From a virus: 38,395 nt of DNA. This document shows positions 1-38,395 of this stretch, piece after piece (position 1 is the stretch's first letter; each line of letters starts with the position of its first letter). The stretch is taken from positions 1-38,395 of the IMG/VR virus record IMGVR_UViG_3300028835_001162. One strand, written 5' to 3'. The translations under genes were made by a program, and so were the position numbers. The notes below the pieces were generated by a model. The model searched no databases. It saw only the letters and a program-made list of their open reading frames with translations, and was not told where the DNA came from.

Positions 1-200
1 ATTTACCATTCGATGAAATATGGAAACCGATTAAAGATAAGAGACGATATAATTTTAACTATGATTATTATAAGATATGTTATGAATGTAAATACGCGAT
101 GAAAGACCCAGTTCAGTATAAGAAACAATTGTTTTTTCGTTATGATGACGGCAATATTAAAAAAGAAAATTCGATAAAAATCAAACATCAAAGTAAATAA
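1..200 (+). CDS. C-terminal part of a small tail-region protein (continues from 38295)
   Basis: An open frame enters from the left edge (codons begin at position 3) and stops at TAA 198-200. It encodes LPFDEIWKPIKDKRRYN near its left end, contains a CYEC pair and has a basic C-terminus (KIKHQSK). No start codon suits it inside the window. If the last base of the window (A38395) and the first base (A1) are the same nucleotide, the frame opened by ATG 38295 runs straight into this one (ATT GAT TTA CCA), giving a 99-residue protein of exactly 100 codons including the stop. The gene would sit between the tail-assembly chaperone and the tape measure, so a small tail-assembly role is likely by position only. 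I do not recognise a family. Confidence 0.6.
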   Translation, partial: LPFDEIWKPIKDKRRYNFNYDYYKICYECKYAMKDPVQYKKQLFFRYDDGNIKKENSIKIKHQSK

Positions 201-212
201 ATAAATAATTAT

Positions 213-270
213 AAGAGATAGATAGACACGATCAGTCGAAAAGTTGATTCCGAACAACCTGCTATCTCTT
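213..270 (+). ncRNA. HNH-linked three-way-junction element, copy 1
   Basis: Outer stem AAGAGATAG (213-221) pairs with CTATCTCTT (262-270). Inside are P2 GAC/GTC (225-227/235-237) with loop ACGATCA, a GAAAA linker (238-242), and P3 GTTG/CAAC (243-246/255-258). The HNH gene begins 39 bases downstream at 309, after an AATCGGAGG ribosome-binding site. The same fold with different stem sequences occurs before five other HNH genes in the window, so the structure rather than the sequence is kept. It could be an untranslated regulatory RNA, a processing or termination hairpin, or part of the mobile unit. Confidence 0.6.
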
Positions 271-308
271 AATTTTAAAATTCGGAATAAACAATCGGAG
301 GTTTTAAA

Positions 309-1001
309 ATGAATTATTATAAGAATGTAATAGATTTATTTTTGGTTGGAGAGATTTGGAAAAATATTGATGGTTATGATGGAGATTATCAAGTTTCAAA
401 TCTTGGAAGAATTAAAAGTTTTAAATATGATAAAATTAATGGAGATATATTAAAACAAATTAAAAGTAATGGATATTTACGTATTGAATTATATAAAAAT
501 GGAAAAGGTGAACCTAAATCAGTTCATATTTTAATGTTTGATGCATTTAACTATGAAATTCCAGAAAGATGTGTCGTACATCATATAGATGGCAAACCAT
601 CAAATAATATATTAGATAATTTTCAATTGATGGCAAAATCAGACCATGGAAAATTACATAATTTAGGAAAAAAACATTCAGAAGAATCTAAAAAATTAAT
701 GAAAGAAAAGAGGATTGGAAAATATTCTGGAGAAAAAAATCCAATGTATGGAAAAACTGGAGAAAAAAATCCAATGTTCGGAAAAAATCATTCAGAAGAA
801 TCAAAAAGAAAAAATTCAGAAAAACATTTAGGAGAAAATCATCCGAAATCAATATTAAAAGAACAAGATGTTATTGCTATGAAATCATTTTGGGAAGCTG
901 GTATTAAAATATCTAATTTGTTATTAGCTAAATGGTATAAAGTTAGTCCTGAAACAATTTCAGCTATAAAAACTGGAAGAAATTGGAAGCATATAAAATA
1001 A
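309..1001 (+). CDS. Free-standing HNH homing endonuclease (NUMOD4-HNH-NUMOD3-HTH)
   Basis: 230 residues with the standard order for phage HNH endonucleases. A NUMOD4-like N-terminus (EIWKNIDGYDGDYQVSNLGR, residues 15-34) is followed by the HNH core with paired histidines H91-H92 (VVHHIDGKPSNN) and N100/N104. A NUMOD3-like basic segment comes next with repeated HSEESK and GEKNPMYGK motifs (about 118-180), then a helix-turn-helix tail ending TISAIKTGRNWKHIK. Such enzymes nick or cut DNA near their own insertion point and spread by recombination; they are dispensable for the phage. All catalytic residues look intact. It is the longest of the seven copies because the GEKNP motif is doubled. RBS CGGAGG precedes the ATG. 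Confidence 0.92.
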   Translation: MNYYKNVIDLFLVGEIWKNIDGYDGDYQVSNLGRIKSFKYDKINGDILKQIKSNGYLRIELYKNGKGEPKSVHILMFDAFNYEIPERCVVHHIDGKPSNNILDNFQLMAKSDHGKLHNLGKKHSEESKKLMKEKRIGKYSGEKNPMYGKTGEKNPMFGKNHSEESKRKNSEKHLGENHPKSILKEQDVIAMKSFWEAGIKISNLLLAKWYKVSPETISAIKTGRNWKHIK

Positions 1002-1061
1002 TTTTAGAGTGAGTTCATTTAATATTTGATCCTAACATATATATAAAAGAAGGAAGAATAT
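1002..1061 (+). repeat. HNH 3' flank shared with 20560-20612, with promoter-like AT stretch
   Basis: Directly after the HNH stop, TTTTAGAGTGAGTTCATTT is followed by TTGATCCTAACATATATATA and AAAGAAGGAAGAATAT. The same sequence, with few changes, follows the HNH gene on the minus strand (20612 down to 20560). A third copy of only the first part (TTTTTAGAGTGAGTTCAT) is at 21931-21948. In both full copies a short gene starts just downstream (1086 and 20530), so the TAACATATATATAAA part may be a promoter or leader. It could equally be the right end of a transposed HNH cassette. Confidence 0.5.
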
Positions 1062-1085
1062 GTACCTAAAAAAGGAGATTGAATT

Positions 1086-1376
1086 ATGAAAGTATGGAAA
1101 AAAATTGTTTTGGTAGCTTTAATATCTTTATCTGTCGTATTTTTTACATCAACTAAAGTAGAATCACAAGATAATATTGGACAACAATCTTCATCAATTC
1201 AAGAATTTGATGAAGATTTTAAAAAAAGATCCATGGAATTTAAAGAAGAATATAAAAAAATAATTCGTGAATATGCGGCATTTTATGAAGAGAGTTTAGC
1301 GAATATAGAATCAATTATTAAAAATGATACTAAAAGAGAAAAAAAATTATATAATAGATTAAGTCAAGAAAACTAA
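1086..1376 (+). CDS. Small exported or membrane-anchored protein, unknown function
   Basis: 96 residues. The N-terminus has a basic n-region and hydrophobic core (MKVWKKIVLVALISLSVVFF) followed by STKVESQ, consistent with a signal peptide or an uncleaved membrane anchor; there is no lipobox cysteine. The rest is charged and helical, rich in Glu and Lys, and could form a short coiled coil. RBS AAAGGAG is well placed. It lies between an HNH gene and the tape measure gene and is followed by a strong terminator, so it may be expressed apart from the tail genes. A spanin, superinfection-exclusion or moron role is possible; no family is recognised. Confidence 0.65.
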   Translation: MKVWKKIVLVALISLSVVFFTSTKVESQDNIGQQSSSIQEFDEDFKKRSMEFKEEYKKIIREYAAFYEESLANIESIIKNDTKREKKLYNRLSQEN

Positions 1377-1377
1377 T

Positions 1378-1423
1378 GAAAAACTATCGATGTGAATGTA
1401 AAAATTCATGTCGATAGTTTTTC
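1378..1423 (+). terminator. Strong hairpin terminator before the tape measure gene
   Basis: GAAAAACTATCGA (1378-1390) pairs perfectly with TCGATAGTTTTTC (1411-1423), and the stem continues inward through two G-T wobbles into TGAAT/ATTCA. The T-run lies in the 3' arm and the A-run in the 5' arm, so it could work in both directions. It separates the small exported protein gene from the tape measure gene. Confidence 0.7.
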
Positions 1424-1462
1424 CATCAAAAATTAATTAATAGGAAAGAGGTGATATAATTA

Positions 1463-4400
1463 ATGGCAGAAGAACGATCATTAAAATTAAACATAACATC
1501 TGACAGTAGCCGAGCTGTAAGGAATGTGAATAAATTTAATAAATCATTAAAGGACACTGAAAAACAAAACAAAGCACTTGATAAGTCATTCAAAATATTA
1601 AAAATAGCTGTATCTGCTTTTTTAGCTGTTTTAGCCGTTAAGAAGATCACGGCATTTGTAAATGAAACTATTAAATTATATCAAACACAAGAATTAGCTG
1701 AAAAATCGTTTCGTCAAGCTGCTATTTCTGCTGGTAAATTTACCGAAGAATTTTATCAGGGAACATTAAAAATGGCAAGTGGATTGCAAAAATTGACTGG
1801 TGTAGGAGATGAAACAATTCTTGAGGCATCTAAAATATTAGTTTCATTTGATAAGATTTCTAAAGATGCTCTACCAGAAGTCACTAAAGCAGTTCTTGAT
1901 TTTTCTAGATCTGCTGGAATTACTGTAAAAAGTGCTGCTCAAATAATTGGAAAAGCATCTATTGGAATGGTAGATTCACTTAGACGATATGGAGTTGAAG
2001 TTTCAAAAGCAGAATTAAAGACAAAGGGATTCGGGGCAGTTATTGAAGCAGTTTATAAGAAAGCAGGTGGACAGGCTGAAAATTTTAGACGAACAAGTGC
2101 AGGACAATGGGCGGCATTCCGTAATGTATTGGGTGATTTAAAAGAACAATTCGGAGAAATATTTGATACAATTTTTACAAAAACTGGTTTATTGGATGCT
2201 TTCACTAGGGGAATTTCAGAAATTGTCAAAATATTAGATGAATTTCAAGAAAATAAGCAAATGGTTGTGTGGGCAAAAACAACTGCTATATTAGTATTAA
2301 GATCTTTTCAATCAATAGCAGAAGGATTTTTTAAAATATTTGGTGGTATTACTAAATGGGTTATGGCTATTAGAAAAATTTCTATGGAGGACCTTTATAA
2401 ACGTCTCACACGAGATATTGAAATGATAGGTAAAAATATCAATAAATTTTCATATGTCTTAGTAAGATCTGAAGCTAACTTAAAGGATGCAATCGAGAAA
2501 AGAACCCAACTATTAACAAAATATAAACGGCAACAATATGAAAAGGGATTTTTATCAAGTCTTTTTTTAATATCTGAAAGTGATATTGAAAAAGCAAATA
2601 AAAGAGTAAAAGATTTAGGAATTATAGTTGATAGAAATAAAAAAGTAGTTGAAAATCTTAAGAAAAATCAAGAAACATTAGTAGAAAGTTACAAAAAAGG
2701 TATAGGTGAAAGTTTAGATTGGATGGATCAGACAGGTAAACTTTTAGACGATATAATAGCCAGTATAGAAAATTTATCATTAGATATTGGAAAGAAAACA
2801 GAAAAGTCACTAAAAAAATTATATACAACTTTATCTACAGTTAATAAAGAAGTATTCGAAAGTGTTTTTGGAAAACAAAAAGAACTATTTGAAGAACTGA
2901 AAATAGATATTGGAATTAAATTAAAAATAAAACCTGAAGATGTTGATTTTGAAGGTGTTTTTGATGCAGTCGATGAGATAAATGATAGAATCAGAAAACT
3001 AACATTATCAGAATATGAATATAAAGTTCATATGATCGATAAGGAAATTGAGAAATATAGAGAATTAGGAGTTGTAGAAATAAAATTAACTGAATTGAGA
3101 AATCTAGAGATTAGTAAATTAAATGAAGAAATGTTTGAAGAAACTACTAATATGTATGAAAATTTAGCAGAAGGAATTACTGACTCCTTTACCTCTGCCT
3201 TCAAAGAAATACTTACCACTGGTAAACTTGATTTTGAAAAATTGGGTGAGTCAATTATCGATGTTTTTGCTGATGTTATTTCACAGATGGCAAAAAAACA
3301 ATTTATTGAACCAATAATTAATCAAATTATGACTTCTATGACAGGCAAACAATTTGGTCCGTTACCTCAAGGTGGTCAAAAACAGGCTACTCCCTGGGCT
3401 AGTATGATTGGTGGTGGTCTTGTAGCTGGAGCAATTGGAGCTAATATTTATCAGCAACAACAAGCTGGTCAATTAACTACATTAGGCGGTATAACACAAG
3501 GTGCTATGGCTGGCGCAGCATTAGGATCAGTAATACCTGGAATAGGAACAGTAGCAGGTGCAGTTTTTGGTGGATTAGCAGGTGCAGCAACAAGTTTTCT
3601 CAAAAAAGGTAGACCAAAACAAGAAATTGATAAGAATTTAAATTTATTATTTAAAACTATTGGTGATGAAATAAAACTCATCGGTAATAAATATCAATAT
3701 TCCGAAAAAACTCGTGAAGTAATAAAAGCTATTGAAGAAACATTGGAATCTCAACTTGAATTTTTCAATAAAATTATGGAACTAACAGAAAAGTCTTTTG
3801 GGAGTATAAATATAGCTTTTTCTTCATTAGAAAGTAGACTAACAAAACTCGTAACAGGTGAAAGATCGGCTTTCTTATTATCTACAATGGGTAAACAACA
3901 GTTCGAACAAATGTTTCCTACTTTCGGTGAAGAATATACAGAGATGTTTGCTAAAACTTTCGAACCTATAGTTCATAGAATAATTTATGGAGTATCCGCT
4001 GGACGAACTCCGGAAGTAGCTGCTGCTCAAACTGCTGCTCAAGCCGCTCTTAGATGGCAAATGCCAGAAAAAGCATTATCAGAATTTCAAAAGGTTATAG
4101 ATAATTTAGCAAAAACTCCCGATCAATTACAAAAATTCTTTGAACAAATATATACGTTTCAAAAAATAGGAGGAAAACAATACAGATTATATTTATCTGA
4201 AATGATTTCGGAAGAAGATTGGGATGAATTTTTTGAGGAATATCGTAAAAGATTTGAAGAAATAACTCAAAGTTTTGGTAGCATTATAGGATCAGCATTT
4301 TTATCAACAATTGATACTGGTGACTATAAAAATTTTATTAATACTTTAAAAATTAATCTTCAAGACAGTATAAAATCAGCTCTCGCCATTGGTTTTTCAA

Positions 4401-5080
4401 GACAAATTATAGATAGAATATTTGCAGAAACTGGCCTATTTGGAGCGACAGGTATTCTTGCTCAGTATATGGAAGGAAAAGCAGGTATCGGTGAAGTTGA
4501 AACAGCTTTAACCGCGAGTATTGATCAATTAAATAATATATTACCAGAACTTGAACCTATATGGCAAAGTGTAAGTAATGCCTTGGAAAATGTTAATGAA
4601 AGTTTAAATATCAACACAAATGCTATGGTAAGTAATACAGAAGCTATTTTGGGTCCTATTGATAGTTTTCTTAAATCATTAGAATATGGTGAATTAGCAC
4701 CTGTAAAATCAATTGCAAAATTAGCTGAAATAGAAAAAATACTATATGCTCAAACGTTAGCAGATCCTACACAATTCTCAGAATATGCCAGTTTTATGGA
4801 ATCTCAATTTATTCCTTCTATGGAGGGAATTACTGATAACTATGCGGGACTGATAGCTGGAATAAGGGAAGATGTACTTGCTGTACGTGAAATTGTACAA
4901 CCAACGGCAGAAGAAAATGCGAAGGCGATAGCAAAAGAACTTGGACCGATGTTCAAAGAAATTGCAGAAAATGAAGATGTTGAAGTAAATGTTTACATCG
5001 GAAATGAAAAAATCGATGGTGTTATTTATCAAGTAATTAAAGGATCAAGAGATATTAAGAAGTTCATTAAAAACATATAG
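1463..5080 (+). CDS. Tail tape measure protein
   Basis: 1205 residues, the largest protein in the genome, as expected for the siphovirus tape measure that sets tail length and is threaded through the tail tube. The N-terminus (SLKLNITSDSSRAVRNVNKF, then KSLKDTEKQNKALDKSF) is typical of TP901-type tape measures, followed by a hydrophobic segment near residues 45-62. Long helical charged stretches make up the middle. A Gly/Ala-rich membrane-active segment lies at about 647-714 (GGGLVAGAIGAN, GAMAGAALGSVIPGIG). RBS AAAGAGGTGAT precedes ATG 1463. The chaperone genes that should precede it are at the right end of the window, supporting circularity. Confidence 0.92.
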   Translation: MAEERSLKLNITSDSSRAVRNVNKFNKSLKDTEKQNKALDKSFKILKIAVSAFLAVLAVKKITAFVNETIKLYQTQELAEKSFRQAAISAGKFTEEFYQGTLKMASGLQKLTGVGDETILEASKILVSFDKISKDALPEVTKAVLDFSRSAGITVKSAAQIIGKASIGMVDSLRRYGVEVSKAELKTKGFGAVIEAVYKKAGGQAENFRRTSAGQWAAFRNVLGDLKEQFGEIFDTIFTKTGLLDAFTRGISEIVKILDEFQENKQMVVWAKTTAILVLRSFQSIAEGFFKIFGGITKWVMAIRKISMEDLYKRLTRDIEMIGKNINKFSYVLVRSEANLKDAIEKRTQLLTKYKRQQYEKGFLSSLFLISESDIEKANKRVKDLGIIVDRNKKVVENLKKNQETLVESYKKGIGESLDWMDQTGKLLDDIIASIENLSLDIGKKTEKSLKKLYTTLSTVNKEVFESVFGKQKELFEELKIDIGIKLKIKPEDVDFEGVFDAVDEINDRIRKLTLSEYEYKVHMIDKEIEKYRELGVVEIKLTELRNLEISKLNEEMFEETTNMYENLAEGITDSFTSAFKEILTTGKLDFEKLGESIIDVFADVISQMAKKQFIEPIINQIMTSMTGKQFGPLPQGGQKQATPWASMIGGGLVAGAIGANIYQQQQAGQLTTLGGITQGAMAGAALGSVIPGIGTVAGAVFGGLAGAATSFLKKGRPKQEIDKNLNLLFKTIGDEIKLIGNKYQYSEKTREVIKAIEETLESQLEFFNKIMELTEKSFGSINIAFSSLESRLTKLVTGERSAFLLSTMGKQQFEQMFPTFGEEYTEMFAKTFEPIVHRIIYGVSAGRTPEVAAAQTAAQAALRWQMPEKALSEFQKVIDNLAKTPDQLQKFFEQIYTFQKIGGKQYRLYLSEMISEEDWDEFFEEYRKRFEEITQSFGSIIGSAFLSTIDTGDYKNFINTLKINLQDSIKSALAIGFSRQIIDRIFAETGLFGATGILAQYMEGKAGIGEVETALTASIDQLNNILPELEPIWQSVSNALENVNESLNINTNAMVSNTEAILGPIDSFLKSLEYGELAPVKSIAKLAEIEKILYAQTLADPTQFSEYASFMESQFIPSMEGITDNYAGLIAGIREDVLAVREIVQPTAEENAKAIAKELGPMFKEIAENEDVEVNVYIGNEKIDGVIYQVIKGSRDIKKFIKNI

Positions 5081-5106
5081 TTATATAAGAGAAAGAGAGG
5101 ATATAA

Positions 5107-6432
5107 ATGTCAGTATTATGGAATTATTTAGAGTATGTAACTCCTGATTCATCCTCATATTTAGAAATAGAACCTCAGAATGTTATGGTATTAACTTCAG
5201 TAAAAGAATCTGGAATTAATAAAGGTTACGGAACTCATTCAGAAGAGACAATTTCATTTTCGCCAAATAATAAATATTTTTTCAATCTTCAATTTAATAT
5301 GCTAACAGAAACAGAATTTGAATATATCTTTGAATTCTTTAATGATACTACAAAAGCAGATGGAAATGTTAGAAGCTTCTATTATACTCCACCAGATCAA
5401 TTTGATAGTACCAGTACATATATATGCCGATTTATTGGAGATACATTATCTGGATTTTTAAAGAATTATCAGATATATGGATTCTCAGAACTTCAATTAA
5501 AAGTTCTTGGAAGGAAATATATTGCAACAGAATATGCATCAGATAATAACCCAGATCCACCACCTCCACCACCTCCGCCTCCTCAATATGTTTTTGTATC
5601 TGAATGGGGAGCAGGTTATAGTGCTGCCCGAATCCAAAAATTTGATTTGGATGGAACATATGTAAGTCAATTTGGAAGTGAAGGAACAGGTGAAGGTCAA
5701 TTAAATAGACCAGAAGGAATTCTTGTAAGTGGTACAAGTATTTTTGTAGCCGATGGACAAAATTATCGGATCCAGGAATTTGATCTAGATGGTAATTTTA
5801 TTGCAATATATGGAGGCTATGGATCGGGCGACGGACGATTTAATTATCCTACAGATATAGCTGAATATAATAATTATTTTTATGTAGCAGACAGTAATAA
5901 TGAACGAGTCCAAATATTTGATTCTGATTGGGCATATGTAAGTCAATTTGGAAGTGAAGGGACGGGTGAAGGTCAATTTAAAGCTCCTTGGGGAATTGAT
6001 ATTGATAGTAATGGAAATGTTTATGTAGTTGATGTACTTAATGATAATGTTCAAAAATTCGATTCAGATGGAAATTTTCTTATAAGATGGGGAAGTGACG
6101 GTTCAGGCAATGGACAATTTAATTATCCAAGACATATTGTTATTGACAGTGATGATAATATTTATGTGTCTGATGGTGGTAACAATCGTGTTCAGAAATT
6201 TGATTCAGGTGGGAATTATTTAGATAAATTTGGAACTCTTGGAGCAGGTGATGGACAATTTACTTCTCCTCGTGGGATATATATCGACAATAATGGAAAT
6301 ATATATATCAATGAATTTAATGGTGATCGTGTCCAAAAATTTGATTCAGATTGTAATTATATAACAAAATGGGGAAGTTCAGGTTCAGGTGACGGACAAT
6401 TTGATTATCCGAGTGGACTTACTGTGAGATAA
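5107..6432 (+). CDS. Distal tail protein fused to a six-bladed NHL beta-propeller
   Basis: 441 residues in three parts. Residues 1-140 match the neighbouring 140-residue protein (6448-6870) along their length, with shared KADGNVRSFYYTP and GYGT motifs; position after the tape measure suggests a distal-tail (DUF2460/Dit-like) component. Residues 149-159 form a linker with nine consecutive prolines. Residues 161-441 hold six NHL repeats (units such as RVQKFDSDGNF, GSGDGQFNYP) of about 47 residues, enough for a closed six-bladed propeller. NHL propellers bind proteins, glycans or nucleic acids; here it is probably displayed at the tail tip for host contact. The N-terminal assignment is by context; the propeller is clear. 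Confidence 0.85.
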   Translation: MSVLWNYLEYVTPDSSSYLEIEPQNVMVLTSVKESGINKGYGTHSEETISFSPNNKYFFNLQFNMLTETEFEYIFEFFNDTTKADGNVRSFYYTPPDQFDSTSTYICRFIGDTLSGFLKNYQIYGFSELQLKVLGRKYIATEYASDNNPDPPPPPPPPPQYVFVSEWGAGYSAARIQKFDLDGTYVSQFGSEGTGEGQLNRPEGILVSGTSIFVADGQNYRIQEFDLDGNFIAIYGGYGSGDGRFNYPTDIAEYNNYFYVADSNNERVQIFDSDWAYVSQFGSEGTGEGQFKAPWGIDIDSNGNVYVVDVLNDNVQKFDSDGNFLIRWGSDGSGNGQFNYPRHIVIDSDDNIYVSDGGNNRVQKFDSGGNYLDKFGTLGAGDGQFTSPRGIYIDNNGNIYINEFNGDRVQKFDSDCNYITKWGSSGSGDGQFDYPSGLTVR

Positions 6433-6447
6433 AGGGGAGGCAAATAA

Positions 6448-6870
6448 ATGTCAGTACTATACGATTTTTTAGATTACATGTTAGCCGATTCTACTGCTGA
6501 ATTTGTCGTGGAACCTCAAGATATTATGAATCTAAGCTCTGTTAAAGAATCTGAAGTACATGAAGGTTATGGAACCAACAATGAAGAGATTATTTCATTT
6601 GTATCAGATAAAGAATATTATTTTAATTTAAGATTCGATATATTATCAGAAAACGACTTTGAATATATATTTGATTTTTTTAATGATCCAGACAAAGCTG
6701 ATGGAAATGTTAGAAGCTTTTATTACACACCAAATAATCAATTTGATAGTAATAGTGATCATACATATGTTTGTAGATTTAATCAAAATACTTTAAATGG
6801 ATTTTTAAGAAATTATAAAATATATGGATACGGTATCATAATATTAAAAATTTTAGGAAAAAGTATATAA
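6448..6870 (+). CDS. Distal tail protein, paralog of the 5107 N-terminal domain without propeller
   Basis: 140 residues beginning MSVLYDFLDYMLADSTAEF. It aligns over its whole length with residues 1-140 of the upstream protein (MSVLWNYLEYVTPDSSSYLE; both contain NLxFxxLxExxFEYIF and DGNVRSFYYTP). It begins 15 bases after the preceding stop behind GGGGAGG, and ends 20 bases before the hub gene. The tandem arrangement indicates duplication, one copy having gained or the other lost the propeller. The two may co-assemble so that only some subunits in the ring carry the NHL domain. Confidence 0.8.
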   Translation: MSVLYDFLDYMLADSTAEFVVEPQDIMNLSSVKESEVHEGYGTNNEEIISFVSDKEYYFNLRFDILSENDFEYIFDFFNDPDKADGNVRSFYYTPNNQFDSNSDHTYVCRFNQNTLNGFLRNYKIYGYGIIILKILGKSI

Positions 6871-6890
6871 TATAAAGGAGGTGAAAAAAT

Positions 6891-9662
6891 TTGAGAACGA
6901 GTCTCACAAGAAATCAGTCCGAAATTCTTGATAGTGATAAAAAAAATGTTAGGTGGCTTTTTGATATAGATATGGAAGATGGTATAATTTTTCATTGGAG
7001 TTTGTCAGATACAGTAGTAAATATTGATAGCACAGATGTGCAATATGATTTCAAAATAATTGATTTTTCTTCGTTGGTCCTTCAGATGCCTCAAACTATT
7101 GATAATGATTTTCCAGAAAATAAGATAACAGTTGAGTGTAGTTTTAAAGATTCTAATATCGATGGATATTATGCTAGTGATTTCGAAGGAAAACAAGTTT
7201 TGGTTAGACTAGTAATATCAAGCGATTTAAGACTAGATCTAAATCCCGAGGATATTGAATTGGAAGAAGATGAACAAGAATTAGAAAATATCCAAGAAGA
7301 GGAAATTCTTTCGTGGAAATTTGTAGTAGAGTCAGCTAATTCGGTAGACCAGATATTACATTTAGAATGTAAAGATTTTTTCTCATATTATTTAGATGGA
7401 GATTATCCGAATACCCCATTAATCTCTGAAATATTTCCTAACAACATAATGAAAGAAGATAACATTTGTGTTCCAATTCTATTTGGAAATCCTTATGTTC
7501 CATTGAGGTGGTGTGTTTCGAATATTGACGCTGTATATAGCACACCAACACAATTTTATATCGCCGGTGTTGATCTAACTGATTTATTCACATCAAATTC
7601 ATTCATAACTTGTGATTGTGGTGGGGACGGATTAAAATATTGTTATGTTACAAATTCAATGTATAATATAGGAAACACGTATGTAAACCTGTCGGGTGAC
7701 ACAATAACAGATAATATTAGAGAAATCATTATTGATAATTATTTATTGGGGTCCACTGGAAAAACGTATACAATTTCTGAAATTAGATCTCCACAGGAAT
7801 TTGCCGGAAGATCAATATACAGTTCCGGTGCATATACGTTTAAACAATATGATATCGGTAGTTATAGAATGTCCCAGATATTAATCGACGATAGTGATAA
7901 TGATGGAACAAATGACGCCAATGGGTTTTGGGGAAATTACGGAAAAGAAGTTTTTGATGTTCCATTCTATATTTCATCTTCAGATTTATCATCTACAAAA
8001 AATCCTATAGATATAATTTCATATATTGTTCAAGATTGGGGGTTAAGTTCTAGTGATATCGATTCTGATTCAGCCACTGATGCCTCAACTATATTGAATT
8101 CACGTGGAATACTTCTAAATTGTGGTCTACATTATAGAATGAATAGAAAAGATTTACTTGGAAAATTATCTTATATTAGTGGAATCATCCCTGTTTATCG
8201 AGATAAAATATATTTTAAAGTATTAACGTCCGATAATCAATTAGATATTGAAGAATATTTATTACAACCACATTCATTTTCAATATCTTCAAATTCAACA
8301 TTTATACAGAAGAATAAAGATTCTGGATATGTTTTATGGCAGACTGCTGGATTACCGCAAGATAAAGTTAACAAAGCTGTTATTCCAGCAAAAACAACAT
8401 ATACAAATCGTTCAGATATAACATTAGAATGTGAGTGGCTACCAACTGAAGAAATAGCATTAAAATCTGGAATATTAGCTCTTCAAAGAGATATTCTAGT
8501 TGAAAAAACAATAAATTTTACAGCAAAGGCAAAGATATTAAAATTAGAACCGGGAGATTTTATAAGATTAAAAAATCAAAATCAAAATGTTGAAAATAAT
8601 GTCCCGTACAGTGCTTTGATAACAAAAATGACCATCAATAAAGGATTATGGATTGATGTTGAATGTCAAACTTTCTCTGATAATATTGATGATTGGGATG
8701 ATATAATAGTAAGTGAAAATGGCGCTGAAGATGTTGATACAGATAACGGATATTCGCTAGTTTATCAAGGGCCAATAGATAATGGCAATGCTATTAATAA
8801 ACCAAATTCAATCACTTCCAATGTTCTAATCGGTGCTAATGGAGAATTAAAAACAAATAATGATCCAAGTTCAAATGGTGGTTTTGTTGCAACAAATTCA
8901 GCAATACGATGCTATAATGAAGATGGAAATATAAGATTTGAAGTTATTTATAGTGGCGCTGAACAAGGTGATGTTACAATTGGTGATTATTCAGGTAATC
9001 GAGGATTAAAATGGGATCAAGGATTAGGAAGTCTAAATATTATTAGTGATTCAACAGATGCAATCCATCTGTATAATGGAGGAGATTTATTATTAGAAGG
9101 GAGTGATACAAATCCTGGTAGAATAAAATTTGAAGGAACCAGTTTTGATGTAGAGATTGGTTCTGATGTTGATGGGAGCCGATTTATTATAAAAGCATCT
9201 GATGATAATCAAACTGATTTTATAATTGGCGGAACATCGTGGTGGGGGAATTATGGAAAATTCAAAATCATAAATTTATTTGCTAACGATTCTATTCAAT
9301 TAGAAACAAAATCTGCGGATGATTTACAATTTGGAACAGTTTATTGTAATGCTCCGGTTGTAAAAATCTATTCTAAAGATGGAGTGGGGAATCTTCAAGA
9401 ATATAATTTTTTATATGATGCTTTTTATCCATTATATAATAGCTTAACAGATTTAGGCACTGCTGCTTCTCCTTGGCTAGTAACTCATACAGAGAATTTA
9501 ATTACATATAATCCAATTTCTCCCGTCGTGTTAGCGGCTTCGGCTAATGCAGCGGCTCCAATATACGTAGCAACCAAAGGTTCTTTACACGTCACAAGTG
9601 CCGGAATATTATATATAAATACAGATGGGGCAGGTGCATGGCAGAAAGTGGGAGGCCAATAA
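6891..9662 (+). CDS. Large tail hub / baseplate protein with fibre-like C-terminus (TTG start)
   Basis: 923 residues. The TTG start at 6891 is set by AAGGAGGTGA nine bases upstream; no ATG fits. The N-terminal third (MRTSLTRNQSEILDSDKKNV, then FDIDMEDGIIFHWS) and the position after two distal tail genes fit a DUF2163-like tail hub. An acidic linker is at about 120-138 (NPEDIELEEDEQELENIQEE). The last ~300 residues are Gly/Asn/Asp-rich and end AGAWQKVGGQ, as in phage fibre tips that display a receptor-binding or collagen-like tail. Exact domain borders are not visible by eye. Confidence 0.75.
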   Translation: MRTSLTRNQSEILDSDKKNVRWLFDIDMEDGIIFHWSLSDTVVNIDSTDVQYDFKIIDFSSLVLQMPQTIDNDFPENKITVECSFKDSNIDGYYASDFEGKQVLVRLVISSDLRLDLNPEDIELEEDEQELENIQEEEILSWKFVVESANSVDQILHLECKDFFSYYLDGDYPNTPLISEIFPNNIMKEDNICVPILFGNPYVPLRWCVSNIDAVYSTPTQFYIAGVDLTDLFTSNSFITCDCGGDGLKYCYVTNSMYNIGNTYVNLSGDTITDNIREIIIDNYLLGSTGKTYTISEIRSPQEFAGRSIYSSGAYTFKQYDIGSYRMSQILIDDSDNDGTNDANGFWGNYGKEVFDVPFYISSSDLSSTKNPIDIISYIVQDWGLSSSDIDSDSATDASTILNSRGILLNCGLHYRMNRKDLLGKLSYISGIIPVYRDKIYFKVLTSDNQLDIEEYLLQPHSFSISSNSTFIQKNKDSGYVLWQTAGLPQDKVNKAVIPAKTTYTNRSDITLECEWLPTEEIALKSGILALQRDILVEKTINFTAKAKILKLEPGDFIRLKNQNQNVENNVPYSALITKMTINKGLWIDVECQTFSDNIDDWDDIIVSENGAEDVDTDNGYSLVYQGPIDNGNAINKPNSITSNVLIGANGELKTNNDPSSNGGFVATNSAIRCYNEDGNIRFEVIYSGAEQGDVTIGDYSGNRGLKWDQGLGSLNIISDSTDAIHLYNGGDLLLEGSDTNPGRIKFEGTSFDVEIGSDVDGSRFIIKASDDNQTDFIIGGTSWWGNYGKFKIINLFANDSIQLETKSADDLQFGTVYCNAPVVKIYSKDGVGNLQEYNFLYDAFYPLYNSLTDLGTAASPWLVTHTENLITYNPISPVVLAASANAAAPIYVATKGSLHVTSAGILYINTDGAGAWQKVGGQ

Positions 9663-9673
9663 AATCAATAACT

Positions 9674-9727
9674 TAGAGAGATAGATTATCGCGAATCGAA
9701 AAGAGTCATCCTAACTCCTTCTCTCTA
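9674..9727 (+). ncRNA. HNH-linked three-way-junction element, copy 2
   Basis: Outer stem TAGAGAGA/TCTCTCTA, then P2 with stem GAT/ATC and loop TATCGCGA, GAAAA, and P3 GAGT/ACTC with loop CATCCTA. It begins 12 bases after the stop of the tail hub gene; the sequence from that stop (TAAAATCAATAACTTAGAG) recurs at 33344, 32988 and 36433. The HNH ATG is 36 bases downstream. Confidence 0.6.
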
Positions 9728-9762
9728 TTATTTTAGGAATATAAATCTTAGGAGGATTTATT

Positions 9763-10371
9763 ATGAATTATTATGAAAATAGAAATTTACAAGATTTAGA
9801 CGGAGAAATTTGGAAAACGATAGAAGAATATCCAGATTATAAAATTTCATCTTTTGGACGAATTAAAAGAGTAATTCCAGACAAATGGAATCATAAATTG
9901 AAAATATTATCACAACATAAAGATAGAGATGGATATTTACTTGTTGGTTTATCTAAAAATAAAAAGGGTAAAACTGAAAAAGTTCACAGATTATTATTTG
10001 AAACTTTCATTGGAGAAATTCCAGAAGGATTTGTCATTCATCATATAAATTTTACAAAAGATAATTATTTAGGTAATTTCGAGTTGATGTTAATACTTGA
10101 TCACGACAGTTTACACAAATCTGGTAAAAATCATCCGTTATATGGAAAAAAACATTCTATTGAATCAAAAAATAAAAATAGAAATTCACATTTAGGAAAA
10201 TATATCGGAGAAAATAATCCAGCATCAATATTAAAAGAACAAGAAGTTATTCAAATAAAATTATTATTAGATGAAGGAATATTAACTCAAAGAGAAATTG
10301 GAGGAATGTTTGGAGTTAGTAGATCAGCAATTTCAAATATAAAAAATGGAAGAACTTGGAAATATATCTAA
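9763..10371 (+). CDS. Free-standing HNH homing endonuclease
   Basis: 202 residues: NUMOD4-like N-terminus (GEIWKTIEEYPDYKISSFGR), HNH core with H93-H94 (VIHHINFTKDN), a shorter NUMOD3 part (GKNHPLYGKKHSIESK) and a C-terminal HTH (TQREIGGMFGVSRSAISNIK) ending RTWKYI. The pair HHIN replaces the HHID of most siblings, and FTKDNYLGN replaces the usual NPxNNxLxN, so this is one of the more diverged copies, but the core residues remain. It sits between the tail hub and tailspike genes. RBS TTAGGAGG. Confidence 0.9.
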   Translation: MNYYENRNLQDLDGEIWKTIEEYPDYKISSFGRIKRVIPDKWNHKLKILSQHKDRDGYLLVGLSKNKKGKTEKVHRLLFETFIGEIPEGFVIHHINFTKDNYLGNFELMLILDHDSLHKSGKNHPLYGKKHSIESKNKNRNSHLGKYIGENNPASILKEQEVIQIKLLLDEGILTQREIGGMFGVSRSAISNIKNGRTWKYI

Positions 10372-10411
10372 TTTCATAGAGGCCAGTAAAAAAAAATGAA
10401 GGAATAACAAA

Positions 10412-10549
10412 ATGATTATATCAAGAAATGAATTAGAAATTTATAATCAATCAATCATAAAATCAAAATTTGATGAGTTAGAAGAAAAAATTAAATATTT
10501 AGAAAAAACACTTCAAAAAATGAAGGAAAATAAAAATGGAAAAAAATGA
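10412..10549 (+). CDS. Small coiled-coil protein, 45 aa
   Basis: ATG 10412 to TGA 10547, encoding MIISRNELEIYNQSIIKSKF and a helical, Lys/Glu-rich remainder with leucine/isoleucine heptad spacing (FDELEEKIKYLEKTLQKMKE). RBS GAAGGA lies ten bases upstream. It overlaps the next start (ATG 10536) by 14 bases, which suggests translational coupling. Function unknown; position before the tailspike suggests a virion or chaperone role, or an early moron. Confidence 0.5.
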   Translation: MIISRNELEIYNQSIIKSKFDELEEKIKYLEKTLQKMKENKNGKK

Positions 10550-10718
10550 TCAAGTAAAAATATCAGAAATTTTAGTTAGTATTCTTAATGACAATATCGG
10601 AAATCGGCTAAGTCAAACATTGGCTATAGGTATTTTAAATGTCTTTAACCAGCATTTAAATAAATTAATTGAAGAAGATAAAGAAAAAGATATTAAAGAA
10701 GAAAATTATAATAAATAA
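10536..10718 (+). CDS. Small helical protein, 60 aa, unknown
   Basis: 60 residues, MEKNDQVKISEILVSILNDN then a helical region and an acidic/basic tail (EEDKEKDIKEENYNK). The start overlaps the end of the preceding 45-residue gene, and GAAGGAAAA upstream is a fair RBS. No family recognised; the two adjacent small genes are probably co-translated. Confidence 0.5.
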   Translation: MEKNDQVKISEILVSILNDNIGNRLSQTLAIGILNVFNQHLNKLIEEDKEKDIKEENYNK

Positions 10719-10780
10719 AGTTTACTTCGTTATACAATTTCTACCATAAAAACTAAAAGAAGTTGGAAAAATATTTATAA
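10716..10780 (+). pseudogene. Remnant of an HNH endonuclease gene 3' end
   Basis: The gene-free stretch before the tailspike reads ACAATTTCTACCATAAAAAC from 10734, then TAAAAGAAGTTGGAAAAATA. Translated, this is TISTIKTKRSWKNIYK, which matches the C-terminal helix of the intact HNH genes (TISAIKTGRNWKHIK). The part before it (AAAGTTTACTTCGTTATACA) resembles the 36695 gene (AAAGTTTCTCAATATACA) but is out of frame. Only the last ~20 codons survive, so this is probably a scar of a lost or displaced HNH gene. Confidence 0.6.
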
Positions 10781-10807
10781 ACAATTTTATAAGGAGGTGA
10801 AATAATA

Positions 10808-13096
10808 ATGCCTATAAAATCATATCGCCGCACATTATTGATTGGGGGGAGTGATTCGGCACTTGATGGAATTTCTGGCGCGATACTCGCAGACGGTGAT
10901 ATATGTTCCGTATATTTAAGTGGAACTGAGAATCTTTATTTCTATCGGCTCGATTCTGATAGTAATTTACCAGAAGATTCACCAAATGTTATTACTCCAG
11001 ATGACTCACCTGGAAGTAAACGTTTTATTTTGCAGGAGATATATACAAAAACCGATTTATTTGAACTTGGAGATATTGTAAGTATCGGAAATTATAATAA
11101 CAATTTATCTACTGCAATAAATACAATTGATTCAATAACTGTGATTCTTGTAATTAATACGGAAATATCATTAACTGATAATGTTACAGTTCCAGATAAT
11201 ATCACATTATGGTTCACTCGTTCTGGTTCAATTAATTTAGGAAATTACGATTTAACAATTAATGGAAATATAAAAGCTGATTATCATCAAATTTTTAATT
11301 ATAATGGTAGTGGGGAAGTTTTCATTGATATTATTGATGAAGTTTATCCTCAATGGTGGGGTGCAATTGGAGATTCTACTACTGATTGTACAATATCAAT
11401 TCAAAGTGCTATAAACTCTATCTCTTATAATAGCGAAAGTGGGACAAAAATAACTGGTACTGTGAAATTAATATCAGGAATCTATTATGTTGATTCTATT
11501 GAGATAAAACCAAGGATGATATTAGAAGGAAATGGAATGTTAAATTCCATATTAACAAATGATAGTACATCAGATTCCACATCTATTATTACTATTCAAC
11601 AGGGATTAATTCCACCAGTTGCATCATTCGATGAAACATATGGAAAATATTATATAAAAGATCTAGGGATTGAAACTAATGGTAACTCTGGAATATCTTT
11701 TTACGGTGGCAGTTGTTCAATGTCTAAGGTTGAAAATATTTTCATTAGAAATATTGGAAATCAAGGAAGTAGCGTAGGCGTATTGTGGTCCAATACCGAA
11801 AATACAGATGCTCCATTTGGTGAATATTATTCCGGTTATTGGAACATGATGGAAAATATTCAAATTGAAAATTTTTACAAAGGAATATCCTGTATAAATC
11901 AAACAACTGATCTGAAAATTCATGGTGGACTGATTTTCAATAATTTCATTGGAATTGATTTAGCGAAATGCACATTAATTGATATTTGTACCGCCATACA
12001 AAATGGGTCTCAAAGTTTTGGCAATCAAGATAATGCCATTGGGATTCAAATAGGACGATTAGGAGATACAAAGGTAATAAATGTTCATGGAACAAGAATA
12101 GAACTTCAGGGGGATCACACACATCACATTTTATTTGACAGCACTTCGGCCATTGAGAGAATAACGTTTGAAGGTAATGGACATGTTGTATATTCTGACG
12201 GAATAAAATTCGATGGTATATCTAATTCAAATGTTAGTAAAGTGTATATAAATGAACAAGAATACATCGCTACAGATAAGGAAATTGTTTCTTCGAATAC
12301 CAATGACGAAGGAGAAGTGTCAATTTCTGGAGGTCAAATAACCAGTTATTCACACGGAAGTTATTCAAAATGGTATGGAAAAAATCATGCTATATATCCT
12401 GGATGGATACGAGATAATTTGCCAGAAGATGGGCATAAAAGACTGTATATAAACGGTACGCTGAAACATAGACAAGATAATACAAGTTTTGTAACAGAAA
12501 ATTGTAAATTCTCTTTTCGTGGTAGCCAAAAACTGACCGAAAATGACACAACACCTTCCGTGGCTTTGGGAAACTTTTTCTATTTTCAAAATTCTGTAGC
12601 CACAACAGTTACTCAGCTCGATGATGGGATGTCGGGTCAAATGTTATTTATTCGCTTTCAGGATAATATTACAACTATTGATTTCGAAACCGGAGTAAAC
12701 TTTATAGGAAATGGCGGAATAAATTGGAAACCGGTTGCTGGTGGTTATATGATAGCATATAATGATGGAGTGCGATGGAATTGTATATGTATAGGAAAAC
12801 CACAAGATAATTTACAATATTTCGGGGATGCAGATGCTCATCCTAGTGTTGAAACAGATCAGAAATTATACGTTTATGATTCAACTAATGTTATCACCGT
12901 TACAAATTTTCATGATGGATATATAGGACAGCGCATAACGGTAGTTTTTTACGATGATAATAAAACAATTGATTTCACTGGAGCGTCTCTGTATGGAAAC
13001 GAAGGTGTTGATTGGGATCCAGAAATAAACGATCATATGACTTGTGTATTCGATGGATCAAATTGGTACTGTGATATTTCAGATAATACAGCATAA
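10808..13096 (+). CDS. Tailspike / receptor-binding protein with pectate-lyase-like beta-helix
   Basis: 762 residues. The N-terminal ~80 residues resemble a tail-attachment domain (GGSDSALDGISGAILADGD). The EVYPQWWGAIGDSTTDCTIS motif near residue 177 is the usual entry to a phage right-handed parallel beta-helix of the pectin-lyase-like fold. The helix runs to about 550. Two similar tip modules follow at about 604-665 and 701-758 (DDGMSGQMLFIRF / HDGYIGQRITVVF; each with IDF, G-G-WxP and D-G-W motifs). Such spikes bind and often cleave host surface polysaccharide. AAGGAGGTGA precedes the ATG. Whether it is enzymatic cannot be told by eye. Confidence 0.85.
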   Translation: MPIKSYRRTLLIGGSDSALDGISGAILADGDICSVYLSGTENLYFYRLDSDSNLPEDSPNVITPDDSPGSKRFILQEIYTKTDLFELGDIVSIGNYNNNLSTAINTIDSITVILVINTEISLTDNVTVPDNITLWFTRSGSINLGNYDLTINGNIKADYHQIFNYNGSGEVFIDIIDEVYPQWWGAIGDSTTDCTISIQSAINSISYNSESGTKITGTVKLISGIYYVDSIEIKPRMILEGNGMLNSILTNDSTSDSTSIITIQQGLIPPVASFDETYGKYYIKDLGIETNGNSGISFYGGSCSMSKVENIFIRNIGNQGSSVGVLWSNTENTDAPFGEYYSGYWNMMENIQIENFYKGISCINQTTDLKIHGGLIFNNFIGIDLAKCTLIDICTAIQNGSQSFGNQDNAIGIQIGRLGDTKVINVHGTRIELQGDHTHHILFDSTSAIERITFEGNGHVVYSDGIKFDGISNSNVSKVYINEQEYIATDKEIVSSNTNDEGEVSISGGQITSYSHGSYSKWYGKNHAIYPGWIRDNLPEDGHKRLYINGTLKHRQDNTSFVTENCKFSFRGSQKLTENDTTPSVALGNFFYFQNSVATTVTQLDDGMSGQMLFIRFQDNITTIDFETGVNFIGNGGINWKPVAGGYMIAYNDGVRWNCICIGKPQDNLQYFGDADAHPSVETDQKLYVYDSTNVITVTNFHDGYIGQRITVVFYDDNKTIDFTGASLYGNEGVDWDPEINDHMTCVFDGSNWYCDISDNTA

Positions 13097-13163
13097 TGGA
13101 ATTTCATTTCATTCAATTAAATAAACTTCATTTAACAATTTAACATAAAAAGGAAATAAAAAT

Positions 13164-13721
13164 ATGATTTTAGAAGATGGAACCGGGACTGGAAAAAAAG
13201 CAGGGATAACTAATACAAATTTATTAAAAGTTTTATCGTATAATTTTGAGTTCGAACATTATGCAAATCATACATTGAATAGTTCGTATAGTGTTGTATT
13301 TAATCAAACCCCAGATGATAATGGAATATTTTTATATCTTAAGAATACAGATGATGACAGTTTATCGGTATCGGCTATAACAATATATTGCGACACTACA
13401 GGAATTGTTGAAATTAGATTGGGTCAAACTGGAACACCCGTTAACGGAACAGATAATACTCCTTCCAATAGAACAGCCGGAACCGCAAATACAGCAGATT
13501 GTGATTGTGAAGTTGGAGATAATATAACTGGTTTAAGTGGAGGAAACGTAGTTGATAGGATATATTGTCTTGGTAGTACATTTGGATCTAAAAAATATAT
13601 ATGGAGAAGTGGATTATTGTTACCAAAAAATACAACATTGACATTGAATACTCAAGCTAATAGTCCTGTTGAAATATGGGGAACGTTATCCATATACTTC
13701 CATGATCACGAAGATGAATAA
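13164..13721 (+). CDS. Putative virion structural protein, 185 aa
   Basis: Begins MILEDGTGTGKKAGITNTNL, a pattern seen at the start of phage head and tail accessory proteins, and is beta-rich with many Thr/Asn/Gly residues (VGDNITGLSGGNVVDRIY, LNTQANSPVEIWGTLSIYF). RBS AAAAAGGAAA. It lies between the tailspike and fibre-like genes, so a fibre, decoration or tail-tip accessory role is likely. No family recognised with certainty. Confidence 0.65.
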   Translation: MILEDGTGTGKKAGITNTNLLKVLSYNFEFEHYANHTLNSSYSVVFNQTPDDNGIFLYLKNTDDDSLSVSAITIYCDTTGIVEIRLGQTGTPVNGTDNTPSNRTAGTANTADCDCEVGDNITGLSGGNVVDRIYCLGSTFGSKKYIWRSGLLLPKNTTLTLNTQANSPVEIWGTLSIYFHDHEDE

Positions 13722-13743
13722 ATAAATAATTGTATTCTTTAAC

Positions 13744-13799
13744 AGAGATAGATAGAGAATCTAGACTCGAAAAGTAGACTCTTCCTACCTTCTATCTCT
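13744..13799 (+). ncRNA. HNH-linked three-way-junction element, copy 3
   Basis: Outer stem AGAGATAGA (13744-13752) with TCTATCTCT (13791-13799). P2 is GAG/CTC with loop AATCTAGA, then GAAAA, then P3 GTAG/CTAC with loop ACTCTTC. The P2 hairpin GAGAATCTAGACTCGA is identical to that of copy 7 (36596-36648), although the outer stems differ. The HNH ATG is 44 bases downstream. Confidence 0.6.
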
Positions 13800-13842
13800 A
13801 ATTTAATTTAGAAGAGAAAACTATTGATAGAGGAGTTTAAAA

Positions 13843-14478
13843 ATGGAAAAAGAAATATGGAAAGAAATTGAAGGGTATGAAGATTATTTTGTAAGTAATT
13901 TTGGAATGATAAAAAGTTTTAAAGGAAAAGATATTAATGGAAATATATTATCACAAAGTAAAAATTCAAGTGGATATTTTGTTGTTAAATTATATAAAAA
14001 TGGAAAACCAAAACCTGAAAGAATTCACAATCTATTATTTGAAACTTTTAATAATATAAAATTAAAGAAAAATGAATGCATTCATCATATTGATAAAAAT
14101 CCATTGAATAATAATTTAAATAATTTACAAAAGATGACAAATTCTGAACATATAAGTTTACATCACAAAGATAAAATTGTTTCTGAAAAATCAAAACAAT
14201 TAATGAGTGAAACTAGAAAAGAAAAATTCAAAAATGGAGAATTGAATCAAAAAAGTGAAAATAATTCATTTTATGGAAAAAAACATTCAGAAGAATCTAA
14301 AAAATTAACAAGTGAAAAAATGTCTGGAGAAAATGGTCCTAATGTAAAATTAATAAATCAACAAGTTATCGAAATTAGAGAATCAAACCTATCCCAAATA
14401 AAACTCGCAAAATTGTACAAAGTTCATCCAGCAACAATTTCATTAATAAAAAATAATAAAACATGGAAACATAAATAA
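13843..14478 (+). CDS. Free-standing HNH homing endonuclease
   Basis: 211 residues beginning MEKEIWKEIEGYEDYFVSNF, shorter at the N-terminus than the MNYYxN-type siblings. HNH core H81-H82 (CIHHIDKNPLNNNLNN) is followed by NUMOD3-like segments (SFYGKKHSEESKKL, MSGENGPNVKL) and an HTH tail (LSQIKLAKLYKVHPATISLI) ending KTWKHK. A spacer of extra Glu/Lys-rich residues lies between the core and the NUMOD3 part. RBS AGAGGAG. It lies between two virion genes and appears intact. Confidence 0.9.
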   Translation: MEKEIWKEIEGYEDYFVSNFGMIKSFKGKDINGNILSQSKNSSGYFVVKLYKNGKPKPERIHNLLFETFNNIKLKKNECIHHIDKNPLNNNLNNLQKMTNSEHISLHHKDKIVSEKSKQLMSETRKEKFKNGELNQKSENNSFYGKKHSEESKKLTSEKMSGENGPNVKLINQQVIEIRESNLSQIKLAKLYKVHPATISLIKNNKTWKHK

Positions 14479-14493
14479 AGGAGGTGAATATTA

Positions 14494-15606
14494 TTGATAA
14501 AATCTTTTATTACAGATCCCAGTGACGATAAACAGGCACACATAAATACACAGGATAAATTAAATGGTCTTATTGTCTCTACGAGAGAACTGAAAGAATA
14601 TAAATTCGATAATAAATTTTTCACATCAGATGATTTCGGAATTAATATGAATATCTCAGCTACTGTTCCAATTGAAAATGAAGAGCTAATTTATAATGAA
14701 AATGCCGGAACTCCCACCGAATGGGATACATCAGTTGTCGGAGGAGGACCGCTGTTTGATTTTACATCAACGTCACAAGTATACAATGGAAATTATTCGA
14801 TAGATGCAACTTTAACAATTGCAAATAGTGTTATGCAACTATATAGATCATCAACAATAGATTTAAATGGTTATCAATTTCTAACTGGATATATTTATAT
14901 TACTGGTTGGTCGAGTGTATCATTTCAAAATGTCTCATTCTATGGTTGGAATACAAATACAAGTACCATAGTAGGAAATTCTGTTAATATTAGTAATTAT
15001 ATTAATTTTGCAAATCTTAATACATGGCAAAAATTCGTAATTCCGTTATCTGACATGGGTTTAACCGAAAAAATAATTGATGCTATTAGGATTGAAACTC
15101 TTGATGTAGGCCCTGGAATTCCTCCAAATTACTATTTAGATCTCATTAATTTAGAAGGATCATCGTCTCCCGATTCGACTGGAATTGTCGAATATAAAAT
15201 TATAGCAGAACCAAATACTTATTCCCATGTGTGTAATATTGGTATGACAATTGTAGGAGAATACGACAGCACACTATCAGACGGTACGTTGCACAATATT
15301 CCAATTAATTCTTTTCTGAATGTTTCCGAATTAGAAAATGGAATTCTTTTTGTGATTGTTCAGGATAATAGTACTATGTTTAGTGCTGTATTCAATAACT
15401 TATTTGATTTGCTATCTTTAACAGCATCCAATATAACTTCAAGTGGATATGACGGAACATATACATGGGTTAAAATAAATATTCCATTCGTCGAACCAAT
15501 AAAATTAAAGCCAAATTTAGATAAGATATCAATATTTATAAGAGATGATTTATCTGATCTGAATGGTTTCAGAATGTATGCTTGTTGTCGGTGTGAGGAT
15601 ACATAG
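14494..15606 (+). CDS. Putative virion protein with carbohydrate-binding-like jelly roll (TTG start)
   Basis: 370 residues. TTG 14494 is set by AAGGAGGTGA at 14479-14488. The middle region has the pattern of a galactose-binding-like jelly roll: IDLNGYQFLTGYIYITGWSS, then NTWQKFVIPLSDMG and YYLDLINLEGS. This is typical of carbohydrate-binding modules in which strands end in a YxLDxI motif. The C-terminal third is a separate beta-rich domain. Position between tailspike and fibre genes supports a host-attachment or virion-surface role. The fold call is by pattern only. Confidence 0.6.
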   Translation: MIKSFITDPSDDKQAHINTQDKLNGLIVSTRELKEYKFDNKFFTSDDFGINMNISATVPIENEELIYNENAGTPTEWDTSVVGGGPLFDFTSTSQVYNGNYSIDATLTIANSVMQLYRSSTIDLNGYQFLTGYIYITGWSSVSFQNVSFYGWNTNTSTIVGNSVNISNYINFANLNTWQKFVIPLSDMGLTEKIIDAIRIETLDVGPGIPPNYYLDLINLEGSSSPDSTGIVEYKIIAEPNTYSHVCNIGMTIVGEYDSTLSDGTLHNIPINSFLNVSELENGILFVIVQDNSTMFSAVFNNLFDLLSLTASNITSSGYDGTYTWVKINIPFVEPIKLKPNLDKISIFIRDDLSDLNGFRMYACCRCEDT

Positions 15607-15629
15607 AATCAATTTTAAGCCCTATAATA

Positions 15630-15700
15630 GCCTTTCTCAATCATTATTATTGAGTATAAATATATAGATGTTAACCCTAAGAAACATCGCTTAGAAAGGC
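15630..15700 (+). ncRNA. Pseudoknotted three-way-junction RNA candidate
   Basis: GCCTTTCT (15630-15637) pairs with AGAAAGGC (15693-15700). Inside, CTCAAT/ATTGAG (15636-15641/15649-15654) and GATGTT/AACATC (15667-15672/15683-15688) form two hairpins. The second loop contains CTAAG (15677-15681), complementary to CTTAG (15690-15694) just 3' of the hairpin, giving a 5-bp pseudoknot that competes with or abuts the closing stem. It ends 22 bases before the GAGGAGGTGA of the next gene. Its sequence is unlike the HNH-linked elements. It could be a translational regulator, a processing signal or a small ribozyme; I recognise no known family. Confidence 0.5.
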
Positions 15701-15732
15701 CATCAGACGCCTTAAATGAGGAGGTGATATTA

Positions 15733-16158
15733 TTGCCAAGTACAAGTTCTTGGGTCTTAAATGAAGAAATAAACACAAATATAACGAATGACGAATTAGA
15801 TGTTAATGTAACTAATGAATCCTTAAAAGTTGATGTTACAAATCAGGTAGACGTAAATATTGTGAACGATCCTCTTAATGTTAATATAACGAATGATGAA
15901 ATAAATACTAACATAACAAATGATTCTCTTAATGTTGATGTTACAAATGAAATAGATGTTAATATAACAAATGATATACTAACCACAGAAAACGAAACAA
16001 TTGGAGATATAACTGATTCAGTGTCCATGGATCCTACTGAAGATCTTACTGTTATTAGCCTACTGAAAGGATTGTTAACTGTATACGATGAGAAATTTGA
16101 TGAAATTATTAACGAATTAAAAAAGATGAATGAAAAATTAGAAATATTAGCTGGATAA
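15733..16158 (+). CDS. Putative fibre protein with NVTN-type beta repeats (TTG start)
   Basis: 141 residues if begun at TTG 15733, giving MPSTSSWVLNEE; the GTG at 15724 lies inside the Shine-Dalgarno GAGGAGGTGAT and is not a likely start. The same N-terminus (MPSTSSWILND) begins the 466-residue protein at 24649 with an ATG, which supports this choice. Residues 13-85 are a run of short repeats of the type VDVTNEIDVNITND, suited to a repetitive beta fibre, followed by a helical C-terminus (DEKFDEIINELKKMNEKLEI) that may trimerise it. It is the last late gene before the terminator. Confidence 0.65.
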   Translation: MPSTSSWVLNEEINTNITNDELDVNVTNESLKVDVTNQVDVNIVNDPLNVNITNDEINTNITNDSLNVDVTNEIDVNITNDILTTENETIGDITDSVSMDPTEDLTVISLLKGLLTVYDEKFDEIINELKKMNEKLEILAG

Positions 16159-16190
16159 ATCTCATCTACCATTGTGTAGAAGGAGAAAAG

Positions 16191-16222
16191 AACACCGTCC
16201 TTATTTATATTAGGACGGTGTT
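16191..16222. terminator. Bidirectional hairpin terminator between convergent operons
   Basis: An 11-bp perfect stem AACACCGTCCT/AGGACGGTGTT with a 10-base AT loop, the most GC-rich hairpin nearby. It lies between the last plus-strand late gene (ends 16158) and the end of the minus-strand early operon (16297). Read on the minus strand it is followed by TCTTTTCTCC; on the plus strand by TTGGCC and later T-rich sequence. Confidence 0.75.
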
Positions 16223-16296
16223 TGGCCTCAAAAATTTTTATTTATTTTTAATAAACATTTATGGTGAGATAAATGAAATCTCATTTGTAAACATAA

Positions 16297-16653
16297 TCAC
16301 ATATCTTCTTTTAAATTATCTGGTAATGATAGGTTTATATTTATATCTGAACTTTTCCGATCTTTTGATTTTTCATCTTGTCTCTTTAAAAATAATTCAA
16401 TGGCTTTTATATTGTTTTCCATAGCCATTTCAAATAATTTATCCTCAATTAACCTAATCTTATTATAGGATATTATATTTTTAATAGGCTTAAATGACTT
16501 TGAATCTAATAAAATACGTAAATCTTCAATATCTACATCAATACGAGTCTCAACATATATCTTCATTTGAACATCTAATAAATTTCCATTGCACTCTATT
16601 AATAACTGCTTAATTCTATTTTTTTGATTTTTTATATAATCTTTATATGACAT
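16297..16653 (-). CDS. Possible terminase small subunit
   Basis: 118 residues. The N-terminal half (KNRIKQLLIECNGNLLDVQM ... IDVDIEDLRILLD) looks like a helix-turn-helix. The C-terminal half, IEDKLFEMAMENNIKAIELF followed by LKRQDEKSK, resembles the end of phage small terminase subunits, where a helix of the type (A)L..A...GD..A..FWLK precedes a basic tail. RBS AAAGGAAA. It is the last gene of the minus-strand operon, beyond the repeat-rich origin candidate and far from the large terminase (27444). An origin-binding or regulatory protein is the alternative. Confidence 0.4.
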   Translation of the reverse strand: MSYKDYIKNQKNRIKQLLIECNGNLLDVQMKIYVETRIDVDIEDLRILLDSKSFKPIKNIISYNKIRLIEDKLFEMAMENNIKAIELFLKRQDEKSKDRKSSDININLSLPDNLKEDM

Positions 16654-16706
16654 AATTTTTATTTCCTTTGTCCTCTCGCTCGTAAACTCGCTCCATTATT
16701 CTTGTT

Positions 16707-16752
16707 AATGCGTTCTCGATATAAAACCATCGAGAACTAGAAAAGCAAAAGC
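16707..16752 (+). repeat. Inverted repeat A (46 bp), partner at 17045-17090
   Basis: Perfect reverse complement of 17045-17090. The repeat itself contains a hairpin: GTTCTCGAT (16712-16720) and ATCGAGAAC (16729-16737) around ATAAAACC. Confidence 0.9.
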
Positions 16753-16777
16753 GACTATTCTCACAGGTGTGTTTATG

Positions 16778-16911
16778 TTGATTTTGTACTATCATTGATA
16801 GTTTGTATAGTTTGTATAGTCTTGTAATGTAAATATCTGTATTAATTGATGTTTCAAGACTATCATATGACTATACAAACTATCATTTAAGATATTAATG
16901 ATAGTCTATCA
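16778..16911 (+). repeat. Inverted repeat B (134 bp), partner at 17121-17254
   Basis: Base-for-base reverse complement of 17121-17254 with no mismatch seen. It carries two tandem GTTTGTATAG units, an inverted unit, and TGATAG/CTATCA motifs. Confidence 0.9.
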
Positions 16912-17044
16912 ATATATACAAACTATCCAATTCTTAGCTTATTAAAATATATGTGTTGTTTTTATTAACATAAAACACACACTGTGAAGGTTTTTAGATA
17001 CAAATACGATAGGAGTGATAGGATTAGCACAAAACCACTGACTG

Positions 17045-17090
17045 GCTTTTGCTTTTCTAGTTCTCGATGGTTTTATATCGAGAACGCATT
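17045..17090 (-). repeat. Inverted repeat A' (46 bp)
   Basis: Perfect reverse complement of 16707-16752, separated from it by 292 bases that include repeat B. Confidence 0.9.
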
Positions 17091-17120
17091 CGTAGATTAA
17101 CAACGACCGAAGGGAGTTTA

Positions 17121-17254
17121 TGATAGACTATCATTAATATCTTAAATGATAGTTTGTATAGTCATATGATAGTCTTGAAACATCAATTAATACAGATATT
17201 TACATTACAAGACTATACAAACTATACAAACTATCAATGATAGTACAAAATCAA
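17121..17254 (-). repeat. Inverted repeat B' (134 bp)
   Basis: Perfect reverse complement of 16778-16911. Its last bases overlap the TGA stop codon of the prim-pol/helicase gene (17251-17253), so the repeat ends exactly at the gene border. Confidence 0.9.
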
Positions 17255-19065
17255 TGATTTCTATAGGATCCTGTTTTTGGTCTTACAATTTCATTTGATT
17301 CGTACATTCTGGTTAGAACATTATATAAATTATCTGATTCTTTAGACTTAAATTTAATTCCTAATAATTTTCTAATTTCTGATACTGAACATGTTTTATC
17401 TCCAAGCACGTTAATTATTTCTGATTGTTGTGTTACAGTTTTTGGTTGAACATAATCACCAATAATTGTCCATTCGCATGTATCATTATTAAAATCGACT
17501 GATAATGTTTCTTCTTCAACATCTCTTCCAGTTATTTTTAATGTTCCACTGTTTAGAGTTCGACCACGTTCAAGTATTATCGTTGTATCTGATGCGGCCA
17601 TTAATCCTGTTGTTCCACTTACTTTTTCAAAAATATCATTACCATCATTAGAACTGGATTTTCTACTATGATGTAGTACAACAATAGAGATTCCAAATTT
17701 ATCAGCTATTTCTTTTATTTTTGAAATTGTTTCGTAGTCATGTTTATATAGATTTTTTCCAGTTTTTTCTGGTTGTATTTTTGCCAGTGTATCTATTATT
17801 ACAAATTTAATATCTTGGTGTTTACTGAGACAATAATTTAGATGTTCAATACAGCCATTTCCTATTTTTTCCCATTTAGTCATATAATAGAAATTTTTTG
17901 GAGGTTTTGTATATCCTAATTTTTGTATTCTATCACGCAATCGTCTTTCAGTATCTTCTAAAGCTAAATATAATACACTGTGTTCATTAACGTCAATATC
18001 AAATACCGATGTTCCAGAACTAATACCTAATGCCATTTCAAGAACCATCCAACTTTTTCCAATTTTAGAAGCGCCACATAATATAGTTAATCCTTCAGGA
18101 ATTAATGTGTTTATTAACCATTCCATCGGTTTCAATTCCTTTTCGAATAGATATTCACATGTATTTAAATCGTCAAATTTTTTATCTAGAACTATTTCTT
18201 CTTTTAATTCAGTTTCTTGTAAAGCCCTATCTATAGTTGAATTTATATAATCTTCTCTTGTCCATTTATCATCATATAATTTTGATTCTTTTATTATATT
18301 TAATATTTGTTCCTTATCTCTTGTACTTTCTGCTATTATACACGTCAATGCATAATCTGCTTCGGATTCAGATGTGTAGCTTTCAGTGTATCCATTAAAT
18401 AGCTTTACAAATTGATTGTTTTTTTTGAGGATTTTTAGTAATTTATCATTTTTCTTATTGTCAATTTTAATTTTATTAATTTCATCAATAAAATAATTAA
18501 CATCACTTTCTTTAATTGTTTTAATTTGTTTATTATTTTCAATTAAACGAATGGAATGAGATTCCATTAAGGAATCTTCAGTTCCTTCGATTATATTTCC
18601 TGTTAGTGCAAAATAATGGTCATTATTATATATTTCATAATTTCCAATGTTCTTACCTGTAAATATATCCATATCACATTTAACTATTATATGTATACCT
18701 TTCCCACTTTGAGATATTTCTGTGTACGAATTATAATATCTTACCCAATATTTTGCCCAATCAGCGATTCCATATTTATTATCTATACAATTATCTAAAT
18801 CTATGAAAACTAACTTGTCTTTTTCTTGAATACTGAACCCAATTCCATCAAAATTATTATTGTTGTCTAACATTGATACGACATTTGAATAATTTGTGCA
18901 ATTTTCTATTTTTGTTGCGTCTATTTTAATTTCATAGTTTTGAATATTTTTAGGAACTTTCTTATCTTTTTTAGTTGGGTCTTCGTTAGGCTCAAGTTTC
19001 CATACTAACCAATTATCTAAATTTTTCAATTCTTGTGGAATGTTATTTAATTTTGTTTTTATCAT
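17251..19065 (-). CDS. Prim-pol / RepA-type hexameric helicase (replication protein)
   Basis: 604 residues. The N-terminal domain has archaeo-eukaryotic primase/polymerase motifs: FIDLDNCID with D89 and D91 as metal ligands, and SQSGKGIHI (118-126) carrying the S-x-H-like motif; this type occurs in NrS-1-like phage and plasmid replicases. A RecA-fold helicase follows with Walker A GASKIGKS (331-338), Walker B FVIID (421-425) and LHHSRKS (464-470). The C-terminus (about 540-604) looks like a winged helix. It probably primes, and perhaps extends, DNA and unwinds at the neighbouring origin. No separate DNA polymerase was found. RBS AAGGA; two hairpins precede it (19106-19168). Confidence 0.9.
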   Translation of the reverse strand: MIKTKLNNIPQELKNLDNWLVWKLEPNEDPTKKDKKVPKNIQNYEIKIDATKIENCTNYSNVVSMLDNNNNFDGIGFSIQEKDKLVFIDLDNCIDNKYGIADWAKYWVRYYNSYTEISQSGKGIHIIVKCDMDIFTGKNIGNYEIYNNDHYFALTGNIIEGTEDSLMESHSIRLIENNKQIKTIKESDVNYFIDEINKIKIDNKKNDKLLKILKKNNQFVKLFNGYTESYTSESEADYALTCIIAESTRDKEQILNIIKESKLYDDKWTREDYINSTIDRALQETELKEEIVLDKKFDDLNTCEYLFEKELKPMEWLINTLIPEGLTILCGASKIGKSWMVLEMALGISSGTSVFDIDVNEHSVLYLALEDTERRLRDRIQKLGYTKPPKNFYYMTKWEKIGNGCIEHLNYCLSKHQDIKFVIIDTLAKIQPEKTGKNLYKHDYETISKIKEIADKFGISIVVLHHSRKSSSNDGNDIFEKVSGTTGLMAASDTTIILERGRTLNSGTLKITGRDVEEETLSVDFNNDTCEWTIIGDYVQPKTVTQQSEIINVLGDKTCSVSEIRKLLGIKFKSKESDNLYNVLTRMYESNEIVRPKTGSYRNH

Positions 19066-19105
19066 TATTATTTTCCTTTTTTGTTAATTTTCCTTTTTAA
19101 AATAG

Positions 19106-19168
19106 AAATGGAGAGGAAAGGAAAATTTAAACCTCCCCATTTCAAGACCAACCTAGCTATGATTGGTC
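19106..19168 (-). promoter_or_regulatory. Two tandem hairpins in the leader of the replication gene
   Basis: Read on the minus strand, GACCAA/TTGGTC (19168-19163 with 19151-19146) begins at the stop codon of the 116-residue gene. It is followed by AAATGG-GAGG/CCTC-CCATTT (19142 to 19106), a second stem with a loop rich in T and C. Primase translation starts 41 bases later. They may stabilise, process or attenuate the mRNA between the two genes. Confidence 0.45.
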
Positions 19169-19517
19169 ACATTAATTTGTTTTCTCTATAATTTATTTTA
19201 ATTTTTTTCATTTCACCTAAATTAAATTTACAAATCGCATCAAACTCATCTTTTGCATATCCTATAAAATTTTCATTATATTCACATGCTTTAAATCCAT
19301 CAAATGTGTCATCCCAATAGATTCCATTTTGTGATCTTCCAAATTCTTCATATTCTATTAATTCGATTGAATATATTTCAATTATGTCAAAAAGATCTTT
19401 TTCAGACTTCATATCTTCTTTTTTGTAAATAAATACACCAACCAAGGGTTTTAAAACTGGTATAATTTGAATGACATTATATTTTGACCCATCGATTGTA
19501 TTTTTATATTTTTCCAT
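19167..19517 (-). CDS. Unknown early protein, 116 aa
   Basis: Acidic protein beginning MEKYKNTIDGSKYNVIQIIP with alternating beta-strand and charged segments (VGVFIYKKEDM, SIELIEYEEFGRSQNGIYWD). It starts four bases after the stop of the 70-residue gene and is co-transcribed with the replication gene. No family recognised; many phages encode such small early host-takeover or anti-defence proteins. Confidence 0.6.
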   Translation of the reverse strand: MEKYKNTIDGSKYNVIQIIPVLKPLVGVFIYKKEDMKSEKDLFDIIEIYSIELIEYEEFGRSQNGIYWDDTFDGFKACEYNENFIGYAKDEFDAICKFNLGEMKKIKINYRENKLM

Positions 19518-19521
19518 TTTC

Positions 19522-19734
19522 TTACTCCGTTTTATCTAATTTCTCTCTGATAGATTTTCTTATAGTTTTTGAAATATTTGATTCCGAATTACATTGACGA
19601 TATAATTCGAAAAAATCATTTATATTCATTAAAATTTCATCTGTTTTTTGTTTAGCACTTGCACTTCGAATTAAGTTGAATCCTGCAAAAATATCTTCAA
19701 TAAAAGAATTTCCTTCATGAATTTCATCTTTCAT
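19522..19734 (-). CDS. Small helical early protein, 70 aa
   Basis: MKDEIHEGNSFIEDIFAGFN, then a helical stretch (RSASAKQKTDEILMNINDFF) and a charged tail. The start ATG follows directly on the ATGTAA end of the upstream 57-residue gene, which implies coupling. Function unknown. Confidence 0.55.
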   Translation of the reverse strand: MKDEIHEGNSFIEDIFAGFNLIRSASAKQKTDEILMNINDFFELYRQCNSESNISKTIRKSIREKLDKTE

Positions 19735-19735
19735 T

Positions 19736-19909
19736 TTACATTTCCTCTAGTTTTTTACTGATCATTTTCTTACAAATATAACCATCTATCAATTCTCGTA
19801 TTAATTCAGCAATTGAAATTTTATGATTATTTGATTTATCATTTAAAAAATTAAATTGATCATTTGTAAGATGAAATTGAAACAGTTTTGGATATTTTGA
19901 TTTTCTCAT
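19736..19909 (-). CDS. Small DNA-binding-like protein, 57 aa (ribbon-helix-helix type)
   Basis: ATG at 19909, TAA at 19736-19738. The sequence has a basic start MRKSKYPKLFQFHLTNDQFN and then KISIAELIRELIDGYI, the strand-helix-helix spacing of Arc/CopG-like repressors. RBS GGAGA. Upstream on the minus strand is the GGGAACATAATATAAAGAAGG motif also found elsewhere. It probably regulates early transcription or plasmid-like maintenance; assignment is by pattern. Confidence 0.55.
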   Translation of the reverse strand: MRKSKYPKLFQFHLTNDQFNFLNDKSNNHKISIAELIRELIDGYICKKMISKKLEEM

Positions 19910-19988
19910 TTTGATTCTCCATTTTATGATTATAATTATCCTTCTTTATATTATGTTCCCAGTGTTCCAAAAGAAGTTTATATTTCTT

Positions 19989-20154
19989 CTATAACACTAT
20001 ATTTCTATCAAATTTTTCCATATCTTCCATTAGAATACTTATTTTTTTTAGTTTATCGTCATTACCTTTTGATTCTTTTAAAAGTTTTGAATAATATTCC
20101 GCCATGTCTCTTTTTATATCACCAATATTAGCCTTTAATTCTATTTTATTCATT
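19989..20154 (-). pseudogene. Small early ORF interrupted by a one-base frameshift
   Basis: From ATG 20154 the frame reads MNKIELKANIGDIKRDMAGI and stops after 30 codons at 20062. Dropping one G from GCGGGAATA at the middle would instead give ...MAEYYSKLLKESKGNDDKLK and on to IVL with TAG at 19989-19991, a plausible 54-residue helical protein. This is either a real frameshift mutation, a sequencing error in the GGG run or a short ORF by chance. The start overlaps the upstream gene (ATGAATAA), a coupling signal typical of this operon. Confidence 0.4.
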
Positions 20155-20314
20155 TTTAAATCTCCTTATTTATTTTTTCTAATTGTTCAATTAAATTTAC
20201 TTTTTCTACATTCTTCTTATAGAATTCAACAAGATTTCTTATAGAAACATTTTTACCATCAATTTGAATCTCATAATTTTCTATTTGGTATAGATTTTCT
20301 TTTACAATTTTCAT
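20147..20314 (-). CDS. Small early protein, 55 aa, unknown
   Basis: ATG 20314 to TAA 20147-20149. The protein begins MKIVKENLYQIENYEIQIDG and ends in a Lys/Glu-rich helix (EQLEKINKEIKNE). RBS GGAGATT lies just inside the end region of the RHH gene. It overlaps the next ORF by eight bases. No family recognised. Confidence 0.55.
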
Positions 20315-20317
20315 TTT

Positions 20318-20530
20318 TTAAATCTCCTTTCTAGGGAATTCAATTCCATCACATAATTCATCTATTGGATCCCTCCCTAATAAAATCCTATTACAAAATC
20401 TATTAATTGACAGCCTTATGAGAGATGTTATATCAACATCTGTTAATTTCGAAATCTCAACTATGGAATTGTATTGTTTTTCTGTCAAATTCAGTAGAAC
20501 AGCTTTTGCATATCGTTTACTTTTTGCCAT
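20318..20530 (-). CDS. Ribbon-helix-helix DNA-binding protein, 70 aa
   Basis: MAKSKRYAKAVLLNLTEKQY has the basic, strand-forming start of CopG/Arc-type proteins, followed by two helices (SIVEISKLTDVDITSLIRLS) and a short tail. Such dimers bind operator DNA and often autoregulate. RBS AAGGAGAG. It is the first gene after the inserted HNH gene and is preceded by the AT-rich sequence shared with 1026-1061, which may carry its promoter. Confidence 0.65.
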   Translation of the reverse strand: MAKSKRYAKAVLLNLTEKQYNSIVEISKLTDVDITSLIRLSINRFCNRILLGRDPIDELCDGIEFPRKEI

Positions 20531-20559
20531 TTTTTCTCTCCTTGTTCTATTTATATATA

Positions 20560-20612
20560 TTATTCCTTCTTTATATATATGTTAAGATCAACTATAAAAT
20601 GAACTCACTCTA
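20560..20612 (-). repeat. HNH 3' flank shared with 1002-1061
   Basis: Read on the minus strand from the HNH stop codon: TAGAGTGAGTTCATTT, TATAGTTGATCTTAACATAT, ATATAAAGAAGGAATAAT. Nearly identical to the sequence following the 309-1001 HNH gene, although the two genes are in opposite orientation in different operons. It probably marks the end of a moved cassette or a shared promoter for the next gene. Confidence 0.5.
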
Positions 20613-21257
20613 TTTTATGTGTTTCCAAGTTTTTCTTCTTTTAACATCGGATATTGTTGTTCGATGAACTCCAAATATAAATCCCATTTCTGTATGAGTT
20701 AAAATTCCTTCATTGTATAATTCTCTGATAATTGGAATATCTATTTCTGTTAATATATGATTTGGGTGTTTCTCTCCTTTCATTCTCTCAGAAATCATTT
20801 TCTTTGTTTCGTCTGATACAACTTTTCCTAGTAATTTATCACTCATTAATTGTTTTGATTTTTCTGAATGTTCCTTTCCATACATTGGATTTTTTTCTCC
20901 AGAATTATGTAGACTTAGATGTTCAGAATTATTCATTAATTTGAAATTATTTAAATTATTATTTAATTGATCAAAATCTAGATGATGAACAACATATCCT
21001 TTAGGAATTTCCCCAACGAAATTTTCAAATAACAAAATATGGAGAAATTCGTGTTTCGTTTTTCCATTTTTAGATAATTTTATATACAAATAACCATCAT
21101 TTTTATCTTGTTTTAAAATTTTTCCGTTAATTTTATTTTGTTTGAAACTTTTAATCCTACCGAGATTACTAATCTGATAATCTCCATTATATTCTTCTAT
21201 ATTTTTAAATATTTCTCCATCTAAAAATAAATCTTTTCTATTTTCCCAATTTTCCAT
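20610..21257 (-). CDS. Free-standing HNH homing endonuclease (only copy on the minus strand)
   Basis: 215 residues: MENWENRKDLFLDGEIFKNI, NUMOD4-like YNGDYQISNLGRIKSF, HNH core H91-H92 (VVHHLDFDQLNNNLNN), NUMOD3-like NPMYGKEHSEKSKQL and GEKHPNHIL, and an HTH tail (THTEMGFIFGVHRTTISDVK). It ends KTWKHIK. It is the only one of seven with no three-way-junction element upstream; instead it follows the metallopeptidase gene after 28 bases. RBS TGGAGAT. It splits the early operon without breaking a gene. Confidence 0.9.
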   Translation of the reverse strand: MENWENRKDLFLDGEIFKNIEEYNGDYQISNLGRIKSFKQNKINGKILKQDKNDGYLYIKLSKNGKTKHEFLHILLFENFVGEIPKGYVVHHLDFDQLNNNLNNFKLMNNSEHLSLHNSGEKNPMYGKEHSEKSKQLMSDKLLGKVVSDETKKMISERMKGEKHPNHILTEIDIPIIRELYNEGILTHTEMGFIFGVHRTTISDVKRRKTWKHIK

Positions 21258-21285
21258 TATTTATCTCCAAATTTAATAGTTAAAT

Positions 21286-21792
21286 TTAACAATTATAAAA
21301 TATATCTATATTTTTATACGCAAAATTATTGGCAAATATTTCCTCTGGGTTATTCTTCCAGTAACTATAAAGTTCATCATAATTTTTGAATTTATTTTGT
21401 TTTTCTACTCTTTCTCTCAGAAAATTATCATAGAAAAAATCATATTGATTGGTTGATCCATCAGATTTCAAATATTTATTATTGAAAGAAATAAAATGTC
21501 CTATCTCATGAAGTAAAACTGTTATTATTTTTTCAACAACATTATCTGATTCTTCACAATTATTCATGATAATATAAATGTAAGCCAGACAATCATCTTC
21601 TTTTATTTTAAAACATCCACATGTATTTTCAACTTCATCTGAATAATTATAAATAAATTTTATATTCAGTTGTGTAGAATATTTTCTTATTCTATTTTTC
21701 AAGAATTTTTTAATCGTCGATTTGAATTTTTCTGTATTATATTTTTTGTCATCTATAATTGTATCATCAAATGATATGAATAGTTTTCTCAT
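21286..21792 (-). CDS. Putative zinc metallopeptidase, ImmA/IrrE-like
   Basis: 168 residues. HEIGH at 95-99 inside a helix (VVEKIITVLLHEIGHFI) is the zinc-binding motif of gluzincin peptidases, and NPEEIFANNFAY (148-159) supplies the likely third ligand Glu, as in ImmA/IrrE-type enzymes (ExxAnxFA). There are no membrane segments or signal peptide, so it acts in the cytoplasm. ImmA-like peptidases cleave phage or mobile-element repressors; in a phage early operon it could target a host or prophage regulator. It is the first gene of the minus-strand operon. RBS TTGGAGGA. Confidence 0.65.
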   Translation of the reverse strand: MRKLFISFDDTIIDDKKYNTEKFKSTIKKFLKNRIRKYSTQLNIKFIYNYSDEVENTCGCFKIKEDDCLAYIYIIMNNCEESDNVVEKIITVLLHEIGHFISFNNKYLKSDGSTNQYDFFYDNFLRERVEKQNKFKNYDELYSYWKNNPEEIFANNFAYKNIDIFYNC

Positions 21793-21987
21793 AATTTATT
21801 CCTCCAAAAAATTAATTATTAATATATGGAGTTACCTCACATATATCTATTTATATATCCTTTTATAGTTTGTTACCGTAGGTGCAATATTCAAATATAT
21901 AAAAATATATATTTTTCCAAATATTCCATTTTTTTAGAGTGAGTTCATAAAAAAAGATGAAAATATCACTAAAAAGTTACTATTAAT

Positions 21988-22015
21988 TGACGTTTTTCTA
22001 TAAATAATTATGATC
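21988..22015 (+). promoter_or_regulatory. Sigma70-like promoter candidate for the plus-strand operon
   Basis: TTGACG (21988-21993), 16 bases, TATGAT (22010-22015). The expected start of transcription near 22022 would fall just inside the branched inverted repeat that follows, so one of the two assignments may be wrong. Confidence 0.35.
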
Positions 22016-22075
22016 CCAGTGCCATTTTGTTTAAAATGGGGTCGGATCTTTCATTAGGATTTCGTTCGACTGGGA
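22016..22075 (+). other. Branched inverted repeat in the divergent region
   Basis: CCCAGT (22016-22021) pairs with ACTGGG (22070-22075). Inside are CCATTTT-GTTT-AAAATGG (22023-22040) and GTCG...CGAC (22042-22070). It is followed by GGGAACAAAATA, a motif repeated upstream of other genes. It may act as an operator or as a leader RNA. Confidence 0.45.
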
Positions 22076-22334
22076 ACAAAATATAAAAGTTTTAAAAAGT
22101 TAATTAAAAAAAGAAAAGGACTAAGAATTAAGAATCGGAGATTAGGAGTTGAACGAAGTTCAACGACGATTAAAGAAGAATAACAGTGAACGAAGTGAAC
22201 GAAATAACCAATAGAAGAAGGAATAAGAATTAGAAAGAAAAAGAAATATAAGAAGATTTACAATTGAATACTAGATTTGTTGTTCTTTAGATGGTACGTT
22301 TTTTAAAAAAATTTGAATTTAAATCGAGGAATTT

Positions 22335-22580
22335 ATGGCAATTTATTTAAATGGAGAAAAAAAATATTTAGAGAAAATGATTTATAGAGAAAGAAATAAA
22401 AAAATTGATATTAAAAGAGGAATGATTAATAAAATAGAAATTAAATTATTTGGAAGTATTATAAAAGATGATTATCTTTTATTAGAAATTAAGAAGAAAT
22501 TTGGAAAAAAATTTTATAATTATAATGCTGGAATTAGATATTTAAAATATTTATATTTTACAAGTTATAAAAATAATTGA
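22335..22580 (+). CDS. Small basic protein, 81 aa, unknown
   Basis: MAIYLNGEKKYLEKMIYRER is followed by a very basic, Lys/Ile/Tyr-rich chain (KKIDIKRGMINKIEIKLFGS), suggesting nucleic-acid contact. The gene is extremely AT-rich. RBS CGAGGAA precedes the ATG. It is the first gene of the plus-strand operon and may be an early or regulatory protein. No family recognised. Confidence 0.5.
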   Translation: MAIYLNGEKKYLEKMIYRERNKKIDIKRGMINKIEIKLFGSIIKDDYLLLEIKKKFGKKFYNYNAGIRYLKYLYFTSYKNN

Positions 22581-22994
22581 AATATAATTAGAATATAAGA
22601 TAAAATTCAAAGATGCTTATAACTTGTATAATTATTTAAAATAATAAGAAATATTCAAATTAATATTAGTTAATCGCCTTCGGCTTTTTAAATGTCTTAA
22701 TTGCAGTCGTTGACTACGTCAACTCCTTACGGTTAGCACAAGTATAAAATTGAAATAAAATAGAAGTTAATATTCAATGTGGTTTTTTCTAAAATTCAAT
22801 GCGGAAGATTCATTTCTGTTTTTTTATCTAAAAAAATATCTGAAAATCAAAAATATTAATAAATTATATAAATAACTATTAAGTAGGTTTTTAATTGTAT
22901 TCCGCGCCGGTTTTTTCGAATTTTAATATTATGGGAACAAAATAATAAAAGATATCAATATCTTAGAAATAAAAAATGAAGGAAAAACAAAAAA
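22581..22994 (+). other. 414-base gene-free leader with small hairpins
   Basis: No supported gene. Contains GCCTTCGGCTTTTT (near 22678, a short terminator-like hairpin), GTTGACTACGTCAAC (near 22708), two ATTCAATGYGG repeats (near 22771 and 22793), and the GGGAACAAAATA motif at 22933-22944 shortly before the next gene. Possibly a terminator followed by a second promoter region. Confidence 0.4.
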
Positions 22995-23882
22995 ATGATT
23001 GATATAATGAATTTAATTCCTATCCCAAATTTTGAGAATAATGTTGTCGATAGTTCTGGAAATGTCTATAATATAAAAAACGATAGGAAACTCACTCCAT
23101 ATAAAGATAAAAATGGCAAAATTTATGTTAAACTTCACAATAAAAATGGGATAAAACGAGTGTACGTTGATGAATTTATTGATACAAAAAAAACTGATCA
23201 AAAATTTCCAGATAATATAGTTGATAATGATATAGAATCAATAGAAGAAAATGAGCATTACTTGGTTGATGATTCATTTGATAATAATTTACATATATCT
23301 TTTAAACATTCATTGGAATGCGATAAACCATTCCAAGATATAGAAATATTCAGCAATGATCAAAAAACTGAAGAAATTATAAATCCAAATATTGAGGAAC
23401 TATTAAAATTAAGCAATAAAGAAAAAATAGAATTTGATAATAATGATATTGAAGATCTAACATTTGAAGAACTTATTAAAAATGAGAAAGTTAAACATTC
23501 CGTAAGAAAACAAAATAAACATTATTCTTCATACAATAAAAATTTTAAAAAACCCGGAATAGAACAATTAAAGAAAAATATAATTAAAAGTTTCGATAGA
23601 TATGATTTTGAAAAGATATTAAAATTCGATGGATATGTTATCAATATTTACGGACAGATAAAGAAATTTGATAGAAATAAATTAACAAATATTTCTTACG
23701 ATAAATCAAATGATTCATACGCAATTGTTTGTTTATTTAGAAAAGGTTGTAAAATTAAATGTTCAGTTCCAGACATAGTAATTGAAACTTTTATTCCACA
23801 TTTGGTTGGAAAAAATTATAAATTTTTTTACATCGATAAAAACAAAAATAACAATTTTTTAGGAAATTTAAGAATAATATGA
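22995..23882 (+). CDS. Degenerate NUMOD4/HNH-like protein, probably catalytically dead
   Basis: 295 residues. Two regions resemble the front half of the HNH genes: residues 13-62 (VVDSSGNVYNIKNDRKLTPY) and 205-295 (GYVINIYGQIKKFDRNKLTN). The end KFFYIDKNKNNNFLGNLRII aligns with VVHHIDKNPENNDLDNFKLM of the sibling at 24007. The two catalytic histidines are replaced by F278 and Y279 while the surrounding scaffold is kept. A long acidic linker (about 70-165) joins the two halves. It may be a DNA-binding regulator derived from an HNH enzyme, or a decaying gene held open by chance. It lies just upstream of an intact HNH gene. Confidence 0.6.
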   Translation: MIDIMNLIPIPNFENNVVDSSGNVYNIKNDRKLTPYKDKNGKIYVKLHNKNGIKRVYVDEFIDTKKTDQKFPDNIVDNDIESIEENEHYLVDDSFDNNLHISFKHSLECDKPFQDIEIFSNDQKTEEIINPNIEELLKLSNKEKIEFDNNDIEDLTFEELIKNEKVKHSVRKQNKHYSSYNKNFKKPGIEQLKKNIIKSFDRYDFEKILKFDGYVINIYGQIKKFDRNKLTNISYDKSNDSYAIVCLFRKGCKIKCSVPDIVIETFIPHLVGKNYKFFYIDKNKNNNFLGNLRII

Positions 23883-23888
23883 AATATA

Positions 23889-23942
23889 AAAGAGGATAGA
23901 GATGATCACTCGATAAGAAGACTCTTCAACTTCTTCCTCTTT
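23889..23942 (+). ncRNA. HNH-linked three-way-junction element, copy 4
   Basis: Outer stem AAAGAGGA/TCCTCTTT, GATAGA, P2 GAG/CTC with loop ATGATCA, GATAA, P3 GAAG/CTTC. The 3' arm runs into TTTTTTT, so it could also terminate transcription. It starts seven bases after the stop of the degenerate HNH-like gene; the intact HNH start is 65 bases downstream. Confidence 0.6.
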
Positions 23943-24006
23943 TTTTATATTGAAGATTAATGGAATCTCATTCCATTCGATTAAACTTAAGAAGGAGTTT
24001 AAAAAA

Positions 24007-24579
24007 ATGCAAGAAATATGGAAAGAAATTGAAGGTTTTGATGGAGATTATCAGATATCAAATTTTGGAAAGATAAAATCATTAAAATTTAATAAAGAGA
24101 AAATATTATCACAAGTTAAAGATGGTCATAGATATTTACACATCAATTTATATAAAAATGGAAATAAAAAACCAAAATATATCCATGATTTAATGTTTGA
24201 ATCTTTTAATAATTATAAATTAGAAAAAAATGAAGTTGTTCACCATATAGATAAAAATCCAGAAAATAATGATTTAGATAATTTCAAATTAATGATAAAT
24301 TCTGAACATATGAGTTTACATAAATCTGGAAAAAATAGTCCAATGTTTGAAAAACACCATTCAGAAAAAACTCTTGAAATAATGAGAGAGAAAAAGATTG
24401 GAGAAAATAATCCATCAACAACATTAAAAAACGGTGAAGTTTGGTTAATTAAAAAGATATTGAATCCTAATCTATATAAAAGTAAAAAAATAACACAAAA
24501 TTTTATCGGGAAAATGTTTAATGTTAATCGAAGAACAATCTCGGCTATAAAAACTGGAAGATTTTGGAGTCATATATGA
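24007..24579 (+). CDS. Free-standing HNH homing endonuclease
   Basis: 190 residues from ATG 24007 (MQEIWKEIEGFDGDYQISNF), set by GAAGGAG and by agreement with the 33452 copy; an in-frame ATG at 23950 lies in the leader and adds a tail not seen in other copies. HNH core H79-H80 (VVHHIDKNPENNDLDN), NUMOD3-like SGKNSPMFEKHHSEKT and GENNPSTTL, and an HTH tail (TQNFIGKMFNVNRRTISAIK) ending RFWSHI. The usual GKKHSEE is here EKHHSEK. Catalytic residues look intact. Confidence 0.9.
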   Translation: MQEIWKEIEGFDGDYQISNFGKIKSLKFNKEKILSQVKDGHRYLHINLYKNGNKKPKYIHDLMFESFNNYKLEKNEVVHHIDKNPENNDLDNFKLMINSEHMSLHKSGKNSPMFEKHHSEKTLEIMREKKIGENNPSTTLKNGEVWLIKKILNPNLYKSKKITQNFIGKMFNVNRRTISAIKTGRFWSHI

Positions 24580-24607
24580 TCAATATATCAAATATAAGGA
24601 ATAAAAA

Positions 24608-24626
24608 ACGATGGAAAAATATTTAA
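24608..24626 (+). pseudogene. Possible trace of an HNH gene 3' end
   Basis: ACGATGGAAAAATATTTAA reads RWKNI-stop, matching the last residues of HNH genes (RxWKHI). It lies right after an intact HNH gene and before the RBS of the next gene. It shares TGGAAAAATATTTA with the remnants at 10764 and 31451. It is short, so chance cannot be excluded. Confidence 0.35.
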
Positions 24627-24648
24627 TTAAAGGTGGTGAAAAGATATA

Positions 24649-26049
24649 ATGCCAAGCACATCGAGTTGGATTTTAAATGATGTTTTAACCGTCGATTTGA
24701 CGGATTCCACTTCGCGTGAAGTTGGAAAAGTATATATAGCCGGTTTCAATGATGTGGCCGGACAGAAATTAATGAGTGGGTCGTTTCCCGTTGTTATTGC
24801 AAGTGATCAATCAACTATACCTGTCAGTCTTGATTATGATTCAACATCTCCATTTCCAATTGAAATTATTTCGTCCATTCCACTGCAAGTTCGAAATCTT
24901 TTACATGACAACTTTAATTGCAATTCAAATTTACAAATTAATGACCTAGATGTAGACGCAACAAATCCAGTATTTGTAGATATAGTCTCGTCAATTCCTT
25001 TGGAAGTTATACAAGCTATCCATGATGATTTGAATGCAAATGTTAATTTACAGATTAATGATCAAGATGTAGACGCAACAAATCCAGTATTTGTAGATAT
25101 AGTTTCATCTGTTGATCTTCAAGTCATACAATCTACTCATGATAATTTAAATTGTAATGCAAATTTACAGATTTCCGACCAAGACGTTGACAGCACAAAT
25201 CCAGTATTCGTAGATATAGTTTCATCTGTTGATTTATCAGTGGATATTGTATCATCTGTTGATTTATCAGTGGATATTGTATCATCTGTTGATCTTCAAG
25301 TAATTCAATCGACTCATGATAATTTAAATTGTAATTCAAATTTACAGATTTCCGATCAAGACGTTGATTCAACAAATCCAGTATTTGTAGATATTGTGTC
25401 AACTGTTGATTTACCAGTCGAAATCATGTCATCTGTTGATCTTCAGGTTATACAAGATACTCATGATGATTTGAATGCAAATGTTAATTTACAAATAAAT
25501 GATACTGATGTTGATAGTACAAATCCGGTTCCAGTAGATATAGTTTCATCTGTTGATCTTCAAGTTATACAAGCTACCCATGACAATCTAAATTGCAATG
25601 CGAATTTACAGGTAAATTTTGAAAATGTTGATAATACGAATGCGGTTCCAGTTACGCTGGTAACAGTACTTTCTTCGGAAGTAGATAGTATTGATGTAGC
25701 CAAAATGAGTAAGGGGGAAGTCGATTCAGCACTCGAAGATATCGTAGTTACAACAACCAGTTCTGAGATTGACTGTCGTGGATTTAATGCGATTAGTATA
25801 GAAATGGAAGTAATTGATTCGACAAATGGATGGACAGTTAACATTTTAGGATCGGCGATATCTGGTGGGACGTTTGGTTATTGCTACACTCCAAAAGATG
25901 ATGGAACATTTACTCAACAAGTAACTTCAGAATTATATGGAGATATAAATGCCACATTTTATTTTACTGGTGTTCCTAATTATGTCAAAGTAGAGGGTGA
26001 AGGCAACGACGGAACTTTGACAGTTCGTGTAACTCCGATGAATTTATAA
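24649..26049 (+). CDS. Repetitive fibre or head-fibre protein
   Basis: 466 residues beginning MPSTSSWILNDVLTVDLTDS, the same opening as the 15733 protein. From about 73 to 340 it has six copies of a 39-residue unit (SSVDLQVIQSTHDNLNCNAN, LQISDQDVDSTNPVFVDIV), with extra ten-residue half-units (SSVDLSVDIV) inserted. Their coding DNA near 25220-25290 is a direct repeat and likely to vary by recombination. The C-terminal ~100 residues form a separate beta-rich domain (STNGWTVNILGSAISGGTFG) that may be the knob. It is the first structural gene of the late operon; a host-contact fibre is likely. RBS AAAGGTGGTGA. Confidence 0.7.
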   Translation: MPSTSSWILNDVLTVDLTDSTSREVGKVYIAGFNDVAGQKLMSGSFPVVIASDQSTIPVSLDYDSTSPFPIEIISSIPLQVRNLLHDNFNCNSNLQINDLDVDATNPVFVDIVSSIPLEVIQAIHDDLNANVNLQINDQDVDATNPVFVDIVSSVDLQVIQSTHDNLNCNANLQISDQDVDSTNPVFVDIVSSVDLSVDIVSSVDLSVDIVSSVDLQVIQSTHDNLNCNSNLQISDQDVDSTNPVFVDIVSTVDLPVEIMSSVDLQVIQDTHDDLNANVNLQINDTDVDSTNPVPVDIVSSVDLQVIQATHDNLNCNANLQVNFENVDNTNAVPVTLVTVLSSEVDSIDVAKMSKGEVDSALEDIVVTTTSSEIDCRGFNAISIEMEVIDSTNGWTVNILGSAISGGTFGYCYTPKDDGTFTQQVTSELYGDINATFYFTGVPNYVKVEGEGNDGTLTVRVTPMNL

Positions 26050-26072
26050 TAAATTGAGAAGGAGAAAATAAA

Positions 26073-27437
26073 ATGGATCGAGAATTATTACCTATAAATT
26101 ATACACGATCTGATCGATTAGTTGATGCGTTCGATTCTGGTGGTATATATTATCTATCTACAATTAATAATAATGCATTTTTCTTTGCTCCAGAAGCAAA
26201 TTTTTCACCATATATGGCCAGAGATTTAAATAGTAAACCATTCAGAGTAATTATAACAGATAATATTGGAAAAGTTGCGCATGGGTTTATAGGTCAAAAG
26301 AGTAATGTTGGAACTTTAGGAGTTACTATTATTACTGATGGGGATATGGAAACAGACCCTACCAATAATTGGACACCATCTAATGCTATATTGGCTGAAG
26401 AAGGAGATATCGTACAAGCAGGTTTAAAATCTTTGAAAGTTACAGACAATGGAGGTGGAGCTTACTGCTACCAACAGTTCAATACAGATATTGGAAAATT
26501 ATATAAAGTTGGAGGTTATGTTTGGAACGATGGTGGAAATACGGGAGCTTCTAAGGGAAAAATTATTGTGGAATCTGTATCTCCAACCGTTGTATTTTAT
26601 ATTTTTTCGAGTAGTTCAAGTGATGAGTGGGAAAATACAAATTTTTATTTTACAGCTACGACAGTTCTAACCAATATAAAATTGGTACCACAAACTGACA
26701 CTGGAGATATAACTTATTTTGATACAGTAACTGTTCAAGAAGTTACAGATCCTTCCCCCAATAAGGGTATTAAAATTTATGATGATATAACAGGTGATGT
26801 TCAGAGTTTTTTATCAATTGAAGAAAATGGATTTAATCCTAATAACATTGATAGTTGGGAAATTATTTGGAGCTATGGAAGTGAAGTATATATTCCTCCT
26901 GATCCAGGAACATCTTGGACAATCACTTCATCATTAAATCAGGCTAAAAAATTTTTAGCTGGATGTGGAACTATATCTGATGCTTTATGTTTTGGTGGGG
27001 ATTCAGGAGTAAGGGTTGATACAACTGAAATATGGAACGGATCTTCATGGACTAACACATCATCATTAAATCAGTCTAAATTTTATCTAGATGGATGTGG
27101 AACTATATCTGATGCTTTATGTTTTGGTGGAGATACAGGAGCAAATACTGACACAACTGAAATATGGAATGGATCATCGTGGACAACAACATCATCATTA
27201 AATCAGATTAAATATGCTTTAGCTGGATGTGGGACAACATCAGACGCACTATGTTTTGGTGGGGATTCAGGAGTAAATGTTGATACCACAGAAATATGGA
27301 ATGGATCATCATGGGCTACAACCTCATCATTAAATGAGGCTAAACGTGCTTTTGCTGGATATGGAACAATATCAGATGCATTGTGTTTTGGTGGATATAC
27401 AGATGCAAGAGTTAATACCACAGAGATATGGTCATAA
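26073..27437 (+). CDS. Tail or head fibre protein with Kelch-like repeats
   Basis: 454 residues. The N-terminal part contains a jelly-roll-like domain (about 90-230; MTPDNNW-like ETDPTNNWTPSNAIL and YKVGGYVWNDGGN patterns common in carbohydrate-binding modules). From about 282 to the end are four Kelch-like units of ~42 residues (TSSLNQAKKFLAGCGTISDA, then LCFGGDSG and TTEIWNGSSW). Four units do not close an ordinary six- or seven-bladed propeller, so the protein may assemble as an oligomer or be a shortened form. Probable role: display of a binding domain on the virion. RBS GAAGGAG. Confidence 0.7.
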   Translation: MDRELLPINYTRSDRLVDAFDSGGIYYLSTINNNAFFFAPEANFSPYMARDLNSKPFRVIITDNIGKVAHGFIGQKSNVGTLGVTIITDGDMETDPTNNWTPSNAILAEEGDIVQAGLKSLKVTDNGGGAYCYQQFNTDIGKLYKVGGYVWNDGGNTGASKGKIIVESVSPTVVFYIFSSSSSDEWENTNFYFTATTVLTNIKLVPQTDTGDITYFDTVTVQEVTDPSPNKGIKIYDDITGDVQSFLSIEENGFNPNNIDSWEIIWSYGSEVYIPPDPGTSWTITSSLNQAKKFLAGCGTISDALCFGGDSGVRVDTTEIWNGSSWTNTSSLNQSKFYLDGCGTISDALCFGGDTGANTDTTEIWNGSSWTTTSSLNQIKYALAGCGTTSDALCFGGDSGVNVDTTEIWNGSSWATTSSLNEAKRAFAGYGTISDALCFGGYTDARVNTTEIWS

Positions 27438-27443
27438 AATATA

Positions 27444-28679
27444 ATGATTAATATTGATTTTTCTAATCTAAGATCGCATATTAACAATAATTTTTTTAAT
27501 TTATTAAAGAATAAAGATTTCTATATGGTTCTTATTGGATCAGCAGGAAGTGGGAAAAGTTGGTTTTCTGGACAAAAAATCATCATTAGATGTCTTTTAA
27601 ATCAAGAAAGAATTTTGATCGTTAGAAAAACTCATAAATCTATACGTGAATCTTATTTTCGAATGTTAAAAGAAATAATAGATGATTTTAATTTAAATTC
27701 TGTAGTTAAAATATCTAATTACAACATGAATATAAAATTTTTAAATGGTAGTGAAATTATATTTCACGGATTAGATAATGTTGAAAAACTTAAATCAATT
27801 TCTTCCATATCCTCTATCGTTATCGAGGAGGCAAGTGAAATATGTGAAGCAGATTTAAACCAAATATCAATTCGTCTTAGAGGAAAATGTCCGACATATT
27901 ATCAGATTATAATGAATTTAAATCCTATTGATATAAATCATTTTATTAAAAAAAGATTCGTAGATATTATACAAAAGGATACAATTGTTCATAATTCTAA
28001 TTATATAAATAATAAGTTCATAGATACTGATGATTATACTAAAAATTTGGATGCGACATTTAATGATCCAAAATTTATACAGGTATATAAAGAAGGAATT
28101 TGGGGTGTACCTTGTGAAACGGTATTTTCGAACTTTACAGTTATAGACTATATTCCAGAAATAAGAAATTTAAAAAATATCAGATTTGGTCAGGATTTTG
28201 GATTTAATGATCCATCAGTTACATTAAAAGTATACATAGATGATAAAAATGTTTTCATTTTAGATGAAATATTTATCAAAGAAAAAACAAATAGTGAATT
28301 AATTGAAATACTTAAAACAAAAATAGACAAAAATATTTTAACAATTGGTGATTGTTCAGAACCAGATAGAATAAAAGAATTTCAAAATAATGGATTCAAG
28401 ATAAAAGCTTGTAAAAAAGGAAAAGATTCAATAAAAAATGGAATCGATTGGTTAAGGAATTGTAAGATTTATATAAATAAAAATTGCAAAGAAACTATAA
28501 AAGAATTTCAACTTTATTCATATAAGAAAGATAAATTTGGAAATATTACAGACGAATTTGTTGATAAAAATAATCACAGTATTGACGCGCTACGATATAG
28601 CGTAGAAGATTTTATAAAACCATTCAAATTCAATTTTTCATTAGGAAATCAAAGAAAAACAAATGGAATCAATTATTAA
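27444..28679 (+). CDS. terL: Terminase large subunit
   Basis: 411 residues. ATPase: Walker A GSAGSGKS (32-39), Walker B SIVIEEA (124-130), coupling motif IIMNLNP (155-161). RNase H-like nuclease: GQDFGFNDPS with D251, IGDCSEPDRI with D303, and NNHSIDALRYS near the C-terminus. This is the PBSX/Terminase_3-like layout of the motor that packages and cuts DNA at the portal. It starts six bases after the stop of the fibre gene with only a weak RBS. The small subunit is not next to it, which is unusual. Confidence 0.95.
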   Translation: MINIDFSNLRSHINNNFFNLLKNKDFYMVLIGSAGSGKSWFSGQKIIIRCLLNQERILIVRKTHKSIRESYFRMLKEIIDDFNLNSVVKISNYNMNIKFLNGSEIIFHGLDNVEKLKSISSISSIVIEEASEICEADLNQISIRLRGKCPTYYQIIMNLNPIDINHFIKKRFVDIIQKDTIVHNSNYINNKFIDTDDYTKNLDATFNDPKFIQVYKEGIWGVPCETVFSNFTVIDYIPEIRNLKNIRFGQDFGFNDPSVTLKVYIDDKNVFILDEIFIKEKTNSELIEILKTKIDKNILTIGDCSEPDRIKEFQNNGFKIKACKKGKDSIKNGIDWLRNCKIYINKNCKETIKEFQLYSYKKDKFGNITDEFVDKNNHSIDALRYSVEDFIKPFKFNFSLGNQRKTNGINY

Positions 28680-28698
28680 AAATAGGAGGTGATTAAAA

Positions 28699-29970
28699 TT
28701 GTCAAAAAAATATAAAAATAATAAAAAAGTCGAATTTAAAGAAGATGATACAAAAAGAGTTCCTCCTAAATTAACACAAGAAATAGCAAATCCAAAAAAT
28801 GATACTGAATTAGTTGTTTATAATAATTATTATCCGAATCCAAGTGAGCTTTTAAATGAAAAATCTGGTGGAACGGGTATTAAATTATATGATAAAATTC
28901 TCCAAGATAGCCATAGCTATAGTGTACTAAACACTCGGTGGCAATCTGTTGTTGGAAAAGATTGGTCAATTATTCCTCCGGAAAATCCAAATCAAAAAGA
29001 AGAAGAAATTTCTGAATTCATGAATCAAACATTATATAATACAAATTTCGATTTTATAAGATATAAATTATTACATTCAATACTTTACGGATATTACGGA
29101 TGTGAGATCATATGGAAACGGGATAATAATAATTACATTGTTCCAGATAAATTTGTGGACAAGCACCCTAGAAGATTTGTTTTTGATGAAAATCGAGAGC
29201 CAAGATTGTTAACAATTAATAATCAAATATATGGAGAGAAATTACCAGATAAAAAATTTATAATAATGAAGTTTGGAAGTATTGATAATCCATATGGTGA
29301 ACCTCTCGGTCAAATTCTCTACTGGCCTATTTGGTTTAAGCATACCAATATCAAATTTTGGTTATTATTTCTTGAGAAATATGGATCGCCGACAATTCTC
29401 GGTAAATTCCCTCAAGGAACGGATTCATCTACAATTTCAGATATCCAAGATGTGCTCAATTCAGTTCAGAAAAACACATCGATAGTTTTACCTCAAGAAA
29501 TGGATATTTCACTACTTGAAGCAACTAGATCTGGAATAGCAAATTATCAGGACCTATGTTTTTATTTTGATAGACAAATTTCGAAGTGTGTTTTAGGTCA
29601 AGTACTTACGACCGAATCTGACGGAAAAGGGAGTTATGCACTTGGAAAAATTCAAAATCAAGTTAGACAAGATATTTTAGAATCAGATGCAGACCTATTG
29701 GATGAACTATTAAATGGAACATTAATAAAATGGATCATAGACTTAAATTTTAATTTACCTGGGGATAGGCTTCCGAAGATTATTACAAATACGACTCCTC
29801 CAGTAAATCTATTAGAAAAATCACAAATTGATAAAAATCTTTCTGAGATCGGTGTTAAATTAACAGATAATTATTTTAAGAAGACATATTCACTTGAAGA
29901 TGACGACATAATGGAATCTCAATTAATGGAATCTCAATTAGTTGATCAACAAGAGCCAGACAAATTATGA
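28699..29970 (+). CDS. Portal protein, Mu gp29-like (DUF935)
   Basis: 423 residues; TTG start at 28699 fixed by AGGAGGTGA. The sequence runs from a basic N-terminus through YDKILQDSHSYSVLNTRWQS, LHSILYGYYGCEIIWKRDNN and NPYGEPLGQILYWPIWFK to SGIANYQDLCFYFDRQISKC, the pattern of the DUF935 portal family known from Mu and related phages. The portal is the ring through which DNA enters the head. It lies directly after the large terminase as usual. The C-terminus has a repeated MESQL segment from a short tandem duplication (near 29910). Confidence 0.9.
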   Translation: MSKKYKNNKKVEFKEDDTKRVPPKLTQEIANPKNDTELVVYNNYYPNPSELLNEKSGGTGIKLYDKILQDSHSYSVLNTRWQSVVGKDWSIIPPENPNQKEEEISEFMNQTLYNTNFDFIRYKLLHSILYGYYGCEIIWKRDNNNYIVPDKFVDKHPRRFVFDENREPRLLTINNQIYGEKLPDKKFIIMKFGSIDNPYGEPLGQILYWPIWFKHTNIKFWLLFLEKYGSPTILGKFPQGTDSSTISDIQDVLNSVQKNTSIVLPQEMDISLLEATRSGIANYQDLCFYFDRQISKCVLGQVLTTESDGKGSYALGKIQNQVRQDILESDADLLDELLNGTLIKWIIDLNFNLPGDRLPKIITNTTPPVNLLEKSQIDKNLSEIGVKLTDNYFKKTYSLEDDDIMESQLMESQLVDQQEPDKL

Positions 29971-30254
29971 AAAAATCATTAATCATATTATTAATTACAT
30001 TATTGTTATCTTTTGGAGTGTGGACAACAAAGAATATTTTTTCATGTAAAAATGCGGAATCTAATTTAATTGAACTAAAAATAGATATAGAAAAACAAAA
30101 TGACGATATTATTAGTTCAATAAAAGATTTTAAAAAAGAATTTAAAAGTGAAATAAATAAATTAGACAATAAATTAGACAATATTAATGAAAGAATGCAA
30201 TTGAATCAGAAAAATACATATGAAATCTTATTAGAGATTCAAAAACAGATCTAA
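29967..30254 (+). CDS. Membrane-anchored coiled-coil protein, 95 aa
   Basis: The start overlaps the portal stop by four bases (ATGA). One membrane segment MKKSLIILLITLLLSFGVWT at the N-terminus, then a long coiled coil (KLDNKLDNINERMQLNQKNT). This layout fits a spanin-like or holin-associated lysis protein, or a membrane-anchored assembly factor; there is no clear homology. Because no other lysis gene is evident, it is one of the candidates. Confidence 0.55.
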   Translation: MKKSLIILLITLLLSFGVWTTKNIFSCKNAESNLIELKIDIEKQNDDIISSIKDFKKEFKSEINKLDNKLDNINERMQLNQKNTYEILLEIQKQI

Positions 30255-30275
30255 ATGGAAAGGATTTGATATAAA

Positions 30276-31442
30276 ATGCCATATACGAAAGATAATTTAC
30301 CAGATGCTATTAAATCATTACCTTCACATGCTCAAGATATTTTTATAGCGGCATATAATTCAGCTTACAAACAGTATGATGGTGATGAGGAAAAAAGTAA
30401 CGCTACTGCATGGAGTGCTATTAAAGCTAAATATAAAAAAGAAAATGATAAATGGGTAATGTATAAAGATAATTATATTACAGATAAAGAATTTAAGGAG
30501 TTACCCGAATGGGTTCCAATATTCCGTGGAGGAATTCAAACGGATTCGAATGGAAATGAACATAATGGTGATGAATTAATAAAAAAATCAATAGAATCAT
30601 TTGATATAGATGTTCATGAACCACCAGTTAGATTGGATCATACCGATAGTGGGGGCATGTCTTATGGATGGATCAAATCATTAAAATCTGAAAATTATAA
30701 TAATATAAAAACATTATATGCTAAATTAGATTTAACAGAAGATATGATTAAATTAATACAAGATGGGAAATATAAAAAGAGAAGTGCTGGATTTTCTCCA
30801 GACGGTAAATTACATCATCTTGCCATGTTAGGGTCTTCTGTTCCTGCCGTAAAATCGTTATCTAATATTAATTTGGATGATGGAGAAAAAAATATAAGTA
30901 ATTTTAATTTTGAGGAGGATATTCATATGCCAAAAGAAGAAATTGATAATTCAAAAGATACAAAAACACAAGTTGTTCAAGATCAAGTTGTCTTAATATT
31001 CTCGGAAGAGCAACTAAATGAAAAATTAAAAGAACAAGAAGTTTTATTTGATGAAAAGATTGAGAATGTTAAAAATAAATTTGAAGAAGAGAAGAAAGAA
31101 ATTCAATTTTCTTATAAAGTTGAAAAACTCAATTCTTATATTGAAAATTTACAAAAAGATGGGAAAATCACAAATAAAGATAAAGAAAATGGATTGAAAG
31201 AATTCATGGAATATCTTTTAAAAAATGATGAAAATAAATTAGATTGGTTCAAGAATTTCATTGAAAATAAAGAACAAGTTATTCAATTAGGTGAATTTGA
31301 TTCTTCAGAAAAAAGAGTTGATGATATTGATGTTGATAAGAAAATTGATAAACTAATTTCTGAAAAAATGAAAACTGAAAACATTAATTATTCAGAAGCT
31401 TTTGGAATTATTCAATTAGAAAATAAGGAATTATTTGATTAA
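30276..31442 (+). CDS. ChaB-domain / prohead protease-scaffold fusion
   Basis: 388 residues. Residues 1-65 match the ChaB domain (LPDAIKSLPSHAQDIFIAAY, then KSNATAWSAIKAKYKKEN). Residues 75-215 fit the Mu I-like head protease region (VPIFRGGIQTDSNGNEHNGD; PVRLDHTDSGGMSYGWIKSL; KKRSAGFSPDG). The rest is a charged helical scaffold. In Mu-like phages this protein cleaves scaffold and head proteins during maturation. ChaB fusions to phage head proteins occur in other phages; the exact role is not clear to me. RBS AAAGGA. An internal start at 30927 would give the scaffold alone. Confidence 0.8.
   Translation: MPYTKDNLPDAIKSLPSHAQDIFIAAYNSAYKQYDGDEEKSNATAWSAIKAKYKKENDKWVMYKDNYITDKEFKELPEWVPIFRGGIQTDSNGNEHNGDELIKKSIESFDIDVHEPPVRLDHTDSGGMSYGWIKSLKSENYNNIKTLYAKLDLTEDMIKLIQDGKYKKRSAGFSPDGKLHHLAMLGSSVPAVKSLSNINLDDGEKNISNFNFEEDIHMPKEEIDNSKDTKTQVVQDQVVLIFSEEQLNEKLKEQEVLFDEKIENVKNKFEEEKKEIQFSYKVEKLNSYIENLQKDGKITNKDKENGLKEFMEYLLKNDENKLDWFKNFIENKEQVIQLGEFDSSEKRVDDIDVDKKIDKLISEKMKTENINYSEAFGIIQLENKELFD
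30927..31442 (+). CDS. Nested scaffold protein from an internal start
   Basis: ATG 30927 is in frame with the fusion gene (residue 218) and has a strong RBS, GAGGAGG at 30912-30918, eight bases upstream. It would give 171 residues: acidic, helical, without the protease. Co-production of a protease-scaffold fusion and a nested scaffold is known in lambda (C/Nu3) and Mu (I/Z). Confidence 0.65.
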   Translation: MPKEEIDNSKDTKTQVVQDQVVLIFSEEQLNEKLKEQEVLFDEKIENVKNKFEEEKKEIQFSYKVEKLNSYIENLQKDGKITNKDKENGLKEFMEYLLKNDENKLDWFKNFIENKEQVIQLGEFDSSEKRVDDIDVDKKIDKLISEKMKTENINYSEAFGIIQLENKELFD

Positions 31443-31447
31443 TTTTT

Positions 31448-31465
31448 AAATGGAAAAATATTTAT
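31448..31465 (+). pseudogene. Possible trace of an HNH gene 3' end
   Basis: AAATGGAAAAATATTTAT, just after the protease-scaffold stop, shares TGGAAAAATATTTA with 10764-10777 and 24612-24625 and would read KWKNIY. Too short to be certain. Confidence 0.3.
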
Positions 31466-31480
31466 ATAAAAACAATTAAC

Positions 31481-31502
31481 AATCAATCTTAAGTGATTGA
31501 TT
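31481..31502 (+). promoter_or_regulatory. Perfect 8-bp hairpin before the decoration protein RBS
   Basis: AATCAATC-TTAAGT-GATTGATT, ending four bases before AAAGGAG. It could protect the 5' end of a processed capsid mRNA or be a processing site. Confidence 0.45.
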
Positions 31503-31519
31503 ATAAAGGAGTCATTATA

Positions 31520-31903
31520 ATGGCTGTAGAATTGAGAGGATTGGATATTTCCTTCGTGGCAGAAGAAGATCTTTCTAGCTATCAATATCATTTTGTAGTA
31601 CTTTCTTCAACTGAGGACTATGTTAGATTACCAGATGCAACTGCTGAAGTTTCAATTGGTATTTTACAGAACGCTCCGGAATCAGGAGAAGCTGCTGCTG
31701 TTCGTGTTTCTGGATTTTCGAAAGCAAATGCGGCAGAAGCTCTGACAATTAATGATTTTGTAAAACCTGAATATGTGTCTGCAACGGATGCTGGAAAAGC
31801 CACCACAATCACAACTGGTGATACATTAGAGGACGGATTACGGGCTTTAGTTGTGAAGGGTGTAAGTGCGGAAGACTATTTGGCTATGGTAATGCTTTAT
31901 TAA
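31520..31903 (+). CDS. Head decoration / capsid stabilising protein
   Basis: 127 residues from ATG 31520 (MAVELRGLDISFVAEEDLSS), with AAAGGAG six bases upstream; a longer frame from 31493 would run through that RBS and is not preferred. The chain is small, Ala/Thr/Val-rich and beta-type (VSIGILQNAPESGEAAAVRV, GDTLEDGLRALVVKGVS), the pattern of DUF2190-like capsid cement proteins. It lies between scaffold and major capsid genes, the usual place. Its codon use is less AT-extreme than that of nearby HNH genes, as for abundant virion proteins. Confidence 0.8.
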   Translation: MAVELRGLDISFVAEEDLSSYQYHFVVLSSTEDYVRLPDATAEVSIGILQNAPESGEAAAVRVSGFSKANAAEALTINDFVKPEYVSATDAGKATTITTGDTLEDGLRALVVKGVSAEDYLAMVMLY

Positions 31904-31915
31904 TCATTTTTGTTT

Positions 31916-31939
31916 CTTTAAGGAAACGAAGTGAACTTC
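31916..31939 (+). repeat. 24-bp repeat with GAAGTGAACTTC palindrome; inverted copy at 38263-38286
   Basis: Perfect reverse complement of 38263-38286. It contains GTGAAC/GAAGTTC-type dyads also seen at 22148-22200. It lies between the decoration and capsid genes. Confidence 0.6.
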
Positions 31940-32005
31940 ATTTAATATAAGTCATTCAATTTTTACTTAATATAATAAATAATTCATTAAATAAAGGAGT
32001 TTATT

Positions 32006-32989
32006 ATGGGTCAACCCAATGTACGCGAATTAATGGTGTCTGCTCCACTTCAGAATGTATCAATTCAATATAGAAACAAAAGTTATATTGCTGATAGTGT
32101 TTTTAACCTTGTAAAAGCTGCACCAAAAGCAAGTATTTTAATTTATAGAAGAGGTGGTTTCCTTAGAAATCAAGCTGAAATGAGAGCGGCAGGGACGAGA
32201 GCAGTGAGATCCGGTTTCAATGCAACCACAACACCTATTGTCACAAATGAATATGCCTTAGCTAAGGAAGTAACTGACGAAGATCGGCGCAATGTTCAGT
32301 ATGATGGATCACCTCCACTAAAACCCCAAATCGATGCAATTGAATTCTGCTCTGATGCGATTGATCTTAGTCGCGAACTTTTAGTAGCAAATGCTGTAGT
32401 CGCGGCTGGAACCGGATGGAATGGTGAAGCGAACGGAGAAGATGTGACTGGATTATGGGCTGCTGGCGCGGGAAATACATTTATTGAAGACATAGAAACT
32501 GGAATAGAGACAGTACGTTCTAATACTGGGATTCGTCCAAATACTTTGATGCTTTCTGCTAATACATATGTAGAATTAAAACAAGAATCTACCGTTCTTG
32601 CTAGAATTCAATATGTAGAAAGAGGCATAGTTAGTGCTGATTTAATTGCTGCACTATTTGATTTGGATATTGTTATAATTGGTGATTGTATTTACAATTC
32701 TAGCGAAGAAGCTCAAGATGGGTCAGACTTCACAGCTACTAATGTATGGGAGCAAAATGCTGGAAAGGGTAGTGCATTTTTATTTTACAGACCATCCTCT
32801 CCAGGATTAAAAGTTCCTGCTGCTGGATATACATGTTATAGTCCCTATGAAAATGGTGCTCGTCGAAGAGTTACGACTTGGAGAGAACCTGCTGAACATA
32901 TTGATGTTTATGAATCCGCAGAGTCAATTGGAGTATATCAAACTGGTGCATATTTGGGTAAATTGTTTACAGACACCATATTAACTTAA
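32006..32989 (+). CDS. Major capsid protein (Mu-like HK97 fold)
   Basis: 327 residues starting MGQPNVRELMVSAPLQNVSI. The family pattern is visible: an N-terminal arm, IYRRGGFLRNQAEMRAAGTR, then ATTTPIVTNEYALAKEVTDE, a spine helix (DAIDLSRELLVANAVVA), and a C-terminal ARRRVTTWREPAEHIDVYES segment. The size and the neighbours (decoration protein before; connectors after) fit the major head protein. RBS AAAGGAG. It probably undergoes maturation without large N-terminal removal, as in Mu-like heads; no cleavage site is evident. Confidence 0.9.
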   Translation: MGQPNVRELMVSAPLQNVSIQYRNKSYIADSVFNLVKAAPKASILIYRRGGFLRNQAEMRAAGTRAVRSGFNATTTPIVTNEYALAKEVTDEDRRNVQYDGSPPLKPQIDAIEFCSDAIDLSRELLVANAVVAAGTGWNGEANGEDVTGLWAAGAGNTFIEDIETGIETVRSNTGIRPNTLMLSANTYVELKQESTVLARIQYVERGIVSADLIAALFDLDIVIIGDCIYNSSEEAQDGSDFTATNVWEQNAGKGSAFLFYRPSSPGLKVPAAGYTCYSPYENGARRRVTTWREPAEHIDVYESAESIGVYQTGAYLGKLFTDTILT

Positions 32990-33001
32990 TAAAATCAATA
33001 A

Positions 33002-33041
33002 TTTTAGAGAGGATAGAGATAATAACTCTTCCTCTCTAAAA
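33002..33041 (+). ncRNA. Solitary reduced element (P1-P2 only, no HNH gene)
   Basis: A 12-bp perfect outer stem TTTTAGAGAGGA/TCCTCTCTAAAA holds GATAGA and P2 GAG-ATAATAA-CTC, with no linker or P3. The leading context TAAAATCAATAATTTTAGAG matches that of copies 2 and 6. The gene downstream (33065) is not an HNH gene, so this is a stand-alone or post-excision form. Confidence 0.6.
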
Positions 33042-33064
33042 TTTAAGAAAGGAGTTGATATTAT

Positions 33065-33346
33065 ATGCCAACAACAAGTTATCCAAGTCCAATAGAAATA
33101 GATTCAACTTGCTCAATAGAAGGGAGATTTTCAATATACTATCTGGAGTTCCATCCAGCTAATGCAAATGATGATTTGTTAGTCCGAGATAGTCTTGATA
33201 ACCTCTTGTGGATGGTTCGCGCACCAATTGGATCGGACAATTCTATTGCGTATTCTATTTTAACTAAATACATCAATATAGAGCAAGTGAATGGAATTGT
33301 AGTGGAAGTCCTTGATGGAGGGACGCTATACGTTTATTTACAATAA
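33065..33346 (+). CDS. Small virion-like protein, 93 aa
   Basis: MPTTSYPSPIEIDSTCSIEG, beta-rich throughout (FSIYYLEFHPANANDDLLVR, GIVVEVLDGGTLYVYLQ). It lies between the major capsid and head-tail connector genes, with RBS AAAGGAG. Minor capsid or decoration component by position. No family recognised. Confidence 0.6.
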   Translation: MPTTSYPSPIEIDSTCSIEGRFSIYYLEFHPANANDDLLVRDSLDNLLWMVRAPIGSDNSIAYSILTKYINIEQVNGIVVEVLDGGTLYVYLQ

Positions 33347-33358
33347 AATCAATATCTT

Positions 33359-33412
33359 AGGGGAGATAGATTATCGCGAATTGAAAAGATGACTTTCACA
33401 TCCTTCTCCTCT
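33359..33412 (+). ncRNA. HNH-linked three-way-junction element, copy 5
   Basis: Outer stem AGGGGAGA/TCTCCTCT (one G-T pair), P2 GAT/ATT (wobble) with loop TATCGCGA, GAAAA, P3 GATG/CATC. The P2 sequence is nearly that of copy 2 while the outer and P3 stems differ and still pair, a compensatory pattern. The HNH gene start is about 40 bases downstream. Confidence 0.6.
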
Positions 33413-33454
33413 TTTATTATTTTGAAAGAATAACTTTAATGAAAGGAAGTTATG

Positions 33455-33943
33455 ATGCAAGAAATATGGAAAACAATTGAAGGGTTTGAAGATTATCAAG
33501 TTAGTAATTATGGAAGAGTCAAATCTTTAAAATTTGATAAAGAAAAAATACTAAAAGCTTGTAAAATTAAGGATGGATATTTAGTTGTTGGATTACCTAA
33601 TAAAAATAAAAAAAGTGAAACTAAAAGAATTCATGATATAATGTTTGAAAATTTTAATAATTACAAATTAAAGAAAAATGAAGTTGTCCATCATATTGAT
33701 TTCATTAAAGAAAATAATAATTTAAATAATTTTCAATCAATGGATAAATCAAAACATCACATTTTACATAGTTCTGGAGAGAATCATCCAAATTCAATAT
33801 TAACTGAAAAAGATGTTATCGCAATGAAATATTTATGGAATAATAATATAAAAATATCTAATAATCTACTAGCGAAATGGTACAAAATTAGTCCAAAAAC
33901 AATTTCTCAAATTAAAACTGGAAGAAGATGGAAACATATTTAA
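33455..33943 (+). CDS. Short free-standing HNH homing endonuclease lacking NUMOD3 part
   Basis: 162 residues from ATG 33455 (spaced five bases from GGAAG; ATG 33452 would add one Met). MQEIWKTIEGFEDYQVSNYG, HNH core HH near residue 80 (VVHHIDFIKENNNLNN) and then almost directly GENHPNSILTEKDV and the HTH tail (LLAKWYKISPKTISQIK), ending RRWKHI. The repeated NPMYGK/HSEESK segment of the other copies is missing, making it the minimal member. The active-site residues are kept. Confidence 0.9.
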   Translation: MQEIWKTIEGFEDYQVSNYGRVKSLKFDKEKILKACKIKDGYLVVGLPNKNKKSETKRIHDIMFENFNNYKLKKNEVVHHIDFIKENNNLNNFQSMDKSKHHILHSSGENHPNSILTEKDVIAMKYLWNNNIKISNNLLAKWYKISPKTISQIKTGRRWKHI

Positions 33944-33967
33944 ATTTAAGTAAAGGAAGTGATATAA

Positions 33968-34636
33968 ATGTACTGTTCGATCGATGATATTCGAAATTAT
34001 GTCGAAGAAGAGCTGTTAGTTCAATTAACAAATGATAGGGATGTTAACGCTATTAATACATTAGCAACGGACACAACTTCAGGATATGATAATATTACAT
34101 TGACTTCTTCCGATGAATTTCCAAATGCTAATGGCTGTATTAGGATAGATGATGAAGAAATTTTCTATATTTTAAATTCTTATAATACGTTATCAGGATT
34201 AACACGAGGATACAATAATACAGTTGAAGCATCTCATTCTTCTGGCGATACAGTTACAGAAATTCATCTCGTTGATGAAGATATAATTACAAGAGCTATA
34301 GTTGATGCGGATGCGGAAATAGACACCTACTTAGGTACTGTATTTAATGATGTTCCATTATCTGATATCCCGAATTCTATTCGATATACATCAGTGAACA
34401 TTGCTATTTATAATTTGTATTCACGAAGAATGGCAATTCCTCCACAGATTGAAACTCGATACTCCAACTCAATTAAATTTTTAAATAATGTTTTGGAAGG
34501 TAAAATATCTTTAGGTGATTCAACAATAGATGCATCAAAAGATGAGAAAATTACGATTAATACTTCTGAGGATAATATAATTTTTACAATTGAAAATACG
34601 GTAGAAAACACTACAGGTACACTCGATCTGTTTTAA
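33968..34636 (+). CDS. Head-tail connector, Mu gp36-like (DUF1320)
   Basis: 222 residues. MYCSIDDIRNYVEEELLVQL and VDEDIITRAIVDADAEIDTY with TVFNDVPLSDIPNSIRYTSV and AIYNLYSRR are the hallmarks of the DUF1320/gp36 connector family. A ~65-residue insert (about 35-100) replaces the usual short loop and contains DDEEIFYILNSYNTLSGLTR, a motif of minor virion domains. RBS AAAGGAAG. Connects the portal to the tail. Confidence 0.8.
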   Translation: MYCSIDDIRNYVEEELLVQLTNDRDVNAINTLATDTTSGYDNITLTSSDEFPNANGCIRIDDEEIFYILNSYNTLSGLTRGYNNTVEASHSSGDTVTEIHLVDEDIITRAIVDADAEIDTYLGTVFNDVPLSDIPNSIRYTSVNIAIYNLYSRRMAIPPQIETRYSNSIKFLNNVLEGKISLGDSTIDASKDEKITINTSEDNIIFTIENTVENTTGTLDLF

Positions 34637-34645
34637 GGAAATAAT

Positions 34646-34969
34646 ATGATAACTTTTGAAATGAAAGGATTGACCGATATATTAGATGATCTTGAAAATA
34701 TTGAAGATAATTTAGAAAGTCCATTTAATAACGTCGAAAATGAAATTGGAAATCTGGCTGTTGATAATATCAAATCGAGAACTCCAGTTATCTCAGGTCA
34801 TTTGAGAAATGGAAATAAATCGAGAAAAACATCCGATAATAATATTGAAATTTTTAATGATGTTGAATATTCTATATATGTCGATGGTCGTAAACCTTTT
34901 TTCTATCTCGATGATAATACCCAAGAAAAAATAATGGAAATTATGTCAGATAATATAGTTGAGGATTAA
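34646..34969 (+). CDS. Tail completion / HK97 gp10-like protein
   Basis: 107 residues: MITFEMKGLTDILDDLENIE, then NLAVDNIKSRTPVISGHLRN and a DVEYSIYVDGRKPFF motif typical of HK97 gp10-type head-tail joining proteins. RBS AAGGAAA; starts nine bases after the previous stop. Probably forms part of the neck or tail-completion ring. Confidence 0.75.
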   Translation: MITFEMKGLTDILDDLENIEDNLESPFNNVENEIGNLAVDNIKSRTPVISGHLRNGNKSRKTSDNNIEIFNDVEYSIYVDGRKPFFYLDDNTQEKIMEIMSDNIVED

Positions 34970-34971
34970 CA

Positions 34972-35415
34972 ATGAGAGAGTTATTGCTAAATATCCAAGA
35001 AGAATTACAGAATTCGTCTTCTCTTAATTATATTAGTGATGATAATATTATTATAACTGAAATTGAAAATTATATTCCTAATGCATCTAAAGTGCCACTA
35101 ATTACAATAAAAGATTATGGTTCAAGTAATGACCAACAGATTGGTAAAAAATATCGCCAAACATCAAGGGTTATTATAAATATTTATAACAGGGTTTTAG
35201 AAATTGGGAAATCATTGATGGATGTTAATCGTGGAATTTTAAAAATAGAATCTGATATATTTAATATTTTAATTGATAATCATTTAGATATCTGTGAGAT
35301 TACAAATTCATTTCCTATTATTCAAGAATCAACAAAAAATATAAGAATAGAAAAAGATATTATATCATATAAAAGATTAATTATGGAATACAGTTCATAT
35401 AGAAGATGGACATAA
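34972..35415 (+). CDS. Tail terminator-like protein
   Basis: 147 residues, MRELLLNIQEELQNSSSLNY, then a beta-rich core (PLITIKDYGSSNDQQIGKKY, RVIINIYNRVLE). It starts two bases after the preceding stop and lies just before the tail tube gene, where siphoviruses place the tail terminator. Family assignment is by size and position. Confidence 0.65.
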   Translation: MRELLLNIQEELQNSSSLNYISDDNIIITEIENYIPNASKVPLITIKDYGSSNDQQIGKKYRQTSRVIINIYNRVLEIGKSLMDVNRGILKIESDIFNILIDNHLDICEITNSFPIIQESTKNIRIEKDIISYKRLIMEYSSYRRWT

Positions 35416-35480
35416 TAATTTAATATAAACAATTTAATGGAAGGAACTGAACATTCCTTAATATAAATGGAGGATTTAAC

Positions 35481-36434
35481 ATGCCATCATGTATTGTCCC
35501 TGCAAGTGGAAGTAATCTTAGAGTCCTTATGGATTTCGAAGATTGTTTCGGAGTTACACCAAGTTCTACGGCAGCAGTTATTATCCCGTGTACAACACTT
35601 GATGTTAATTTATCCCAACCACCTCAACAAAGAGCAACTTTAAGAGCTGGTCGTCATAGTTCTAAACCCTTTTATGGAAACAAGAGTATCACGGGAACAA
35701 TGACAGGTCCCGTTGGTGAACAAAGCATAGGTTATATTTTAAAAGCATATCTTGGCTCACCGGATTCTACGGCTACAGATGAATGGATTTTTTCTGTTGA
35801 TTCTACGACACCATCATTTGTAGTTGCTAAAGAATTTACAGATTTGGGGGAATATTATGTTTACAACGGATGTAAAGCAACCACACTTTCGTTCACTTTC
35901 AACACAGACAATGAATTAATTTATAATCTTGGATTTATTGCAGCGTCAGAGACCCCACAAGATGTCACGTATGATAGTAATCCAGAAGATCTATCAGATG
36001 AATTATTCTATGATAATCCAGAAATAGGAACTAATATTGAAGAAGGTGGAGTTGCCGACGAAATCATCGAAGAATTAACAGTTAATTTAAATAATGGTCC
36101 TACATTAGCGTATACATTATCTGGAGCTGGTGAGGCAACCTATGCTGCGGATGGAAAACTGGAAGTATCTGGAACAATCAGAGGAATCTTTATAAACACC
36201 GACATTCTCGATAAAGGAATCGCTCACATAGAAAGTTCGTTAGATTTAACGCTTACAAAAAGTTCCAACTATTTGCGAGCCTTTATTCCAGAGCTTGAGT
36301 GGTCACAAGAATCCCCTTCTGTGACTGGCCCAGGAATTGTAGAACTTAATTTGACTTTTATTGGTTTCTATCAAAATAGTACGGAAGCTTCTGATATCGT
36401 ATTCTATTTATACAACAGCCACGGCGCTTACTAA
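35481..36434 (+). CDS. Major tail tube protein
   Basis: 317 residues, MPSCIVPASGSNLRVLMDFE, Gly/Thr-rich with NKSITGTMTGPVGEQSIGYI, GAGEATYAADGKLEVSGTIR and a C-terminal beta domain (GPGIVELNLTFIGFY). Length and position between the terminator-type gene and the assembly chaperone match a tail tube protein of Mu-like siphoviruses. RBS ATGGAGG, with a hairpin AAGGAA/TTCCTT just upstream in the leader. Confidence 0.8.
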   Translation: MPSCIVPASGSNLRVLMDFEDCFGVTPSSTAAVIIPCTTLDVNLSQPPQQRATLRAGRHSSKPFYGNKSITGTMTGPVGEQSIGYILKAYLGSPDSTATDEWIFSVDSTTPSFVVAKEFTDLGEYYVYNGCKATTLSFTFNTDNELIYNLGFIAASETPQDVTYDSNPEDLSDELFYDNPEIGTNIEEGGVADEIIEELTVNLNNGPTLAYTLSGAGEATYAADGKLEVSGTIRGIFINTDILDKGIAHIESSLDLTLTKSSNYLRAFIPELEWSQESPSVTGPGIVELNLTFIGFYQNSTEASDIVFYLYNSHGAY

Positions 36435-36595
36435 TAAAATCAATAACTTAGAGAAACTTTATTTAGAGAAACGTAATTTCAAATTCAAAAATCTTATTTT
36501 CCTTCTATTTTTGATAATAATTACGTTTCTTCTTTGTAAAATATATAAGTGATATGTAGGATATTTGTTTTTACAGATTGGGAACAAATAAATGT
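36435..36595 (+). other. Gene-free stretch with a long hairpin in the element position
   Basis: Begins with the same TAAAATCAATAACTTAGAG context found before elements 2, 5 and the solitary one. A different structure follows: AGAAACGTAATT (36467-36478) with AATTACGTTTCT (36519-36530), and inside it TCAAAAAT/ATTTTTGA (36485-36492/36507-36514). A GGGAACAAATA motif is at 36580. A short frame through here (TTG 36361) has a hydrophobic end but no proper start. Confidence 0.45.
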
Positions 36596-36648
36596 GAGAG
36601 GATAGAGAATCTAGACTCGATAAGATAAATCCCTATTATCTTCCTCTC
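36596..36648 (+). ncRNA. HNH-linked three-way-junction element, copy 6 (with HNH)
   Basis: Outer stem GAGAGGA/TCCTCTC, GATAGA, P2 GAG/CTC with loop AATCTAGA (identical to 13744 copy), GATAA, P3 GATA/TATC with loop AATCCCTAT. The HNH ATG is 47 bases downstream. Confidence 0.6.
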
Positions 36649-36694
36649 TTAATATAATTTTAGGGAAAATAAAATTTAAGGGAGATTTTAAAAA

Positions 36695-37291
36695 ATGAAT
36701 TATTATGAAAATGTAGATGATTTATTTTTAGATGGAGAAATATTTAAAGATATTGATAGGTATGTTGATTATCAAGTTTCTAATTTTGGAAGAATCAAAA
36801 GTTTTAATAATTACCACAGAAAAGATATTATAATATTAAAACAAAGTAAAGATGGTTGTGGATATTTATTTGTTGATTTATGTAAAAATGGAAAAGAAAA
36901 AAAGAAAAAAATTCATCGTTTAATGTTTGAATCTTTTAATAATTACAAATTAAAAAAAGGTGAAGTTATTCACCATATAGATAAAAATCCATTGAATAAT
37001 GATTTAGATAATTTCAAATTAATGACAAATTCTGAACATTTGAGTTTACATCATAAAGGTTTGAAACATTCAGAAGAAACGAAACAATTGATTAGAGAAA
37101 AGAAATTAGGAAAATATATTGGAGAAAATCATCCAGGAGTAAAATTAACAGAACAAAATGTTATTGCAATGAAATCATTTTGGAATAATAACATAAAAAT
37201 CTCAAATAAATTACTAGCAAAATGGTATAAAGTTTCTCAATATACAATTTCAAAAATTAAAAACAACAAAAATTGGAAACATATAAAATGA
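36695..37291 (+). CDS. Free-standing HNH homing endonuclease
   Basis: 198 residues: MNYYENVDDLFLDGEIFKDI, YVDYQVSNFGRIKSF, HNH core H93-H94 (VIHHIDKNPLNNDLDN), NUMOD3-like KHSEETKQLIREKKLGKYIG, and an HTH tail (KISNKLLAKWYKVSQYTISK) ending NWKHIK. RBS AAGGGAGA. It has the same N-terminal extension as the 309, 9763 and 20610 copies. Its TGA stop overlaps the next start (AAATGA). Confidence 0.9.
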   Translation: MNYYENVDDLFLDGEIFKDIDRYVDYQVSNFGRIKSFNNYHRKDIIILKQSKDGCGYLFVDLCKNGKEKKKKIHRLMFESFNNYKLKKGEVIHHIDKNPLNNDLDNFKLMTNSEHLSLHHKGLKHSEETKQLIREKKLGKYIGENHPGVKLTEQNVIAMKSFWNNNIKISNKLLAKWYKVSQYTISKIKNNKNWKHIK

Positions 37292-37476
37292 AGGAAAAAA
37301 AGAAAAAAATTAAAAAATTAAAAAATCCGATCACATTTCTTGCAGATGATCGGCTTCATATGAGATTGTTAATAAAAACAAAAGATATGGAGATTTCAAT
37401 TTCTGACTACGTTCGTTCTGCTGTAACAAAGGAACTAAACAAACAACTAAACAATGAAGGAGAAAAAAATGCTTAA
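37288..37476 (+). CDS. Small ribbon-helix-helix-like protein, 62 aa
   Basis: ATG 37288 overlaps the HNH stop by four bases; an in-frame TTG at 37273 is less likely. MKEKKKKIKKLKNPITFLAD, then a strand-helix-helix pattern (ISISDYVRSAVTKELNKQLN). It may regulate the HNH or tail genes, or be a remnant of a regulatory unit moved with the HNH gene. Its end overlaps the start of the tail chaperone gene by eight bases. Confidence 0.55.
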   Translation: MKEKKKKIKKLKNPITFLADDRLHMRLLIKTKDMEISISDYVRSAVTKELNKQLNNEGEKNA

Positions 37477-37831
37477 TTTAAAAAAATCAGAAGGAATAAC
37501 AATCAATCAAGATAATAAAGTTTTCGAGGATTCTGAATTCTCGGATTTTAAATTTGAAGTTACAATAAAACCTCTAAAGAAATCTCAATGGAAAAATATT
37601 AAAAAAGTATGTATGACAAAAAATGGAATTGATGAGATTATGTTTTCTTCTAAGATTTGGATGGAATGCGTCACTAATTGGTCTGGGATAAAAGACCAGG
37701 ATGGAAATGATATAAAATATTCAGAAGAAACCAAGAAATTATTAGATGAAGATTGTATGTTTTTCGTCAGTAGAGTTGCTACTGCGGCATTAAACGATGT
37801 AAAAGAAAGTGAATCGTCTAAAAAAATTTAA
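37469..37831 (+). CDS. Tail assembly chaperone (G-like product)
   Basis: 120 residues from ATG 37469 (AAGGAG seven bases upstream); the frame extends to an ATG at 37454 that lies in the RBS region. MLNLKKSEGITINQDNKVFE, then FKFEVTIKPLKKSQWKNIKK and a helical C-terminus (FFVSRVATAALNDVKES). It lies between the tail tube and tape measure genes and ends in a slippery A7 run, as expected for the chaperone that coats the tape measure during tail assembly. Confidence 0.75.
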   Translation: MLNLKKSEGITINQDNKVFEDSEFSDFKFEVTIKPLKKSQWKNIKKVCMTKNGIDEIMFSSKIWMECVTNWSGIKDQDGNDIKYSEETKKLLDEDCMFFVSRVATAALNDVKESESSKKI

Positions 37832-38226
37832 CTGAATTTTTTGAATGGCAATTTTCCAAAGAAAATGTAAAACGATGTAAAGAATGTGTAGAAAGATATT
37901 CTAAAATAAATAAATATGCACCATGTAAATATGATATTTGTAAACATTCACCGCCAGATTTACCATTTGAATTTTCAGAAACTATTGAAATATATAACTT
38001 ATGCTCAAATGCTCGTGATGGAATGTCAGGGAATCTTGATTATTCTGTTCTATTAGATATAATGAAACTTATGAAAATCGATGATGATGAGCAACTTGAA
38101 ATATTTGAAAATGTAATTATAATAGAGAATATATTAAGAGAAGAAAGAGATAAAAAATCAAAAACAAATGATACATCAAAATCCCACGACGCAATAAAAC
38201 GTAAACATGAGAAAGAAAGAAAATAA
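37820..38226 (+). CDS. -1 frameshift extension of the tail assembly chaperone (GT-like)
   Basis: The zero frame ends AAA AAA ATT TAA at 37831. The -1 frame has no stop from the A7 run (37820-37826) to TAA 38224, reading LTEFFEWQFSKENVKRCKEC and on for 132 codons, with a short Cys-rich patch (CKEC...CKYDIC) and a charged tail. No credible start for it exists before 38023. This is the G/GT arrangement: a minority of ribosomes shift to make the longer chaperone. The precise slip (one or two tRNAs) cannot be fixed by eye. Confidence 0.7.
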
Positions 38227-38230
38227 TTAT

Positions 38231-38286
38231 AAGAGAGGATAGAGATATACAACGATATAAACGAAGTTCACTTCGTTTCCTTAAAG
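38231..38286 (+). repeat. Half of an HNH-linked element fused to a palindrome repeat
   Basis: AAGAGAGGATAGAGATA (38231-38247) equals the 5' half of the solitary element (33002-33041), but the closing arm is missing. Instead the hairpin AAACGAAG-TTCA-CTTCGTTT (38259-38278) follows, inside a 24-bp inverted copy of 31916-31939. It may be an element remnant. Confidence 0.45.
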
Positions 38287-38294
38287 GAATTAAG

Positions 38295-38395
38295 ATGTCA
38301 AGAAAAAATTACGATGTATATAGATATTGGAATAATAGAATTGAACCAGCTTCAGCTCCTGAAGATTATACTCAAGAGACTATTAAATATATTGA
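38295..38395 (+). CDS. N-terminal part of a small tail-region protein (continues at 2-200)
   Basis: MSRKNYDVYRYWNNRIEPAS then APEDYTQETIKYI, cut by the right edge. RBS AAAGG. Joined to the frame at 2-200 it gives 99 residues with YIDLPFDEIWKPIKD at the seam. Located between tail chaperone and tape measure genes; unknown function, likely tail assembly. Confidence 0.6.
   Translation, partial: MSRKNYDVYRYWNNRIEPASAPEDYTQETIKYI

Follow-up and report, generated by a model that had tools for sequence, protein, structure and literature searches.

Layout of the non-coding gap behind rep

The window, that is the whole stretch of 38,395 bases analysed here, is a 38-kb contig of an uncultured bacterial virus (phage) and contains a non-coding gap of 597 nt, the candidate origin, flanked by two minus-strand genes, rep and an ORF of 118 aa (Table 1). 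The gap is filled by two perfect inverted repeats, A/A' (46 nt, 292 nt apart) and B/B' (134 nt, 209 nt apart), that interlock in the order A-B-A'-B'. Both crossing repeats had been reported in a first-pass annotation of this DNA, and they are confirmed as exact and far beyond chance: in 40 shuffles of the region the longest perfect inverted repeat had a mean length of 10.7 nt and a maximum of 14 nt, compared to the 134 nt observed. Read in the orientation of rep, the order is rep - B' - A' - T' - B - T - A - next gene, so that B' adjoins rep and B lies between two converging A-T elements; the repeats interlock because one A lies outside the B pair. Regarding the third, imperfect pair that the same annotation had mentioned without coordinates, a short pair, T/T' (TCACAG(T)GTGTG(T)TTTATG, the second copy inverted), was significant, none of 1000 shuffles being as good, whereas the flanks outside A and A', tried as a pair C/C', were rejected since 241 of 1000 shuffles were as good. 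We found no DNA similarity between the region and phage records, and IMG/VR searches with the A hairpin and the tape-measure, for the left half or for further copies, found none. Outside the gap, a terminator-like stem-loop (AACACCGTCCTTAT...ATTAGGACGGTGTT) lies between converging genes at 16191-16222, yet it was not called by the scan.

Table 1. Positions of the genes, repeats and iterons at the candidate origin (window coordinates).
Feature	Position	Strand	Basis
118-aa ORF adjoining the candidate origin	16297..16653	-	no family match
A: 5-nt tail, 26-nt hairpin (9-8-9), 15-nt tail; tentatively proposed primase start site	16707..16752	+	layout compared with ssiA (PMC4434180)
T: TCACAGGTGTGTTTATG, contains GTG, 3' of A hairpin	16761..16777	+	0/1000 shuffles
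B: second, inverted copy of the iteron array	16778..16911	+	perfect repeat; parallels in L171, L172, L152
Two iterons TAGTTTGTATA in B, 9 bp apart	16799..16818	+	motif search
Opposed iteron in B	16872..16882	-	motif search
Single iteron outside B	16915..16925	-	motif search
T': inverted relative of T, 3' of A' hairpin	16969..16987	-	shuffle test of the T/T' pair
A': element identical to A	17045..17090	-	perfect inverted repeat; hairpin fold
B': rep-proximal iteron array	17121..17254	-	starts at rep stop codon; 134-nt perfect inverted repeat; iterons of relatives directly 3' of rep
Opposed iteron in B'	17150..17160	+	motif search
Two iterons in B', 9 bp apart	17214..17233	-	motif search
rep: 604-aa predicted initiator	17251..19065	-	Pfam PF13481 and PF22763; PDB 6k9a and RSF1010 RepA 1g8y; AlphaFold and Foldseek; PHROG DNA primase

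The iteron TAGTTTGTATA is present in seven copies in the contig, where 0.05 would be expected, six of them in B/B' and one beside B. A second motif, GTTTGTATAG, is present in six copies, and all copies of both motifs are confined to positions 16797-17236. These are the iteron-like copies that had been claimed in B, and comparable phased motifs are found behind the helicase gene of relatives (see below). With iterons directly 3' of rep and in opposed clusters, the region has the layout of a rep-proximal iteron origin of the SaPI-like kind. As had also been claimed, A is itself a hairpin, with a 9-bp stem and an 8-nt loop (GTTCTCGAT-ATAAAACC-ATCGAGAAC). In the window A and A' occur once per strand, and their 3' tails point to B from both sides.

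The Rep protein and phased motifs behind related helicase genes

Rep is composed of an NrS-1-type prim-pol domain (residues ~1-230), an HBD (233-286), an AAA_25/RepA-type helicase domain (307-535) and a predicted winged helix (545-603). The AEP prim-pol domain was recognised through 6k9a (E 1e-13), the PHROG DNA primase family (E 2e-53) and, by Foldseek, NrS-1 N300 (E 6e-15), and the RepA/DnaB-type helicase domain through PF13481 (E 5e-26) and 1g8y (E 2e-11 with a profile), RSF1010 RepA being its best solved sequence relative. The C-terminal domain shows a predicted H-E-H-H-E-E order in an AlphaFold model that has a mean pLDDT of 72 and was built on a six-sequence alignment; HTH families were matched in homologues of Rep and none in the Rep of the window itself. 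When the model was compared to known structures with Foldseek, the NrS-1 prim-pol ranked best and DnaB/T7-type helicases next. The helicase part of the NrS-1 primase-polymerase differs from that of Rep, and the NrS-1 recognition motif TTTGGTTA is not in the region. Fusions of a prim-pol, a RepA-type helicase and a winged helix have already been described (PMC5862659). The scanned window ORFs yielded no further recognisable DNA polymerase.

Elsewhere in the window, seven ORFs matched NUMOD4/HNH_3 endonucleases in Pfam (309-1001, 9763-10371, 13843-14478, 20610-21257, 23950-24579, 33452-33943 and 36695-37291) and PHROGs gave an HNH match for an eighth (22995-23882), so that homing-type endonucleases are densely represented in this one phage. 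An ORF with NHL beta-propeller repeats lies in the phage structural region (5107-6432).

The 150 nt located 3' of the helicase gene were scored in 128 non-redundant loci from two collection scans and from phage and plasmid records. With kinship handled solely by dropping flanks that share a 20-mer, these flanks contained on average 4.45 self-matches at lag 9 (n=128), compared to 1.79 for the control flanks (1003 other ORFs in the same loci) and 0.82 for shuffled sequence; matches were likewise raised at lags 8, 10 and 18. At least 8 phased matches were found behind 43% of the reps of at least 550 aa, 22% of the shorter ones and 3.5% of the controls, and more than half of the 128 flanks fall below this threshold. 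The 5' flanks of the helicase genes had no such excess (2.6% versus 26.7% in the top 5%). Such phased motifs lie behind many RepA-type (AAA_25) helicase genes in phages, in plasmids and in further loci (L012-L177), often as opposed clusters. Right behind the stop codon, four full-length homologues carry opposed motifs at ~9 bp, namely GTTAC (L021), TTACTCT (L099), GGTAA (L098) and TGTTCG (L020), and iteron-like motifs are found at this place in L113 too; L019 has no obvious iterons behind rep. B' occupies the same position as the motif-enriched 150 nt of these relatives. In the literature searched, mostly outside subscription journals, we found nothing on 9-bp iterons behind AAA_25 genes.

In several loci, among them L171, L172 and L152, a further iteron array lies in inverted orientation 340-470 nt from the first, and the inverted arms are perfect over 50 nt in L172 and 49 nt in L171. 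These loci come from Lachnospiraceae and Streptococcus and are apparently mobile elements. Inverted iteron arms 340-470 nt apart lie between the helicase gene and an ORF that by eye resembles a relaxase in these three as well as in L014, L070 and L076-L081. B/B' thus has independent parallels, and its perfect identity need not be an artefact. Among nine distinct cases, which include one unrelated match (L043), the arms were more alike within a locus (0.81) than between loci (0.71), with a permutation p of 0.0004 that ignores the kinship of the loci, and this greater likeness fits homogenisation of the arms. The recent duplication or gene conversion previously proposed for B/B' is compatible with the perfect copies and with the homogenised look of these related arms. 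Since iterons behind the stop codon are the state shared among relatives, B' is probably the original array and B its copy.

Assembly of the repeats and alternative readings

Perfect repeats of this length raise the question of an assembly artefact, in which B and B' would be one locus, or the segment between them would be misoriented, short reads having failed to cross a 134-nt repeat. In a different assembly, a sister contig (IMGVR_UViG_3300024432_000076) matches the window between 38395 and 17165 except for one single-base gap: identity is 100% over 13.4 kb, the gap lies in the next 7.9 kb, and the contig stops 90 nt inside B'. The junction between rep and B' is thereby confirmed, and because the sister contig ends inside B', the arrangement of the segment that separates B from B' at 16912-17120, in order as well as in orientation, rests on one assembly. 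The stop within B' resembles a graph break at a repeat; such a break, however, suggests that in the sister assembly, too, the repeat occurs in two or more contexts. The spacers beside the repeats also differ, unlike those of a simple fold-back chimera, and independent elements carry inverted iteron pairs. An artefact consequently appears improbable, although it is the strongest of the four alternatives considered here. It should be noted that the window and the sister contig share exactly the same end (window 38395; G001:C1:1), which is either a fixed genome end or a shared coverage gap; the common end suggests that both contigs come from the same population or sample.

Slightly less probable again is a regulatory function, in which the region would carry repressor operators or an RNA element instead of an origin. 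Its palindromes and its position between two minus-strand genes are in keeping with this reading, but an Rfam scan of the region gave no match, promoter-like matches were not above those in shuffles, and what the relatives share is a position behind rep, not one before a gene.

It had further been proposed that the intervening parts could be inverted. In such a site-specific switch, A, which with its 9-8-9 organisation is shaped like the core site of a tyrosine recombinase, or B would be the recombination site and the DNA between the copies would be flipped. The copies are indeed perfect and inverted, and A consists of two 9-bp inverted arms around an asymmetric 8-nt spacer. Against this, Pfam detected no integrase, invertase or transposase, and hence no cognate recombinase, among the scanned window ORFs (a host enzyme lies outside that scope), the segment to be flipped is non-coding, and the conserved iteron arrays behind the rep genes of relatives point to replication; a switch is therefore very unlikely. 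Least likely of all is the remnant of a miniature inverted-repeat transposable element, for which a 384-bp segment is bounded by A/A' as would-be terminal repeats, but no target-site duplication could be seen bordering A and A', one B copy lies inside this segment and the other outside, the 26-nt A hairpin has no exact copy in IMG/VR, and no transposase was found in the ORFs scanned.

It had also been suggested that the crossing repeats could form a switchable or pseudoknot-like structure. In the predicted fold, A and A' form local hairpins that coexist with B:B' pairing, and none of about 150 other related flanks examined showed interlocked repeats. The crossing thus looks incidental, the working parts being local, and no switch is needed.

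A doubled candidate origin

The best explanation for the region is a phage replication origin in which the iteron array was duplicated in inverse orientation, a reading to which we assign a probability of roughly 0.78. Both the adjacent prim-pol/helicase/winged-helix gene and the comparison with relatives support the claim of a candidate origin. By contrast, the GC skew, suggested as a means to locate the origin, follows the gene strand and does not mark the region; a local cumulative maximum lies near 16 kb. Another candidate origin, at 21793-22334, was rejected as it has no strong repeats.

That the region is an origin with iterons bound by Rep is quite probable. The C-terminal winged helix would bind the 9-bp-phased iterons in B' and in its inverted duplicate B, and the RepA/DnaB-type helicase domain would then open A+T-rich DNA. 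The NrS-1-type prim-pol domain would start DNA synthesis, plausibly at the opposed hairpins A/A' with the GTG-containing T elements located 3'. A and A' would give one start per strand and hence divergent synthesis, and owing to the inverted doubling Rep would be loaded in both directions.

Among the closest comparisons for this arrangement is the oriV of RSF1010 (IncQ), which works with RepA, RepB', RepC, ssiA and ssiB and is alike in its RepA-type helicase, its AEP primase and the recognition of iterons by the initiator. These functions belong to three separate proteins in RSF1010 and to one polypeptide in this phage, where, in addition, the iterons are ~9 bp apart and the array is duplicated in inverse orientation. 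Both systems have two hairpins, one per strand: ssiA consists of 6 nt, a 21-nt hairpin and 13 nt (PMC4434180), and the 46-nt A (5-26-15) has the same organisation of hairpin and tails as this 40-nt element. The tail of ssiA, however, contains a GTG and that of A does not. GTG is used by the primases of pRN1 (PMC4234260) and NrS-1 (PMC8718748). Here GTG motifs occur beyond the tails of A and A', in T and T' among other places, the nearest lying 22-30 nt beyond the hairpins and outside A, and the region shows no obvious enrichment of GTG. A search around the rep genes of full-length homologues yielded no pair of A-like hairpins. For these three reasons we do not class A as an ssi; that A/A' are opposed primase start sites like ssiA and ssiB is tentative, with somewhat less than even chances.

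SaPI and SCCmec (Cch2) elements have initiator helicases different from that of this phage and, to our knowledge, no interlocked duplication is known for their origins. These origins consist of iterons behind the helicase gene (PMC7581432), and what they have in common with the present region is the location of short iterons immediately after the gene of the initiator helicase. The origin of the Sulfolobus plasmid pRN1 is a stem-loop behind a prim-pol/helicase/winged-helix gene (PMC4234260), and in phage BIP-1 a stem-loop origin has been proposed at the same place, directly 3' of rep; pRN1 differs in having an SF3 helicase and no iterons, whereas this phage combines a RepA/DnaB-type helicase with iterons.

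The layout is most likely an unusual, doubled version of an origin type that occurs in many mobile elements. A further-reaching model, which is possible but doubtful, would be a doubled interlocked origin in which one primase-helicase-winged-helix protein acts on two inverted arrays and on a pair of opposed primase hairpins, so that the three-protein start system of RSF1010 would be contained in one gene and one 600-bp site, the arrays being kept identical by gene conversion.

With these results an uncultured phage acquires a specific candidate origin, and whether an initiator made of one protein relies on fixed start sites for each of the two strands can be tested simply on the paired hairpins of this region. 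The results further lead to a testable rule, namely that RepA-type (AAA_25) helicase genes, whether or not a primase is fused to them, tend to be followed directly by short iterons spaced by ~9 bp. Such a rule would allow a sequence-based prediction of origins in many phages, plasmids and integrative elements.
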